From NCBI GenBank assembly GCA_020850315.1, contig JADZEY010000098.1, positions 1 to 63,565 on the forward strand: a stretch of 63,565 bases of DNA. Direction: 5' to 3'. Source of the stretch: Armatimonadota bacterium (GTDB lineage: Bacteria; Bacteroidota; Ignavibacteria; OLB7). Shown piece by piece: positions 1 through 63,565 of this stretch. A program made the position numbers and the translations under genes. Each line of letters begins with the position of its first letter. Position 1 is the first letter of the stretch. The notes beneath the pieces were generated by a model. It searched no databases, was not told the origin of the DNA, and saw only the letters and a program-made list of their open reading frames with translations.

Positions 1-102
1 CAAATACAACGCAATTGCCAACCACTATCTGTATGGGCCATGACGGCCTATAATTACTCGACCATCACGTTCAATCTACCAACTTCCAATGATAAGTTAG
101 CC

Positions 103-999
103 ATGAAGACAACAACCACTACCTTTTGCAAACTGCACCTGCTTATCCTTGTAACCCTTGCACTTACTCCCCTCATAGGAGTAGCTCAGCCCCATGAGCC
201 ATGTAACTGTGTTTGCCCAAGCGTTACACCAATTCAGGGACAGGGAAGTGATTATCTGGGATCATCAGCCTCAGGGGTACTCCCTTGCCCAACCGATATT
301 CAACACATTTACGAACTCCATGATGGTTGCACCAACCTCTACATCGCTATCACCAACTGCAACCACCGCTCATTTTCTGAAGTGAAACTCAGAATTAATA
401 ACTGGCAATGTGTACCCTATCCTGTTAAGGTTTATGATAATAGAGACCCCGCAGAACCGGATCTTATAGCAACAATACCAGCATACAACGATCAAGTCAG
501 CCCCTACCCAGAGATTATAATTCCAATTGATCCAGCTTTACTGCCATGTGCAACACTGGTTATTCCCCTAAGGGTCTGTGGCTTAAAATTCGGTGTTGGT
601 AGTCCATGCAGAGATTGTGGCCTTGATTTTGGTATTACTATCGAACACCCCAACCCCGCAAACCCTGCTGAAGATGCGCCATGCCGCATCCCTTTCAGGA
701 TAAACTTTACTGGAACGCCTGCTGGGTTACCTACCACCTTGCTACCGCGACTGCTTTCTGTTGTGCCAAATCCTGCCCGCGATGTCGTCAGGGTTGATCT
801 TGATCATCCCATCACTACTAGTGTTGCGACTATCTATCGCATGGATGGCTCTATTGCGTATCGCAAAGATATTGCAGCAACCGAAGCAGCACCTTCTTCG
901 GTGTCAATTGGGGTTAATGATCTGCCATGTGGAGCATATTTACTCGAAATTGCTGAAGGTGCAATGAAATCAACCGGGATTTTCACCGTCCATAAGTAA
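103..999 (+). CDS. Secreted Cys-rich protein with T9SS C-terminal sorting domain
   Basis: No enzyme family is recognised. The frame is open from 40, but the ATG at 103 gives a standard signal peptide (MKTTTTTFCKLHLLILVTL..., cleavage near GVAQ-P), so it is preferred. A cysteine cluster (CNCVCP) follows the signal, and further cysteine pairs lie in the middle of the protein. The last 80 or so residues start at VVPNPARD and end in YLLEIAEGAMKSTGIFTVHK, the beta-sandwich pattern of T9SS type A sorting domains. The product is therefore probably exported across the outer membrane and anchored or released there (family knowledge). A strong terminator directly follows, so it ends its own transcription unit. 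Its codons are more AT-rich than those of recQ downstream. Promoter and true 5' neighbour lie outside the window. Confidence 0.75.
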   Translation: MKTTTTTFCKLHLLILVTLALTPLIGVAQPHEPCNCVCPSVTPIQGQGSDYLGSSASGVLPCPTDIQHIYELHDGCTNLYIAITNCNHRSFSEVKLRINNWQCVPYPVKVYDNRDPAEPDLIATIPAYNDQVSPYPEIIIPIDPALLPCATLVIPLRVCGLKFGVGSPCRDCGLDFGITIEHPNPANPAEDAPCRIPFRINFTGTPAGLPTTLLPRLLSVVPNPARDVVRVDLDHPITTSVATIYRMDGSIAYRKDIAATEAAPSSVSIGVNDLPCGAYLLEIAEGAMKSTGIFTVHK

Positions 1000-1005
1000 T
1001 TTCTC

Positions 1006-1049
1006 AAACATCCATGGCCTAAACAGCATGTTAGGCCATGGATGTTTTT
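1006..1049 (+). terminator. Intrinsic terminator after the first secreted protein
   Basis: A perfect 17-bp stem (1006-1022 with 1031-1047) has an 8-base loop and runs into T residues. It lies 7 bases after the stop codon of the upstream gene. The A-rich left arm and T-rich right arm would let it work on both strands. Confidence 0.9.
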
Positions 1050-1084
1050 CATTGCCAAATAAACCACATCAAAGCTATAACACC

Positions 1085-2632
1085 ATGGACACAATTGCTA
1101 TTTACCATAAGAACACACGCTTGTTTATCATATACAGCATAAGTGTTGTCGTATATCTTTTATATGGCATTCCTATTCTTTACTCACAAATCACCACCAA
1201 TCCCAGCACTATTGACTTAGGGATCATGGGTTATACGCAAGCAACATTTAATGGCGCATCTAATATGTTTTCATTTGAGATTATCAATCAAAGTGCAGAT
1301 GATATTTATGTTGGCTCAATAGCGTATGTTCCTGATCGTGGTCGTGGATACCTACTGCATGGAATTAATCCGTGGAGTGAAGGTATTTTTGGGCCTTATC
1401 AACGCGTATGGCAATCATTTTATATAAAATCCAAAGACACCGGGATTATCTCTGGCAACTTAGTTATTCCGGTATTTTCAAGAAAAAAAGCAAATCATGA
1501 CACTATAAAAATTCCGATTTCTGGTAGAATTGAAAAATTGTCTTACCCGTTTCTTACTGATATTTATTTACCAGATCTATTTACTACCAGATGCAGTAAA
1601 AGCCCTATCACAAGTTCATCCACCTACTATATGGGATTAATTAATCCAACCGACGATACATTAACTATTATAGATATTAGCTCAGAAGCCGAAAATGGTG
1701 TTAGTTTGAGAATCAATAGCACTCTTAGTGTTTATGATACTATTGGAACAATCATCAATAGGAAAGAACCTATTCCTACACGTAAAACCGTACTTCCAGC
1801 AATCGTATTACCAACAATGCCAGTCCATTTCTCTATGGAAACAGGCATATTCTGGCTTCCGAACAGCACAGCAACGGTTCGGGCTACCTTGCTGCGCCCG
1901 AATGGCGATACCATTACTGCCCGCTCCAACATCCGCTTTGGCTATGCTACCTTTACTCAAAAACTCATCCTTGTTGGCCCCGACCGCTACCCACTCTACA
2001 TTCGCTATAACCAAGCCGATTCTACTTCCCTCCCCCTCAGGGCTATTTTTAATCAAGTCCCGGCTGAACAATTATCTCTAGATCAAATTGTTTTCCGTGG
2101 GCCACGTAGCACCCAATTTTCTCTTATCTCTAACGATCCCACGCTCCCACCAGTTCAATTTCCACTTACCATGAGCTGCGATTCTACCATTGGGCGTTCA
2201 TGGGCGGCTTGGAATATCCGTTTTAACCCAACTCTCCCACCTGGCAGAATGACCGATACCATTGTCGCCCTCTTTTCCTATCGTGATTCTACCACCGGAA
2301 CCGTCGTTCGGGATTCCTCTTGGTGGACGTTTGAAACTGTCGTTTCCGCACCTCTTGCTGCCCCCAATTCAGCACCATTTATCGGAACCCTTCGTGCCTA
2401 CCCGAACCCAACCGCTGGTATGCTACTCATTGATCTCCCAGAGCATTCTGCTGCTTCGGTGAGAATAGATATTATAGATATTACTGGGCAAACTGTACTC
2501 AGCAAAACGATTTCTCAGCCGCCATCAATACTATCGCTCGATATTCACGATCTGCCAAGCGGTTACTACAATATCCTTCTTTCCAACGACAAGCAACGGT
2601 ATTGGAACGGTGACTTTACAGTAGCAAAGTAA
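1085..2632 (+). CDS. Large secreted protein with T9SS sorting domain
   Basis: A 516-residue protein of unrecognised function. The ATG at 1085 (MDTIAIYHKNTRLF) is preferred over the frame's first start at 1028, because 1028 lies inside the upstream terminator hairpin. An N-terminal hydrophobic segment (LFIIYSISVVVYLLYGI) is a signal peptide or anchor. The body is beta-rich and contains sequence like choice-of-anchor or Ig-like surface domains. The C-terminus from about residue 435 (RAYPNPTAGMLLIDL ... FTVAK) is a T9SS type A sorting domain. The first two thirds are strongly AT-rich compared with the GC-rich genes from 5 kb on, suggesting a different history. Only 6 bases separate it from the next gene, so the two are probably co-transcribed. 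Confidence 0.75.
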   Translation: MDTIAIYHKNTRLFIIYSISVVVYLLYGIPILYSQITTNPSTIDLGIMGYTQATFNGASNMFSFEIINQSADDIYVGSIAYVPDRGRGYLLHGINPWSEGIFGPYQRVWQSFYIKSKDTGIISGNLVIPVFSRKKANHDTIKIPISGRIEKLSYPFLTDIYLPDLFTTRCSKSPITSSSTYYMGLINPTDDTLTIIDISSEAENGVSLRINSTLSVYDTIGTIINRKEPIPTRKTVLPAIVLPTMPVHFSMETGIFWLPNSTATVRATLLRPNGDTITARSNIRFGYATFTQKLILVGPDRYPLYIRYNQADSTSLPLRAIFNQVPAEQLSLDQIVFRGPRSTQFSLISNDPTLPPVQFPLTMSCDSTIGRSWAAWNIRFNPTLPPGRMTDTIVALFSYRDSTTGTVVRDSSWWTFETVVSAPLAAPNSAPFIGTLRAYPNPTAGMLLIDLPEHSAASVRIDIIDITGQTVLSKTISQPPSILSLDIHDLPSGYYNILLSNDKQRYWNGDFTVAK

Positions 2633-2638
2633 TGCCCC

Positions 2639-4915
2639 ATGAACATGGCACGAATAATCCTCTTTTTTTTACTTTTTGCAGGGCTACAGATAGCAGTATC
2701 GTCGGCTCAAGAATCTTTTACGGCTGGTAGGTCTTTCGCTATCTGCTTTATGAATAATGAGGATTTGGATAAACCGGGCGCATTGTTTCGGCTGTTTATG
2801 ATCGGCGCACAGCCAGCAACCGGCACCGCGCGATGGGGAAGCGAGCAAGTGCAATTTGCTGTTGAACCGGGGAAAGTGACAACAGTAGATATTCCATTAT
2901 CACTTGCTCTAATCCGGCCTGGAGTGGTGGAAAACAAAGGCATTCTGATTGAATGCAGCGATACTGTGATTGTGTATGGGCTGAACCATGCCTCGGCCAC
3001 CAGTGACGCATTTCTTGGCTACCCTGTCTCAACATTAGATTCTGATTATGTTATCCTTTCTTGGCCAGCGTTTGTACAGAAAAATTATAGCGGTCAAGAA
3101 CCGCCAAGCCAATTTGCTGTTGTGGGAGCCTATGATGATACAGAGGTTGAAATTCATCCAAGTGATTATATCTGGAATTATCGGCCAGATACCGTGATAA
3201 AAGTGCGCATCAATAAAGGTGAAACGTACTTGGTGACTTCGCATACCTTCCAGAACTATGACTTGACAGGCTCAACCGTTCATTCATCAAAACCAGTTGC
3301 GGTGTTTGCTGGGCATAAACGAGCTATTGTCCCACAGTTCAATTATGATTTTCAGAACCACGACCATTTGGTTGAGCAAATGCTTCCGGTTTCACGCTGG
3401 GATAGTGCGGTAGCGATTACGCCACACCCTAGCCCTTCGCGCCCGGCTGATAGAAATATGTTCCGTGTTGTTGCCGCGTTCGATTCAACGGTGTTACGGG
3501 TTAATGGCGTTGAGCGTGCTATCCTCCAGAAAGGGGATTTTTTTCAAGATACGATCCGCAAGGCATATTTTATTTCCGCAAATAAGCCGATTATGGCTGC
3601 TCAGTATGAGATGTCATCCCGCTTTATCTATGAAGGATCGCCAGTGGATCGCGTTGGTGATCCATTTATGGTGCTGGCTCCGCCAATCAGCCAATTCCTC
3701 CCGCATTATGCTTTTATTTCCCTTCCTTTCAACGCTTTCAACAGCCATTACATCACCATTATCACACAAAACGGAGTGGCTGGTGATTTTGAATTGGACG
3801 GTGTCCCGCTCCCCGATACCGTGCAATTCCGATCGGTTGGCAGCAGCAGCTACCGCTACGCTATTTATCCTCTTGAAGAAGGTGGGCATACCATCCAATC
3901 ACGCAGCAACCAGCCGTTTGGGCTGATGGTGTATGGCTACGGGAAAGTAGATTCCTACGGATATCTTGCTGGCATGAAAACGAACCGATTGTTAGATCAA
4001 TTTGACCGGATAAAGCCCGTGGTGGTTAGCAATAAAGGGTTTTGCAACAATAGAACCTACGTGTTCCAAGATACCGGAGAAATTATCAGCGGTTTTTCGC
4101 CGCTTGGAATTGAAGCCACTATCAGCAATGGAGAAATTGAGTCCATCACGTTTTCCGGCGATTCATCGCAGGTATCGGTGACGGTGGGAACCGATGACCC
4201 AACGCAGGAAAACCGCATCACCGTTCGGTATCGCGATCGCAATGGCAACCGCGTAGATTGGAGCGAAATTATTCCACCAACCATCTTCATAACAAAACGC
4301 TTTCTGCCGCGTGGCACAACGAATTTCCATCTTTCCGCTGGCGATCTTTACTGCGATACCATGATTGTTATGAATACCGGACAAACTCCAATTCTATTAA
4401 CACGAGCTTCATTCCAGAATAATGAGTGGTGGTCGGTTGCCCCCGGTGGGCTTCCTTTATCGCTTGATGTTGGCCAGCAGAGTGCGTTTATGTTTTGCGT
4501 GAAAGTTGGCGCAGGGAATCTTGCCGACACCCTAATTCTGCAAGATTCCTGCGGACAACAACAGGCCTACCCCGTTGCGGTGGAACGCTTGGCACTGACC
4601 GGGAACGATAATTGTGGCAATGAAATAAAAGCGAATTCGGTTGCAAGCAGCGGCCCCGAGGGTGTGCTGAAGATTTTTCCTAACCCAGCATCGCAGAATC
4701 AACTTATGCTGCATGTGCGGGCACGCAGTGGCGGGCAGATTGAACTGATTCAAGGCTCGGGGTTGAAGATTTCAACGCTGACGGTTCCACCAACTCCAAT
4801 TCTCTCCCAACTCTCCGTTTCACTTCCCCCGCTTCCTTCGGGGCTGCTGTTGGTTCGGTTTGTTTCCCCCGATGGAAGCATCCTTAGCCAGCAACCTGTG
4901 CTCGTCGCCCGGTAG
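2639..4915 (+). CDS. IgGFc-binding-like secreted protein with T9SS sorting domain
   Basis: A 758-residue surface protein. MNMARIILFFLLFAGLQIAVSSAQ is a clear signal peptide; the ATG at 2645 is a possible alternative start. Residues about 90-460 resemble the IgGFc-binding N-terminal domain family, a repeated-sandwich domain found in large bacterial surface proteins, as seen in the stretch DTVIVYGLNHASATSDAFLG and the following VAVFAGHKRA. Residues about 480-640 look like Ig-like or choice-of-anchor modules. The end (IFPNPASQNQLMLHV ... LVRFVSPDGS) is a T9SS sorting domain. The gene follows the 1085-2632 gene with a 6-base gap. An adhesive or surface-layer role is inference; the domain name does not imply immunoglobulin binding here. 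Confidence 0.75.
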   Translation: MNMARIILFFLLFAGLQIAVSSAQESFTAGRSFAICFMNNEDLDKPGALFRLFMIGAQPATGTARWGSEQVQFAVEPGKVTTVDIPLSLALIRPGVVENKGILIECSDTVIVYGLNHASATSDAFLGYPVSTLDSDYVILSWPAFVQKNYSGQEPPSQFAVVGAYDDTEVEIHPSDYIWNYRPDTVIKVRINKGETYLVTSHTFQNYDLTGSTVHSSKPVAVFAGHKRAIVPQFNYDFQNHDHLVEQMLPVSRWDSAVAITPHPSPSRPADRNMFRVVAAFDSTVLRVNGVERAILQKGDFFQDTIRKAYFISANKPIMAAQYEMSSRFIYEGSPVDRVGDPFMVLAPPISQFLPHYAFISLPFNAFNSHYITIITQNGVAGDFELDGVPLPDTVQFRSVGSSSYRYAIYPLEEGGHTIQSRSNQPFGLMVYGYGKVDSYGYLAGMKTNRLLDQFDRIKPVVVSNKGFCNNRTYVFQDTGEIISGFSPLGIEATISNGEIESITFSGDSSQVSVTVGTDDPTQENRITVRYRDRNGNRVDWSEIIPPTIFITKRFLPRGTTNFHLSAGDLYCDTMIVMNTGQTPILLTRASFQNNEWWSVAPGGLPLSLDVGQQSAFMFCVKVGAGNLADTLILQDSCGQQQAYPVAVERLALTGNDNCGNEIKANSVASSGPEGVLKIFPNPASQNQLMLHVRARSGGQIELIQGSGLKISTLTVPPTPILSQLSVSLPPLPSGLLLVRFVSPDGSILSQQPVLVAR

Positions 4916-5026
4916 CCGCTGCACGGCTGTTTGATGAAAACCGAACCAAACCTTTCCCGTCTGGAAAAAATGTCAGCCCCTAAAATTTCTCTTCCCATCC
5001 CACCGCTTCCTTCGTAGTTTCCCCCC

Positions 5027-7687
5027 ATGCTTGAATCTGCACGACCACATAACGCTACCGAAGCTCTGCAACGCTTCTTTGGTTATCCAGCTTTCCGGCC
5101 TGGGCAGGAGGAGATTATCCAGTCGGCACTTTCCGGGCGCGATACCCTTGTGATTATGCCAACCGGCGGCGGCAAATCCCTCTGCTACCAGGTTCCCGCG
5201 CTTCTGCTGAAAGGCGTTACGCTGGTTGTCTCGCCACTGATTGCCCTGATGAAAGATCAGGTGGATGCCCTTGCCGCACGTGGCGTGCGCGCAACCACTA
5301 TCAACTCCACTCTAGACTTTCCCGAGGTCCGCCAGCGAATGACCGACATCCGCTACGGCCTCTACTCACTGGTGTATGTTGCCCCCGAGCGGTTCGAGAA
5401 TCCAAAATTTCTGGAGCTGATACGCGAGGTTAAGGTCTCGCTGTTTGCTGTTGATGAAGCGCATTGCATCAGCGAGTGGGGCCATGATTTCCGCCCAAGC
5501 TACTTGCGGCTGGGTGAGGCAATCAACGAACTGAACCGCCCGCCAGTGCTGGCCCTGACCGCCACGGCAACCCCCTACGTTCAGGAAGACATCATCGCAC
5601 AGCTTCGACTGAAGGAACCACGCCGGTTTGTGCGCGGGTTCGACCGCCCAAACCTTAGCTACAAGGTCAACACCGCCGATAATAAGGAGCAGGAGCTGCG
5701 GGGCATTCTGAAAAAGGAGATGGCGCGGGACGGCTCAACGATCATTTATTGCGGAACACGGAAAAATGTGGAGAGCATCGGGACGATGCTCCATGCCGAA
5801 CAATTCCCCGTCACTATCTACCACGCTGGGCTTCCCGACCAGAACCGAACAACCGCCCAAGAAGCGTTCATCAGCGGGCGGGCGCGCTGCATTGTGGCCA
5901 CCAACGCTTTTGGAATGGGCATTGATAAAGCCAATGTGCGGAACGTGATCCACATGGACCTTCCCGGTTCGATTGAAGCCTACTACCAAGAAGCCGGGCG
6001 CGCCGGACGCGATGGACAACCAAGCGATTGCACCATCCTGTACCAACCCCGCGACCGCCGTTTGCAGGAGTTCTTCATCCGCAACACCTACCCCGACCGC
6101 TCGGCCATTGATGCAGTCTATGATGCAATGTGGGATATGGTTCGTGTTGGGCTGGGAAGCCGCTACGAAGGGGTGTTTGTGCCAGATGAACGGGACCTTG
6201 TTGGGCGCGCAAAAATTCATGGATCGGCACTGCACGGGATTTTGGGGGCGTTGGAGAAGAACGAGATCATCCGGAAAGTTCGGGCCGAACGATTGGGGGG
6301 GATTCGGTTCCTTGCCGATAGCCGCGAAATCCAACGCTACTACCAGCTGACACGCGACGAGAACCGGAAGAAAACCATCACCGCACTGCTGCGGACGCTT
6401 GGCGGGGCATCGCTTAGCCGCGAAACGTTGTTCAACCCGGAAGACCTTGCACGGAAGCATGAAATTCCGTTCGAGGCGTTCGACCAAAGCCTGCGGGCGT
6501 TGATGATGAGCCGCCTGATCCAATACACCCCCCCCACCGCCGGAACCGGATATCAGTTCATTCAGGAACGGCTGCCGATCCGCAACGTGCGGATTGACGA
6601 ACGCTCCATGGAGCTTTCCCGCAACCGCGCCCTTACCAAACTGGACGCAATGGAACGCTATGCCCAAACCCTGGGCTGCCGCCGTGACTTCATTCTGGAA
6701 TACTTCTGTGCCGAGATTGAAACCGCACGCTGCGGCCGCTGCGATAATTGCATCACCGGGGCCGACCGCAAGCCTGTGGAGCTTCGCCCGCAAACCCGAC
6801 GGGCAATGGAGCAACTGCTGGCCGCTGCCTACGAGCTTGGCGGGCGGTTCGGCAAAATGACGCTGATTGATCTGCTTCGCGGAACCACAAACCCGACAAT
6901 CGCAAAGTTCCGACTGGAGGGCTACCCACGCTATGGCGAGCTGCGCCAGATGGAGCGCCGCGAGCTTGCCGACATTGCCACACAGTTGATGGACAAAGGA
7001 TTGCTGGAGAGCGCGATGGCCGTGAAGCCAACCGTGAAAATCACCCCGGCAGGGCGCGAAGCCGTGGCCCATCTGGTGCTGAAAAAGTTCACCATTGGCT
7101 GGAGTGGCAACACAACCGAGCAGAGCCGAAACCCCAAAGTGTTGGAACTACTTCAGCAGGAGCGCGACCAGCTTGGACGCGCCGAGGGGCTTGGTCCGCA
7201 GGCGATTTGCCCCGATGATCTTCTTCTCTCCATCTCCAACGATCTTCCCACCAGCCGCACCGATTTTATGGAGATTGAGGGGATGACCGAAACGGTGTAC
7301 GGCGTGTGCGGCGCGCCGTTTATTGCGCTGATCCAGAATATCCAAGCCGAGGAAACCTGGCAGGAGGAAACCCCACAAGGAATCCCCGACCGGCTGAAAC
7401 GGACGTACTTGCTGTACCAAGATGGCGGTGATCTTCAGGAGATTGCCCAGCGGTCGTCGCGCCAACCCTCGACCGTCAGCAGCCACATCGAGGAGCTGAT
7501 AACGCTGGGGGTGGAGCTGGATATCCGGCGGTTTGTGCAGCCGGGCATTATCAAGGCTGTTGCCCAGGAGCTTCAGCGCATCCCCAACGTCTCGCTGCGT
7601 GACCTGCGCGGCTTGTTGGGCAATGCCATTGATTACCCCGAACTCCGCATCGCAGCCGCCTGGGTGCGGGCCGGACGGGAAGAATGA
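5027..7687 (+). CDS. recQ: ATP-dependent DNA helicase RecQ
   Basis: A 3'-5' DNA helicase acting in recombination and fork repair. Helicase motif I is MPTGGGKS (K50) and motif II is DEAH at 143-146, followed by CISEWGHDFRPSY, the aromatic-rich loop typical of RecQ. Motif VI is QEAGRAGRDG. The RQC zinc site is visible as C561, C569, C572 and C575, and a winged helix follows. The region near 690-770 sits where HRDC domains occur but is diverged. The C-terminus (about 785-886: DLQEIAQRSSRQPSTVSSHIEELI) is a helix-turn-helix domain of the type found in long RecQ proteins. At 886 residues it is longer than E. coli RecQ because of this tail. Its stop overlaps an ATG at 7684, but the downstream gene probably starts at 7831. 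Confidence 0.96.
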   Translation: MLESARPHNATEALQRFFGYPAFRPGQEEIIQSALSGRDTLVIMPTGGGKSLCYQVPALLLKGVTLVVSPLIALMKDQVDALAARGVRATTINSTLDFPEVRQRMTDIRYGLYSLVYVAPERFENPKFLELIREVKVSLFAVDEAHCISEWGHDFRPSYLRLGEAINELNRPPVLALTATATPYVQEDIIAQLRLKEPRRFVRGFDRPNLSYKVNTADNKEQELRGILKKEMARDGSTIIYCGTRKNVESIGTMLHAEQFPVTIYHAGLPDQNRTTAQEAFISGRARCIVATNAFGMGIDKANVRNVIHMDLPGSIEAYYQEAGRAGRDGQPSDCTILYQPRDRRLQEFFIRNTYPDRSAIDAVYDAMWDMVRVGLGSRYEGVFVPDERDLVGRAKIHGSALHGILGALEKNEIIRKVRAERLGGIRFLADSREIQRYYQLTRDENRKKTITALLRTLGGASLSRETLFNPEDLARKHEIPFEAFDQSLRALMMSRLIQYTPPTAGTGYQFIQERLPIRNVRIDERSMELSRNRALTKLDAMERYAQTLGCRRDFILEYFCAEIETARCGRCDNCITGADRKPVELRPQTRRAMEQLLAAAYELGGRFGKMTLIDLLRGTTNPTIAKFRLEGYPRYGELRQMERRELADIATQLMDKGLLESAMAVKPTVKITPAGREAVAHLVLKKFTIGWSGNTTEQSRNPKVLELLQQERDQLGRAEGLGPQAICPDDLLLSISNDLPTSRTDFMEIEGMTETVYGVCGAPFIALIQNIQAEETWQEETPQGIPDRLKRTYLLYQDGGDLQEIAQRSSRQPSTVSSHIEELITLGVELDIRRFVQPGIIKAVAQELQRIPNVSLRDLRGLLGNAIDYPELRIAAAWVRAGREE

Positions 7688-7689
7688 CC

Positions 7690-7771
7690 CAGCATCTCTC
7701 TCTTCTTTCTCTCTCTTCTTTCTCTCTCTTCTTTCCCCCCCTCTGTGTCCTCTGTGCCTCTGTGGTTCTTT
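7690..7771 (+). repeat. 13-bp tandem repeat plus 'cctctgtg' dispersed repeat arm
   Basis: Three exact 13-bp units (ctctctcttcttt) occupy 7696-7734. They are followed by a run of C and then tctgtgtcctctgtgcc and tctgtggtt. The same sequence forms both arms of the inverted repeat at 30271-30372. It lies between the recQ stop and the start of the next gene, and it explains the Leu/Ser-rich in-frame extension upstream of that gene's likely start. Confidence 0.8.
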
Positions 7772-7830
7772 TTCTCCTTTATTTGCAAAGAAAAGCACCA
7801 TTGCTAAACCTCAATCAACAACCAACCGAT

Positions 7831-9945
7831 ATGCCATTTGCTGCTTCTTTCTGCCTGCTTCTGCTCCTTCTTTTTTCCATTGCTGAACCAGCATATGGCC
7901 AAGATCGCCGCCGCGAAGAGCTTGCCATTTCCGACTCACTTTGGGGGGTGATTACCGCTGCGGCGGGACACCAGAAAATGTTTGGTTTCTCGGAGGACGA
8001 AATGCGCGGGTATGGCCCCGATGAGTTTGTGCTGCGAAGCGTTTGGTCGCTGTTCCGTAATGGCCGAAGCGTCCCCCGGTTTTCTGGGACACTCTCGAAA
8101 AACATGATAGATAACCACAAGGATGCTGCTTCATTGCTCCGCACAGGCTACGGCGTAACCGATATTTCTGCAGCGCGGATGCTGCCAATGGCCCCGGCAG
8201 AATCGTGGGGCGTTGCCCAGTTTCCCGACTCACTTTCTGCCGTTGCCGTCTGGGAGCAACTGCTGGAACAGGATGGAGTTGCCCGCCCCACTCCCACGTT
8301 CCTCCACTATCCGCCACACCTGCAAAAACTGATTGTGCGTCTGCTGCTCGGCATCCGCGAATCGCAGCCGTGGATCAACGCGGCGTTCAATCGCCAGCAA
8401 TTCTTTCACTATTCCGGGCTGGACACAAACGCCCCCTTGGATGAGTGGTATGCCTTTGCCGCAGCCCCCTGGAACGAAGATCGTTTGGGGCAGTCTGCTA
8501 CGTTACGGGACGGCACGTTCCAGGCATTGCGCGCCACCGACCGGCGGTATCTGGCGTTTGGCTCGGCACTGCTGGCGACGCACGTCGGCAACGCCATTGC
8601 GGAGTTCCGAAGCAGTGATTCCGCCCAGCCGATGCCGGCAGTGCAAGGGATGGAGATAACCACCACACTGGGCACTATCCGAATCTTGGGGAGCAATTCC
8701 GACACGGTTTCAACCCCCTCTGTTCTTACGATTGATTGCGGCGGGAACGACCTTTACTTGGGCCGCCAAGCGGTAAACACCCCGTTCCGCGAAACCGCCT
8801 CGGTGCTGATTGACCTTGCTGGGAATGACGTGTACGATAGCGACACCACGCTATCGTTGGCCTGCGGCGTTTTTGGTGTGGCAATGCTGGTGGATATGGC
8901 CGGAAACGACAACTACCGCGTGCGCGAATCGGGGATTGCTTGCGCGTGGTACGGGTCGGGGCTGCTGATGGATATGGCCGGAAACGACCACTACGTGACC
9001 GATAGAGCTTGGGGGGAAGCCGCCGCCCATGTTGGCGTAGCGGTGCTGTCGGATTGGGAGGGCGATGACGAGTACATCTGCGCCCAGCAGTCGCAGGGGA
9101 TGGGGTCCACATTGGGGGCGGGGCTACTGGTGGATGCCGCCGGAAACGACCGCTACATTGCCCGCGACGACGGCAACCCAACCCCTATCTATCTGAACCA
9201 ATCGGTGGCAATGTCGCAGGGGTGCGGCTACGGTCGCCGTGCCGATTTGGGGGATGGCCACAGCCTTGCCGGCGGCGTTGGCGCGCTGGCCGATGCCGAC
9301 GGCGATGATTACTACTCCGCCCCGGTCTGGGCGCAAGGATGCGGCTACTGGTGGGGGGTGGGTATCTGCGAGGATCGGCGCGGAAACGACACGTGGCGTA
9401 GCGGGAAATACTCCATTGGCGCGGCGGCACACTTCGCCATTGGCTGCAAGGTTGATGCCGAAGGGAACGACACCTACGCCGTTGGCTACACCGAAGCCGT
9501 CAACCAATATCTGGGCCACGCCCGCGATGGCAGCATCGGCATAGCGATTGATGGAAACGGCAACGACCAGTACCACCTGAAAACCCACTGCGGCGGCACT
9601 GCCGATTTAGGAAGCCTTGCGCTGCTGTGGGATGCCGCCGGAAACGACCTGTACACAATGGACACGCTGAAAGTAGCCACGGACGACGGCTGGAGCGACA
9701 CCCCACCGTTAGGAGGGGCCAGCGGCTACCCCCCCTTCTACAATTTCCGCGATGACATCCAATCCTACGGAGTTTTTTTGGATACTGGCGGGAAGGATAG
9801 CTATCAACTGAATGAGGCCAACCAGAAGAACATCCCCTGGAAAACAAAGCCAACCGACAACTCCCGATGGCTCTTCACCCGCTCCCCCCGCGAGCGCGGA
9901 ATTGGGATTGACATGGAGTTGAGAAAAACATCAGCAGGGAAATAG
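7831..9945 (+). CDS. Secreted GNDxY-repeat protein
   Basis: A 704-residue exported protein of unknown function. The frame opens at 7684, but the first part translates low-complexity repeat DNA; ATG 7831 gives a good signal peptide (MPFAASFCLLLLLLFSIAEP, cleavage near AYGQ). Residues about 30-280 show no family I recognise. From about residue 305 there are a dozen short repeats of the form (A/G/D)GNDxY or GDDxY: GGNDLY, AGNDVY, AGNDNY, AGNDHY, EGDDEY, AGNDRY, DGDDYY, RGNDTW, EGNDTY, NGNDQY, AGNDLY and GGKDSY. The Asn-Asp pairs recall calcium-binding RTX-like repeats, but the spacing (about 25-45 residues) is much longer than the RTX nonapeptide. No T9SS domain is evident. It may be co-transcribed with recQ. 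Confidence 0.7.
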   Translation: MPFAASFCLLLLLLFSIAEPAYGQDRRREELAISDSLWGVITAAAGHQKMFGFSEDEMRGYGPDEFVLRSVWSLFRNGRSVPRFSGTLSKNMIDNHKDAASLLRTGYGVTDISAARMLPMAPAESWGVAQFPDSLSAVAVWEQLLEQDGVARPTPTFLHYPPHLQKLIVRLLLGIRESQPWINAAFNRQQFFHYSGLDTNAPLDEWYAFAAAPWNEDRLGQSATLRDGTFQALRATDRRYLAFGSALLATHVGNAIAEFRSSDSAQPMPAVQGMEITTTLGTIRILGSNSDTVSTPSVLTIDCGGNDLYLGRQAVNTPFRETASVLIDLAGNDVYDSDTTLSLACGVFGVAMLVDMAGNDNYRVRESGIACAWYGSGLLMDMAGNDHYVTDRAWGEAAAHVGVAVLSDWEGDDEYICAQQSQGMGSTLGAGLLVDAAGNDRYIARDDGNPTPIYLNQSVAMSQGCGYGRRADLGDGHSLAGGVGALADADGDDYYSAPVWAQGCGYWWGVGICEDRRGNDTWRSGKYSIGAAAHFAIGCKVDAEGNDTYAVGYTEAVNQYLGHARDGSIGIAIDGNGNDQYHLKTHCGGTADLGSLALLWDAAGNDLYTMDTLKVATDDGWSDTPPLGGASGYPPFYNFRDDIQSYGVFLDTGGKDSYQLNEANQKNIPWKTKPTDNSRWLFTRSPRERGIGIDMELRKTSAGK

Positions 9946-10008
9946 ATAGGGGATTTTCTCAGCAACAAAGCACCGCGCATTCCTCTTTCTCGGCATTGCC
10001 AGAAGCAG

Positions 10009-11049
10009 TTAGCAACGAAGCACCTTCTGATACGCCCGCAACGTCAGCTCCCCCACCCGTTCCCACAAGTATTCTTTCTCAATTCTCTGGCGCAGCGCTA
10101 TCCCACGCGGCGCAGCCAACCCCTTAGTAATTCCGTCGGCAATGGAGGCGGTAGAATGTGGGTTCACATACATCCCCTCGCTTCCGAAATAATCGCGAGT
10201 GCCACCATGCTCGGTAATCACCACCGTTGCCCCGGCAAGCCCGGCCTCCAGCGCAGCAATCCCCGGTGTCTCGAACAACGAAGGGAGCGCGAACACAGGA
10301 CACGCCGAATATGCCGATGCCAGCAACTCCGAATCGTTCGCCACCCCCTCGATAATCTCCACCCGTGGATTTTTCCTTGCCAACTGCAAGCATCGGTCGG
10401 CATACTCACCCCGTTGGATTTTCCCGATCAGCACTAATGGCGCGTCCACCCGCTGCATCGCCTTCAGCAATCCCAGCACATTCTTCCGCACCGAACCAAT
10501 GTGGCCAACATTTAGCACAGCATTCTGGATCCCGTACTGCTGCAGAAACAGATCCGGCGTGGCGTTGGCAAACCGCGGGTGTACCCCGTTCGGCACAACG
10601 TGAACCTTCTCCGGCTCCACACCAAACCCGCCAGTGACGATTGCCGATTCGGCAGATGTGTTCGGCAGCACAGCGTTGGCGGCGTGGCACACCGCAGCGG
10701 TGATACCGAAATCGGTCCGCACCCCACCGCCAACCCCGCGTTGCAGCAGCCGCTCGGCCTTCAGCGCAAACCGGATTTGACGCGGCGAACGGAGCGTGAA
10801 GAAGATGGAGGAGACAACAAACGGAACCCCAAACTGCCGCAACCGCAAGGCGATGTCGTACGACATCATGTTGGCACCGAACAGGTGAACAAGATCATAC
10901 TTTGCGGCATCGAACGGCTGCCACTGGTTGAACCAATCCACCGTCACCCCTGCATCGGCAAGGGCGCGCGCGGTCTCCTGGGCCTGGACCCAGGGCCCCC
11001 CCGCCACCAGCCGAACGCTCTGTTGCGCGATAAAGCAAACCCTCATCAT
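10009..11049 (-). CDS. GT4-like glycosyltransferase
   Basis: A cytoplasmic retaining glycosyltransferase of the GT-B fold, probably transferring a sugar from a nucleotide donor to a surface glycan. The N-terminal Rossmann domain (MMRVCFIAQQSVRLVAGGPWVQAQETARAL) and the C-terminal donor domain are both present. They include VVPNGVHPRF, NVGHIGSVRKN, FALPSLFETPGIAALEAGLAG and a PHSTASIADGI segment. The EAGLAG region holds the E-x7-E type donor motif of GT4 enzymes. Two adjacent ATGs are available; the first overlaps the stop of the upstream deacetylase-like gene as ATGA, so the pair is translationally coupled. Substrate cannot be told from sequence. Confidence 0.88.
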   Translation of the reverse strand: MMRVCFIAQQSVRLVAGGPWVQAQETARALADAGVTVDWFNQWQPFDAAKYDLVHLFGANMMSYDIALRLRQFGVPFVVSSIFFTLRSPRQIRFALKAERLLQRGVGGGVRTDFGITAAVCHAANAVLPNTSAESAIVTGGFGVEPEKVHVVPNGVHPRFANATPDLFLQQYGIQNAVLNVGHIGSVRKNVLGLLKAMQRVDAPLVLIGKIQRGEYADRCLQLARKNPRVEIIEGVANDSELLASAYSACPVFALPSLFETPGIAALEAGLAGATVVITEHGGTRDYFGSEGMYVNPHSTASIADGITKGLAAPRGIALRQRIEKEYLWERVGELTLRAYQKVLRC

Positions 11050-12524
11050 TGGCGTAACCTCGTCAAAGAATCCTCCACGCTGTGGAACAGCATTTTGAAA
11101 TTGAAGCTGGGAACCCGCTGCCGCTTGGCTGGCGGCTGAACCTCACGCTCCCAACGGATATCCTCCAACCGAACTGTAGCGTTTGCCGGCATCAACGCCC
11201 CTTTCTCACAGTGGTGTTCAACGCTTATCCATAAATCGCTGGGCGCGTCCCCCCCGTCGGCTGGTTGCGTTGCCACCGTCAGCAGGCCGTTTTGGAGATT
11301 GGCACGTACCGATGCCTTGCTTCGCCGCGCCCACCATTCGGCATACTGGCCCATGGTGATTGCGGGGATGTTGTGCCGGCGAACGTCCGCAAATATCGCT
11401 TCTGTCACCCCCCATTGCTGGTGCGTTGGATGGTGGTAAAAGATCACTGGCTCGGCAGCCATTACCTTGGATTGCAGCGTGGTTTGGTAATGCTCAATCA
11501 TCTGCGCAGTGGCCGCCCCAACCCTGCGGAAATTTCCCGGCGACACCGGGTGGATAGGGACTTGCAGCGTTCCGAACCGCCCCCGCCAACGAAGCCACGG
11601 GAAGAAGGGGAGGTCATCGTAGCCCAACGAGAACTCGCTGGAGTAGAGGAAGCCACAATCGGCAACGGCATCGGCAACGGCTGGATTCCAAAAACCGTTG
11701 GGCGCGGCAAACCCACGCGGCGTGATCCCATGCTGGCGCAACAACTCCATTGCACGGCGGATATTTTCAACATTCTCACGGTATCCCTTGAACGTGCGGT
11801 GGCGGTGGCAATGGACCCCAAGCTCATCCCCTTCAAACTCGGCAAACCGCCCCAGCCACCCTTGATGTGCTTCGGTGTGGAGGAACCAGGTAATTGGCAG
11901 TTGGTACGCCAGCGAAAGGTGATGCAGTTGCTCAATCTGCAATTGGGTGCCGTGGTCGCTATCAATCCGGTAGCAAAAGATGGTGGGGGCGTTGTTGGGG
12001 AATCGCCACCGCGTAACGAACGGAAGCCCCCGCAACGAATGCAACCGCGACAGCAGGAAATGGATCAGCATCCGCTGCTCCCCTTTGTTCCCCCGCGCCA
12101 CAATCTCACTCGGCAAAATCGCCGATGGCGCAGCGAACAACCGCCGCTTGGCACGGGTGTCCGCCGCCTGCTTCCCAACCTTCATCCCAAGCGTCAGAAT
12201 GTTCCCATTCCGAAATGGGAATGGAGTTGGCATCCCGCCCTGCCACTGCTGTCCCCTGTTCGGCTGGCCAGCGCGGAAGATGGTGTTGGATAGCGTGCTC
12301 CCCTCTTCCAGAAGGCTTCCCCCTTCCTCCACGTAGGCCACCAGCCGTTGGGAAATGGTGGCGTTGCTGGCAGAACCATTGGCGATGATCACACTGTAGC
12401 GTGCTGCCGTAAGCTCAGCCGTGGCCGGAATCACTTCCCAGATAGCCCCAATCTGCTCCAGCAAAATTTCCCAACCGGGATTGTGAGAAAGAAGCCCTAT
12501 GGTGAGATGTTGCGGCAACGGCAT
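11046..12524 (-). CDS. Polysaccharide deacetylase-like protein
   Basis: A 492-residue protein whose second half matches the NodB/polysaccharide deacetylase fold: YRIDSDHGT (metal/catalytic Asp region), HCHRHRTF (the His-rich metal motif), GFAAPNGFWN, and FYHHPTHQQW near the end of the domain. The N-terminal 170 residues resemble a glutamine-amidotransferase-like Rossmann region (YSVIIANGSASN, YVEEGGSLL) of unknown role. No signal peptide is apparent. ATG 12524 (MPLPQHLTIGLLSHNPG) is preferred over the TTG at 12530. It is coupled to the glycosyltransferase gene downstream, which suggests work on the same glycan. The exact reaction is inference. Confidence 0.75.
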   Translation of the reverse strand: MPLPQHLTIGLLSHNPGWEILLEQIGAIWEVIPATAELTAARYSVIIANGSASNATISQRLVAYVEEGGSLLEEGSTLSNTIFRAGQPNRGQQWQGGMPTPFPFRNGNILTLGMKVGKQAADTRAKRRLFAAPSAILPSEIVARGNKGEQRMLIHFLLSRLHSLRGLPFVTRWRFPNNAPTIFCYRIDSDHGTQLQIEQLHHLSLAYQLPITWFLHTEAHQGWLGRFAEFEGDELGVHCHRHRTFKGYRENVENIRRAMELLRQHGITPRGFAAPNGFWNPAVADAVADCGFLYSSEFSLGYDDLPFFPWLRWRGRFGTLQVPIHPVSPGNFRRVGAATAQMIEHYQTTLQSKVMAAEPVIFYHHPTHQQWGVTEAIFADVRRHNIPAITMGQYAEWWARRSKASVRANLQNGLLTVATQPADGGDAPSDLWISVEHHCEKGALMPANATVRLEDIRWEREVQPPAKRQRVPSFNFKMLFHSVEDSLTRLRQ

Positions 12525-12785
12525 AAGCAAGTGAAAGCAATCAGGGATGCCGGGGATTTGGCATCATGCAGCGGTTGGGATGGCGTTTTGTTTATCGGCA
12601 ATCAACGGTGAGGACTGCGCAATTTTTCTTTCCGCACAATCTGTACACGGGGGGCAAATATATGGCCAATCGGAACACTTCGCGGTATCTTGCTGGGGCG
12701 ATGCCGGAAGCAGAACCTACAGGCATACAGCGCAGGCTGCTTCGGCTTCCATCCTATTCCAAAACGATTACCGACCAACCCTGCC

Positions 12786-13604
12786 ATGACAACATCTTCA
12801 ACGCCCGCCAAACGGGTGACAACCCGCTCACTTCAAGAGATGAAGCGGAACGGAACACGCATTGCAGCACTAACCGCCTACGACGCGTTGATTGCCCGAA
12901 TTTTTGATGAAGCAGGGATTGATGTTCTGCTGGTGGGGGATTCGGTTGCCAATGTGGTGCAGGGCCACCAAACCACGCTTCCGGTGACGTTGGATGAAAT
13001 CATCTACCACACCAAAGCCGCTACCCGTGGCGTGCAGCGTGCAATGGTTGTCACCGATATGCCGTTCATGAGCTACCAAGTGCGGGTGGATGAAGCGTTC
13101 CGGAACGCCGGGCGAATTATGAAGGAAACCGATGCCAGCGCGGTGAAGTTAGAAGGGGGAATCGAGTACGCCGAAGCAGTTCGCCGGATGACCGCTTCCG
13201 GCATTCCGGTGATGGGGCATTTGGGATTGCAGCCGCAATCTATCCACCAGTACGGCGGCTACCGCCCACGCGGAACCACCGCCGACGAAGCCGAGAAAAT
13301 CATCAGCGATGCCGAAGCGCTGGAGCAAGCCGGCGCGTTTGGCATTGTGCTGGAAAAAATTCCTGCCGAACTTGCGCAGCGTGTCACCAGCAAACTGACG
13401 ATCCCAACAATCGGGATTGGGGCCGGAGCCGGATGCGATGGCCAGATCCTTGTCTATGCCGATATGCTTGGGCTGACGGTGGATTTCAACCCGCGATTTG
13501 TTCGCCGCTACGAGCAGTTTGCCGACCGCGCCCGCGATGCCGCACGCCAGTATGCCGACGACATCCGTGCTGGCACCTTCCCAAATGAACAAGAGAGTTA
13601 TTGA
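12786..13604 (+). CDS. panB: 3-methyl-2-oxobutanoate hydroxymethyltransferase
   Basis: The first committed enzyme of pantothenate (coenzyme A) synthesis: it transfers a hydroxymethyl group from 5,10-methylene-tetrahydrofolate to 2-oxoisovalerate. The PanB signatures are intact and in order: [72 protein letters not shown], and [20 protein letters not shown] with FNPRFVRRY. The frame is open from 12690, but ATG 12786 ([20 protein letters not shown]) fits family length (272 residues). The promoter must lie in 12525-12785, between this gene and the divergent deacetylase-like gene; nothing else is apparent there. The stop overlaps the next gene's start. Confidence 0.96.
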
Positions 13605-14005
13605 TGATGAGCAGAACAACGCTGGCAACAACCATTCTTTCCATTCTGGCCGCAGCCGTGGCGGTGGTTGGATGCGATAGTGGGTTCGTTACCGATCCCC
13701 GCGACATCGTTTTCCCCGAATCGGACGTTAGCTACAGCCAACATGTGCAACCGCTGTTTGATCTTAGTTGCACAACCAGCGGCTGCCACGATGGCTTCAC
13801 CCAAGCCGCTGGCTTGCGGCTGGAAACCTACGCCGATCTGTTCCAGAAACCGGGGATGGTGCGCCCGAACGATTCCGCCCGCAGCACCCTTCGACTGGCG
13901 ATGCGCGGCGTTACGGTGCTTCATCCCCGAATCGAGCCGCTGCTGACCGAGAACCAAGTGCGCGGCGTGGCAATTTGGATTCAGGAAGGAGCAAGCAATA
14001 ATTGA
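13604..14005 (+). CDS. Small lipoprotein with CX4CH haem-like motif
   Basis: A 133-residue protein. The N-terminal helix ends in a lipobox (VAVVGC), so it is probably a lipoprotein of the periplasm or outer membrane. SYSQHVQPLFDLSCTTSGCHD contains C-x4-C-H, a spaced variant of the c-type haem motif that recurs in FCB-group proteins with 'QPIF..sC' sequences. The C-terminal NQVRGVAIWIQEGASNN also matches that small cytochrome-like family, where this end helix carries the 'W(I/V)..GA' pattern. Start choice: ATG 13604 overlaps the panB stop (tgatg), implying translational coupling; TTG 13601 and ATG 13607 are alternatives. Whether haem is really bound is not shown by the sequence. Confidence 0.72.
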   Translation: MMSRTTLATTILSILAAAVAVVGCDSGFVTDPRDIVFPESDVSYSQHVQPLFDLSCTTSGCHDGFTQAAGLRLETYADLFQKPGMVRPNDSARSTLRLAMRGVTVLHPRIEPLLTENQVRGVAIWIQEGASNN

Positions 14006-14056
14006 TGCATGACGGAGAAGGTGCTACTTCGTGGTGCTTCGTCAAGGGTTCTTGAT

Positions 14057-14236
14057 AACTCACCTTACGCGGAATCATGCTGGAGCTTGGTGATTACAGT
14101 ATCTGGGTGTTCCACCTGACAACACCCTCCGCTCATGCTGAGCCCCGTCGAAGCCTGTCCTGAGCCTGTCGAAGGGTATGAGTGGAGCCACTGAACGGCC
14201 AACTGTTCACTATCCAAATGCTGCGTACGGTGAGTT
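14057..14236. mobile_element. MITE-like element, copy A
   Basis: A 180-bp non-coding element bounded by 14-bp inverted ends: AACTCACCTTACGC at 14057-14070 and GCGTACGGTGAGTT at 14223-14236, matching at 13 of 14 positions. The triplet GAT flanks both ends (14054-14056 and 14237-14239) and may be a target duplication, though three bases are weak evidence. Inside lies the palindrome-rich 'GCTCATGCTGAGC ... GTCGAAG' core that recurs in at least six places in the window. No open frame of its own. The interval 14006-14280 otherwise holds nothing I can name. Confidence 0.7.
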
Positions 14237-14280
14237 GATAATGAGGGGGGGGCAAAAATCACTGCACCAAACATCCAACA

Positions 14281-16932
14281 CTATTTCTCGCGCGATTGTG
14301 AAAGAGGGATTGAGCGGTGGGGGACGGATTCCCCTTTCCGGATCTCCACCACCACAATGGCGATGTCGTCGTTCTGGTCGCTGCCGTCGCGGAAGTTTTC
14401 CACTTGCTGCAAGATGCCGTTGCAGAGGGCGTGAGCCGAGGTGTCGGGGAATCCAGAGATCACATCCAGCAACCGCCCGTCGCCGAACAATTCCCGCCCA
14501 GCGTTCATCGCCTCGCTTACTCCATCGCTGAACAGAATGAAGGTCTCCCCGGGCTCGTACTGCACGGTGTATTGCTTCAGTGAGTCGGTGAATATCTGGT
14601 GCGGAGCCAGCCCCAGCGCAATCCCTGCTGGGGTAAGAGAATCAACCTCTGATCCATGCCGCCGGATAATCGGCGTATGCCCGGCACGTGCCATGCTGAC
14701 GGTCATCCGTGCGGTGTCGAACAGCAGCATGGTGGCGGTGATGAACGATCCACGGGTGATCACCTCACCCAGATGTTTGTTCAGCAGCCCAAGTATCTCC
14801 TTTGGTGTGTTGTGCATTGCGCAGGCGATATGGACCATGCCGTGGAACTCGGCCATGTACAACGCCGCCGGAAGCCCCTTGCCGGAAACATCGGCGATGA
14901 TGACAAGGAATCGGTCGGCATCCAGTTGGATCACGTCGTAGTAATCCCCGCCAACCGCTTGGGCCGCACGCGCCACCGCGCTGATGGAAATCCCCGGGAT
15001 GCTTGGCATCTCCTTCGGCAGCAAACTCTCCTGGATTTTTCGTGCCGTTGCTAACTCCTCTTGGTATCGCTGGCGCGCAAGCTCCGTCTCGTACAATCGC
15101 GCCACCTCCACCGCCCCCGCCCCCTGGGCCACAACCGTTTTCAGCAACTGAAGCTGCCGCCCTCCCAATGGTTGGCCGCTGCGCGGGCGGGTTAGGATCA
15201 CTGCCCCGATTGCCTTCCCCTGGGCGTACAATCCCACCACGTAGCTGAACCATTCGCGCCACGGAATCAACAACGGGTCGTTGACGGTTTCCAGCGAGAT
15301 GATGGCGTGGGATTCATGCAGCAACCGGCGCAGGCTCAGGAGTGATTCATCTTCAACATCAATCGGCTCGAAATCCGTCACCTTTGCCAGCAGCTGGAAC
15401 TGGCCTTCGGATTGCTCAACAATCACGTACGCCCCTGTTAACTCCAGCGTCTGCTTCAGCGTGCGCGCCATTAATGCGGCCACCGCGCTGGTCCCCACCG
15501 TCTCGCTGATCTCCTCGGTGTATCGGGTAAGCAGTTGGGAGTAGTCGCGATGCTGCGGGAAGAATCGGTTTTCAATCCAGATCTGCACCGCACGCTTCAC
15601 CGGATCAAGCAGCAGCAACAGCAGCAAGAAGGTGATAATCCCGACGGGGCTGAAGATATTCATTGGCTCCTCTGTCCCCGATGCTGTCACCGCCCACAGT
15701 GCACGGCTAATACCGTAGGCAATCGTTAGATAGAACCCCACAAGCAGTGTGCTGGTGGCGGTGTAGGTTAGGGTGGTTCGCAAGATCCGCCGGAAGTCCA
15801 TCACTTGGTAGCGATAGATGGCATAGCCGAAGGAGATTGGAAGCGCCAAAATCAGAAACGCAGGAAGCTGATACTGGGGGTAGAGGAAGGTAGTGGTGGG
15901 AACAAGAATCTGGATAATCTTGAAGTAAAGGAAGCTGACCGTGGCCAACAGCGACCCCACCAAAATCACCGGCATTGGCCGCCGCACCGGGGTTGCCGGA
16001 AGCTGGCGATAGCCTCGGAACAGAAAATATGTTCCCCCCAGAAAGAAGATCTGCCCTCCAAAAAAACCACCATACATGATATAGGTTTGCAGTAGTGCTG
16101 GCTCCGGTATCTGGGCTATCTCGGTGACGAAATAAACCATGTTTCCCATGATGGTAAAGATGACCGGGGAGTAGAGCCACAACTTCCTGGGAAGAGTAGT
16201 GAACACCCGCTGGTTAATCGGGAAGGTGGTGCAAAACAGCACCCAGAGCGAAAGGAACAGCGAGCCTAAAGTCCCCCACAGTAGCCGCAATGCTATCCCC
16301 ACCCCACCCCCCACTTGGAACAGCTGCGACGGGTAGGTGAAGGCAAACACTACACACGCGGCGGTCAAGAAAAATTGCTGCTGCACCCGCCCGCGTGGCC
16401 GCGCAAACAGCACCACCGCGCCAACCAACAACCACAACGCACAGAACAGCGGAAAGGCGATCTGAACATAGATCTTTTGGGTGCGCACTTTCATCTGCAA
16501 CGTGAGTTGCTGGCCGCCCCGCTCCACCACATAAGGTATCGGAACAGCAACCGGAGCCCGCTCCAGCAAGGTCTGTGCGTAGTTCACAACCTGCCGTGTG
16601 GCTTGCATCTGCTTTTCTTGGGGAAGGGTGTCTGGGAGAGTGGGGAGTGTGGCACCGTTGATTGCAATCACCCGATCGCCCACCTTCACCCCCGCTTGGT
16701 CGGCTTCTCCGCCGGAAACAACCTCCACCACAACCAGCACCGATTGACTGCCCCGTTGCTCAATATCCCACAAGCAATCATCGGTGGCCATGCTGCTGTG
16801 GTGCAGGATTCCAGAGTTGGAGGCAATCAGATTGGCCAACAACGAGACCGCCAGCAACGCCCCGAACAACACCCGCAACTTGGTGTCGCTCATCTGGCGG
16901 AGACGTTCGGCAATGGAGGGTACGAATGTCAT
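14281..16932 (-). CDS. Membrane PDZ-GAF-PP2C (SpoIIE/RsbU-type) phosphatase
   Basis: An 883-residue membrane Ser/Thr phosphatase, probably the sensing component of a partner-switching pathway. Order: TM helix (FGALLAVSLLANLIA), a PDZ domain at about 60-150 (GGEADQAGVKVGDRVIAING), then seven or so membrane helices to about 440. A GAF-like domain spans about 470-615 and a coiled linker leads to the PP2C domain (650-870). PP2C metal and catalytic motifs are present: GGDYYD, IADVSGKGLPAAL, RAGHTP, FILFSDGVSEAMN and DQNDDIA. Members of this family dephosphorylate anti-anti-sigma STAS proteins (family knowledge), but no STAS or anti-sigma gene is seen nearby. It is divergent from the M28 peptidase gene. 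Confidence 0.92.
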   Translation of the reverse strand: MTFVPSIAERLRQMSDTKLRVLFGALLAVSLLANLIASNSGILHHSSMATDDCLWDIEQRGSQSVLVVVEVVSGGEADQAGVKVGDRVIAINGATLPTLPDTLPQEKQMQATRQVVNYAQTLLERAPVAVPIPYVVERGGQQLTLQMKVRTQKIYVQIAFPLFCALWLLVGAVVLFARPRGRVQQQFFLTAACVVFAFTYPSQLFQVGGGVGIALRLLWGTLGSLFLSLWVLFCTTFPINQRVFTTLPRKLWLYSPVIFTIMGNMVYFVTEIAQIPEPALLQTYIMYGGFFGGQIFFLGGTYFLFRGYRQLPATPVRRPMPVILVGSLLATVSFLYFKIIQILVPTTTFLYPQYQLPAFLILALPISFGYAIYRYQVMDFRRILRTTLTYTATSTLLVGFYLTIAYGISRALWAVTASGTEEPMNIFSPVGIITFLLLLLLLDPVKRAVQIWIENRFFPQHRDYSQLLTRYTEEISETVGTSAVAALMARTLKQTLELTGAYVIVEQSEGQFQLLAKVTDFEPIDVEDESLLSLRRLLHESHAIISLETVNDPLLIPWREWFSYVVGLYAQGKAIGAVILTRPRSGQPLGGRQLQLLKTVVAQGAGAVEVARLYETELARQRYQEELATARKIQESLLPKEMPSIPGISISAVARAAQAVGGDYYDVIQLDADRFLVIIADVSGKGLPAALYMAEFHGMVHIACAMHNTPKEILGLLNKHLGEVITRGSFITATMLLFDTARMTVSMARAGHTPIIRRHGSEVDSLTPAGIALGLAPHQIFTDSLKQYTVQYEPGETFILFSDGVSEAMNAGRELFGDGRLLDVISGFPDTSAHALCNGILQQVENFRDGSDQNDDIAIVVVEIRKGESVPHRSIPLSQSREK

Positions 16933-17240
16933 TGTGCTGTTTATTTATGCCAACCCCCAAGGTTAGGAGAAGGTGCTGAGAAGAAAAAGGGGCAATGGAT
17001 ATTTTCCGTTCTCTCACTACTCTCTCTCCCTTTCCCACCAATCTTGGGGGGAACGCTTTGCTTGCCAAAGCAGATCAAGGCGCGCGTGTGAAAGCTGCCA
17101 TTCTTGACGAACGAAAATAGTTGAAGTTCCAGCATCAAAACTATGCCAAAAGCTATCGCGCCCCTTGCATACCCCGCACGATGGGGCTAAGTTCCCTTCC
17201 GCTAACCGTCGGTATGCTCTTCTTTCACAGGAGGCTATCC
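16933..17240. promoter_or_regulatory. Divergent intergenic region with strong ribosome binding site
   Basis: 308 bases between the phosphatase (-) and M28 peptidase (+) starts, so it must hold both promoters, but I cannot assign -35/-10 boxes with confidence. AGGAGG at 17229-17234 sits 6 bases before ATG 17241 and fixes that start. A small hairpin (gctttg/caaagc) lies near 17054-17070. Confidence 0.6.
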
Positions 17241-18656
17241 ATGAACCAATCTTTCCGTGGCTGTTGCCAATCGCTGTTTCCGGTACTTCTTCTTCACACA
17301 ACCGCATCCATGGGCCAATCCAACCCCACGATTGGGGAACCACACGATTACCACACCATTGCCCGCCGCATCACCGATATGGCACTACGTGACGGGCGTT
17401 CGTATGCAATGCTGCATCAGCTTTGCACAACTATCGGCCACCGGTTAAGCGGATCGCCACAAGCTGCACAAGCCGTTGAATGGGGCCGCCGGGCGATGAT
17501 TGAATCGGGATTGGAGCGGGTGCATCTGCAACCTGTGCTGGTTCCGCATTGGGAGCGGGGCACGCCAGAAACGGTGATATTAACTGCCGACGGAAATGCC
17601 GAACAGCTTCGTGGATTAGCGTTGGGGGGAAGCGTTGCAACCCCACCGGAAGGGATCACTGCCGAAGTGATAGAGGTCCACAGCATCGCCGAAGTTGCGG
17701 GCTTGGGGGAACGCGCCCGTGGAAACATCATCTTCTTCAATCGCCCGATGGACCCTACGTTGATGAACACCTTCGATGCCTACAGCGGCGCGGTGGACCA
17801 ACGGGTGAACGGCCCGGTGGCCGCCGCACGAGTTGGCGCGGCTGGGGTTCTGGTGCGCTCCATCACCACTGCCATTGACACCTTTCCCCACACCGGAATG
17901 CTCCGCTACAACGACACAGTTACCAAGATTCCTGCGTTGGCAATCAGCACTGCGGATGCTGAACATCTTAGCACCACTCTGCGCCGCCATCCTAACGCCC
18001 GCGTCACCATCCAAACCAACTGCCGCACCCTTCCCGATGCAGAATCGCACAACGTCATCGGCCAGCTAACCGGAACCGAAAAACCGGAGGAAGTTGTGGT
18101 GATTGGCGGCCACTTGGATAGCTGGGATGTTGGCCACGGCGCGCACGACGACGGCGCAGGATGTGTGCAAGCAATCGAGGCGTTGCGGCTGCTGAAGGTG
18201 CTGGGTCTGCGCCCCAAACGCACCATTCGCGCTGTGCTCTGGATGAACGAGGAGAACGGATTTCGTGGCGGAATTGCCTATGCCGACAGCGTTGGGAAGC
18301 ATGGCCCACGCCACATTGCCGCAATCGAAAGCGACCGCGGAGGGTTTGCGCCACGCGGCTTTTTTGTGGAGGCCGATATGCTAACGGTTGAGCGGGTTGC
18401 GCGGTGGGCTGAGTATTTCCGAGCAATGGGAGCCGAGCGGTTTGTGTACGGCGGAGGGGGTGCCGACATCGCCCCGCTGAAAGCGCACGGAGCGTTGAAC
18501 ATTGGGCTAAACGTGGAATCCCACCGCTACTTCGACTACCATCACGCCGCCAGCGACACGTTCGGGCAAGTGAACCGCCGCGAGCTTGAACTTGGCGCAG
18601 CCGCCATGGCCCTGCTTGCTTGGTTGATTGCTGAAGAGGGGGTGCCAGATAATTGA
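17241..18656 (+). CDS. M28 family metallopeptidase with PA domain
   Basis: A 471-residue secreted aminopeptidase or carboxypeptidase-Q-like enzyme. ATG 17241 is chosen for its AGGAGG site; the frame opens earlier at 17121. A signal peptide (to about ASMGQ) suggests periplasmic or extracellular location. A PA domain lies at about 100-250, inserted before the catalytic core as in this family. The dizinc ligands are visible: GGHLDS (H291), HDDGAG (D303/D304), NEENGFRG (catalytic Glu and ligand Glu), ESDRGG, and ESHRYFDYHH..SDT. All expected residues are intact. No T9SS domain. The next gene is 355 bases away across repeat debris, so it is probably monocistronic. Substrate unknown. Confidence 0.9.
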   Translation: MNQSFRGCCQSLFPVLLLHTTASMGQSNPTIGEPHDYHTIARRITDMALRDGRSYAMLHQLCTTIGHRLSGSPQAAQAVEWGRRAMIESGLERVHLQPVLVPHWERGTPETVILTADGNAEQLRGLALGGSVATPPEGITAEVIEVHSIAEVAGLGERARGNIIFFNRPMDPTLMNTFDAYSGAVDQRVNGPVAAARVGAAGVLVRSITTAIDTFPHTGMLRYNDTVTKIPALAISTADAEHLSTTLRRHPNARVTIQTNCRTLPDAESHNVIGQLTGTEKPEEVVVIGGHLDSWDVGHGAHDDGAGCVQAIEALRLLKVLGLRPKRTIRAVLWMNEENGFRGGIAYADSVGKHGPRHIAAIESDRGGFAPRGFFVEADMLTVERVARWAEYFRAMGAERFVYGGGGADIAPLKAHGALNIGLNVESHRYFDYHHAASDTFGQVNRRELELGAAAMALLAWLIAEEGVPDN

Positions 18657-18984
18657 GGGTGAATACGCGCTCGCTGCCAGCCCGCATCCCCCACCCTCTC
18701 CCAAAATTGGTCTTCCACCGGACAACACCCCCGCTCATGCTGAACCCCGTCGGAGCCTGCCCTGAGCTTTGCAGCGGAGTCCCCGAACAGGAGCAGGGAA
18801 ATTAGATTGAATAGAGCATCCGCTCATGCTGAGTCCCGTCGAAATATGAGCGGAGGGCGGGTTGCGGTGGAACACCGGGGCACTGCCATCACCAAGCTCC
18901 AACATGGCGTTGCAGAAGGTCACTGGATAATTATCCATTCTTCGGTATCAATCCCCCCGCATCTCTTCCGTATCTTTCCCCCAA
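18657..18984. repeat. Rearranged remnants of dispersed repeats (locus B)
   Basis: A 328-base gap without a gene. 18667-18705 resembles the 'cctctccca' repeat found at 34.97-35.32 and 39.78 kb. 18707-18770 is a direct partial copy of the MITE A core. 18818-18925 is a second partial copy in the opposite orientation, containing the arm caccaagctccaacatg shared with element A. The terminal inverted repeat at the right end is degenerate. This looks like two nested or inverted decayed copies. Confidence 0.6.
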
Positions 18985-19011
18985 ATGATTTCCGTTTTAA
19001 CCCTATTTGCA

Positions 19012-21111
19012 ATGACGATATCACGTCGCTTCCTTCCGTTGTTCCCCTGTTCGTTGTTCTTGCTTGGCTTGCTGGCGGTTCCTGCCGTTGGCCAGCCGGA
19101 GCAACGCGGGCTGATGAAAACACCGGAACAAAAATTGGCCGAGCAACGCCTTCAGCCACGGGTTGGGCTGTTTGGGAATTTGGGCCTAAATATCCATAGT
19201 AGCCAGTTCTTCGGCATACCCGGCACGCCGAACTGCATGGCACTGGATGACGTTGGATTCACCGGCGGAACCGGAATGGGATACGCTGTTGGGTTGCTGT
19301 TCGAGCTTCCGTTCGACGAGCAATTTCGGTTGATTGCCCGCGCAGGGCTTTACTCACTTGCCGCAACCCAAACTGCCGATGCCCATATCGGCCCGATTGT
19401 GGTTGGCAACGACACCGCCAGCGGCATCAGCCAGTATAGCCTTGATGCTACGCTGGGAATGGTTGGCGGAGAGATTCTGCTCGGCTGGCGGCCAATCCAC
19501 GATATGCCGCTGACAGTGCGGCTGGGGCCGGAAATCGGCGTTTTTATGACCAAAGAATTCACCCAACAGGAGCAGCTGATCTCCCCTTCTTCCGCCACCT
19601 TCATCGGCGACAACGGGCAGAACACTCGTGTGCGAAACCCTGTGAGCGGCGAGCTGGCCAACACCGGGCTGCGGGTTGCTGGGGTGATTGGTGCCGATTA
19701 TGAGCTTCCGCTGAACAAAACCGAAACGTTCATCCTTGCTCCGGAAATCGGCTTCTCCTTCGGCTTCACCAACGTCACCAGCGACCTTGATTGGAAGATC
19801 CATCAGCTTCGCGGTGGCGCGTCGCTGAAATATGCCTTCCCGGTGACCGAGCCGCCGCCGCCCCCACCGCCGCCGCCGCCCCCTCCACCGCCACCACCAC
19901 CGCCGCCACCACCACCAGAACCGGTGTTGGCAGCCCAGCTTACAGCCGTTGGCGTAAGTGCCGACGGAACCGAACGCCCGGGGGTGACAATTCGGGTGGA
20001 AGAGTTTATCAACACGCAGACCAGTTCGCTGCTGAACTACATTTTCTTTGACGACAACTCGGCCCAGATACCAGCGCGCTACCGCCAGTACAGCGGCGAC
20101 GCTTCCGCACAGTTCCAAACCGACCAGTTGAACGGGCAAGGGACAATGGAGGTGTACTACCAGATGCTGAACATCTTGGGCGACCGGATGCGGCGCACCC
20201 CCGGATCGAAGATCACCCTAACGGGAACCAACTCCAACACCGGAGCCGAGGCCAACAACACGGCTCTCTCGAAATCCCGTGCCGAGGCGGTGAAGGGGTA
20301 TCTGACCTCACAATGGGGGATTGAACCAAGCCGGATTGAGGTTGCTGCGCGCAATCTTCCCGCGCTTCCTTCCAGCCCTGCCGACCCTGACGGCATTGTG
20401 GAGAACCGGCGTGTGGAGATTTCCAGCCGGACGATTAGCCTGCTTGATCCCGTCACCGTCAGCGACACGCTTCGGACTGCCGACCCGCCAAAGGTGCTGC
20501 TGCGCCCGTTGGTGAAAGCGGAATCGGGAGCGCGAGAGTGGGGAGCAACCATCACACAGGGGGGGCGGATGTTGAAGGAGTTCAGCGGAACAGGAACACC
20601 GCCTGAGCAATTGCAGTGGGACATCACCGGAATCCAGGACCAAGCACCGATTGACCGCACGCCGTTGGTGACGCGGTTTGAGATAACCGACACACGTGGC
20701 AAAAAAGCAGTGGCACAAGCGGAGTTGCCAGTGGAGCAGATCACAATCCAGAAAAAGCGGGAGGAGAAACAAGGGGATATGGCCTTCGAGCGATTCAATC
20801 TGATAACCTTCGATTATGACAAGGCCACACTGACCGAGACCAGCAAGAACATTGCGCGAACCATCAAGCAGCGGATCACGCCGGAATCGCAGGTGGAGAT
20901 CACCGGATACACCGACCGGTTAGGGGATGAAGCGCACAACTTGCAGCTATCGCAAGAACGCGCAGTGAACACCGCAAAAGAACTGAACGTGCCAACCGAA
21001 AACGCACGCGGCGTTGGCGAAACAACATCGCTGTTCAACAACGACCTACCCGAAGGCCGATTCTTCAGCCGCACGGTGGATGTGGTGGTAAAAACACCAG
21101 TAAAGAATTAA
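19012..21111 (+). CDS. OmpA family outer membrane protein with proline linker
   Basis: About 699 residues. ATG 19012 gives a clean signal peptide (MTISRRFLPLFPCSLFLLGLLAVPAVGQ); ATG 18985 is an alternative. Residues about 40-275 look like an outer-membrane beta-barrel (VGLFGNLGLNIHSSQFFG; LRLGPEIG-type strands; ELPLNKTETFILAPEIGFSFG). A run of 22 consecutive Pro codons (19852-19917) links it to the periplasmic part. Two OmpA-like peptidoglycan-binding regions follow: one around 350-480 (FFDDNSAQIPARY ... SKSRAEAVKGYL ... ENRRVEIS) and a terminal one (ITFDYDKATLTETS ... GYTDRLGDEAHNLQLSQERA). The protein probably ties the outer membrane to the cell wall. A 20-bp terminator hairpin follows. Confidence 0.88.
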   Translation: MTISRRFLPLFPCSLFLLGLLAVPAVGQPEQRGLMKTPEQKLAEQRLQPRVGLFGNLGLNIHSSQFFGIPGTPNCMALDDVGFTGGTGMGYAVGLLFELPFDEQFRLIARAGLYSLAATQTADAHIGPIVVGNDTASGISQYSLDATLGMVGGEILLGWRPIHDMPLTVRLGPEIGVFMTKEFTQQEQLISPSSATFIGDNGQNTRVRNPVSGELANTGLRVAGVIGADYELPLNKTETFILAPEIGFSFGFTNVTSDLDWKIHQLRGGASLKYAFPVTEPPPPPPPPPPPPPPPPPPPPPPEPVLAAQLTAVGVSADGTERPGVTIRVEEFINTQTSSLLNYIFFDDNSAQIPARYRQYSGDASAQFQTDQLNGQGTMEVYYQMLNILGDRMRRTPGSKITLTGTNSNTGAEANNTALSKSRAEAVKGYLTSQWGIEPSRIEVAARNLPALPSSPADPDGIVENRRVEISSRTISLLDPVTVSDTLRTADPPKVLLRPLVKAESGAREWGATITQGGRMLKEFSGTGTPPEQLQWDITGIQDQAPIDRTPLVTRFEITDTRGKKAVAQAELPVEQITIQKKREEKQGDMAFERFNLITFDYDKATLTETSKNIARTIKQRITPESQVEITGYTDRLGDEAHNLQLSQERAVNTAKELNVPTENARGVGETTSLFNNDLPEGRFFSRTVDVVVKTPVKN
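19852..19917 (+). repeat. 22-codon polyproline tract
   Basis: Twenty-two consecutive proline codons using CCG, CCA, CCC and CCT, linking barrel and OmpA domains. Codon mixing argues against recent slippage of a single trinucleotide. The family often has proline- or PxP-rich linkers. Confidence 0.95.
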
Positions 21112-21130
21112 CAGGAAACCACGGGAACAA

Positions 21131-21174
21131 AAATGGAGCGGGAGTTGAGATTGATCTCAACTCCCGCTCCATTT
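21131..21174 (+). terminator. Strong hairpin after the OmpA gene
   Basis: A perfect 20-bp stem (21131-21150 with 21155-21174) has a TTGA loop and starts 20 bases after the OmpA stop. It ends in ATTT without a long T tract, so efficiency as an intrinsic terminator is less certain than its stability. Confidence 0.8.
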
Positions 21175-21232
21175 ACTGGCCGCAGATACTCATTATTGTT
21201 TTGACCGAATCAGAAGATCAGCAGGTATTCCG

Positions 21233-21397
21233 AACTGACCTTACGCAAAACTTCAGCAGTGAACAGTTCCCCGTTCAGGGGCTCGGCTCATACCCTTCGA
21301 CAAACTCAACACTCAGCATAAGCGGAGGGCAATTTCTGGTAAGGAACCGAAGCATTGCGCCCCCTCATATTCAGCATAGTTGCGCGTAAGGTGAGTT
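21233..21397. mobile_element. MITE-like element, copy C (inverted relative to A)
   Basis: A 165-bp element with ends AACTGACCTTACGC (21233-21246) and GCGTAAGGTGAGTT (21384-21397), the same terminal inverted repeat as element A with one mismatch between arms. Its interior carries the cagtgaacag, ctcatacccttcgac and gcataagcggaggg blocks of A in reverse order, so it lies in the opposite orientation. The right third has diverged from A. No clear target duplication. It lies between the OmpA terminator and the 3' end of the convergent VWA gene. Confidence 0.7.
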
Positions 21398-21417
21398 CAG
21401 CATCTGGCCATCCGCGC

Positions 21418-24400
21418 CTACCGATTGACCACCATCTCCCCCCCATCCACCAATTCCCCCGAACGCAGCCGGATGAAATAGATGCCGGAGCGGAGTGTGG
21501 AAATATCCATCAGCAACTGGCCGCTTCCGGCGTTCATCAGCGTTTGCTCGCTTCGCAGAACTTCGCGGCCAAGCCGGTCGAAGATGGTGGCTTGGGTGGT
21601 TGCGGCGTTTGGCAGCACAAAATCGAGCGCGGCAACGTCGGGGTTGTTCACCACTGCCATTTTTAGCGTGCCGTTAATTCGGCGGCTGGCATTCAGCAGG
21701 CGGTCGTCAAGGTAGCACATGCTATCAATGCGGAACGTACCCGGGTTGATAATCCCCACCTTCGGATTTCCATCGGCCATCCTTGCAGCCGTGATCGTCA
21801 GCGGTGTGCTGATCGCGTTCCCCAGCAACGCGCGGAACCGGAGCCGCGTCAGCAAGCTGTTCGGCGTTGCGTTGGCCATTGGCGTTCCCGCCCCCCCTGC
21901 CGACATGGTGTAGGTGGTTAGCGCGCCCGATTCGTTCGGCAAGTACGCGCTGTTGATTGCCACCGTGGTTAGCGGCACGGCAACGGCAGCATCACTTCGG
22001 GTGGCGGGATCCAGCGGGAACAGCAGCGTTTTGTTGTAGCCCAACGTGAACGTGAGGTCGCGGACATCGTAGTGTGCGGGGATCGTGTCCATCAGGAAAA
22101 CCGAATACTCGAAGGTGCTTCCCGGGCGCGCCACCACCGAATCGCGAATGGCAATCACCACGCTGTCGTAGCCCACCCCACGCAGCTGCAACGTGTCGGC
22201 AGTGCGGCAACTGTTGTACGGCATTGGCAGCGATGCGGTCTGCACACGCAACCGCGCTGGCGCAAAGCAAGCGCTGATCGTGGCCGAGCCACCCGGCTGG
22301 ATTGCCGGAAATGGAGTTGGTGCTTGGATAGAAAAACCACCAACCGCTGCCGGGAACGTGGCAAGCTGCAACGGTGCATCGCCGTTGTTGGTCAGGGTGA
22401 TTTGCCGGCACACCGAACGCCCAGCACGCACCGAATCGAAGTCAATCGCCGTTGGGTTGATTGCCAGTAACGGAGCCACCGAACGCCCACGGATCAGATA
22501 CGTTCCGGGAATGCTTCGGCTAAGTTGCTGGGCGATGGTGAGATAGATCTGCACCAACGTATCGGGGTTGTTCGTGAAGAAACTGCTGCCGCCGGTGCGG
22601 TTGGCCATTTGCTGCAAGGTGTTGATGCCATTGGCGGTTAAGCCGCTTCCCAAACCGATCGTGAAGATGCGGACGTTGTTCTGCGAACGCGCCACAATCG
22701 CATCAATCCTCCCTTGCTGAAATCCCCCTTCGTCGTCTCCATCGGAAAGGACAACAATCACGCGGCGGCCTGGCAAGTTCCGTTGCAGCACCCTGTTCAA
22801 GGCCGTATCCACCGCATCGTACAAGCGTGTTCCGCCGGCTGCGGCATTTGGCACACGCGATTGCAGCAACCCAGCGTTCGTGGTAAAATCTTGCACAAGC
22901 CGAACACCCGATGAGAAGCCAACAATCCCCGCTTCATCCACAACGCCGCGTGCGGGGTCGTTCAGCAGGTTATCCAGAAATATCCGCCCGCCAGCGTTGG
23001 CAGCAGTGATCCGGCTAACGCCAGACCCAGTGGGAATGGTCATGCTTCCGCTGGTGTCGAACACCATCATAATCGAAAGGGAGACGCGGTTATCGGCAAT
23101 GTAGGCGATCCGCTGCGAATCAATGCGCGGCGCGAACGTTGGGTTGTAGCAGACCTGCACCACCTGCGATTGGTTAGGCTGCAAGGTCAGCGGAAGATTG
23201 AGCGGAGTGGTTGCGGCAACGGTAAACGGCGCAAGAATTGGATCCATCTGGGTGATGGTCAGCGGGGCGTTGCCGATGTTCTGGAACGTGACGTTCCGGC
23301 ATTTCTGGGTGCCGCACAGCGTGGTGTCGTAGTCCAACGGGTCGGGGTTGATTTGCAGCACCGGGCCCAGCGTCAGCCGCGGCGGAAGCGCGCCAACGCC
23401 GCTAAGTTGCACCGGCACGTTTTGCGTGGCCCCGCAGGAAACATAACTGAAATTGGCAGTGGCATTCCGCGCCCCTTCGGCATCGGGAGTGAAGCAGATC
23501 ACAACGTCGGCAGTGCCACCGGGCGGGATCACCGCTGGCGGAGGGGTTTGGATAAAGAACGGAAGGTTCACCCCAGTTATCACCCCCGGCGACAGCGGCC
23601 CATCGCCATCGTTCCGCAGGGTGATGGTCTCGCAGCGGGTGTTGAAAATCTGCGCAGTCCCGAACGAAACGTTTGTGCGCGACGCGGAAAGGCTTGGCCC
23701 AGTGGCCCGCCCAACAAACATGAACGAATCCACCGATGAAAGATCGTAGCGGACAAACCCCTTAAAGGTATCGGCCCGGCCCGGAACGGTTGGGTTGTAG
23801 CAGACGTTGAAACTCACCTGCTCGTTCGGCTGAAGCGTTTGCGGGAAGTTGAAGGTGACACCTGCATCAATCTCGAACGTGCCAAAGAAGGCATCGGCGG
23901 ACTCAATCGTCAGCGGATTTTGGCCAACGTTCCGGAAGATCAGCGTGTTGCATTTTTTTGTTCCGCACAGTGTGGTGTCGAAGTTGGTAAGGCGGTTGAT
24001 AACGCTAAGCCCGCCGCCCGGGGCAATCGCGCTCAGGAACAGTCCATCGAAGAAGGCATCGTTGCTGACACCGGTTGCGCGGACGGCAATCAGCCGCACC
24101 CGCAAAAACCGTGTGCCGACCGCCGGGGTGAACAGCCCCGACACCTGCTGCCAGCCCGCCGTTGCCGCAACCGCGCCGGTGTTGAAATTGCTGAGTACGG
24201 TGGTGTTGGCGGCATCGCGGCACTGCACCACAATTCGTGCCGAATCGGGCACCACTTCCGGCAGCGATTGCACGCGGCCATCGAACACAAAGCGGACGGT
24301 GCCGCCATCAATTCCCGCAGCAAGCGCGGTCACGTCAATATCTTGGCTTAGTTCCGAGAGTGGAATATCCCCAGCAAAGAAGTAGTTGGTTCCGGCAAAT

Positions 24401-24579
24401 GCGGGAACCGCGCTTGCCTCGGTCCAAGTTCGCGCCACTGGCTGGCTCCAGCCGGGGATCGAGTCGCCAATCATCGGCACCTCGGCACCGGGATTGATGA
24501 TCAAATTTTGCGCTGGCAGTGCCGCCGCAAAGGCAACAAGCAAGACAACAACGGTGCAAAGCCTACGGGATAGTTTCAT
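21418..24579 (-). CDS. Large VWA/Ig-like surface protein with T9SS-type C-terminus
   Basis: 1053 residues from ATG 24579 (MKLSRRLCTVVVLLVAFAAALPAQ signal peptide); the frame opens earlier at 24678. The N-terminal 180 residues resemble a carbohydrate-binding or choice-of-anchor jelly roll (NLIINPGAEVP). Several Ig-like choice-of-anchor-D modules follow, each with 'FDTTLCGTKKC'-like starts and 'VQVCYNPT' ends. A von Willebrand A domain lies at about 495-690 with an intact MIDAS start (MMVFDTSGSM) and VIVVLSDGDD. Further Ig-like modules lead to a cohesin-like region and a T9SS-type end (ATIFDRLGREVL ... IYFIRLRSGELV). Probably a secreted adhesive or matrix protein. It lies 119 bases downstream of the GH44-like gene on the same strand. 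Confidence 0.8.
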   Translation of the reverse strand: MKLSRRLCTVVVLLVAFAAALPAQNLIINPGAEVPMIGDSIPGWSQPVARTWTEASAVPAFAGTNYFFAGDIPLSELSQDIDVTALAAGIDGGTVRFVFDGRVQSLPEVVPDSARIVVQCRDAANTTVLSNFNTGAVAATAGWQQVSGLFTPAVGTRFLRVRLIAVRATGVSNDAFFDGLFLSAIAPGGGLSVINRLTNFDTTLCGTKKCNTLIFRNVGQNPLTIESADAFFGTFEIDAGVTFNFPQTLQPNEQVSFNVCYNPTVPGRADTFKGFVRYDLSSVDSFMFVGRATGPSLSASRTNVSFGTAQIFNTRCETITLRNDGDGPLSPGVITGVNLPFFIQTPPPAVIPPGGTADVVICFTPDAEGARNATANFSYVSCGATQNVPVQLSGVGALPPRLTLGPVLQINPDPLDYDTTLCGTQKCRNVTFQNIGNAPLTITQMDPILAPFTVAATTPLNLPLTLQPNQSQVVQVCYNPTFAPRIDSQRIAYIADNRVSLSIMMVFDTSGSMTIPTGSGVSRITAANAGGRIFLDNLLNDPARGVVDEAGIVGFSSGVRLVQDFTTNAGLLQSRVPNAAAGGTRLYDAVDTALNRVLQRNLPGRRVIVVLSDGDDEGGFQQGRIDAIVARSQNNVRIFTIGLGSGLTANGINTLQQMANRTGGSSFFTNNPDTLVQIYLTIAQQLSRSIPGTYLIRGRSVAPLLAINPTAIDFDSVRAGRSVCRQITLTNNGDAPLQLATFPAAVGGFSIQAPTPFPAIQPGGSATISACFAPARLRVQTASLPMPYNSCRTADTLQLRGVGYDSVVIAIRDSVVARPGSTFEYSVFLMDTIPAHYDVRDLTFTLGYNKTLLFPLDPATRSDAAVAVPLTTVAINSAYLPNESGALTTYTMSAGGAGTPMANATPNSLLTRLRFRALLGNAISTPLTITAARMADGNPKVGIINPGTFRIDSMCYLDDRLLNASRRINGTLKMAVVNNPDVAALDFVLPNAATTQATIFDRLGREVLRSEQTLMNAGSGQLLMDISTLRSGIYFIRLRSGELVDGGEMVVNR

Positions 24580-24698
24580 GGCCGAACTTGGTTGAACAAA
24601 GTAGATTGCAAACGGAGGGGCGATTGAGCGAAAGGCGGCTGAAATTAAGAAGAATTTGGTGTTTTCAAGCATTTCCATTTCAACCGCCCATATTTCTT

Positions 24699-26726
24699 TT
24701 ACCGCACCACCGTCACCATTTGGGATTGCTCCCTCCCGCTTGCGCCACGCGCCACCACGCGGTACTGCCCGGCTGGAAGATCGGTGGCATCAATGGGCAG
24801 AAGGATGCTCCCACCATTCTGGTATCCATCGGCAAGGGTGCGAACCATGCGGCCAAGCGCGTCGTGCAGCGTAACGCGCAGGTCCCCCGATTCCCGCTGC
24901 CGAAGCCGCACAATGCTTCCGCTGCTGAAGATGTTCGGTGCGACCGTCAGCTCCAGATCTTCGGTTGGCGCGATTCGCTCAACATCGCTTGCGTTCTGCG
25001 GTTCCAGCACAATATGCGAGGCCGTCAGCGGCGCGGCTTGGAAGGTGAACTCCGTTCCGTTAATCTCCATCTCCGCCATTTTCCCCACCTCGGTTCCGGC
25101 TTGGCTGATGCCGTAGGCCGTCATCTTCCCCCAGGGCTTGGCCGCCCCGGTTGCGATTGCCGCCATCAGCGGTTGGGTGCTGTTTTTGTTGAGCAGAATG
25201 ATGTGAAGCCGCCCGGTAGCATCCATCGCGGCGTATGCCGAACTGTTCTGAACATCGCTGGTGGCGCAGTCCAACCCAAGCTCGCCGAACGTTCCGTTGT
25301 TGCCGTCGTAGTTGCGGTACAGCCGGAACGCGGCGGCGATGTAATCGCGCACCGGACCGAAGTAGTACGCCATACTCACCCCTTCCCGCCCAAAAATTCC
25401 AAGCGCGTCGGCTTGGGCAATCGCGCCGGAGATATGATGCCGCCCGCCAAAACTGTACTCGGTGATCCCCAGCTTGGTGTCGGGGTAGAAATCGGCGATT
25501 GCTTGCTTCAGCTTGGGGAGCAGCTGCAACGAACGTCCATCGGTGAAGCCGTTCCCCTGCTTGGTGATCCAGCTGGTTTCCACGTAGGCCGGATCCCACA
25601 GGCTGCGGGTTGCTTGCATCCGTTTTTCGTTGGTGGAGATTGCTTCGCCATCGGCGTAGTAGTGGATGGTGAACACATCCAGCAGGCGGCCACCGGCTTG
25701 GTCGGAAGCGGTTTTCATGTTGGACAAATAAGCGTTGACCCAGGTCATCCGGTTGTAGCGGTAGTCGTCGCCGCTGTTGTTGGTGCGGAACGGCTCGATG
25801 TTGTAGCTGTCCCAATCGGCGGGGGCGTGACTTTGGCCATCGTAGATGCTCCAAAGGCTGTAGAATTCCGGGTAGCCCCACATTGCCGGGCCGGTAACTT
25901 GGGCGTTGGGATCCATCCGGCGGATGGTTTGCGCAAGGGAAATGTTCTTCTGAAGCAGATCGCCGCAGGTGGCAAGCTGGGTGTGCAATCGCGGATGAGT
26001 TCCCGATTCCCCGTTGGCAGGGTAGTGGTGCCACAGCCCCGGCTCGTTATCAAGCTCGTACAGGCCAATCCCTTGCGCGGCGGTGGCGTTGCCGTAGCGG
26101 TTCATCAGGAAGTTCAATTCTTCATCAACGTAGATTGCATCGTCGTTCAGATCAGGTTCCAGCAGAAGCGAGAGGGGCGATCCGGGCTTATCGTTCACCA
26201 CCCGCTTCCACCGCGCCGACGGCGCGGCTTCCGCTGCGGAAACAGCGCCGTTTCCGTCGGCTGCCACAAACCCCGCACCGGGAAGCTGCAACAGCGATGC
26301 CGCCCCCAAACTCAGCGAGTGATCGTGGAAGGTCGTCAGTGCCTTCCCGACGGAGTAGGGCGCGCCCCCCGCCCCAGCAATGAATGATTGGAAACTGTTG
26401 TTGCTGTGAAGCGAGACACCGTTCTGGTCGCGGTCGTCGGCACCGGAGTTGCTGAAACCGTTTTCGTAGTTGTAGCTGGTCATGGTGTTTCCGCCAAGCC
26501 GGCGGGTTGCCACGTTCAGGCCTGATTCTTGGTTCTCCAATCCCACCTTCCAATCGTTGGCGTTCTGCCATTCGGAGTCGTAGATGTAGGCATTGATGCC
26601 GTAGATCAGCGGGCTGATTGGGTGGGGAATGCCATCGGAGGCAATGGTGATGGAAACATCCATCGGCTGAGAAATGGCGGGGATGGAGCACAATAGCAGC
26701 AGTGTACTCGTTGCAAGTGTCTTCAT
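24699..26726 (-). CDS. GH44-like secreted glycoside hydrolase with T9SS domain
   Basis: 675 residues with a signal peptide (MKTLATSTLLLLCSIPAISQ). The catalytic region matches the GH44 family (endoglucanase/xyloglucanase). ATRRLGGNTMTSYNYENG corresponds to the conserved 'R(W)GGN..(S/T).YNW' segment. YELDNEPGLW carries the likely acid/base E228 and LGITEYSFGG the likely nucleophile E423, the expected spacing for a (beta/alpha)8 barrel. A beta-sandwich domain follows (about 500-590). The C-terminus (DLRVTLHDALGRMVRTLADG ... GQYRVVARG) is a T9SS sorting domain. It probably hydrolyses beta-glucan-type polysaccharide outside the cell; the exact substrate is inference. A (CA)7 tract sits 5 bases upstream of the start codon where a ribosome binding site would be expected. 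Confidence 0.85.
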   Translation of the reverse strand: MKTLATSTLLLLCSIPAISQPMDVSITIASDGIPHPISPLIYGINAYIYDSEWQNANDWKVGLENQESGLNVATRRLGGNTMTSYNYENGFSNSGADDRDQNGVSLHSNNSFQSFIAGAGGAPYSVGKALTTFHDHSLSLGAASLLQLPGAGFVAADGNGAVSAAEAAPSARWKRVVNDKPGSPLSLLLEPDLNDDAIYVDEELNFLMNRYGNATAAQGIGLYELDNEPGLWHHYPANGESGTHPRLHTQLATCGDLLQKNISLAQTIRRMDPNAQVTGPAMWGYPEFYSLWSIYDGQSHAPADWDSYNIEPFRTNNSGDDYRYNRMTWVNAYLSNMKTASDQAGGRLLDVFTIHYYADGEAISTNEKRMQATRSLWDPAYVETSWITKQGNGFTDGRSLQLLPKLKQAIADFYPDTKLGITEYSFGGRHHISGAIAQADALGIFGREGVSMAYYFGPVRDYIAAAFRLYRNYDGNNGTFGELGLDCATSDVQNSSAYAAMDATGRLHIILLNKNSTQPLMAAIATGAAKPWGKMTAYGISQAGTEVGKMAEMEINGTEFTFQAAPLTASHIVLEPQNASDVERIAPTEDLELTVAPNIFSSGSIVRLRQRESGDLRVTLHDALGRMVRTLADGYQNGGSILLPIDATDLPAGQYRVVARGASGREQSQMVTVVR

Positions 26727-26731
26727 GGTGC

Positions 26732-26745
26732 GTGTGTGTGTGTGT
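26732..26745 (-). repeat. (CA)7 dinucleotide tract upstream of the GH44 start
   Basis: Seven exact dinucleotide units, read as CA on the minus strand, lie 5 bases before the GH44 ATG. No Shine-Dalgarno sequence is present in this leader. The position would let length changes affect translation. Confidence 0.9.
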
Positions 26746-26857
26746 TCGTTCGGTTGCTTGGTTGTTGCGTGCGTTGCTGGGAAACAGGCGTTGCTTCCGT
26801 CAACCCTTGCAATCTACCGTTGGGCGCTGACGATTCGGGGGAAACGTTCGGATGGAG

Positions 26858-28540
26858 TTACTCCACTCCCCCAATTCCAGCAAGAAATGTTGAGAGGTTA
26901 TCATCTTTCCCAAGATTCAACTTCTTGCGGATGCGCTGGCGGTACTTCTCGATGCTGCGCGATTCGGCGTTCAGGATTTGCGCTATCTCCTTGGTGGAAA
27001 GATTGATCTTAATCAGCGAACAGACCTTCAGCTCAGTTGGCGTTAGCCCTGGATAGCGTGCCGAAAGCGTCTCCAAATAGCCAACATGCACTTGCTGGAA
27101 TTGCCGTTCGAATCCACTCCAATACTCCTCGGATCCAATAGCCTCACTTACTGCTTGTTCCACATGGCGCAAGGCCTTCTCCCCCTTTGCAGAAATGAAC
27201 TCCCGCAAATCAGCAACGTAGCGGCGCAGTTTCCGCAGCATTTCATTTTTCTGGGTTAGATACAGTGCTGTGGTGGTAAGCTCCTTTTTCCGGAACTCTG
27301 CTTCCTGCTCAAGGTGTTGGTTGCTCAGCCGCAGGATTTCCGACTCCTTGCGGGCTTGCTCCACTTCGTACAGGGCTTGCATATTTTTCAGGCGACGGTC
27401 GCTTTCGGTGTTGAACACCTCTTTCTGCAGTGCTACGAACTCAATCAGGAAAGGGGTGGCCTGGTTACGGCGTTCGGTTTGCAGAAGCACGTCAATAAGG
27501 TTTTGCAGGATGCTGTGCAGGTAGGTTTTTGCACCAATCTGGCGGGCGGTATCGGCAGCTTCGGCCAAGTACGTAATGGCCGCGTCCACATCATCCTGGC
27601 GGGCATGAAGCGTACCCAAGGATTCAAAGGCAATAGCAATTTGAAGCTGCTGGCCAAGCTGGTGGGCAACGTCAAGGTGGGCTTGGAACATCTGTTTTGC
27701 TGCTTCGATGTCCCCTTGTTTTGCATACACCTTTCCAATGGCTCCTTGTGTGGAAGCCACCCCCATCTTATCGCCTTGCTCTTGCTTGATTGCCAAACTT
27801 TTTTGGTAATAGTGCAAAGCGTTGTCGTAGTTCTTCAGCAGGAAGTTGGCGTTCCCCAAATTGTTGTATGTGGTGGCCATCCCTTGCTGGTCGCCAATCT
27901 GTTCTTTTATCTGAAGGCTACGGTTCAGGAACTCAATTGCGCTGTTCGGTTGGTTGGTATCAAGGTAGTAGGTGGCGATGTTGTGATAGGCACGGCTTAC
28001 GCCCCGCTGGTTGCCGAACTCTATGTTGATAGCAAGGCTTCGATTGTAGTACTCCAACGCCTGCTCGTGCTGCCCAAGCGTGGTGTACACAATTCCCAAA
28101 TTCTGCAAGGTAGTGGCCTGCGATTCCCGCTCCCCCAGTTCCTCCTTAATCCCCAAACTCCGCTCCCAGACTGCAATGGTTTGGGGATAGCTACCCAAGT
28201 TGTAGTGGATTGCGCCAATGCCGTTCAGGATGCGGCTTTGCATGATACGGTGGCCAGTAAGTCGCGCCAATTTTAACGCCTGGTTGTAGCAGGATAAAGC
28301 CTCGTCGTAATCACGAAAATCCATCTGCACTTCCCCTTTAATCATCAATGCCCGCGAAACGTGGTTGTGGTCGTGGTCGGCACGGGCGCGTTCTTCGGCT
28401 TCGTTGGCCAACGCCAAAGCGCGTTCCAGATTGGAATAGCGAAGCTCGGCCGCCGTCAGCAACAACGCAAGCGTGCGGTGTTCCTGCTGGCCGGTTTCCA
28501 GATACTCCTCTGGCGATTGTGAAAGAGGGAATTCCGACAT
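26858..28540 (-). CDS. TPR protein with C-terminal LuxR-type HTH
   Basis: A 560-residue cytoplasmic regulator. ATG 28540 (MSEFPLSQSPEEYLETGQQ) is preferred to the frame's first start at 28603. At least eight tetratricopeptide repeats span about 20-370 (ALSCYNQALKLARLTG, ALEYYNRSLAINIEFG, ALHYYQKSLAIKQEQG and others). A long coiled coil runs through about 385-440, and a LuxR-type helix-turn-helix closes the protein (GLTPTELKVCSLIKINLSTK ... SIEKYRQRIRKKLNL). This layout is common in FCB-group genomes, usually with a membrane helix before the coiled coil; here I see none. The gene is divergent from the response-regulator/cyclase gene with a 113-base shared promoter region, which suggests a regulatory link (inference). 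Confidence 0.88.
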   Translation of the reverse strand: MSEFPLSQSPEEYLETGQQEHRTLALLLTAAELRYSNLERALALANEAEERARADHDHNHVSRALMIKGEVQMDFRDYDEALSCYNQALKLARLTGHRIMQSRILNGIGAIHYNLGSYPQTIAVWERSLGIKEELGERESQATTLQNLGIVYTTLGQHEQALEYYNRSLAINIEFGNQRGVSRAYHNIATYYLDTNQPNSAIEFLNRSLQIKEQIGDQQGMATTYNNLGNANFLLKNYDNALHYYQKSLAIKQEQGDKMGVASTQGAIGKVYAKQGDIEAAKQMFQAHLDVAHQLGQQLQIAIAFESLGTLHARQDDVDAAITYLAEAADTARQIGAKTYLHSILQNLIDVLLQTERRNQATPFLIEFVALQKEVFNTESDRRLKNMQALYEVEQARKESEILRLSNQHLEQEAEFRKKELTTTALYLTQKNEMLRKLRRYVADLREFISAKGEKALRHVEQAVSEAIGSEEYWSGFERQFQQVHVGYLETLSARYPGLTPTELKVCSLIKINLSTKEIAQILNAESRSIEKYRQRIRKKLNLGKDDNLSTFLAGIGGVE

Positions 28541-28653
28541 GGCTGATGTTTTGCTGAAAACATAATCAATATATCCCCGGCAGCGTAGTTTCCATGCTAT
28601 CAAGCAATTCCGTTTCTTTGCAGCGCATCTTCATTTTTCCCTGTGCTACAACT

Positions 28654-29580
28654 ATGGCTACCGAACCGACAATCTTGATTGTTGAAGACGATCCCGCCAT
28701 TGCCGAAGGGCTGCGGGCATTTCTGGAATCGGAGAATTTTCTTGTGGAGCATTGCGACGACGGCGGGGCGGCTGTTGAGCGGGCAATGGAGGTTGTTCCC
28801 GATGTTCTGCTGCTGGACCTTTCCCTTCCGCGACGGAACGGGTTGGATGTCTGCCGCGAACTGCGCGAGCGTGGGTTTATCAAACCGATCCTGATGCTGA
28901 CCTCACGCGCTGATCAACTTGACAAAGTGCTTGGGCTGGAATCCGGGGCGGATGATTACATCACCAAGCCGTTCGATTTGCGCGAGCTTCTGGCGCGGGT
29001 GCGTGCCCACACCCGCAGTTTCCAACGGACGGCGCAAACAACCGCATCCGCAGCGGAACCGGAGAACTACAACCGTCGGCTGCTGGCAATCATGTTCACC
29101 GACATCAAGGATTACGCCAAGATGATGAACGCCAACGAACGCCGTGCGGTCCGGTTGGTGACGATGCACAACCAGTTGCTGCAGGAGGAAATTAAAGGGC
29201 ATGGCGGGCAAGTGGCCGAGATTATCGGCGATGCGTTTCTGGCAACATTCAGCAGTGCGGTTCGCTCGGTGGAGTGCGGATTAGCGGTGCAGAAAAAATT
29301 GGCCGAGTACAACCACCAACAACCGGAAGCCGAGCAAGTGCATGTGCGGATCGGCATCCATTTGGGGGATGTGTTGGAACACGCCGACGGGAAACTTGCA
29401 GGGGATTCGGTGAACATTGCCGCACGGCTTCAGCAGATTGCCACCCCCGGCTGCGTCACCGTCTCCGATAGCGTCTTCATCGCCATTCGCCACAAGATTG
29501 ATTGCCACGCCGCAAGCCTGGGGGAACGCTTCGTGAAGAATATCCAAGACCCCGTGGTTATCTACGAGCTAAGCCTGTGA
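28654..29580 (+). CDS. Response regulator fused to a class III nucleotide cyclase
   Basis: 308 residues from ATG 28654. Residues 5-120 are a receiver domain with acidic pocket EDD (11-13), phospho-acceptor D55 and K105 (TKPFD). Residues about 140-300 are a class III cyclase homology domain: IMFTDIKDY gives metal-binding D150, IIGDAFLATF gives D193, and VNIAARL gives N254 and R258. The purine-specificity positions are unusual: E189 (HGGQVAE) where adenylyl cyclases have Lys, and K247 where they have Asp or Thr. Phosphorylation by an unidentified histidine kinase probably controls activity. The product could be cAMP, cGMP or neither. A terminator hairpin follows immediately. Confidence 0.9.
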   Translation: MATEPTILIVEDDPAIAEGLRAFLESENFLVEHCDDGGAAVERAMEVVPDVLLLDLSLPRRNGLDVCRELRERGFIKPILMLTSRADQLDKVLGLESGADDYITKPFDLRELLARVRAHTRSFQRTAQTTASAAEPENYNRRLLAIMFTDIKDYAKMMNANERRAVRLVTMHNQLLQEEIKGHGGQVAEIIGDAFLATFSSAVRSVECGLAVQKKLAEYNHQQPEAEQVHVRIGIHLGDVLEHADGKLAGDSVNIAARLQQIATPGCVTVSDSVFIAIRHKIDCHAASLGERFVKNIQDPVVIYELSL

Positions 29581-29584
29581 ACAG

Positions 29585-29640
29585 CAATCGGCTGGCAGTA
29601 TCAGGAAGATGATACCGCCAGCCGATTGTGTGTTTTTTGT
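29585..29640 (+). terminator. Intrinsic terminator after the cyclase gene
   Basis: Stem 29585-29602 pairs with 29611-29628 with one mismatch, loop of 8, followed by a T-rich stretch (TGTGTTTTTTG). It sits 4 bases after the stop and also faces the 3' end of the convergent DinB-like gene at 29649. Confidence 0.9.
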
Positions 29641-29648
29641 TGCCTGCT

Positions 29649-30161
29649 TTATGCTTCTACAGGCTTCGGTTTGGGGTCGCGCCCGGCCCAGCAGTTTGCG
29701 GTGCTTAGTTGTGGATTGCCCGACATCTTGGCGTACAAAAAAAGCTGCATTCGGTAGGCCACTAACCACTCCAGCACCGCACGCACCAACCCTTCCCCAA
29801 AAGGAACTTCTGGCCCAACCCCGGGCACCGGCCCTGTTCGTGTTAATAATTCATCATCGGTCATTGTCGCCAACGCTTCACCGATCGCCTCAATCTGCCG
29901 ATTCATCGCGGCAGGGAACTCCTCCATCGGCATAGCTTCGGCTTGCTGTTCCAGCGATTCCCATGCCGCAAAATTTCCATCAATCATCCCCCGCACCGCA
30001 CCAATGCCGCAGATGGAAAGATATTGCAGCAGCTCGCGGGTGGAGCGCATTGTTTCGCCGGGGCGGTAGTCGTAGCTGTCGGGGTGTAGCTTGCTGAATA
30101 CGTGGTTGCAAATATCCCGCTCGCGGGAGATTGCCGATAGGAACTGGTCACGGGTAATCAT
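29649..30161 (-). CDS. DinB-like four-helix protein
   Basis: 170 residues from ATG 30161 (MITRDQFLSAISRERDICNH). The frame extends upstream to 30332, but that part translates repeat DNA. The all-helical sequence with DYRPGETMRSTRELLQYLS and the C-terminal AVLEWLVAYRMQLFLYAKMSG fits the DinB/DUF664 fold, whose members often bind a divalent metal through three histidines. Here the characteristic His triad is not clearly present: H15 or H21 may be one ligand, and the second-helix site reads LLQYLS without a His. A metal-free or diverged member is therefore possible. Neighbours give no functional clue. It converges on the terminator at 29585-29640. Confidence 0.7.
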   Translation of the reverse strand: MITRDQFLSAISRERDICNHVFSKLHPDSYDYRPGETMRSTRELLQYLSICGIGAVRGMIDGNFAAWESLEQQAEAMPMEEFPAAMNRQIEAIGEALATMTDDELLTRTGPVPGVGPEVPFGEGLVRAVLEWLVAYRMQLFLYAKMSGNPQLSTANCWAGRDPKPKPVEA

Positions 30162-30270
30162 GGTAAGCAATGGTTTGTTGGTTGGATGAACGATTGCGGT
30201 GCAAATATCGGGTGATCGTTGGGTAGGTTGGCATCTTCGATCTTGCGGATTTGGTAGATAGGGTTTGCGT

Positions 30271-30372
30271 AACCATTCTCTCTTCGTTCCTACCTCTGTG
30301 CTTTTGTGGTTTCCCCGCATTGAATCAACCACAGAGACACAGAGGGCACAGAGGGAAGAAAGAGAGATGGTT
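30271..30372. repeat. Imperfect inverted repeat of the 'acagaggcacagagg' type
   Basis: About 102 bases with inverted arms: aaccattctctcttcg ... tttgtggttt on the left and aaccacagagacacagagg ... gagagatggtt on the right. The same sequence occurs as a single arm at 7690-7771. It occupies most of the gap between the DinB-like and MBL genes. Similar repeats are widely scattered in intergenic DNA of environmental bacteria. Confidence 0.75.
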
Positions 30373-30410
30373 CATCGCCGCTGGTGAACTCTTGGGCGAT
30401 TCCATTTTTT

Positions 30411-31070
30411 TTACGCCAAATACCCCTCCCAATCCAGCGCAAACGGGTTCCGCTCACGCTCGGCTCCAATCGTTGTTTCTGGGCCGTGGCCCGATAGCAA
30501 TCGGGTGGCATCGTGAAGGGGCATCAGCCGGGTGGCGATGCTTCGCATCAGTGCCTCGAAATCTCCACCGGGAAGATCGGTTCTGCCGATTGACCCGGCA
30601 AACAGAACATCCCCCGAAAACGCCACCCGATTGGCTTCGTCGTGGAAGACAATGCTCCCTTCGCTATGCCCTGGCGCGTGCAGGATATTGAAGTTGATAG
30701 AGCCAAGCGTGAATCGGTCGCCGTGGCGCAGGTGGCGGTCGGCAGCAACCGGTTGGATGGTGAACGGCAGCGGCCACACCGTGTGGCGCATCGGCTCAAC
30801 AATCCGGTACTCGTCATCGGGGTGAACGTAGATCAGCATTTCCGGGTAGCGCACTTTCAGCGGGGCAGCGTCGGCAGTGTGATCCCAGTGGGTATGCGTT
30901 AGCAGAAGCGCGGCGGGGGCAATGCCAGCATCCGAAAGGGTCTGGGCAATTCCCTCCTGGCTGTCGGGTGGGGCATCAATAATCACCGCCGATTGCGTGG
31001 CGGGGTCAATCACCACATAGCTGTTGGTCATCACCGGGCCGGTGGTGAATGTATGGATCAGAAGGTTCAT
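30411..31070 (-). CDS. MBL-fold metal-dependent hydrolase (glyoxalase II-like)
   Basis: A 219-residue cytoplasmic metallo-beta-lactamase-fold hydrolase of the short YcbL/glyoxalase II-like type. The binuclear metal site is intact: T-H59-T-H61-W-D63-H64, the APGHSEGS histidine, FSGDVLFAGSIGRTDLPGGD (bridging Asp) and LLSGHGPETTIGAERERNPF (final His). It probably hydrolyses a thioester such as S-lactoylglutathione or a related compound (family knowledge); the natural substrate is not determinable here. No partner gene is adjacent. A 381-base gap separates it from the divergent BNR protein gene. Confidence 0.92.
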   Translation of the reverse strand: MNLLIHTFTTGPVMTNSYVVIDPATQSAVIIDAPPDSQEGIAQTLSDAGIAPAALLLTHTHWDHTADAAPLKVRYPEMLIYVHPDDEYRIVEPMRHTVWPLPFTIQPVAADRHLRHGDRFTLGSINFNILHAPGHSEGSIVFHDEANRVAFSGDVLFAGSIGRTDLPGGDFEALMRSIATRLMPLHDATRLLSGHGPETTIGAERERNPFALDWEGYLA

Positions 31071-31451
31071 TCGTTGGTTCGATTGCTTGAGTTATTGGGG
31101 AAGGAATGTGATTTGGAGGAATTTGTCATTTGGCATTTCCCCTCCCATCATCCGTTCGGAAGAGCCGAGCAGACGCTCGGCGATCCCAGGGGCGATCCCC
31201 CCCCCTCTCTCTCCATCTGGCATTCCCCTGCCCCTGACAAAGATAACCACATCCCCACCACGCAGATTTCCCCCCCACCGAAGCGACAATCAAAATGGAA
31301 TGAACCGATAGCTTGGCGTGGTATATTGGAATTGCTCTGGGAACAATTCACCGTCGCTCTGTTGTTCCCGTCATTTTCCCACTGAACCAACCTTGAAGCG
31401 ATCATAACACCAGCATCAACCGCGGACAACACCAAGAGGACGAAACACACC
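31071..31451. other. Divergent gap with a small hairpin and C-rich tract
   Basis: 381 bases without a gene. A 7-bp hairpin (gccgagc/gctcggc, 31164-31181) sits before the C-rich stretch 31197-31207. It must contain promoters for the MBL gene (-) and the BNR gene (+), but I cannot place them. 'aagagga' near 31434-31440 is a fair ribosome binding site for the BNR gene. Confidence 0.5.
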
Positions 31452-34400
31452 ATGAGCCAAACAACAACATTCTACCAAACAACTGCCCGATTACTGGGGC
31501 TGCTGGCAGTGCTTACTCCATTTCTTGCTTGGCCGCTCCCCGCCGCAGCGCAGCCCAGCCAATGGAATTCAACGGGGATTGGCGGCGGCGGTGCGTTGTT
31601 CCACAGCAGCATCAACCCCCACAACAAGAATGAGATTTTTATCAGCTGCGACATGAGCGAGATGTTCCGCACCGACGATTTTGGGGAGTCGTGGAGCGTG
31701 ATTGATTTCCGGCAACTGCAAGGGGGGAACGTCAGGGGGAGCGTCCAGTTCACCAGCGACCCCAAGATTCTGTACACCATTGACAGCCGCAACGACGGCG
31801 GAATCCCCACCAAAAGCACCGACGGCGGCAGCACCTGGACCCCGCTTGCCGACGACCCCACCGGAGGGGAAGCCTACGGGCTGTTTGCCGACCCCAACAA
31901 CACCAACGTGGTGATCGTGAGCGACTACAGCCACGTTTATTACTCCAACAACGGCGGGCAGAGTTTTGTGGAAAAATTCTCGACCCCATCCGACAACGGC
32001 TGCTACCTTGCCGGGGCGTGGTTCGATGGCAACTCCATCTACATCGGCACCAACTTGGGGCTGCTGACCTCCACGAACAACGGCTCCTCCTTTGCAATGG
32101 CCCAAACCCCAGGGGTTCTCAACGGCGAATCCATTGTCTCCTTTGTTGGTTGCAAGCAGCTTGGTGTCACCCGATTCTACTGCGTGACGCTGGGGAGCGG
32201 TGACGTTTACCCGGGGGTGACAGGGGCGGAGTTCAGCTATTTCAAAGGCGTTTACACCCGCACCGTTACCGAGACCAGTTGGACTGCCCGCACCAGTGCA
32301 ATCCCCGATGGATTCCGCCCGTACTTTGTTGGCGCGGCGCGTGGGAACAACATGACGGTCTATCTGGCTGGCGGAAGCGATTTCGGAATCCCGATTGTGC
32401 TGAAATCCAGCGATGCCGGATTGACATGGGCCAACAACCTGAAGACCGAAGGGAACGTGAACATCAAGACCGGATGGTCCGGAACCGAGGGGGATCGTTT
32501 CTGGACATATGGCGAGTACGCGCTGGGGTTCAACGTCTGCCCAAGCGACCCAAACTACTTGGTGATTACCGATCTTGGTTTTGCACACGTCAGCAGCGAT
32601 GGCGGGGCAAACTGGAAGCAAGCCTACGTCAACTCACAGTACCAGAACCCTGCCGGGCAGAACACTCCTGTCGGGAAAGCATATCGTGGGAACGGGCTGG
32701 AGAACACAACATCGTGGTGGCTCTGTTGGGCCGACAGCAGCAACATCGTTGCTGGCTTCAGCGACATCAAAGGCATCCGCACGGGGGATGCCGGAACAAC
32801 ATGGGCCATCCCCTACAACGATTTCGACTTCAACAGCAGCTACCACATCATCAAGCACCCAACCACCGGAACGCTGTACGCGGCAACGTCGTCGGTGCAC
32901 GACATCTACCAAAGCACCTACCTAACCGATGCCCGAATTGATGGCGGGCGCGGCAGCGTCATCTACTCCACCGACAAAGGGAAAACCTGGAAAACGCTGC
33001 ATGATTTCGGGCATCCAGTGGTCTGGCTGGCGATTGACCCGAACGACCCGAACGCCATGTACGCCAGCGTTGCCCACAGCAGCGAAGGGGGCATCTATTT
33101 CACCAAAACTTTGCAGAACGGAACCGCCGCAAGCTGGCGGAAAACCTACAGCAACCCGCCCCGCACACAGGGGCATCCGTTCAACATCAACTTGCTGAAC
33201 GATGGGACAATCCTGGCCACCTACTCAGGCCGGCGTGCCGGAAACCCGCTGGCGTTCACCAGCAGCAGCGGCGTGTTCAGCAGCGGCGACGGCGGCACAA
33301 CGTGGGTGGACATTTCTTCCCCGGAAATGCTCTACTGGACCAAAGACCTTGTGGTGGATCCGCACGACGCAAGCCAAAGCACATGGTACGTTGGCGTATT
33401 CAGCGGATGGGGGGGCGCGCCGAACCAGTTGGGCGGGCTGTACAAAACCACTGATCGCGGAAAAAACTGGAGCCTTCTGTTGGACCTTCCCAGCAAGCCG
33501 AACAACACCAACCGCGTGACCTCCTGCCGGGTGAACCCAAAGAACCCGAACGAAATGTACGTCACCACCGAAACCGACGGGCTGTGGTACACCAGCAATC
33601 TGAAGTCGGCCACGCCAACGTTCACACAGCTTGCGGCATATCCATTCCGGCAGCCGGAAAGGGTGTTCTTCAACCCGTACAACGACGAAGTTTGGGTTAG
33701 CAGTTTTGGGCATGGATTGCGGCGCAGCAGCAGCGCGCCCGCGCAGCCGCCGGCCGCGCCCCAGCTTACCGCCCCTGCCAACTTTGCCACCAACACACTC
33801 CGCACCGGAAACTTCCAGTGGCAGGCTTCGGCAACGGCCACCAGCTACCGGGTGCAGCTTTCGTTGGTCAGCGATTTCAGCAGCACGCTGTTGGATCAAT
33901 CTGGGGTGACGGCAACCACCTACGCATACACCAACATTGCTGCGGCCACCAAATTCTACTGGCGGGTGCAAGCCGCCAACTCCTTTGGCGGAAGCCTGTG
34001 GTCGGAAACATGGCAGTTCACAACGGTAGAGGATGCGCCGAAAGCCCCGGCAGCACCGGCACTGGTCTCGCCAGCCAACGACTCCTCTGGCGTTCCGTTG
34101 GAGCGGATGCTGTACTGGAGTCCTGTCACCGGAGCCACCAGTTATCGGGTGCAGCTTTCCACCGTCAGCGATTTCACCACCACCGTGTTGGATCGAAATG
34201 ATCTTTCGGGAACCTCCATCCAATATCCTACGCTGACCCCAAGCACCAAATACTACTGGCGGGCACAGGCAATCAACACCATTGGGTCAAGCCCGTGGTC
34301 GCCGGTGTGGAGCTTCACAACTATACTGGAGGAACCACCCGCACCCGCTGCGCCAGTGTTGGCCTCGCCCACAAACGACACAACGGGCGTGCCGATCGCC

Positions 34401-34904
34401 CGCTCGCTTTGGTGGAACCCTTCGGCCACGGCAACCAGCTACCGGGTGCAGCTTTCCACCGTCAGCGATTTTGCCACAACGCAACTGGACCAAAGCAACG
34501 TGACGGCAACAACGCTTCCGTTTGTTAATCTGGCGTACCAGACCAAGTATTGGTGGCGCGTGCAAGCGTCCAACGTATCGGGCAGCAGCCCGTGGTCGCC
34601 AGCATGGAGTTTCACAACAGTGGCAAACTCGTCGGGAGTGGATGGCGGGGCAGATCGGGAAGGAGTGCGGTTACAAGCAACAGCCGAGCGGGGAGAATTG
34701 ATTCTACGCTACACCATCCCAAGCCGGGGCAACGTGACGCTGCAAGTGTTCAATCTGCTTGGCCAGCCAGTGGCAACATTGGCCCAACGTGAGCTTGAAG
34801 CAGGCAGCCACCATCGCAGCATCGCCGCGTTGCCAGCGGGAACTTACTGGTGCCGATTAGCCGTGGGGGATGTTGTTGTTGTGAAGAGTGTTGTGGTGCA
34901 GTAA
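31452..34904 (+). CDS. Secreted BNR/sortilin-like propeller protein with FN3 and T9SS domains
   Basis: 1150 residues with a long signal peptide ending near PAAAQP. Residues about 40-755 carry repeated Asp-box (BNR) elements: STDGGSTWT, SNNGGQSF, SSDAGLTW, SSDGGANWK, STDKGKTWK, SGDGGTTWV and TTDRGKNWS. This is the pattern of sialidase/VPS10/GH74-type beta-propellers, and the GIGGGG opening is reminiscent of GH74 xyloglucanases. Three fibronectin type III modules follow at about 760-1060, each with a near-identical SYRVQLSTVSDF strand. The end (NVTLQVFNLLGQPVATLAQ ... GTYWCRLAVGD) is a T9SS sorting domain. It could be a glycoside hydrolase acting with the GH44-like enzyme, or a non-enzymatic adhesin; sequence alone does not decide. 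Confidence 0.8.
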   Translation: MSQTTTFYQTTARLLGLLAVLTPFLAWPLPAAAQPSQWNSTGIGGGGALFHSSINPHNKNEIFISCDMSEMFRTDDFGESWSVIDFRQLQGGNVRGSVQFTSDPKILYTIDSRNDGGIPTKSTDGGSTWTPLADDPTGGEAYGLFADPNNTNVVIVSDYSHVYYSNNGGQSFVEKFSTPSDNGCYLAGAWFDGNSIYIGTNLGLLTSTNNGSSFAMAQTPGVLNGESIVSFVGCKQLGVTRFYCVTLGSGDVYPGVTGAEFSYFKGVYTRTVTETSWTARTSAIPDGFRPYFVGAARGNNMTVYLAGGSDFGIPIVLKSSDAGLTWANNLKTEGNVNIKTGWSGTEGDRFWTYGEYALGFNVCPSDPNYLVITDLGFAHVSSDGGANWKQAYVNSQYQNPAGQNTPVGKAYRGNGLENTTSWWLCWADSSNIVAGFSDIKGIRTGDAGTTWAIPYNDFDFNSSYHIIKHPTTGTLYAATSSVHDIYQSTYLTDARIDGGRGSVIYSTDKGKTWKTLHDFGHPVVWLAIDPNDPNAMYASVAHSSEGGIYFTKTLQNGTAASWRKTYSNPPRTQGHPFNINLLNDGTILATYSGRRAGNPLAFTSSSGVFSSGDGGTTWVDISSPEMLYWTKDLVVDPHDASQSTWYVGVFSGWGGAPNQLGGLYKTTDRGKNWSLLLDLPSKPNNTNRVTSCRVNPKNPNEMYVTTETDGLWYTSNLKSATPTFTQLAAYPFRQPERVFFNPYNDEVWVSSFGHGLRRSSSAPAQPPAAPQLTAPANFATNTLRTGNFQWQASATATSYRVQLSLVSDFSSTLLDQSGVTATTYAYTNIAAATKFYWRVQAANSFGGSLWSETWQFTTVEDAPKAPAAPALVSPANDSSGVPLERMLYWSPVTGATSYRVQLSTVSDFTTTVLDRNDLSGTSIQYPTLTPSTKYYWRAQAINTIGSSPWSPVWSFTTILEEPPAPAAPVLASPTNDTTGVPIARSLWWNPSATATSYRVQLSTVSDFATTQLDQSNVTATTLPFVNLAYQTKYWWRVQASNVSGSSPWSPAWSFTTVANSSGVDGGADREGVRLQATAERGELILRYTIPSRGNVTLQVFNLLGQPVATLAQRELEAGSHHRSIAALPAGTYWCRLAVGDVVVVKSVVVQ

Positions 34905-34929
34905 GCCAAACGGAAAACAGAAACAACAA

Positions 34930-34964
34930 ATCGGGGAAGTGAGAGTTCACTTCCCCGATCTTTT
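34930..34964 (+). terminator. Intrinsic terminator after the BNR gene
   Basis: A perfect 13-bp stem (34930-34942 with 34947-34959), GAGT loop, followed by CTTTTC. It lies 25 bases after the stop. Confidence 0.85.
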
Positions 34965-34970
34965 CCCCTC

Positions 34971-35323
34971 TTCAGCTTTGGCTCCCTCTCTCCCACCCGA
35001 CCAATGAAGTGGAAGCAGCAGCGGCATCAGTTGGGTGAGGGCGTGCCGATAGAATCGGCATCTTCGAGAGGAGGTGAGGGCGGGCTGCGAACGAGGGCAA
35101 GCATGAACAATTGCCCGTCCGGCGGCTCCACTCATACTTCGACGGGCTCAGCATGAGCGGAGGGGTGTTCCGGTGGGATACCGATTATTTTTCCTTTTTG
35201 GCTTTGGCCCCCTCTCCCACCCGACGAATGAAGTGGAAGCAGCAGTAACATCAGCTTGGGAGAGGGCATACCGATAGAATCGGCATCTTCGAGGGGGTGA
35301 GGGCGGGCAGCGAACAAACGCGG
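34971..35323. repeat. Two direct copies of a ~120-bp repeat with a partial core between
   Basis: Copy R1 (34973-35092) and copy R2 (35200-35323) share ctttggc..ccctctc, cccacccga.caatgaagtgg, a gccgat-aga-atcggc mini-hairpin, and a ggtgagggcgggc end. Between them, 35121-35165 is a shortened copy of the MITE core in which the segment between two TTCGAC motifs is lost. An inverted relative of R1/R2 lies at 39776-39876, on the other side of the helicase gene. The rest of 34905-35381 holds only the BNR terminator and the short helicase leader. Confidence 0.8.
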
Positions 35324-35381
35324 AACAGCCACCGCAGAAGAATGCTTGCACTACCCACCAAGAACTTCCTACTTTTGCTCC

Positions 35382-38300
35382 ATGGCTGAGATCACCTTTA
35401 CGCTTGACCAACAAAAGGCGCACGACGCAACGCGCCACCTTTCCATCACCGCAAACGCTGGCTCGGGCAAAACCCGTGTGCTGGTTAGCCGATACTGCGA
35501 TATCGTGGAGCTGATGGGGATCAGACCTGCCGAGATAGCCGCCATCACGTTCACCGAAAAAGCCGCCAGCGAGCTACGCACCCGCATCGCCGAAGAGCTT
35601 GAACACCGCCTGGGGGATGAATCCCACAAAACCAACTGGGAGAAACTGAAAAAGGCTCGCGAAGGATTCACCTCCGCAATGGTCTCCACCATCCATGGCT
35701 TCTGTTCGCAGCTGCTGCGCGAGTATCCAATCGAGACCGACACCCCACCGAACTTCCGTGTGGTTAGCGGCTACGAGCGGCGTGTGATGGAGCAAGAATC
35801 GCTGGAGGAAGCGATTGAGGCCGCGCTCACAAGCCCGCAGAATGACCCAACGCACCTCACCTCGGCCTACCAAACCGCCCGCCGAATTAACCGCGAGTTG
35901 CTGGAGGATATCGTCAAGATGATGTTCCACAACCGCGAGCCGATCACCTTCAGCCGAACCAATGGTGTGCTGAGTCGCAGCAAGAAAGAGACACTGGCAC
36001 TGTGGGATTCGGCGATACTGACAGCAGTGGACTCCGTGCTCCGCTCACCCCAGGTAATGGATAGCTTCCAGAATCTTATCGGGTTCATGAAAACCCCCGA
36101 TGCTGCCGCTACTAAATTTCAGGAGCTACGCCAGGCAACAACGGTGATCAACATCCTGGAAGGGTTCAGCAATCTGAAAAGCATGATGCTGACCAGAGAG
36201 GGCTCCCCGAGAAAGACCGGGGTTTTCCGGTTATCGCGCGATGAGGTTGCAACGCTGAACCCGCTTGCCGAGCCGATCCAGCGCGCCATCGAACAACTGA
36301 AGCCGCTGCTGGAAAACCCCACCGACCCCACGCTGCACCCACAACTGCTTGACGACACAGCAGTGCTTCTGGACATTTTTGATGATGCAGTCCGCACCTA
36401 CGAACAACGGAAATCCCGCCAGAACGCTTTAGACTTCGAGGATCTTCAGCTGCGCCTGTTGTTCGCGCTGCAACGCCCGGAGGATCACAAGGCCATCACC
36501 GGGCGATTCAAAGCGATTATGGTGGATGAATTTCAGGACACCAACGCCTTGCAGTACACCGTGGTGAACCGCCTGCTTAGGGGATTGAACGCGCTGGGTC
36601 GGCTGTGCATTGTTGGCGATAAAAAGCAATCCATTTATGGTTTCCGCAATGCCGAAGTTGAGGTGTTCGACCGCGCCGACCGCGACATCGTTGCGCAAAA
36701 CACTCAGGAGAAACGGGAAGGGCAGCCGCTGGAGTACCGCAACGCAAAACTCATAGGTGCTTCCCACCAGGAGCAGCTTGGGCTTATCCGGCTTGATGCC
36801 TCCTTCCGATTGCTCCCTTCCAACTGCGCCTACGTCAACCTTGCCTGCGCGCCAGTTATGGCTCCAGAAGGGTTGTTCAACTTTGGAGTTCCCTACGAGC
36901 CGCTGGTCTGCGCACGACGCTCCGAGGGAGCGGGAGGGGTGGAGGTGATACTGGCACGGAAGTCGGACGATGAATCGAGCGATGACCCCCTCCCCCAACA
37001 GGAGTCAAGCGACAGCACCGTAGAAGAACCGAAATCGGAATCAGCAGAGAACGAATCGGTCAGCGAAGCAGAATTGATCGCCCGGCGGATTCTTCAGCTT
37101 GTCACTTCGGGCGAGCCAGTGGTGTGGGAATCGCCCACAAAAGGTGAGCCGGAACAACCGCGCCCGGCACGATTTGGTGACATTGCCATCCTTTGCCGCA
37201 AGCGAAGCAGTTTTCAGGAATTGGAGGATACCTTCCGCGCCCACGGCATTCCGTTTTTGAACTTCGGCAGTTCGCGATTCTACAGTTCGCAGGAGATTTA
37301 CGACATCGTCAACTACCTCAGCGTTCTGCTGAACTCCAACAATGACGTAGCCTTGTTGGGGCTGCTCCGTTCGCCATACTTTGGCGTGTCCGATCTGGAA
37401 CTCTATCGAATCGGCACAACCGCTGCAGGGCGTTCGTTGTGGGAGCGGACGGTGCAGCAGGCCACGCAGCCCAACGCGCACCCATCGCTTCGCCGTGCGG
37501 TGGAAACGATTGAGGAAGACCGCGCAATGGCCGGGCGAATCCCCATATCGCTGCTGATGCGGCGGGTGCTGGAACACACAGGTTGGCGCGGTGCGGTGAT
37601 CGGGACCGAGCGTGGCGAGCAGGCAATGGCAAATATTGACAAGCTGATGGAGCAAGCGCGTGCGTTCGAGCAGCGCGGGTTCACCAACTTGTACGACTTC
37701 GTTGAGCAGATACGCTCCCAAATTGATGGCGACGAGGTGGAGTCGGAAGCACCAATTAACACAGGGCGCGATGCCGTGTTGCTGATGACCATGCACGCAT
37801 CGAAAGGGTTAGAGTTCCCGATTGTTTTCCTTCCCGCACTCCACTCCCCACCACGCCGAACCGATACAATCATGTTCGACCGCGACTTGGGGTTTGGATG
37901 GAATTGGAAATTCAACCACAACGACTACCGCCCAACCATTGCCCTGTTTATGCGGTTGCGGAACAGCGAACGCGAACGTGCCGAAGAAGCCCGGCTGTTC
38001 TACGTTGCCACCACCCGCGCCCGCGACCTGCTGATCCTTTCCGGCAATGTTGAGAAAATGAAGCAGGGGACAATGTTAAGCTGGGCCACCGACCCGTTGG
38101 GTGGCCTTCCCACCGACAACGGAACCGTTGCGATCACCTCACCACTCTATTTTTTGAACGAGGATGGGAGAAGAAAATCGTCCGGGATGTGGCAGCAAAC
38201 GGTGAAGGTCTGGTATCAGTTGCCGGAGCAACCCCGCTACGAGGCGGAGGCGCGCCCTGCCCAAGTTTTCCGCAACGATTTAGTGAACATTGGGGAGCTT

Positions 38301-39269
38301 CCGGCGCACGCCAGGGGGGACATCTACTCCGCCACGCAGTTCTTGGTGTATTCCCAATGTCCAACAAAGTATTATCTGAAATTTCGGCTTGGCATCCCCG
38401 AGGACTTGACGGCGGCCTACGATCCTGAGTTCGACCCGAACACTCGTGACAGCGAAGATGGGACCACCTTTGCGCGGCTGTTCCGCCGCGCCGCGCTGCG
38501 GGTTGATGAAATGCTTGCCGAACTGAACGAAGCCACTGGCGATGAAGGGAACCAAGCGCACGGCGTTGGAGATGAATTCCTTGAAGCCATCTACGGCCAA
38601 CACCTTGACTCCATCGCCGCAATCCTTGAAGGTGAGGAGGCCGCTGCCGAGCCTGAGACCGCAACCGACACTCGCGACGCAGTGGAGCGCGTTGCCGACG
38701 ATGTGTTGCTAACCGAACCGCTCCCCACGGACCAATCCGAGCGGATGCGCCAACGGCTGATCGCCACCTTCCGGGGAATACTGAACAGCCCGCAGGCGCG
38801 GCAAGCTATCGCGCCGGAAGGGAGCCAAAGCTATGTTGAGCATGAACTTCGGATTCCGTTCGAGCAAGATTTTGTGTTGGGGGTGATGGATCGTTTGATT
38901 GTGGAGAGCAACGGCACAATCACCGTGCTTCATTACAAGACTCGCCGCTTGGAAGCCGATGCCCTGAAGAAGAGTGCCGACGAGTATCTGCCGCAGCTTC
39001 GGTTGTACGCTTATCTGGTGTCGCTACTGCGCCCGGAGCAGCGGACGTTCCGTTCTGTTCTGCTGTTCACTCAGCATCCCGACGTGCCACAGGAGTTCAC
39101 CTTCAGCCGATTTGATATGCACCGCACCGAGGCCGAGCTTCGCACCGCCTTCAGCGATATTCGCGATCTTAGCTACACCTCGCGCGGGCGGCTTCCGCTA
39201 CGCACCCCGCACTGCCCCAACTGTCCGTACTGGATTGAAGAGGCCTGCTTGCTGGGGAAGAAAGGGTGA
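35382..39269 (+). CDS. UvrD/AddA-like helicase with PD-(D/E)XK-type nuclease domain
   Basis: About 1295 residues from ATG 35382; the frame opens with TTG at 35346. SF1 helicase motifs are complete: ANAGSGKT (24-31), AAITFTEKAASEL, VDEFQDTN, VGDKKQSIYGFRNAE, TMHASKGLEFPIVFLPAL, and LFYVATTRARDLLIL. The C-terminal 300 residues are a RecB/AddA-like nuclease region: SATQFLVYSQCPTKYYLKF, GVMDRLIVES (D1170) and LHYKTRRL. The usual Asp of the DYK motif is His here (H1184), so cleavage activity is doubtful. Four cysteines (C993, C1278, C1281, C1289) resemble the Fe-S staple of AddB/Cas4 nucleases, with a wider last gap. A role in double-strand-break processing is inferred; no addB-like partner is in the window. 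The gene is flanked by repeats. Confidence 0.88.
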   Translation: MAEITFTLDQQKAHDATRHLSITANAGSGKTRVLVSRYCDIVELMGIRPAEIAAITFTEKAASELRTRIAEELEHRLGDESHKTNWEKLKKAREGFTSAMVSTIHGFCSQLLREYPIETDTPPNFRVVSGYERRVMEQESLEEAIEAALTSPQNDPTHLTSAYQTARRINRELLEDIVKMMFHNREPITFSRTNGVLSRSKKETLALWDSAILTAVDSVLRSPQVMDSFQNLIGFMKTPDAAATKFQELRQATTVINILEGFSNLKSMMLTREGSPRKTGVFRLSRDEVATLNPLAEPIQRAIEQLKPLLENPTDPTLHPQLLDDTAVLLDIFDDAVRTYEQRKSRQNALDFEDLQLRLLFALQRPEDHKAITGRFKAIMVDEFQDTNALQYTVVNRLLRGLNALGRLCIVGDKKQSIYGFRNAEVEVFDRADRDIVAQNTQEKREGQPLEYRNAKLIGASHQEQLGLIRLDASFRLLPSNCAYVNLACAPVMAPEGLFNFGVPYEPLVCARRSEGAGGVEVILARKSDDESSDDPLPQQESSDSTVEEPKSESAENESVSEAELIARRILQLVTSGEPVVWESPTKGEPEQPRPARFGDIAILCRKRSSFQELEDTFRAHGIPFLNFGSSRFYSSQEIYDIVNYLSVLLNSNNDVALLGLLRSPYFGVSDLELYRIGTTAAGRSLWERTVQQATQPNAHPSLRRAVETIEEDRAMAGRIPISLLMRRVLEHTGWRGAVIGTERGEQAMANIDKLMEQARAFEQRGFTNLYDFVEQIRSQIDGDEVESEAPINTGRDAVLLMTMHASKGLEFPIVFLPALHSPPRRTDTIMFDRDLGFGWNWKFNHNDYRPTIALFMRLRNSERERAEEARLFYVATTRARDLLILSGNVEKMKQGTMLSWATDPLGGLPTDNGTVAITSPLYFLNEDGRRKSSGMWQQTVKVWYQLPEQPRYEAEARPAQVFRNDLVNIGELPAHARGDIYSATQFLVYSQCPTKYYLKFRLGIPEDLTAAYDPEFDPNTRDSEDGTTFARLFRRAALRVDEMLAELNEATGDEGNQAHGVGDEFLEAIYGQHLDSIAAILEGEEAAAEPETATDTRDAVERVADDVLLTEPLPTDQSERMRQRLIATFRGILNSPQARQAIAPEGSQSYVEHELRIPFEQDFVLGVMDRLIVESNGTITVLHYKTRRLEADALKKSADEYLPQLRLYAYLVSLLRPEQRTFRSVLLFTQHPDVPQEFTFSRFDMHRTEAELRTAFSDIRDLSYTSRGRLPLRTPHCPNCPYWIEEACLLGKKG

Positions 39270-39358
39270 TGCACATCCCTCTACATGGCAAGCCACGTTG
39301 CGTATCTGTGGTAAGAACAACCATTTACTACTTCTCTGCGCCTGCGCGCCGTATCATT

Positions 39359-39440
39359 GCACACGACACACACCGTTGGGGTGACGGTGTGCTCGCCCAA
39401 CGGAGCCGGCCATTTTTTTTGGCTGGCTCCATTTTTTTTG
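39359..39440 (+). ncRNA. Candidate structured RNA element, copy 1 (short)
   Basis: 82 bases. Hairpin I is acaccg...cggtgt (39371-39391) and hairpin II is ggagccggcc...ggctggctcc (39402-39430), followed by A-T8. Hairpin I has an A-T pair where copies 2 and 3 have G-C. Upstream sequence differs from the other copies; only a -10-like TATCATTG remains, so this copy may be silent. Confidence 0.5.
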
Positions 39441-39467
39441 GAGGGGGCAGCACACCCAGCCGCAGTG

Positions 39468-39636
39468 ATAGAGTAGTGATGGTTTTCATCGCCCAGATTT
39501 TTTTTCATCCCCACAGAAAAACGCTTGCATCTTCCCCGAACCCGAAGTATTGTTGCACACGACACACGCCGATGGGGTGACGGCGTGCTCGCCCAATCGG
39601 GGCCGGCCATGTTTTAGGCTGGCCCCACTTTTTTTG
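39468..39636 (+). ncRNA. Candidate structured RNA element, copy 2
   Basis: 169 bases, nearly identical to copy 3. The first 95 bases form a conserved leader with CTTG, 20 bases, then TATTGTTG, close to the Bacteroidota promoter pattern TTTG-N19..21-TAnnTTTG. A transcript from there would be about 80 bases. Hairpin I is acgccg...cggcgt; hairpin II is ggggccggcc...ggctggcccc, then ACT7. Hairpin II has a G-C pair where copies 1 and 3 have A-T. No open frame is conserved. It could instead be a mobile palindromic repeat. Confidence 0.5.
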
Positions 39637-40100
39637 TCTCCCCCCCCCCCGTTCCCTGCTTCGGCTTCTCACCGAACCTCACCCTCCGCTCATGCTGAGC
39701 CCGTCGAAGCCTGTCCTGAGTCTGTCGAAGGGTATGAGTGGAGCCGCTGAACGGGCAAGGTTTCGCTGTTGCCCGCGTTCGCTGCCTGCCCTCACCCCAG
39801 CCCTCTCCCAAGCTGGTGATACTACTGCTTCCACTTCATTCGTCGGGTGGGAGAGGGAGCCAGAGCCGAAAAAGGGAAAGTGAGATGCTTCGGCTTCCCA
39901 CCGAATCTCACCTCCGCTCTTGCTGAGCCCCGTCGAAGCCTGTCCTGAGTTTGTCGAAGGGTATGAGTGGAGTCGCCGGACGGGCAAATTTTCACTCTTC
40001 TTGATTCGGCACTCGACATTTGCCATTCGACATTTTCCTCACCTCCCGCCTTCGCAGGAATGACAGCCACAAAATTTTCGCACGCTCCTTTTATTTGAGT
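39637..40100. repeat. Cluster of dispersed repeat cores
   Basis: Gene-free. 39683-39765 and 39911-39985 are two direct copies of the tccgctcatgctgagccc / cctgtcctgag / tgtcgaagggtatgagtgg core also found in elements A and C. Between them, 39776-39876 is an inverted relative of repeats R1/R2 at 35 kb. 40011-40036 contains two copies of a c(a/t)cgacatt motif that recurs next to the heptanucleotide repeat at 51.7 kb. Short frames here translate repeat DNA only. Confidence 0.75.
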
Positions 40101-40269
40101 ATAGAGTAGCGGTGGTTTTTATCGCCCAGATTTTTTTTCATCCCCACAGAAAAACGCTTGCATCTTCCCCCAACCCGAAGTATTGTTGCACACGACACAC
40201 GCCGATGGGGTGACGGCGTGCTCGCCCAACGGAGCCGGCCATTTTTTTTGGCTGGCTCCACTTTTTTTG
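40101..40269 (+). ncRNA. Candidate structured RNA element, copy 3
   Basis: 169 bases matching copy 2 across the full length, including the CTTG-N20-TATTGTTG promoter-like leader, hairpin I (40200-40220) and hairpin II (40231-40259) followed by ACT7. Differences from copy 2 are few and include the paired A-T for G-C change in hairpin II. It ends 31 bases before the stop of the convergent methyltransferase gene, so it could also serve as that gene's 3' end structure. Confidence 0.5.
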
Positions 40270-40300
40270 CCCCCCGTTTCCCCCCTGTTCCTCCTCTGTT

Positions 40301-41095
40301 TTACCCTTTTTTCTCAGCAATCCATGTGGTGTGCATGTCGGTGTCGTCCTGGCGGAAGCGGCGGCCCATGGCGCGGGTTAATCGCTGCGGTTTCAGCCCG
40401 GCAGAAGTCATCATCGCCTCAAGTTCTTGGCGCAGATAGAGCCGCACCACTTCGGGGCGATCGGCATAATAGACGGTCTCTTGGTCGGGGGCAATCCAAG
40501 CGGGGTGGCTCATCATGGTGTTCTGCTCTGGGTCCCAACTGTTCTCCACCACAAACGTTCCCCCTGCAAGCGGATCGCTCCAAGTGCCGAACGATTCGGC
40601 GTTGTCGGCCGTGAACGTATCCAAGTAGAGTTTCCCCCCGGGCTTCAGCCATCGGCTGATGTTCTGGAGTAGTTGGCGGTTCTGCTGGTCGCTGCCGTAG
40701 CCGAAACTTGTGTTGAGCGACAGGACAATATCGAACGTGGTGCTGGGCTGGAACGTGAACATATCGGCAGCGATGAACTGGGCCACAACGCCACGCACGG
40801 CAGCGGTGCGGGCGCAATGCAGCACCAACGGCTCGGAGCGTTCCAGCCCCACCGCACGCGCGCCCATCATTGCAAGCCGCATCACCACTTCGCCGCAACC
40901 GGAGCCAAGGTCTATCAGGTCGGATCCGGGGGTGATCTGAAGTTGGCGGGCAATGCTGCGGGCAACATTTTCCCATGCTGGCTCCTCATCGGGGTTGCCG
41001 TAGTACTCACGCTGCAAAAAGTCGCTCCACCAATTCCAATCTTTGATTACTGGGATTTGATCGGCGGGGAATGTTCCGGTGCTGATTGTGTCCAT
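40301..41095 (-). CDS. Class I SAM-dependent methyltransferase
   Basis: 264 residues from ATG 41095 (MDTISTGTFPADQIPVIKDW); the frame opens at 41188. Motif I is DLIDLGSGCGEVVMRLA (SAM-binding glycine loop). Motif II is VGLERSEPLVLHC, followed by IAADMFTF and FDIVLSLNTSFGYGSDQQN (motif IV), then LKPGGKLYLDTFT. This pattern fits small-molecule methyltransferases of the Methyltransf_11/25 type. The C-terminal beta region (VVENSWDPEQNTMMSHPAWI, RLYLRQELEAMMTSAGL) is typical of the same group. The substrate is unknown. It follows the MoxR gene by 129 bases on the same strand and may be in its operon. Confidence 0.88.
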   Translation of the reverse strand: MDTISTGTFPADQIPVIKDWNWWSDFLQREYYGNPDEEPAWENVARSIARQLQITPGSDLIDLGSGCGEVVMRLAMMGARAVGLERSEPLVLHCARTAAVRGVVAQFIAADMFTFQPSTTFDIVLSLNTSFGYGSDQQNRQLLQNISRWLKPGGKLYLDTFTADNAESFGTWSDPLAGGTFVVENSWDPEQNTMMSHPAWIAPDQETVYYADRPEVVRLYLRQELEAMMTSAGLKPQRLTRAMGRRFRQDDTDMHTTWIAEKKG

Positions 41096-41224
41096 GGCGC
41101 GAAGATACGGTGGGATGATGGGATGACGGGGCAAACCACGTTTCGGAAATAAACGCAATGGGGAATCGGGATGCAGTGCGCGCCCCAATTCCCCATTGGA
41201 TACGTTGGCATTCCCTCCCCCCCC

Positions 41225-42196
41225 TTACTCCAACAACCGCCTCACAATCTCCTGCGGTGTCACGTTGTCCGATTCGGCGTTGAAGTTGGTGACGATTCGG
41301 TGGCGCAGCACCGGCAGCGCGACGGCACGCACGTCTTCAATTTCCGGCGTAAACCGCCCTTGCAGCACGGCACGGGTTTTTGCCCCCAGAATTAAATACT
41401 GCGAGGCGCGCGGCCCGGCACCATAGCTTAGGAAATCGGTGATGAACTTCGGGGTGCTTCCCGATTTTGGCCGTGTGTTGGCCACCAACCGAACGGCATA
41501 CTCCACCACATTATCGGCCACCGGAACGCGCCGGATCAGCTGCTGGGCAGCAAGGATTTCCTCACCATCCAACACCTTTTCCAGCGTGATGCTTCCGCCA
41601 GCGGTTGTCTGTTTTACGATCTGCACTTCTTCGGCAAAGGAGGGGTAATCCAGCCAGACGTTGAACATGAAGCGATCCAGCTGGGCTTCCGGCAGCGGGT
41701 AGGTTCCTTCCTGCTCAATCGGGTTTTGCGTGGCCAGCACAAAGAAGGGTTCCGGCAACGCATACGTCCGCCCGGCAGCGGTGACGCGGTGTTCCTGCAT
41801 GGATTCCAGCAAGGCAGCCTGCGTTTTTGGCGGGGTGCGGTTCACCTCGTCGGCAAGGACGATGTTGGCAAAGATGGGTCCTTTCACAAACCGGAAAACC
41901 TTCTCGCCAGTGGAACGATCTTCTTCGATAATCTCGGTTCCGGTGATGTCCGAAGGCATCAGATCCGGGGTGAATTGAACGCGGTTGAAGGAGAGGTTCA
42001 GCACATCGGCAAGGGTTCGGATCAGCAAGGTTTTTGCCAGCCCCGGAACCCCCACCAGCAGGCAGTGGCCGCGCGCCAGAAGTGAGATCAGCAGTTGCTC
42101 AACAACCGCATCTTGCCCAACAATCACACGGCCAATTTGGCCGCGAACACGGTTGTACGATGCTTGGAGGTTTTTAACGGCTTCTACGTCGGTCAT
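41225..42196 (-). CDS. MoxR-family AAA+ ATPase
   Basis: 323 residues, the standard length. Walker A is GVPGLAKT (49-56) and Walker B is IVLADEVNR (D116/E117). Further MoxR signatures include PSDITGTEI, RTPPKTQAALLESMQE, FVLATQNPIEQEGTYPLPEAQLDRFMF and the C-terminal lid with GAGPRASQYLILGAK. MoxR ATPases usually work with VWA- and DUF58-domain proteins encoded next door, as chaperones for protein or cofactor assembly (family knowledge). None of those partners is adjacent here; a methyltransferase lies downstream instead. The intergenic region upstream contains the composite heptanucleotide repeat. Confidence 0.94.
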   Translation of the reverse strand: MTDVEAVKNLQASYNRVRGQIGRVIVGQDAVVEQLLISLLARGHCLLVGVPGLAKTLLIRTLADVLNLSFNRVQFTPDLMPSDITGTEIIEEDRSTGEKVFRFVKGPIFANIVLADEVNRTPPKTQAALLESMQEHRVTAAGRTYALPEPFFVLATQNPIEQEGTYPLPEAQLDRFMFNVWLDYPSFAEEVQIVKQTTAGGSITLEKVLDGEEILAAQQLIRRVPVADNVVEYAVRLVANTRPKSGSTPKFITDFLSYGAGPRASQYLILGAKTRAVLQGRFTPEIEDVRAVALPVLRHRIVTNFNAESDNVTPQEIVRRLLE

Positions 42197-42204
42197 GTGG
42201 GGGA

Positions 42205-42408
42205 GTGTTAGTGGTTAGTGGTCAGTGGTCAGTGGCAGAGGAGTTGCTGGTCATTGGTTCTTGGTCATTAGTCATTAGTCATTAGTCATTAGTCATTAGT
42301 CATTAGGCTATCCTTCATCCTTCATCCTTCATCCTTCACTCTTCATCCTTCACTCTTCACTCTTCATCCTTCACTCTTCATCCTTCACCCTTCACCCTTC
42401 ACCCTTCA
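42205..42408 (+). repeat. Composite heptanucleotide tandem repeat, locus 1
   Basis: Three blocks in order: a gttagtgg/gtcagtgg block (42208-42235), six exact TCATTAG units (42265-42306), and fourteen units of the form (TC/CT/CC)CTTCA or close variants (42311-42408). The last unit overlaps the stop codon of the DnaC-like gene (42406-42408). The same three blocks, diverged, occur in the opposite orientation at 51693-51836. Heptanucleotide STRR repeats are known from filamentous cyanobacteria; this is a similar phenomenon in another phylum. Confidence 0.9.
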
Positions 42409-43137
42409 TTCCAAATACCATGCTTTTTGTTGGCGGTAGCTTTGGCCAGTGACGTGCAGGACTTTCATCATGCTTCGTGTGCGGTCGTCGTAGCGGACGC
42501 GGTTTGCGGGGGAATCGCCCACCATCATCTCCTTCAGCATCTCCTCGTAGGGCTTGTTGCTGGTGATAAACACCCGCCCGCCCCGCTCGTGCGCGTTCAG
42601 CATCACGCTTTTGAACAGGCGCGAGGCCATTCCGAAACCGCTGTTCAGATCGTCAATAATCCAGGCTTGCCCGGGGCCAAGGTCCAGTTGTTGGCTGAAG
42701 GTGTAGCGGTCGGCTGGCTGGAAACTTGGCTGCAAGCCACGCAGCATGAACTGCTTGCTGATCCCAACCGCAATGTGCGATTTCCCGATTCCCGCTTCGC
42801 CGTACATATACAGCCCCGCCCCCATGCTGTCGTCGTTCAGCTCCACCAATTTATTGGCGAAGTGGAGCATTGCTTCTTGGGATTCATTTTTCGGCTGATA
42901 GTTATCAAGCCTTGAGCAGAGATTTTCCAGAGGGATGAACGGGTTCAAATCGTAGAACCGCAGGTCGTTCTGCAGGTACGCGGCATCCCGTGGCGAAAGC
43001 CCCCCCACAAAAAAATTGGCTTGATGGCTGCCGCTGGCCCACTCCGCCTCCAGCGTTGGGAAGCAGGCTTTCAGTTTGGAGATCACCGCCCCGGTGTACT
43101 CCGCACGATACAGATGAATGGGAAGGATATTGTCCAT
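42406..43137 (-). CDS. DnaC/IstB-like ATP-binding protein
   Basis: 243 residues from ATG 43137 (MDNILPIHLYRAEYTGAVIS); the frame opens at 43242. Walker A is GEAGIGKS (113-120) and Walker B is WIIDDL (D162/D163). They are followed by sensor-like VFITSNKPYEEM (N in sensor 1) and an arginine-rich lid (RVRYDDRTRSMMKV). This is the compact AAA+ fold of DnaC/DnaA-type loaders and IstB, but no transposase is adjacent, so a transposition role is unlikely. The N-terminal 100 residues match no family I recognise. It begins 22 bases after the DUF2723 gene and is probably co-transcribed with it. Its stop codon lies in the heptanucleotide repeat. Confidence 0.8.
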   Translation of the reverse strand: MDNILPIHLYRAEYTGAVISKLKACFPTLEAEWASGSHQANFFVGGLSPRDAAYLQNDLRFYDLNPFIPLENLCSRLDNYQPKNESQEAMLHFANKLVELNDDSMGAGLYMYGEAGIGKSHIAVGISKQFMLRGLQPSFQPADRYTFSQQLDLGPGQAWIIDDLNSGFGMASRLFKSVMLNAHERGGRVFITSNKPYEEMLKEMMVGDSPANRVRYDDRTRSMMKVLHVTGQSYRQQKAWYLE

Positions 43138-43159
43138 GTCAATCGCCCGATGATTTTTG

Positions 43160-46009
43160 CTATTTACCACCGAGCAATGCCTGCATTTTTTGCCGGATTG
43201 CCATTGGGTTGTAGGTCTGTGCTGCGCGATCTTGCATGGCAAACTCCCCTAACTGATCCAGCATTGCAATCGAGCGTTCGGCGTACTGTTTGGCTTTGCC
43301 GGAATCGCCAGCACGGCTGTAGGCCTCGGCAATATTCGCCGCAACCCAGTAGGGCATCGCCAACGCTTCGGGATTGATAAGCGACTCCAGCTTATTCAGG
43401 ATGGCCACGGCCTCCTTTGGGTTGTTACGGGTGTTCAGCTCATCCAACGCTAGGCTGATGTATAATTCCCAGTATCCCGGTATCCACTGGCGGTGGTCTT
43501 CCAGGAAGAAGGCATCGGGCGTGTTCATGTTCCGCAGCTTGAAGCCGAAGTGGGGTGTCTGGTAGGACTCGTCATCCTTCAGCGTCTGCATGGCGCATTG
43601 CTTGGTGATGGTTGGCTCAATCGCAAAGCCGTAGGTGCTGCTTTGTTGCTGGCGGACCGGCATCACGCGGTAGGCCATTCCTTCGCGGCGCAGATATTCT
43701 TCCAATCCACCCCAGGCATCTTGGTAGGTGGTTGCCGAGAAGTAGATGGGGCGTTCCCATTTGGTTTGCGTCAAAATTTCCTTCACCATAATCGGCTTGA
43801 ACCCAGCATACACCCGCCCCTGGCCCGATGGTTGCCCCGACATCGGCCAGGTGATGGAACCATCGGTTGCAGTGAATTTCGCCAAGCTATCGGGAGGGAT
43901 GTACCCGGCGGCGGTGGGACTGCTTAACCCCCATTTCATCACCGCTGCCGGAACCGGAACCGTGGCTTGGGCCGGAACCTCGCGCGGGCCAAGCTCGGGG
44001 TGGGTTCCTTCCGGATCTTTCATGAATTGTGCGGGCCAGCTTAGTGGGATTTTCTTTGCTCCCCACGGCTGTTCGTTCTGCATCTGCCACATGTACCAGT
44101 TGGTTTGGGCAAGCTCAAGGTTCACCACGCGGATGTCGCGACGGACACCGGCAACATCCTGCAGATACCAAAGCGGAAAGGTGTCGTTATCGCCGTTGGT
44201 GAACAGGATTGCGTCCTTCTCGCAACTTTGCAGCACGTTGTAGGAGAAATCCCACGGGGTCCAGTTGTGCGAACGGTCGTGCAGAGTCCACCCGCCAACG
44301 CACATGTTGATTGGGACGGCAACAAAGCAAAGTGCCAACGCACCCGCCACCATTCCGGTGTTCTCCGCACCGTCGTCGCTGGCGGATTCCGCACCTTCTT
44401 TCCGGCGTTTGCGTGCGGCCTCGGCAATGGCCGACGCGCCCAATCCAATCCACATTGCAAAGACCATGAAGGAGCCGACGTAGAAGTAATCACGCTCGCG
44501 CGGTTGCGGCTGCTGCTGGTTTTGCTGCAACGTTGCGATTGCCCCCTGGAACAGGAAGATTGCCAGAAACACCGTCGCCATTTTGGGGTCGCGGCGGAAG
44601 TGATAGATCAGGCCGAACATCCCCAACAGCAACGGCAGCGCGTAGAACTGCACCGGGAGTTTTGCTCCCGATCCCGCCGGGGTGATGAACGCCGCGCGAA
44701 CCTCATCGCTTACCCCCCAAAAAGCAAACCCTGCATCCTGGACATCGCTAACACGCCCAACAAAATTCCAGAACAGATAGCGGAAATACATGTGGCCAAG
44801 CTGCCATTTGAACATGTAGCTCAACTCCCCCGGTGTGTTAATCTGGTCGAATTTGATGACCGCTGGGTTGTTGCTGTACTCTGGATATTCTGGGTTCTGT
44901 TCGTAGCGGGGCGGAGTCCACGGCTCGCCGTACTGCGCCCAGTGGCGGCTGTAGTATCCGTCCGATTCGATGCGGCGTGGCCAATTTGGCCGCTGGCCGT
45001 ATTGCTCGCGTCCCAAGTAGCTAACAAGCTCGGAAACAGTGTCCGGCTCGTTCTCATTCATTACTGGGTGGGCATTGGCGCGCAGCAGAATTTGGACGTA
45101 GGTGGTGAACCCCAAAAAGATCATCAGGAAGGAAACGGCGGCAAGGAAGAACTGCGATTTCCGGTTGCGCACTGCCCACCAGATCAGCCCGATAATGCCG
45201 ATAATCGCCAGCACCCCCAACACCTGCGCAGTCCCCCCAGGGATCGGAACGCTAAACAGAATCAGACTAACCTTCATGTTTTGGCCAGCAATCATTTTGG
45301 GGATGTACTCAATCATCCCTTTGTAGATCACCACCAAAAAGGTGAAACCGGTAATGGCCATCAGCCCCGCAAAAGAGAGCGGGGAGAACTTGTAGTTGCG
45401 GAAGTAGATCACCATTGCAATCGCGGGGATCATCAGCAACGCAAGAAGGTGAACGCCAATGGCAAGCCCGCAGACGTAGGCCATCAGAAGGATGTACCGC
45501 TCGTGTCCCGGCTTATCATGCTTGCTATCCCACACCATCATCAACCACACCAGCAGCGCGATCAGCGTTGTTCCGCCGGCATAGACCTCCGACTCGACGC
45601 TGTTGAACCACTGCGTGTCGCTCCAAGTGAACGCCAACGTGCCGATCAGCCCCGCGCCGATGGTGCTGAGATAGCTGGTGATTGGCGCGCCTTCGCGGTA
45701 TGGCCGCCAGCGTTCAATCAGTTGGACAATCACCAGATAGACCAACGCCGCAGTGATCGAGGAGCAGAACGCGCTGAACAGATTCAGACTCCATCCCGGA
45801 TCACCAGGGACAATCAGTTGGAACACACGCCCAACAATCAGCCACAGCGGCGCGCCGGGGGGATGGGGAACCTGCTGCCACGTTGCCGCTGCCGAAAACT
45901 CGCCGCAGTCCCAGAACGGAACCGACGGCTGCAAGGTCATGGCATAGGTGATAAACGTGACAAGGAATGCAACCCCAGCAAGGGCGCGATTAGCGATACG
46001 GTAGTTCAT
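43160..46009 (-). CDS. DUF2723 membrane glycosyltransferase-like protein with TPR tail (paralogue 2)
   Basis: 949 residues. The N-terminus is the DUF2723 signature: LAGVAFLVTFITYAMTLQPS, VPFWDCGEFSAAATWQQVPH, PPGAPLWLIVGR and WFNSVESEVYAGGTTLIALL. The conserved WDCGEF acidic site corresponds to the early Asp/Glu of GT-C enzymes. About 10-13 membrane helices run to near 540, a periplasmic domain follows (LQDVAGVRRDIRVVNLELAQTNWY), and TPR-like helices finish the protein (ALDELNTRNNPKEAVAILNKL). The family includes human TMEM260, an O-mannosyltransferase, so a lipid-linked sugar transferase role is plausible (inference). It is a close paralogue of the 47288-50407 product; an ALG5-like gene lies between them. 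Confidence 0.88.
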   Translation of the reverse strand: MNYRIANRALAGVAFLVTFITYAMTLQPSVPFWDCGEFSAAATWQQVPHPPGAPLWLIVGRVFQLIVPGDPGWSLNLFSAFCSSITAALVYLVIVQLIERWRPYREGAPITSYLSTIGAGLIGTLAFTWSDTQWFNSVESEVYAGGTTLIALLVWLMMVWDSKHDKPGHERYILLMAYVCGLAIGVHLLALLMIPAIAMVIYFRNYKFSPLSFAGLMAITGFTFLVVIYKGMIEYIPKMIAGQNMKVSLILFSVPIPGGTAQVLGVLAIIGIIGLIWWAVRNRKSQFFLAAVSFLMIFLGFTTYVQILLRANAHPVMNENEPDTVSELVSYLGREQYGQRPNWPRRIESDGYYSRHWAQYGEPWTPPRYEQNPEYPEYSNNPAVIKFDQINTPGELSYMFKWQLGHMYFRYLFWNFVGRVSDVQDAGFAFWGVSDEVRAAFITPAGSGAKLPVQFYALPLLLGMFGLIYHFRRDPKMATVFLAIFLFQGAIATLQQNQQQPQPRERDYFYVGSFMVFAMWIGLGASAIAEAARKRRKEGAESASDDGAENTGMVAGALALCFVAVPINMCVGGWTLHDRSHNWTPWDFSYNVLQSCEKDAILFTNGDNDTFPLWYLQDVAGVRRDIRVVNLELAQTNWYMWQMQNEQPWGAKKIPLSWPAQFMKDPEGTHPELGPREVPAQATVPVPAAVMKWGLSSPTAAGYIPPDSLAKFTATDGSITWPMSGQPSGQGRVYAGFKPIMVKEILTQTKWERPIYFSATTYQDAWGGLEEYLRREGMAYRVMPVRQQQSSTYGFAIEPTITKQCAMQTLKDDESYQTPHFGFKLRNMNTPDAFFLEDHRQWIPGYWELYISLALDELNTRNNPKEAVAILNKLESLINPEALAMPYWVAANIAEAYSRAGDSGKAKQYAERSIAMLDQLGEFAMQDRAAQTYNPMAIRQKMQALLGGK

Positions 46010-46106
46010 GTCGGAAATTCAGAAATCGGTTATCGGGAATCAGGGGACTGCGGAAACCGGTTGTCGGTGTGTTGAACGTGATTATTGAGGGTGAGAAAAA
46101 TGAGGG

Positions 46107-46880
46107 TCACGGTAGTTCAGGATCGTCTTCCGGCGGATAGGAGAATGAGCGGACGACCCGCTCCTCCGGTATGCGCGCCTTCTCATGCTTGTGCAGCCCC
46201 CGAATTTTCAGAAGCTCACGGATCATTTTCAGGGAGTCATAGATTGGATGAAGGGTCGAGCGTTCGTCGTTGTGCCACTCCACCGGCATTTCTTTGATTG
46301 CAAAATCAAGCCGCCGTGCAAGAAAAATAGCTTCGGCATCGAAGCTGAAGCCATCAATCTTTGTGCGGCTGAAAATCTCGATGGCGGCGTAATCGCGGAA
46401 CCCCTTGAACCCACACTGAGTGTCCTTGATTCCGGGGACGGCCAGCGCCTGCACCATCAAGTTGAAAATTTTCCCCATGGTCTCGCGATACCAGGGTTGG
46501 TGAATCTTCACCAAATTACGATCCAACGCTCGGCTGCCGATGACGACCTCGTACATGCTGAGCAACATCATCATCGCCCCTGTCTCCACGATTGGGGTGG
46601 AGAAATCGGCATCGCTGAAGATTCGGAAATTCCCGGTTGCTTCCAACATCCCACGCCGCACTGCCGCGCCTTTCCCCATGTTGTGGGGTTGCTCCAGCAA
46701 TCGCAGCTGCTCCCCTTCGTAGCGGCGCACGATGGCGGCGGTGTCATCGCGCGAGCCGTCGTCCACCACAAGAATTTCCCACGTGTACGGCTGGCACTGG
46801 AAGTACTCAATCGCCTGCTGTAGCGACCTCTCGATGCGGGCTGATTCGTTGTAGGCCGGGATAATGAATGTTAGATCCAT
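46107..46880 (-). CDS. ALG5/DPM1-like polyprenyl-phosphate glycosyltransferase
   Basis: 257 residues of GT2 family from ATG 46880 (MDLTFIIPAYNESARIERSL). Donor binding and catalysis: VVDDGSRDDT, NMGKGAAVRRGML, FSDADFSTPI (DxD-like) and GSRALDRNLVKIHQPWYRE. IKDTQCGFKGFRDYAA is diagnostic of dolichyl-phosphate glucose/mannose synthases. No membrane helix is visible, so it is a soluble or peripheral enzyme making polyprenyl-phosphate-sugar on the inner leaflet. The C-terminal 30 residues (HKHEKARIPEERVVRSF) are an extra charged tail. It lies between two DUF2723 genes on the same strand, the expected donor supplier for GT-C transferases. Glucose versus mannose cannot be decided. Confidence 0.88.
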   Translation of the reverse strand: MDLTFIIPAYNESARIERSLQQAIEYFQCQPYTWEILVVDDGSRDDTAAIVRRYEGEQLRLLEQPHNMGKGAAVRRGMLEATGNFRIFSDADFSTPIVETGAMMMLLSMYEVVIGSRALDRNLVKIHQPWYRETMGKIFNLMVQALAVPGIKDTQCGFKGFRDYAAIEIFSRTKIDGFSFDAEAIFLARRLDFAIKEMPVEWHNDERSTLHPIYDSLKMIRELLKIRGLHKHEKARIPEERVVRSFSYPPEDDPELP

Positions 46881-47287
46881 TGCGGGGGAAAATACTCCAA
46901 TTGCAACCCCACGCAACTGCAGCAATCACTGGCGCCACAGTTGGGTTACGGGGGGCGAAGATAAGAAGGAGCCACGGTATTGCGGCCACCAAAAAACGTA
47001 CTGGCAAATATCAATGCCGCCAAGACAGGAACGGCCATGCTTGAGATCGTACACAAAGAGCCTTCGACGAAGCAGCGCGCAGCAGCGGCGCAAGCTAATC
47101 TCGCGGACTTCTCCGAATGATATTGAACTCACTGCCACACGCCGCAGATTGCTTCCTCACTTCGCTCCTTGCAACAACAAAACAGGCGACGAAGCAGCAG
47201 CCAAGCCCATCTGGCGGAGCCATCTAACGCTCTGGGGGAGTTCCAAAACTTCTGGAACTCCCCCATTGCTTCTGCTTCTTGTTGTGA
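46881..47287. other. Gap downstream of DUF2723 paralogue 1, with hairpin
   Basis: 407 bases without a gene. A perfect 13-bp stem (47233-47245 with 47253-47265, loop 7) lies 23 bases after the stop of the 47288-50407 gene on the minus strand. It has no T tract, so it is a possible but weak terminator. The rest (46881-47220) shows no recognisable repeat, tRNA or frame. Confidence 0.55.
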
Positions 47288-50200
47288 TTACTGCGGCTTC
47301 TTGCTGGTGTCAACCGGGGCAAGAAGCGGTTTGCCGGTTAGCTCGGCCTGGCGTGCGCGCAGTGCGTCGCGGTTGGCAAGCAGTTTGGGGTCGGCTGCGT
47401 CGGCGTAGCTGTCAATCAGCCGCTGAAGCTCGGCCAACGCGCCGGCGGTATCCTTCTTGGAAAGGAATTTTTCCACTTTCCATTCATCAATCTGCGAACG
47501 GATGGTGGCGGCTTCTTGTGGGTATTGCTGCACCATGGCTTCCAGTTGGGCAATGGCTTGGTCATATTCCCCCATGGCCACCTGCAGCAGCATCTTGATT
47601 TGCTGCGGCGGGTAGTACTGCACGGCGGGATCGTTGCCGTAATCTCCGTTCATGTTGTCAATGGCCTCGATTCCCATCTGGGCGTACTTCCGCGCTTTCT
47701 CCATGCTCCCCGCTTGCTTGTACACGTTGGCAATATCCGAAAGCATGAAGTACGGGATATTGAACCGTTGGAAGGAGATCAACTCACCCATCTTGTCCAA
47801 CGTTGCAATCGCAGCGTTGGGGTCGTTGCGTTGGGTTAGCTCGTAGGTGGCAAGCGCCTGGTACAGCGGAATAATGCTGTAGATGACCGGGCGGCGGTGA
47901 TCCTCCAAGAACATGTTATCAGGGTTGTTCATTCCGCGCAGCTTGATGCCGTAGTGCGGCTCCTTGTAGTATTGGTCATCGGGAAGCGGGTTCATCAGAT
48001 ATTGCTTCATCACCTCGTAGTTCATCGAGGAACGCACCCCGCCCTGCTTCACCGGAAGGACGCGGTAGGCCATTGCTTCGGGGCGCAAGTAGTCATCCAG
48101 CCCGGCCCAGCTGTCGGGTGGGTCGCTTGCGGCAAAGTAGATGGGGCGTTCCCACTTGTTGTTCTGGATGATGTCCGCCACGATTTTATCCTGCGGGCGA
48201 ATCATATACTGATCCTTCCCGGCAGCTGCGCCGCGCAGTGTCCAACTCATTGTTGCTGCTGCTGTTTCTGCTTTCCCGGTAAATCGGCTAAGAACTTCGG
48301 CAGGAACGGAGACGGAGATCGGCTTGCCCGGGGAAAATTCTGTCGAAAGCGCGTCACGGCTACGATCGGCCTGAAGCTCGTTGATCCGAAGGATGTCGTC
48401 GCCGTAGCTGATGGGGACTTTTTTGGCCCCCCACGGCTGCTCGTTCTTCATCTGCCAGATGTACCAACGGGTGTTGGCAAGCGAAAGGTTAATCACGCGG
48501 ATGTCGCGGCGGACACCGGCAACATCCTGCAAGTACCAGACCGGGAAGGTGTCGTTATCGCCAGCGGTGAAAAGGATTGCATTCTTCTCGCAGCTTTGCA
48601 GGATGTTGTAGGCATAATCCCACGGTGCCCAATTATGCGAACGGTCATGGAACTTCCACCCCCCGATTGCCATGTTCAGCGGCGCCGCAATGAAGCAGGC
48701 AGCAAGTGCGGCAATCGCAAGGCCGTTTCCGCTTCCATCAACTCCATCCGTTTCGGCAGCCTCCGTTCCCCCCTGTTGCTTGCGGCGCGCAGCAAGCGAT
48801 GCCAGCCCAGTTGCGCCCATGCCAACCCACATGGCAAAGATCATGAAGGAGCCAACGTAGAAGTAATCGCGCTCGCGCGGTTGCGGCTGCTGCTGGTTTT
48901 GTTGCAACGTGGCCACCACGCCCAACAGCAGAAAGAGTGCGGTGAACGTGAATGCCATTTTCCAATCACGCTTGTAGTGGAAGTAGATACCGAACAACCC
49001 AATCAGCAACGGAAGGGCGTAGAACTTGACGGGGAAGACATCACCGCCGTAGCCAGTTGCATCCACAAACTGGCGGCGGATTTGGTCGTTGGTGGCGGGG
49101 GGATCGCTAATCCAGCTTGCATCGGTAACGCGGGTAAACACCCAGTTGGCATCCTGAACGTCGCTGGCGCGGCCAACAAAATTCCAGAGCAGATAGCGAA
49201 GGTACATGTGCCCAATCTGCCATTTGAACATGAAGTTCAACTCAGCACTGCCATGGACACTCCCCGGAGCAAACACAAAGGATCCATCCGGGTTTTGGTC
49301 AACTGGTGGTTCCCAGGCTCCATATTTATCCTGGTAGCGGCGGAACTCTGGATCCGGTTTGTAGCGGCGCGGCCATGTGTTGGCGTTGCCGTACTGCTCG
49401 CGCCCCAAGTAGCTAACAAGCTCGGCCACGGTGTCCGGCTCGTTCTCGTTCATGGGGGGGTGGGCGTTGGCGCGAAGCAAAATCTGGGTGTAGGTGGTGA
49501 ACCCCAGAATAATCATCACCAGCGAGGTTGTAGCCAGGAAAATTTTTGGCTTGTGCGCTTTCAGCGACCAGACAATCAGTCCGGCAATCGCGATCAATAC
49601 AAGGATACCCAACGCCTGGGACATACCGGCTGGGATGGTGATGCTGAAGAACACCAGCCCCACGTTCACATCCATCCCGGCAATCATTTTCGGCAGGTAT
49701 TCGATGATCCCCTTGTATGCCAAGTAATTGAATGCCACCCCGGTAATCACCACCATCGCGGCAAACGAAAACCAGTGAAATTTGTAGTTGCGGAAGTAGA
49801 TCACCATCGCCACTGCCGGAATCACCAGCAACGCCAGCAAGTGAATGCCGATAGCAAGACCGCAGATGTAGGCGATCAGCAGCAGATAGCGTTCGTGCCC
49901 GGGTTTGTCGTGCTTGCTATCCCAGACCATCATCAGCCACATCAGCAAGGCAATCAGCGTCGTCCCGCCGGCATAGACCTCCGACTCCACGCTGTTGAAC
50001 CATTGGGTATCGCTAAAAGTGAAAGCCAGCGTCCCAATCAGCCCGCCACCAAATGTTCCCAGATAACTGGCAATGCTCCCCCCTTCGCGATACGGCTTCC
50101 AGCGTTCGATTGCGCGAACAACAATCAGATAGACCAACCCCGCAGTGATTGCCGAGCAAAAAGCACTGAACAGGTTAAGACTCCATCCGGGATCGCTGCT

Positions 50201-50407
50201 GGGAACCAGCATCTGGAAAACGCGGCCAACAATCAGCCACAGCGGCGCGCCCGGCGGGTGCGGCACTTGCTGCCAGGTTGCCGCCGCAGAAAATTCGCCA
50301 CAGTCCCAGAACGGAACCGATGGTTGCAACGTCATCGCATAGGTGAGGAACGTCACAAGAAATGCCACACCAGCAAGGGCGCGGTTGATAGTTCGATAAG
50401 AGTTCAT
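47288..50407 (-). CDS. DUF2723 membrane glycosyltransferase-like protein with TPR tail (paralogue 1)
   Basis: 1039 residues from ATG 50407 (MNSYRTINRALAGVAFLVTF); the frame opens at 50563, but the upstream part is not paralogous. It shares with the 43160-46009 product the blocks LTYAMTLQPSVPFWDCGEF, VPHPPGAPLWLIVGRVFQ, DTQWFNSVESEVYAGGTTLI, MVWDSKHDKPGHERY, LLRANAHP.MNENEPDT and NQQQPQPRERDYFYVGSFM. It is longer in the periplasmic domain and carries an extra C-terminal TPR/coiled section (about 860-1030: YAQMGIEAIDNMNGDYG, QLEAMVQQYPQEAATI). Duplication with later divergence is evident. Function is inferred as lipid-linked sugar transfer to an exported substrate. Confidence 0.88.
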   Translation of the reverse strand: MNSYRTINRALAGVAFLVTFLTYAMTLQPSVPFWDCGEFSAAATWQQVPHPPGAPLWLIVGRVFQMLVPSSDPGWSLNLFSAFCSAITAGLVYLIVVRAIERWKPYREGGSIASYLGTFGGGLIGTLAFTFSDTQWFNSVESEVYAGGTTLIALLMWLMMVWDSKHDKPGHERYLLLIAYICGLAIGIHLLALLVIPAVAMVIYFRNYKFHWFSFAAMVVITGVAFNYLAYKGIIEYLPKMIAGMDVNVGLVFFSITIPAGMSQALGILVLIAIAGLIVWSLKAHKPKIFLATTSLVMIILGFTTYTQILLRANAHPPMNENEPDTVAELVSYLGREQYGNANTWPRRYKPDPEFRRYQDKYGAWEPPVDQNPDGSFVFAPGSVHGSAELNFMFKWQIGHMYLRYLLWNFVGRASDVQDANWVFTRVTDASWISDPPATNDQIRRQFVDATGYGGDVFPVKFYALPLLIGLFGIYFHYKRDWKMAFTFTALFLLLGVVATLQQNQQQPQPRERDYFYVGSFMIFAMWVGMGATGLASLAARRKQQGGTEAAETDGVDGSGNGLAIAALAACFIAAPLNMAIGGWKFHDRSHNWAPWDYAYNILQSCEKNAILFTAGDNDTFPVWYLQDVAGVRRDIRVINLSLANTRWYIWQMKNEQPWGAKKVPISYGDDILRINELQADRSRDALSTEFSPGKPISVSVPAEVLSRFTGKAETAAATMSWTLRGAAAGKDQYMIRPQDKIVADIIQNNKWERPIYFAASDPPDSWAGLDDYLRPEAMAYRVLPVKQGGVRSSMNYEVMKQYLMNPLPDDQYYKEPHYGIKLRGMNNPDNMFLEDHRRPVIYSIIPLYQALATYELTQRNDPNAAIATLDKMGELISFQRFNIPYFMLSDIANVYKQAGSMEKARKYAQMGIEAIDNMNGDYGNDPAVQYYPPQQIKMLLQVAMGEYDQAIAQLEAMVQQYPQEAATIRSQIDEWKVEKFLSKKDTAGALAELQRLIDSYADAADPKLLANRDALRARQAELTGKPLLAPVDTSKKPQ

Positions 50408-50519
50408 GTCAGGAAATCGGGAATCGGGGATCGGTTGTGTCGGGAATCGAATGTTGGAAATCGGTTTGTAGTTGGCCGCTGAACATAGACCACGCAGGAT
50501 TGAGAATCGCTTTCGCTGC

Positions 50520-51677
50520 TCACTTCTTCCCCACCAATACCTCCACCGCAAAGCGATCAGCAAAGGGATAGCCTTTTGGGGTCATGCTCAGCAAATGTTC
50601 GGAAAGGGTTGCGTAGCCTTGCTCGGCCAGCATGGCAACGGTGTTGGGGGCATACTCGGTAAGGTCGCAGCCGGCAACCTGCCGGAACTCGGCGCGGTTC
50701 ACGCCACGGCTCCGAAGCCCCAACATCACCATCTCCTCCAAAACAAGCTGCGAAGATAGCAATTCACGCGACGCAACTGGTAAGGTTCCTGCTTCGGCTT
50801 GTTGCAGGTATGCCGTCAGGCTGGAGACGTTGGCCCAACGCTCCTGGCGGTCGGCCCCGCGCAAAAAGCTGTGTGCCGACGGCCCAAAGGAGATGTAGGT
50901 CTGCCGCTCCCAGTATCCCAAGTTGTGGCGGCACTCGCGCCCGGGCTTCGCGTAGTTGCTGACCTCATACTGGCGGAATCCATGCTCGGCCAGCGTCTCC
51001 ATTGTCTCGGCGTACATCTCGGCATCCAGGTCATCGGGCGCGGGGGAAACGTTCCCGCTAAGACGCATGGCGTTCAGCGGTGTTCCTTCCTCGAAAATCA
51101 GCGCGTAGGCACTGATATGCTCGGTCCCCAGCGCAACCCCTTCCCGCAGATTGCTGCGCCAACGTTCGGTGGTTTGGCCCGGAAGCGCGAAGATCAGATC
51201 CAGCGAGACGTTATCGAACACACGCATTGCGGCGGTGATACCACGGCGCGCTTCGTTGGCGGTGTGGATGCGGCTAAGGAACTGAAGATCATCATCGTGG
51301 AAGGATTGCACACCGAAGCTCAGCCGATTCACCCCCAACGCCCGATAGCCAGAAAGCCACACTTCCGTCAGCGCGCCGGGGTTGCATTCCATGGTGATCT
51401 CGGCATCGGGCTCAATCACAAAACGGCGGCGTAAGGCTTCCATGATGCTCCCCAACTGCTCCGGCGAAAGAAGCGATGGAGTTCCCCCGCCAAAAAAAAT
51501 GGTGGAGTAGGTGGTTGGGGCTTCAGGATCGGAAGCAAGCTGATCGGCACGCAGATCAATCTCGCGCAACAGTGCTTGCAAAAACCGCTGGCGGGAGTCA
51601 AGATTTTCCACTGAATAGAAATTGCAGTAGATGCACTTCCGTTCGCAAAATGGGATGTGAAGATAAAGGCTGGGCAT
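50520..51677 (-). CDS. hemW: Radical SAM haem chaperone HemW
   Basis: 385 residues from ATG 51677 (MPSLYLHIPFCERKCIYCNF). The frame extends to 51830, but that extension translates the heptanucleotide repeat as LHFSLFTLHFSLF and is not real. The radical SAM cluster motif C-x3-C-x2-C is at 11-18. FFGGGTPSLL, ECNPG, RLSFGVQSFHDDDLQFLSRIH, DLIFALPGQT and YEVSNYAKPGRECRHNLGYW follow in the order known for HemW/CPDH-like proteins. The C-terminal winged-helix part (LTPKGYPFADRFAVEVL) is the HemW tail. HemW inserts haem into target proteins and is often misannotated as coproporphyrinogen oxidase (family knowledge). It is the third gene of a minus-strand run with 113 bases to the DUF2723 gene. Confidence 0.93.
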   Translation of the reverse strand: MPSLYLHIPFCERKCIYCNFYSVENLDSRQRFLQALLREIDLRADQLASDPEAPTTYSTIFFGGGTPSLLSPEQLGSIMEALRRRFVIEPDAEITMECNPGALTEVWLSGYRALGVNRLSFGVQSFHDDDLQFLSRIHTANEARRGITAAMRVFDNVSLDLIFALPGQTTERWRSNLREGVALGTEHISAYALIFEEGTPLNAMRLSGNVSPAPDDLDAEMYAETMETLAEHGFRQYEVSNYAKPGRECRHNLGYWERQTYISFGPSAHSFLRGADRQERWANVSSLTAYLQQAEAGTLPVASRELLSSQLVLEEMVMLGLRSRGVNRAEFRQVAGCDLTEYAPNTVAMLAEQGYATLSEHLLSMTPKGYPFADRFAVEVLVGKK

Positions 51678-51692
51678 GGTCGGAAATAAGGT

Positions 51693-51836
51693 GAGTGGAA
51701 TGTCGAATGAAAAGTGAAGAGTGAAGAGTGAAAAGTGAAGAGTGAAAAGTGAAAAGTGAAGAACAACCTCTTCCACTAATGACCAATGACTAATGACTCC
51801 TCTTTGCCACTGACAACTAACAACTGACAACTTCCC
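51693..51836 (-). repeat. Composite heptanucleotide tandem repeat, locus 2 (inverted)
   Basis: On the minus strand the order of blocks is the same as at 42.2 kb: a gtcagttgttagttgtcagtgg block, aagaggagTCATTAGTCATT with degenerate copies, then eight heptamers of the (ctt/ttt)tcac type (51708-51763). The junction GTCAGTGGCA(A)AGAGGAGT matches locus 1, so the two loci are homologous rather than independent microsatellites. It separates the DUF983 and hemW genes. Confidence 0.85.
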
Positions 51837-51840
51837 TCAT

Positions 51841-52299
51841 TTACTCCACCATCACCTCCCTCTGCCTCAGTTCTTCTTTTGGCATGGTTGGGCTGGTGGG
51901 TGGGGCGGGATCGGGTGGCGGTGGGGGTGGGTCGTCATCGGAATCTTGGGGGCTAAGGTGGCTACCAATATCCAACCACAGCACCCGCGACAGCCGCACC
52001 GTTAGCGGAATGATTGGCACCACCCCAATCATTGCCAACAACCCATGGAGTGCGGGATGGAGATCGGGAAGCACAACCATCAGAACGAACATCAGGAACA
52101 CCCCAACGGGGAGCGCGATGATATAGCCGATGTGCATTGCCCCGGTGAAAAACCCCGGCTCGCGGTCGAACCGTGTGCCGCAGTAGGGGCATTTGTTGTT
52201 CATCTCCATCCCATGCCGGAACACAATCCCCTTCCGGCACTTTGGGCAGCGTTGGTGCGCAATCGTTTTGATGTATCCTGGTTTGTTTGGCTGATTCAT
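51841..52299 (-). CDS. DUF983 family zinc-ribbon membrane protein
   Basis: 152 residues from ATG 52299 (MNQPNKPGYIKTIAHQRCPK). Two CxxC pairs (C18/C21 and C37/C40) form the short zinc ribbon of DUF983. GFFTGAMHIGYIIALPVGVF and ALHGLLAMIGVVPIIPLTVR are two membrane helices joined by the typical 'VLPDLHP' link. A proline/acidic tail (DSDDDPPPPPPDPAPPTSP) follows. Function is unknown for the family. The frame remains open to 52590; see the gap entry for the possibility of an upstream exported-type segment. Stop is near the heptanucleotide repeat. Confidence 0.85.
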   Translation of the reverse strand: MNQPNKPGYIKTIAHQRCPKCRKGIVFRHGMEMNNKCPYCGTRFDREPGFFTGAMHIGYIIALPVGVFLMFVLMVVLPDLHPALHGLLAMIGVVPIIPLTVRLSRVLWLDIGSHLSPQDSDDDPPPPPPDPAPPTSPTMPKEELRQREVMVE

Positions 52300-52624
52300 C
52301 ACAGTACCTGCTTCTGGTTCACCGTTCGTTCCGCTATTGTTGCCGATAGTTCCTTGCTGCCATGAAGTGGTTCCATTCTGATTGCGGTTGGGCCACACCA
52401 TCATGCAGTTTCCGTTGCAGGCAAGCACATACCCCTGCTTCTGTTGGCAGGAAAATACAACCACTTCGCCCCGATGCGAACAGATTTTTTTCATCAATGC
52501 CAACCCGTAGCGAAACTTCGCTCCGAACAGCACCGTTGGCGCGGCCACCGCATGGTGGCCAGCTCCATCGCTTTCCCCTTCCCCGCACACTATCAGCCTT
52601 ATTCAGTCAGTATGGAACAGCCCT
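52300..52624. promoter_or_regulatory. Divergent gap between DUF983 and serine hydrolase genes
   Basis: 325 bases. The minus strand is open in frame with the DUF983 gene up to 52590, with an internal ATG at 52494 (MKKICSHRGEVVVFSCQQKQ) and four cysteines. This could be an N-terminal extension or a small separate reading frame, but no family match is apparent. Both divergent promoters must lie here or just outside; none is clear. Confidence 0.45.
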
Positions 52625-54403
52625 ATGCAACGCCTAATCGTAACCGCAATTCTTGCCGCCTACGCCATGTCCACCACACCACCGGCCACCTTCTCGGCCC
52701 CACCTTCGATGTATCATATCCCCAGTGGAAACGCTCGCCATTCCAGCAACGGAGTGGTAAACGGGGCCGCCGGGAAGCAATTGGATGATTACCTAACCCG
52801 GCTTGAAGCCTACGGCATGGCAGCCTCCATCCTTGTGGCAAAGAATGGGAAGGTGATACTCCACAAAGGCTACGGGATTGCCAACCGCCAGACTGGCCAA
52901 AAAATCACCGCCGAGACCCCGTTTATCCTTGCTTCGCTGAGCAAGCAGTTCACCGCCGCTGCGGTGCTGAAATTGGCGATGCAACGGCGGCTAACGCTTC
53001 AGGATACCGTCGGCAGATTCTATCCCCTTGCTCCACCCGAAATCCGTGCGGTGACGCTGCACCAACTTCTTTGCCATACCTCCGGCCTTCCCTACTTGGG
53101 GGATAATCCCTTTGCCCCAATGTACCGCGATAGCGTGATGTGGGAAGTGCTGCGGATGCCGTTAGAGTTCCCCCCGGGAAGCCGCGCCCAATACTCAAGT
53201 CCGGGATATACCCTACTGGCTGGAATCATCGAACGTGCATCGGGAAAAACCTTTGAGGCGTACCTGCGGAACAATCTGTTCGAGCCAGCCGGAATGACCA
53301 ACACCCGATTTCAGGGTGAACCCGGCGACTGGCCTGACCAAGATGTTCTCCACTCCTATTCCGACAACAACGACGAAGGGGCAATTGGCCAGATGATCGG
53401 TGCCGACAAAGGGGTTGGCGCGGGGACGGTGATTGCAACCACAGGCGATTTGCGGCTGTGGGAAGAAGCCTTGTGGGGAGGAAAAATTTTGAGCAAAGAA
53501 TACCTTGCCGAACTGCTTGCTCCCCGTGCCGAAGGGGGACGTGGTTTCAGCTACGCCTACGGGTGGAATGTGATCAAGACGATTCGCGGAACCACCGTTA
53601 TCAGCCATGCGGGCGACTTTGGCGGCTACAACACCGAACTTCGCCATTATGTTGATGAAGATTACTCCATCATCTTCACCAGCAACACCCGCGTCAACGG
53701 CGTGGGGTTCCGGCAGGCAGTGGTCAACGGGATCAGTTTGCTTCTCACCGGCGGGAAGTATGCCGACCCACCACACACTCTATCAGGGGAAACCTCCATC
53801 CCAAAACAACTTCTTGGAACGTGGCGATTGAGCAGCGGAGGCCAGCTAATCATTCAAGAGGAGCATGGGAAATTGCTGATTGGCGGGGAAGGAAGCGATG
53901 CCATTGAACTGCTTGCAGCGACACCAAAAAAAGAACACGCGAACGGGGAGAAATTATCGGCACTGGCCGCTGAAATTCTTGCCGAGTTGGCGGAGGGGGA
54001 GTTCGATCAGCTTCAGAAGAACTTGCATCCCAGCCTTCCGTTTGCGCACGTTGAGCATGGAACCCAGCAACTTTATGCGATGCTGCGCGACAGCTTGGGG
54101 GAGTACGAAGGGGCAGAAATCATCGGCACTGGCATCACCGGGCCGCAAAGCGCGCAAACGTACTGGCGGCTGAAATTTCAGCGTGGCCAAACCATTGGGA
54201 TGTATGGCTGGGCTGGCGGAAAAATCATGGCACTGGATGCCGATTTGCCGATGGCAATGCAGAAAATTTTCCTCCCGGAATCGCCCACCACCGTTGCTGC
54301 ATTTGATCTGTTCACCGGGCAAACCGTTCGCGTAAGCCTTGCCAGCGCGGCGGAACAGCTGACCATCACTTCAGGTGCTGGCACAGTCACGGCGGAGCGA
54401 TAA
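52625..54403 (+). CDS. Beta-lactamase-family serine hydrolase
   Basis: 592 residues. MQRLIVTAILAAYAMST is a weak signal peptide. The penicillin-binding/class C beta-lactamase fold is shown by S104-x-x-K107 (ASLSKQF), LLCHTSGLPYLG, Y190-S-S192 (QYSSPGY, where YxN is usual) and H328-A-G (HAGDFGGYNTEL). The Asn-to-Ser change in the second motif is seen in some esterase-like members. The C-terminal 200 residues form a lipocalin-like or DUF3471-like domain (LLGTWRLSSGGQLIIQEEHG, YWRLKFQRGQ). Probable esterase, peptidase or transpeptidase of the periplasm; a real beta-lactamase role is unlikely. It is convergent with mscL and shares a terminator. Confidence 0.88.
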   Translation: MQRLIVTAILAAYAMSTTPPATFSAPPSMYHIPSGNARHSSNGVVNGAAGKQLDDYLTRLEAYGMAASILVAKNGKVILHKGYGIANRQTGQKITAETPFILASLSKQFTAAAVLKLAMQRRLTLQDTVGRFYPLAPPEIRAVTLHQLLCHTSGLPYLGDNPFAPMYRDSVMWEVLRMPLEFPPGSRAQYSSPGYTLLAGIIERASGKTFEAYLRNNLFEPAGMTNTRFQGEPGDWPDQDVLHSYSDNNDEGAIGQMIGADKGVGAGTVIATTGDLRLWEEALWGGKILSKEYLAELLAPRAEGGRGFSYAYGWNVIKTIRGTTVISHAGDFGGYNTELRHYVDEDYSIIFTSNTRVNGVGFRQAVVNGISLLLTGGKYADPPHTLSGETSIPKQLLGTWRLSSGGQLIIQEEHGKLLIGGEGSDAIELLAATPKKEHANGEKLSALAAEILAELAEGEFDQLQKNLHPSLPFAHVEHGTQQLYAMLRDSLGEYEGAEIIGTGITGPQSAQTYWRLKFQRGQTIGMYGWAGGKIMALDADLPMAMQKIFLPESPTTVAAFDLFTGQTVRVSLASAAEQLTITSGAGTVTAER

Positions 54404-54430
54404 AAACCATAGGAGATGCTCCCTCCAAAA

Positions 54431-54469
54431 ACAACGGCATTCCGCAGGTAGCGGAATGCCGTTGTTTGT
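54431..54469. terminator. Bidirectional terminator between serine hydrolase and mscL
   Basis: A perfect 17-bp stem (54431-54447 with 54453-54469), 5-base loop, with A-rich left and T-rich right ends. Lies between convergent genes and can serve both strands. Confidence 0.9.
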
Positions 54470-54492
54470 TCAACGTTGGTTTGGGTTGCTGG

Positions 54493-54921
54493 CTATTTCT
54501 GCGCTTTCAGCAGGTCGCGGATTTCTGTCAACAGAACCTCCTGTGCTGGTGGTCCAGCCGGTGCTGGTTCTGGTGCTGGTTTGCGCGTTTTGTTTATCCA
54601 TTTCACCATCAGGAAAATGGCAAATGTGGTCAGCAGGAACTTGATTGTCACCGAGATAAACACGCCGTAGTTCAGCGTCACCGCGCCGGCGGCTTGGGCA
54701 TCGGCAAGGGTGGCGTACGGCCCGGCAGCTTTGGCCCCTTCGCGAAGCAGGATGAAGAGGTTCGTGAAATCCACTTTGCCAAGGATAAGCCCTAACAGTG
54801 GATTCAACAGGTCGTTGACTGCCGAGTTGACAATTGCCCCAAACGCCGCACCGATGATCACGCCAACGGCAAGATCAACCACGCTTCCCCGCATGGCAAA
54901 TTCTTTGAATTCCTTAAGCAT
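54493..54921 (-). CDS. mscL: Large-conductance mechanosensitive channel
   Basis: 142 residues, normal length. [46 protein letters not shown] is the conserved N-terminal amphipathic helix and TM1 with the pore-lining glycines. TM2 ([23 protein letters not shown]) and the C-terminal bundle helix ([15 protein letters not shown]) are present, with a Pro/Ala-rich linker. MscL opens under membrane tension to release solutes on osmotic downshock. 133 bases separate it from the upstream surface repeat gene on the same strand; probably its own unit. Confidence 0.96.
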
Positions 54922-55054
54922 TCAGCCTCCGTGCTGATAGTGTAGAAGAAGGATTCCGGCAGCTTCGGGCGTTCATCTGCGCCATGTGGCATACACTACT
55001 TCGGCCTGCTTCGGCAAACGTACAGCCAAAGACCTTCAACGGCAACCATAATTT

Positions 55055-57841
55055 TTACAGCTTCTTCCATCCGGGGAGCGTGCCGTCGTAGCCGTACAGC
55101 CCTTCGGCAAAGCCAGGGACGGTGTTTGTTTGATAGACGATTGAACCCGGAATCGCAGGAAGCAGCAGAATGTCGGCACGTGTCATCCGCGGCGGAATCA
55201 TTGCCCCAGTGGTGGAAGCAATATCCAACTGCCCTTGCGGCGCAGTGGTTCCGATTCCTGTGAAGTGATTGGTTGTGGACTTAATCGCGATAGCATTGGA
55301 TGGATCGTTAATCCGGTATGTCCGGAAACGGTAGTCAATCGGGTAGGTGTTTACCTGTTTCACAGAAGTTGCCCCATCGAATTCCTGAATGAAGGAAGAG
55401 AGGTCTATCGCTCCTGTTCCACCACACAATGTTCCGCCGCTACGGCAGTTGCCAAGCAGCATATCGCTCGCGCCGCACAGCGTGTCCCGCTGGATAATCG
55501 GTGCGGTTCCGCCAAGCTGGTCGGTAATGTCTGCTGCGCCGCCACCGTAGATGCCATTGGTTAAAGTCCATCCGGCAGCGGGTGGGTCGGCAGTGTAATT
55601 GAACTGGGCGCGATCCGCCGACAGCCCCGTGAAGCAGGGGGTGCGGTCGTAGATATCCAAGGTGAATGTTGAGGTCGAGGTCACCGTCCACGTGAGGACT
55701 TCGCTACATCCGTAGATGCTGTACGGCGGGATTTCAAACATCACATATCCGGCTGCGGAAGTTCCCGGCATTGTCTTTGTCACCGATTTCGGCGCATCAA
55801 CTCCGCCGGAAACGGTAAGGGTGACACTGCTGTTTGGCGTAAACGATGAGAAGTACACCTCCACCCGATCTACCGATCCGGCTCCCCCCGGCGAGAACGT
55901 TTGCGAGGATGTATAGCTTCCAAGATTAAGAATCGGTGTCCACGTTGCGTTGCTGGCGGTCTGGGTGGCATCACTGGTTCCCACCAGAGTGGTGTCGAAG
56001 ATTCGGAAATCAAGGTAATCCGAGCCAGTGTTGAATTGCATGATGGAGCGGTCGTAGTAAAACCGCCGTCCTGTGGCCAGATACAGGTCGCGCCATTCAA
56101 TATCGCAACTGCCAATATCGAACACGTTGTTCGATTCCGGGCCAATATGCCCTTTGATATTTAGCCCATCAAAATCGGTGATGGTGTTCTGGAAGAAGAT
56201 CAACCGCCCGTCGTCGCGAACGCCAAGCAACGGCTCGGCGGTGCTGTCCTCGGTGTACAACGCAAACGTCTGATTGGTTGATCCCATGCCGCGGATCATC
56301 AAGCGGGCGGTGTCGTCAATCACCGGCGTAGCGAACGGGTCGCCCATGCCGATAAACGCTCCGTTCGCCGGAAGGCTTCCCCCCGGGTGGTAGTGGCCGG
56401 CATTGTTGGAGTGGCGAACGAACAAGTGCGACCCCACCGAATTGGTGACAGCATCGCGGATATCCAACGCATACGCACCATTGGGTGCCATTGCCCCGGC
56501 CCCGGTGTTGGTTTCGGCGCGGATTTGCAAGCGTGCTGTTGGGTTCTCAATCCCAATGCCAACGTTTTGTGCATCAACCGACAAGGCGGGGAAGTTGGCA
56601 ACCGAGGACCCAGCCCCGGTTCCATCACGGAACCCAATCGCCATGTTGTTGGCGCGGGTATTGATTAACCGGTCGCTTGCGGTGGCTCCAAAACCCATTC
56701 CCAGGGTGATAGCGTTTGCAGCATCGGCCGTTGCAAACTGGCCAAACGCCATTGCTGAAGTTTGCCGTGCATCCAACTGCGAACCGACAGCAACGGCTGA
56801 GGTTCCGGTGGCCGCCGCAGTGTTCCCAATGGCAACGGATGTTGTTCCGGAAGCCGTATCCAAGCCACCGATTGCCACCGCCGAAGTGTTCGTTGCCCGC
56901 GACCCGCTCCCCAATGCCACGGCGTTCTGCCCGCTTGCAACCGAAGCATTTCCCAAAGCAATCGAGCGTGTAGTTGTGGCTTGCGAGGAAATCCCCATTG
57001 CAATGCCGTTGGCTCCGCTGCTGGTTAGGGATTGCCCCAAGGCTACCGCGGCCGCGCCCGATGCCGTGCTTGATAACCCCATGGCCACCGCGTTTGCAGC
57101 CGATCCGGTGCTGGTTGTTCCGGCAACAATCGCAGCATTACCCGACGCAGCGTTCCCCGATCCGCCAAGGATTGTGGCGTTGGCACCCGAGGCATTGTTG
57201 TTCTGCCCGCCGCCGATGGTAGCAAAATTTGCCCCCCCAGCCGACACACGGTTGGTTGCTCCGTTTTGCCCGCCACCACCAATCACCACACCGTTGGCAG
57301 CACCAGTAATGGCGTTAGCGTTGTAACCGCCGATAATGTTGGGGCTGGTTAGCCGGGGCTGATACTGCATTGCACGCTGCCGCCCCTGCGAAGCCAAGCC
57401 AGCATGGTTGACGTGCAGATTGAAGTTGATACTGTCATAGGTTCCCAAATACTGGGTTCCCGCAATCGTGCTTGCATTGCCCATGCTTAACCAGAACCCT
57501 GCGTTTTGATAGACCTGCTGCCAGTAGCTTGTTCCATCAGGATCGGCAACAAGGTAGTAGGTAGTTAGCGGGCCTACCGGAGCTGTTGGTGCTGGAGCCG
57601 GTGCGGTTGGGAGCTTTAGGGAGTAGGAGAACAGCAACGAGTCGCGGCCATCAGCGCTGGTATGGATACCGAATGAAGGGGAGGCAATGGTAACGGTATT
57701 GCCAGTGTTGTCGTCCAATTGCAGCTCATCCCCCATCCACGTTGCACGTTGGGCGGATGCAGGGGTGGAGAGCAATGCCAACATTGCTACCACCAGATGG
57801 AGATATGCCAGATGGAGATATGATGGTACCGAAGTTTTCAT
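55055..57841 (-). CDS. Surface fibre protein with YadA-like head repeats (paralogue 1)
   Basis: 928 residues. Signal peptide MKTSVPSYLHLAYLHLVVAMLALLS with cleavage near ASAQ. Residues about 170-390 contain some fifteen head repeats of 14 residues with the YadA/Hia pattern (SGANATILG, ASGANGIAMG, ASGQNAVALG, ASGTTSVAIG, ATGTSAVAVG). A middle domain (about 430-620) carries GIGIENPTARLQIRAET and DIGSCDIEWRDLYLATG, as in phage-tail-like or T9SS-associated fibres. The end (LDIASTTGAMIPPRMTRADI ... GSIVYQTNTV) matches a common FCB-group C-terminus. The head repeats suggest a left-handed beta-roll trimer, as in trimeric adhesins; no YadA anchor barrel is seen. A close paralogue lies directly upstream. 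Confidence 0.82.
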   Translation of the reverse strand: MKTSVPSYLHLAYLHLVVAMLALLSTPASAQRATWMGDELQLDDNTGNTVTIASPSFGIHTSADGRDSLLFSYSLKLPTAPAPAPTAPVGPLTTYYLVADPDGTSYWQQVYQNAGFWLSMGNASTIAGTQYLGTYDSINFNLHVNHAGLASQGRQRAMQYQPRLTSPNIIGGYNANAITGAANGVVIGGGGQNGATNRVSAGGANFATIGGGQNNNASGANATILGGSGNAASGNAAIVAGTTSTGSAANAVAMGLSSTASGAAAVALGQSLTSSGANGIAMGISSQATTTRSIALGNASVASGQNAVALGSGSRATNTSAVAIGGLDTASGTTSVAIGNTAAATGTSAVAVGSQLDARQTSAMAFGQFATADAANAITLGMGFGATASDRLINTRANNMAIGFRDGTGAGSSVANFPALSVDAQNVGIGIENPTARLQIRAETNTGAGAMAPNGAYALDIRDAVTNSVGSHLFVRHSNNAGHYHPGGSLPANGAFIGMGDPFATPVIDDTARLMIRGMGSTNQTFALYTEDSTAEPLLGVRDDGRLIFFQNTITDFDGLNIKGHIGPESNNVFDIGSCDIEWRDLYLATGRRFYYDRSIMQFNTGSDYLDFRIFDTTLVGTSDATQTASNATWTPILNLGSYTSSQTFSPGGAGSVDRVEVYFSSFTPNSSVTLTVSGGVDAPKSVTKTMPGTSAAGYVMFEIPPYSIYGCSEVLTWTVTSTSTFTLDIYDRTPCFTGLSADRAQFNYTADPPAAGWTLTNGIYGGGAADITDQLGGTAPIIQRDTLCGASDMLLGNCRSGGTLCGGTGAIDLSSFIQEFDGATSVKQVNTYPIDYRFRTYRINDPSNAIAIKSTTNHFTGIGTTAPQGQLDIASTTGAMIPPRMTRADILLLPAIPGSIVYQTNTVPGFAEGLYGYDGTLPGWKKL

Positions 57842-57900
57842 CGGTTCTTTCTTCTTGTGCTAAGGTTGGTATCGTTCACGGGGAAAGTGCGGCGCGTCTG

Positions 57901-59994
57901 TTATTTCCGGACCCATGTTGGGACACCGGCAACGGTTTCAACAACCCAGAATCCCTCGGTGCTTGCTGGCGGAACCGGCCCGGCTGGGGAATCAGTTTGA
58001 TAGACCATGCTTCCCAACACCATCGAAAGGGCCAGCCGCTGTACAGCGGTCATGCGGGGAATAATCAGTGCCCCAGTTGATGAACGGATATCCAACGCAC
58101 CTTGCGGCGCAACACCGCTTCCGGTGGCGTTGAACGAGGGGTCTGGAGTGGTTGCCCCAATGCCATCGGTTAAGCCAACCCGTTTGTTGTTTTCGGCAAT
58201 CACCATTGCGGTTGTTGGCGCGGCAGCACCGGAGCCAACCGAAATATCTAAGTACTTGGCAGTGGTTGCCGTGTTGTAGTTGAACTTGGCGCGACTGAAG
58301 CCAGTAGCAGTGTTGCAGGTAAACAGCATATCGCGGTTCACGTACACGTCGCGCCATTGAAGGTCGCAGGAACCTAAATCGTACGTGTTAGTTGTGCTTG
58401 GCCCCATGCTTCCTTTGGAGGTAAGGCCAGCAAACGGCGCGCTTGCCGTGCCGATCATCATGCGGCCATCATCGCGGACCAACAACAGCGGGTCGCCGTT
58501 AGCGTTGCTGATGTTCAGGGCTAAGGTGGGAAGGATGCTGCTGAAGTCACCATCGCTAAGCCCACGCACGTGCAACCGTGCTTTGGGGGTATCGGAGGTT
58601 GCCACGTTAAATCCACCAATGCCAACCTTCCGGTTGTTCGTCACCAGCAATGCCGACACTCCCGCGTTGTTCGTGACGTTGAGCGCGGCACTGGTGGGAA
58701 GGTTGTTTTCCCCCACCACCACAAGCCGTGCTTGCGGCGTGGAGGTTCCAATCCCGACGTAGCCTCGGTTATCGGCCTGCGAAGTGTAAGGGCCAACAAA
58801 CAGTGTGGGGGATGCCGAGTTAAAACCGACCATGAACGAGTTAGCTGTGCTGTTCACCAATCGGGTTCCATTGCTTACCCCTTTGCCAAACACAATCGCA
58901 TTGGCAGCCCCAGCAGTGACCCATTGCCCCATGGCAATGCTGTTGCTGGCGTTGGCAGTTACTTGGCTCCCCATTGCCACCGAGGTCCGCCCGCTTGCTG
59001 TAACTGAGTTGCCAATGGCCGTAGCCGTATCGCCCGAAGCGGTGGAAGACCCTCCCATTGCCGTTGCGGTGTTGCCGCTTGCGGTGGTGGTGTTCCCCAT
59101 TGCTACGGAGTTCACACCATTGGCTTGGGTGCTGTTCCCCAATGAAATGGCAGCGGTTGCGGCAACAGCCGTCTGTGCCGATAAGCCCATTGCCACCGAG
59201 TTTGCACCGCGTGCCAGCGTGCTTCCCCCCATTGCCACCGCCGCGCTTCCGCTTGCGGTGACGCTAGAGCCAAACGCAACAGCGTTTGCCCCGCTGGCGG
59301 TCGAGGTTGTTCCCCCAGTAACCGCTGCATCCCCCGATGCTGTGTTCCCCGTTCCCCCCACAACAGTGCCATTGATTGCCGAGACAGTGTTGCCAACGCC
59401 GCCGCTGATGGTGGCAAAATCGGCAGTGGCACTGGTCACTTGGTTTTTGTTGGCGTTCGATCCACCCCCAGCGATTGTCACCCCGCGCGCGCCGGTTGTG
59501 ATGGAGTTGTCGTGGTGGCCACCCAAGATATTTGGGCTAAGGTTTGTCGGCTCGAACCGCATCACCCGCCCGTTCCCTTGTGTTGAGGTGCCGAAGGTTC
59601 CCGCCGCAACGTTGTTCACATGAATTTGGAAAGCAACGTCGTCGGTGGTTCCAATGAAATTGGTTCCGGCTGTGGTTCCGGCGTTTCCGGTAAGGGTCCA
59701 ATAACCGCTTTGCGGCACACCTGGCAACCACGACAGCTTCCCGGTAAGGTCCGAAGTTAGCAGGCTACCTGCGCTTCCCGGCGGGCCATCCGGCAGGGTC
59801 ATTGTCCAGCTGGTGAAAGGAACGCTTGGCGTTTGCAAGGTAACGGTGGAAGGGGGGCCTTGCCCGTCGTCCAGCACCACAGTTTGTGTTTTTGTGGTTC
59901 GCTGTGCCAGCGCTGTGCTGGCCATGAACGCCGCCACAACAAGCAAGATTGCCCCACGCAGAGTGCCGGAAAGGATTCGTTTATGGGTAACCAT
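57901..59994 (-). CDS. Surface fibre protein with YadA-like head repeats (paralogue 2)
   Basis: 697 residues from ATG 59994 (MVTHKRILSGTLRGAILLVV); ATG 60009 is an alternative. Same plan as its neighbour: signal peptide, GYWTLTGNAGTTAGTNFIG (also present in altered form in the next gene), NILGG, head repeats (ASGANAVAFG, ARGANSVAMG, ASGNTATAMG, ASGRTSVAMG and more), VGIGTSTPQARL, DLGSCDLQWRDVYVNRD, and an end with RSSTGALIIPRMTAVQRLAL. It is shorter, lacking the extra beta domain that the 55055 product has near 620-760. Only 59 bases separate it from that gene, so the two are probably co-transcribed. Function as adhesin or surface fibre is inferred. Confidence 0.82.
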   Translation of the reverse strand: MVTHKRILSGTLRGAILLVVAAFMASTALAQRTTKTQTVVLDDGQGPPSTVTLQTPSVPFTSWTMTLPDGPPGSAGSLLTSDLTGKLSWLPGVPQSGYWTLTGNAGTTAGTNFIGTTDDVAFQIHVNNVAAGTFGTSTQGNGRVMRFEPTNLSPNILGGHHDNSITTGARGVTIAGGGSNANKNQVTSATADFATISGGVGNTVSAINGTVVGGTGNTASGDAAVTGGTTSTASGANAVAFGSSVTASGSAAVAMGGSTLARGANSVAMGLSAQTAVAATAAISLGNSTQANGVNSVAMGNTTTASGNTATAMGGSSTASGDTATAIGNSVTASGRTSVAMGSQVTANASNSIAMGQWVTAGAANAIVFGKGVSNGTRLVNSTANSFMVGFNSASPTLFVGPYTSQADNRGYVGIGTSTPQARLVVVGENNLPTSAALNVTNNAGVSALLVTNNRKVGIGGFNVATSDTPKARLHVRGLSDGDFSSILPTLALNISNANGDPLLLVRDDGRMMIGTASAPFAGLTSKGSMGPSTTNTYDLGSCDLQWRDVYVNRDMLFTCNTATGFSRAKFNYNTATTAKYLDISVGSGAAAPTTAMVIAENNKRVGLTDGIGATTPDPSFNATGSGVAPQGALDIRSSTGALIIPRMTAVQRLALSMVLGSMVYQTDSPAGPVPPASTEGFWVVETVAGVPTWVRK

Positions 59995-60134
59995 GGTAGA
60001 TGACATCATGGATAGAGAGAATTATCGGTGAGTACGGTACAACAACTGGTTTTTGGCTGTGCTTCGGTCACACAAGTTCTTGGCCGGTAGTGAAGCCGGG
60101 CGCGCTTGCCCTGCTTCGCTACCAAACCTTCTGC

Positions 60135-63100
60135 TTACTGGTGAACGATGTAGTTGATAAACCCAGCCGGCGGCGTTGCCGAGAAGGAAACCGTGAACTG
60201 ATTCCCACCTGGCGCAGAGCGATTAACGATCTTGTACTGCAAGTAGGTGGAGGTCCCGGCTCCGGCTTCTTCCCAACTGATCTCAATCACTGTGCTTGCG
60301 GTGAACGTTGCGCCGGTCACGGTCACGGTTGTGGTGTTGCCCCCTGTGCTGTTGGCCACGCGGCCCGAGTAGATGCCAAGCGCGTTGCGGATTGCCGATG
60401 GATTGCCGAACACCATATCGCCGTTGATGGTGGTTGTGGTTGGCCCGCCACCATTGCCTGTCGCGTTGCCAATCGTTGTGTTGCCACGGATGTTCGTCAC
60501 CGATGGCCCGTTCGTTGCTGTTGCCCCGTCGGGGTCGTTGTAGCCGATGTTGGTTGTTGATTCGCTGTTGGTTCCCGGGTTCACATCGCCGCTGTTGATC
60601 CCCGTTATTGGGCTTGCTCCGGCGGTCGCGCTCAGCACGTTTGTGCTGATCCATGTTGGCGTTGACGATGCGTTGATTGTCAGCACCGACCCTGCCGAGC
60701 CAGGCACTACGGCAGCAGCGTTGTTCGAGGCATTCCCAACAAAGATGTTGTTCTGTGCCAGCGGAATGGTTGTCCCCGATGGAAGCACCACATTCCCGAA
60801 GAACGTTGTGGTTGTTGGCCCGGTGGCCGAACCGATGTTCGTGTTGCCAAGGATGTTGGTTGTTGATGGCCCGTTCACCCCTGCACCGTCGGGATCGTTG
60901 TAGCCGATGTTTGTCACGGCTTCGCTTGCCCCGGACCCAGGGTTGATGTCGCCAGTGTTGACCCCAGTAACTGGCGACGCACCGCCGACCGACGAAAGCA
61001 CATTGCTTGAGGTCCACGTTGGCGCGGTTGACGAACCTGTGGAGGTTAGCACTTGGCCATTGGATCCGGCAAGCCCGTTTGGCAAGAAGGCATTGCTGAT
61101 GCGGAAACCGCCGCCGTTGGTTGTGCTAAGGAAGCGCCCACGTTCAAGGTTGTTGGTGGCAAACACCACGTCGCGGTCGTCGGTTGCGCCCAAGAAGTTT
61201 TGGCCAACACCAACGCCCGGTGTGGTTCCGGTGTTGCCCAATGTTGACCAGTTGTTCGGCGAAAAGGTGGCGATTGTTTGCCACTGTGGCACGCCGCTTC
61301 CGTTGGTGACCAACACCGCACTGTTCACCGGTGGCAATGCCGTTGCCACGCCAGCAACCCCAACGAACATATTGTTCGTTGCCAACGGGATTGATGTCCC
61401 CGCCGGAAGCACCACGTTGCCAAAGAACGTTGTGGTTGTTGGCCCCGTTCCCGAACCGATGTTCGTGTTGCCAAGGATATTGGTTGTGGAAGCAACGTTC
61501 GCCCCCGCTCCGTCGGGATCGTTGTACCCGATGGTTGTGGTTTGCGTGTTCGGGCTGCCCGGGCTTGTTGCGTTGATATTCGTGTTCCCAAGAATCGTCG
61601 TCTGCGACGGCACGTTGCCCCCCCCTGCGTCGGGATCGTTGTAGCCGATCAAAGTTGTCTGTGGCGCGCCCTTGTTCGGGTTGGTGCTGTTCAGGTTGAT
61701 GTCACCAAGCACCGTCGTTGTTGATGGCCCATTGGTAGCGGTGTTGCCGTCCGGGTCGTTGTAGCCAATCGTGGTTGCCGACTCGGTGGCCGTACCGCTG
61801 TTAATATCGCCCGTGTTGATGTTCGTTGCTGGCGTTGGGCCAACCGTGGATGAGATAGCGTTCGCATTGGACCAGACCGGGGTCAGCGAACTGTTCAGCA
61901 CCAACATTGCACCATTTGTTGTTGGCGCGTAGGCCTGTTGCTGGTTGCTGGCGTTACCAACCCAGATATTGTTTTGCGCAAGCTGGATTGCCGGCGTTGT
62001 GGACCAGATTGGAGTTCCGGTTCCATCCTGAATCAGTGCTGCGCCCGGAACGTTTGTTGTGGGAAGTGCCACAGCAAGGTTCGAGGCGTTGCCAACAAAC
62101 AATGCTTTGTTGGTAAGCGGAAGGCTTGGCGCGGTATTGAACACCACATTGCCACTGAACGTTGTGGTTGTTGGTCCGCCGCCGTTCCCCGTTGCCGAGC
62201 CGATGTTGGTAGTCCCATTGATGTTTGTCACCGATGGGCCGTTCCCAACCGCTGCTCCATCAGGATCGTTGTAGCCGATGTTCGTCACCGACTCCGTTCC
62301 GGATCCATTGTTGATGTCGGCATTGTTCACGCCTGTGGTTGGTGCCGATCCGCCAACGGCGTTCAGCACACCGCTTGGGGTCCAGACTGGCGCAGTTGTG
62401 GAACCTGTGGAGGTCAGCACTTGCCCTGTCGAGCCAGCCAATCCACCCGGACGGAAGGCGTTGGTGATGCCGAAGCCACCACCATTTGTGTTGCTGTACA
62501 CCCGCGCCCGCTCGGTCCCGTTGGTCCGCATCGAAACATCTTGGTCATCGGTGCTTCCCAGATACTGCGTTGCCGGGTTTGTGCCGGCGTTGCCAGCCAA
62601 TGCCCACGCCGTTGCCGGAAGGAACGATGCAATCGTCTGCCACTGCGGCACGCCCGTTCCATCGGTGATAAACACGCTGCTGTTGGTTGGCGGAAGCGCG
62701 GTTGCCACGCCACCAACACCAACATAGACGTTGTTTGTTGCCAGCGGCAGGCTTGGCGGATTGGTAAACGTCACGCTGCCATTGAACACCGTGCTGGAAG
62801 CTGAGTTCGGCCCTGCTCCGTCGGGATCGTTGTAGCCAACGGTCGTCACCTGCGCTGTTGGGCTGTTCGGGTTCGTTGCGTTGATGTTCGTATTGCCCAA
62901 AATCGTCGTCTGCGATGGCACGTTCGCTGCGCCGCCGTCTGGGTCGTTGTACCCGATCGTCGTTGTCTGGGGTGAGGTGCTTCCCGGGCTGGTGTTGTTC
63001 AGGTTGATGTTCCCCAACACTGTTGTCTGGCTGGCCGCGTTCCCACCTCCGGCATCAGGATCGTTGTACCCGATGGTCGTTGTCTGAACCGTCCCTGAGT

Positions 63101-63565
63101 TCGGGTTGCTGGCGTTGATGTTGGTGTTCCCTGCAACGCTCGTTGTGGTTGCTCCGCCGCCGCTTCCCGTGTTCGATCCCAGATTCGTGTTCCCCAAAAT
63201 GTTCGTCTGGCTTGCCGCGTTCGTTGCCGTTGCTCCGTCGGGGTCGTTGTAGCCAATCGTCGTTGTGGCTTCGCTGTTGTTCCCGCTGTTCACATCACCC
63301 GTGTTGATGTTCGTCACCGCGCCGCCACCAGCCGGGGCCGTTGTCGTGAAGTTGTTCGTTGTGCTCCAGGTTGGTGTTGTGCCAACGATCTGAAGCACTG
63401 TTCCGGCTGCCCCTGGCGCGTATGCCGTCTGCACGCCGCCAACGCCAACCCAAACATTGTCCGTTGCCAGCGGAATCGTTGGCGCGTTCGCAAAGTTCAC
63501 CGTTCCGTTCAGCTGTGTGGTCGAGGTCGGGTTCCCGATCGTCGTTGTCCCACCTGCGTTCGGTG
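60135..63565 (-). CDS. Giant GYNDPDG-repeat surface protein, N-terminus outside the window
   Basis: At least 1143 residues; the reading frame is open to the window edge (upstream residues read PNAGGTTTIGNPTSTTQLNG), so the GTG at 63500 is not the real start. Ten copies of GYNDPD(G/A) occur, often followed by a TNILGNTNI-like strand, some in tandem at about 39-40 residues. Between clusters lie longer modules with VATALPP, VPQWQTIA, TQYLGSTDDQDV and LAGSTGQVLTSTG; two are near-copies. FLGATDD/YLGSTDD and similar phrases tie it to the two downstream head-repeat proteins. The end is a compact beta domain (VIEISWEEAGAGTSTYLQYK ... GFINYIVHQ). A low-complexity fibre is likely; DPDG could bind calcium (inference). 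Confidence 0.8.
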   Translation of the reverse strand, partial: PNAGGTTTIGNPTSTTQLNGTVNFANAPTIPLATDNVWVGVGGVQTAYAPGAAGTVLQIVGTTPTWSTTNNFTTTAPAGGGAVTNINTGDVNSGNNSEATTTIGYNDPDGATATNAASQTNILGNTNLGSNTGSGGGATTTSVAGNTNINASNPNSGTVQTTTIGYNDPDAGGGNAASQTTVLGNINLNNTSPGSTSPQTTTIGYNDPDGGAANVPSQTTILGNTNINATNPNSPTAQVTTVGYNDPDGAGPNSASSTVFNGSVTFTNPPSLPLATNNVYVGVGGVATALPPTNSSVFITDGTGVPQWQTIASFLPATAWALAGNAGTNPATQYLGSTDDQDVSMRTNGTERARVYSNTNGGGFGITNAFRPGGLAGSTGQVLTSTGSTTAPVWTPSGVLNAVGGSAPTTGVNNADINNGSGTESVTNIGYNDPDGAAVGNGPSVTNINGTTNIGSATGNGGGPTTTTFSGNVVFNTAPSLPLTNKALFVGNASNLAVALPTTNVPGAALIQDGTGTPIWSTTPAIQLAQNNIWVGNASNQQQAYAPTTNGAMLVLNSSLTPVWSNANAISSTVGPTPATNINTGDINSGTATESATTIGYNDPDGNTATNGPSTTTVLGDINLNSTNPNKGAPQTTLIGYNDPDAGGGNVPSQTTILGNTNINATSPGSPNTQTTTIGYNDPDGAGANVASTTNILGNTNIGSGTGPTTTTFFGNVVLPAGTSIPLATNNMFVGVAGVATALPPVNSAVLVTNGSGVPQWQTIATFSPNNWSTLGNTGTTPGVGVGQNFLGATDDRDVVFATNNLERGRFLSTTNGGGFRISNAFLPNGLAGSNGQVLTSTGSSTAPTWTSSNVLSSVGGASPVTGVNTGDINPGSGASEAVTNIGYNDPDGAGVNGPSTTNILGNTNIGSATGPTTTTFFGNVVLPSGTTIPLAQNNIFVGNASNNAAAVVPGSAGSVLTINASSTPTWISTNVLSATAGASPITGINSGDVNPGTNSESTTNIGYNDPDGATATNGPSVTNIRGNTTIGNATGNGGGPTTTTINGDMVFGNPSAIRNALGIYSGRVANSTGGNTTTVTVTGATFTASTVIEISWEEAGAGTSTYLQYKIVNRSAPGGNQFTVSFSATPPAGFINYIVHQ

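Follow-up and report, generated by a model that had tools for sequence, protein, structure and literature searches.

In an environmental bacterium of Bacteroidota/Chlorobiota type, why does the roughly 1-kb gap that separates two convergent protein-coding genes hold the same hairpin-forming unit three times? The gap lies within the window (the whole 63,565-nucleotide stretch of DNA that was analysed), between genes for a UvrD helicase with a C-terminal PD-(D/E)XK nuclease domain (35379-39269, + strand; Pfam UvrD-helicase 1.1e-56, PDDEXK_1 7.8e-16) and a SAM-dependent methyltransferase (40301-41188, - strand; Pfam Methyltransf_25 1.9e-14), both considered here as context only. A preliminary description of the locus had read the units as a small RNA family and had named a palindromic mobile repeat as the alternative. 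What we find looks like a real, structured and conserved candidate family of three tandem sRNAs, ordinary in kind, new, and absent from Rfam.

Results

The 90-nt unit is present at 39351-39440, 39547-39636 and 40180-40269, and a repeat comparison bears out the earlier claim of three copies with two common hairpins. A 39-nt core occurs three times, with no occurrence expected from shuffles, and copies 2 and 3 are alike over 175 nt (39468-39642 and 40101-40275), including about 80 nt upstream. Every copy consists of hairpin I, a short linker and an intrinsic terminator, all on the + strand. Copy 1, which begins about 90 nt 3´ of the helicase stop (39269), would encode an sRNA at 39361-39440, with hairpin I at 39369-39391, outer CGA/TCG pairs at 39364-39366 and 39393-39395, the linker, a terminator hairpin at 39402-39430 and T8. 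The candidate sRNAs of copy 2 (39557-39636; terminator hairpin 39599-39626, T7) and copy 3 (40190-40269; terminator hairpin 40231-40259, T7) have the same parts. The repeats, the alignment, covariation, terminator scores and fold scores point to all three.

Other repeated sequence is found in the gap as well. A second small hairpin with a T tract lies 5´ of copies 2 and 3 (39476-39492 and 40109-40125); the differences between these two hairpins preserve pairing, and the sister species described below is without that form. A unit of about 229 nt is present twice at 39657-39999, between copies 2 and 3 (TGCTTCGGCTTC...GTCGAAGCCTGTCCTGAGT.TGTCGAAGGG), where GTCGAAG motifs are abundant, and related pieces are also found elsewhere in the window. 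An inverted repeat, CCCTCTCCC/GGGAGAGGG, at 39790-39866 recurs near 35210-35275 and is likely a dispersed palindromic repeat. Within this repeat region, CTCACCCCA (39791) and the sRNA loop are complementary, which may be a coincidence.

Among 99 relatives, the sole carrier of the element was G001 (Chlorobiota bacterium MAG-306), the one other species of the genus in the comparison, referred to as the sister species, in which the three copies keep their order and their two neighbours. Across its whole length the RNA shows 89-99% identity in this species pair (99% for copy 3, over 40190-40268); for the first 39 nt the figure is 100% in copies 2 and 3 and 97% in copy 1. Hairpin I is almost unchanged and better conserved than the terminators, and the 60-70 nt upstream are 90-92% identical. 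By comparison, identity falls to 73% across 556 four-fold degenerate sites of the helicase gene and to 37.5% in the stretch from copy 2 to copy 3, with most of the remaining gap unalignable. Since the identity of the element lies far above both values, the element is, by this measure, under strong purifying selection. Three hairpin-I positions set copy 1 apart from the other two copies, and they are the same three in each species, so copy 1 split off before speciation. Upstream, species-specific letters common to copies 2 and 3 suggest gene conversion between them. One terminator pair is G-C in copy 2 of both species and A-U in all other copies.

Covariation was assessed over 20 base pairs in six aligned copies, the three described here and the three orthologous copies of the sister species. 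Hairpin I contains ten pairs, made up of CGA/TCG, a small internal loop and seven pairs, and the terminator hairpin contains ten or eleven. Standard pairs occupy 120/120 cells (20 pairs in six copies), with none broken. Both sides change in four pairs, at columns 12-28 in hairpin I and at 44-70, 45-69 and 48-66 in the terminator, and one side changes in two; slid partner columns, used as a control, gave 0-1 two-sided pairs and 26-44% pairing. The two compensatory pairs noted previously among three copies are thus confirmed, and become four two-sided pairs once the orthologous copies are added. It had also been proposed that more copies with no further compensation would favor an inert or mobile repeat; the outcome was the opposite, as two further pairs proved compensated once the sister-species copies were included. 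Since a terminator must keep its stem anyway, the support for hairpin I comes from its own compensated pair and not from those of the terminator. RNAalifold, unprompted, returned the identical structure plus one more pair, and the six single RNAs, taken from near the supposed start, gave the same fold with z of -3.8 to -6.0 against shuffles. A four-pair pseudoknot of the loop with the linker, UGGG/CCCA, could also form, in which case the loop would be hidden; the columns involved are invariant across the six-copy alignment, which discriminates neither way.

The primary-sigma promoter of Bacteroidota has TTTG at -33 and TAnnTTTG at -7 (cited in PMC7366714). Copies 2 and 3 do contain the CTTG-N20-TATTGTTG arrangement pointed out in the preliminary description, with one mismatch per box relative to this consensus. 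The putative promoter region of copy 2 (39492-39556, + strand) comprises the end of a T8 tract and this arrangement, with the -7-like box at 39548-39555; it shows 92% identity with the sister species over 39492-39552 and recurs in copy 3. The corresponding region of copy 3 (40115-40189, + strand; -7-like box 40181-40188) is 90% identical over 40115-40185. Upstream of copy 1 (39300-39360, + strand) the -7-like box is TATCATTG (39352-39359), with no -33 TTTG match and no TTTG or CTTG at the right distance; these roughly 60 nt are conserved between species (90% identity over 61 nt, versus 61% just 5´ of the region). A sigma-70 scan found no site, and a comparison of the regions upstream of tmRNA, RNase P and SRP did not settle a local promoter consensus.

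Hairpin II and its T tract, likened earlier to an intrinsic terminator, indeed form strong terminators: those at the three copies, on the + strand, are the strongest terminator-like sites in the stretch, and T tracts lie 3´ of the stems on one strand only. Given a terminator for each copy, the promoter-like boxes of copies 2 and 3, and TATCATTG and the conserved upstream sequence of copy 1, the element is likely to be transcribed. No reading frame is conserved across the copies: one-base indels in the linker shift the frame, and the frames diverge 3´ of the linker, so the unit is not protein-coding. In one frame, every copy contains a stop codon.

The whole genome (4.24 Mb, 138 contigs) contains no further copies, and its other matches, of 14-26 nt, are chance. 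In the other three genomes of the family the helicase gene is present and the element is absent beside it. Elsewhere, covariance models turned up no convincing copy in two sets of class genomes (245 and 391) or in 395 genomes of the phylum, and a model of hairpin I alone found nothing convincing in the 391 class and 395 phylum genomes. The search for more copies proposed in the preliminary description thus yields three per genome, at one locus, in two species, and the family is apparently limited to one genus. Several candidates were set aside. Full-model matches in the class scored 18-26 bits, and those inspected were a terminator-like hairpin or less, without hairpin I; a single weak phylum match to the hairpin-I model (26.5 bits, L094) has a different sequence and was taken for chance; and pattern matches in Caldilineaceae and Gemmataceae MAGs, from a scan of a public collection, have unrelated flanks. 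Rfam 15 gave no match above the gathering cut-off in the whole window, with sub-threshold matches only at E up to 10 (e.g., Qrr, 17 of 50 bits), and phage, plasmid and viral-contig searches returned no match.

The hairpin-I loop, UGGGGUGA, is invariant in all six copies and exposed in the predicted fold, so base pairing is our default guess for the action of the RNA. An antisense search of both genomes with the exact 11-base pattern CCGTCACCCCA gave 11 and 13 matches, of which three per genome fall in the element itself. The remaining matches are mostly inside long reading frames, with one in a CRISPR array. In these two genomes no match stood out as a gene-start site, which leaves the base-pairing step a guess without support from this search. 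The sister species has a CRISPR-like array (L059, G001:C18 near 28915) with repeats of type ATCATCCCCGCACATGCGGGGAAC; one spacer holds CATGGGGTGACGG, and its match to the sRNA loop is probably chance. Hfq was detected in neither genome, and each has two RRM_1 proteins. Those of the window genome (L108, L111) have glycine-rich tails and counterparts in the sister species.

Discussion

We consider it very likely that the element gives rise to a structured, transcribed RNA. The more specific reading, that these are three tandem sibling sRNA genes with base pairing as the default action, is the one we favor, with somewhat more confidence than doubt. The earlier small-RNA reading proves the best fit to the conserved upstream sequence, the covarying core, the terminator, the synteny and the lack of a conserved frame, and both species have at least two similar units in one gap, each with its own terminator. 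In this model, every copy would have its own promoter, with TATTGTTG or TATCATTG as the -7-like box. The RNA would start a few bases 3´ of that box and end at its own intrinsic terminator, giving about 75-80 nt folded into a stem of ten pairs interrupted by a small internal loop, the end loop UGGGGUGA, a C-rich linker (CGCCCAA) and the terminator hairpin. The invariant G-rich loop, the linker, or both might pair with mRNAs carrying UCACCCC-like sites, probably near translation starts, although this is a guess by analogy. The three copies could serve dose or separate control. Given two RRM proteins and no detectable Hfq, a helper protein, if there is one, would be of the RRM type, like the partner of FopS in Bacteroides.

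The same small RNA could instead act by binding a protein, as a decoy or scaffold for an RRM protein or a repressor, for example, rather than by pairing with mRNAs. The near-invariant loop and flanks are as in a protein site, a threefold copy number would suit titration, the genome encodes two RRM proteins, and the CCGTCACCCCA search gave no clear antisense target. However, conserved loops suit base-pairing seeds too, no known protein site was recognized in the RNA, and a loop lacking GGA is unlike a CsrA-type decoy. We regard this possibility as unlikely, though a serious one.

We have considerably less confidence in a stack of terminators that arose by local duplication between convergent genes, with no separate use for hairpin I. 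The strength of the intrinsic terminators, the convergent neighbors and the position of copy 1 some 90 nt past the helicase stop would suit such a stack, but hairpin I is more conserved than the terminators and has its own compensated pair, the upstream regions are about as conserved as the terminators, and the T tracts serve one strand only. Still more doubtful is an element that acts as DNA, as a cruciform or protein-binding site. Compensatory changes would preserve a DNA palindrome too, but the tolerated GC/GU differences (43-71 and 49-65) suit RNA, and the T tract on one strand, with a promoter-like box upstream on the same strand, suits a transcript.

The loop UGGGGUGA resembles a Shine-Dalgarno sequence, GGUGA being complementary to the 16S rRNA 3´ end. 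There is a slim chance that the RNAs are mimics of ribosome binding sites or otherwise act on the translation machinery, exerting genus-specific translation control rather than regulating single mRNAs. The palindromic mobile repeat (REP- or MITE-like) raised as the alternative at the outset is the least credible reading of all: the units are palindromic, multi-copy and intergenic, but they are not dispersed, numbering exactly three at one syntenic locus in each genome, with no phage or plasmid match and no convincing one in the class or the phylum (roughly 390 genomes each).

How does a set of tandem sibling sRNAs compare with known systems? RbpB is an RRM protein. Bacteroides thetaiotaomicron is without an obvious Hfq (PMC7366714), and RbpB there works with 14 FopS sRNAs (PMC11697453). 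Like the candidates described here, FopS and GibS of B. thetaiotaomicron are multicopy paralogous sRNAs with closely similar members, in a Bacteroidota-type host with RRM proteins (PMC11697453). They have their own promoters, which for our candidates are inferred from sequence. FopS differs in having fourteen members at many loci, whereas here there are three in tandem, in a comparison made by description only; it also has a known R1 seed, a target (susC mRNAs) and a partner, RbpB (PMC11697453), while our candidate is known from sequence alone. OmrA/OmrB (88 and 82 nt), PrrF1/PrrF2 and AbcR1/AbcR2 (reviewed in PMC4211561) are likewise similar sRNA genes side by side, but belong to Pseudomonadota, and the Omr RNAs interact with Hfq, undetected here; for these the sequence comparison is the Rfam scan. 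The Streptococcus csRNAs (reviewed in PMC4211561) are also several siblings, partly clustered near a DNA helicase gene (ruvB), but in another phylum, and the helicase here is UvrD-type and probably a mere neighbor.

A further sRNA family would leave the general picture unchanged. The sRNAs of uncultured Chlorobiota-type bacteria are little described, however, and the locus offers a small, well-bounded, covariation-supported candidate set in a lineage that has RRM proteins and in which no Hfq was detected. It may thus provide a second place, beside FopS of Bacteroides, to study how such lineages use multicopy sRNAs.
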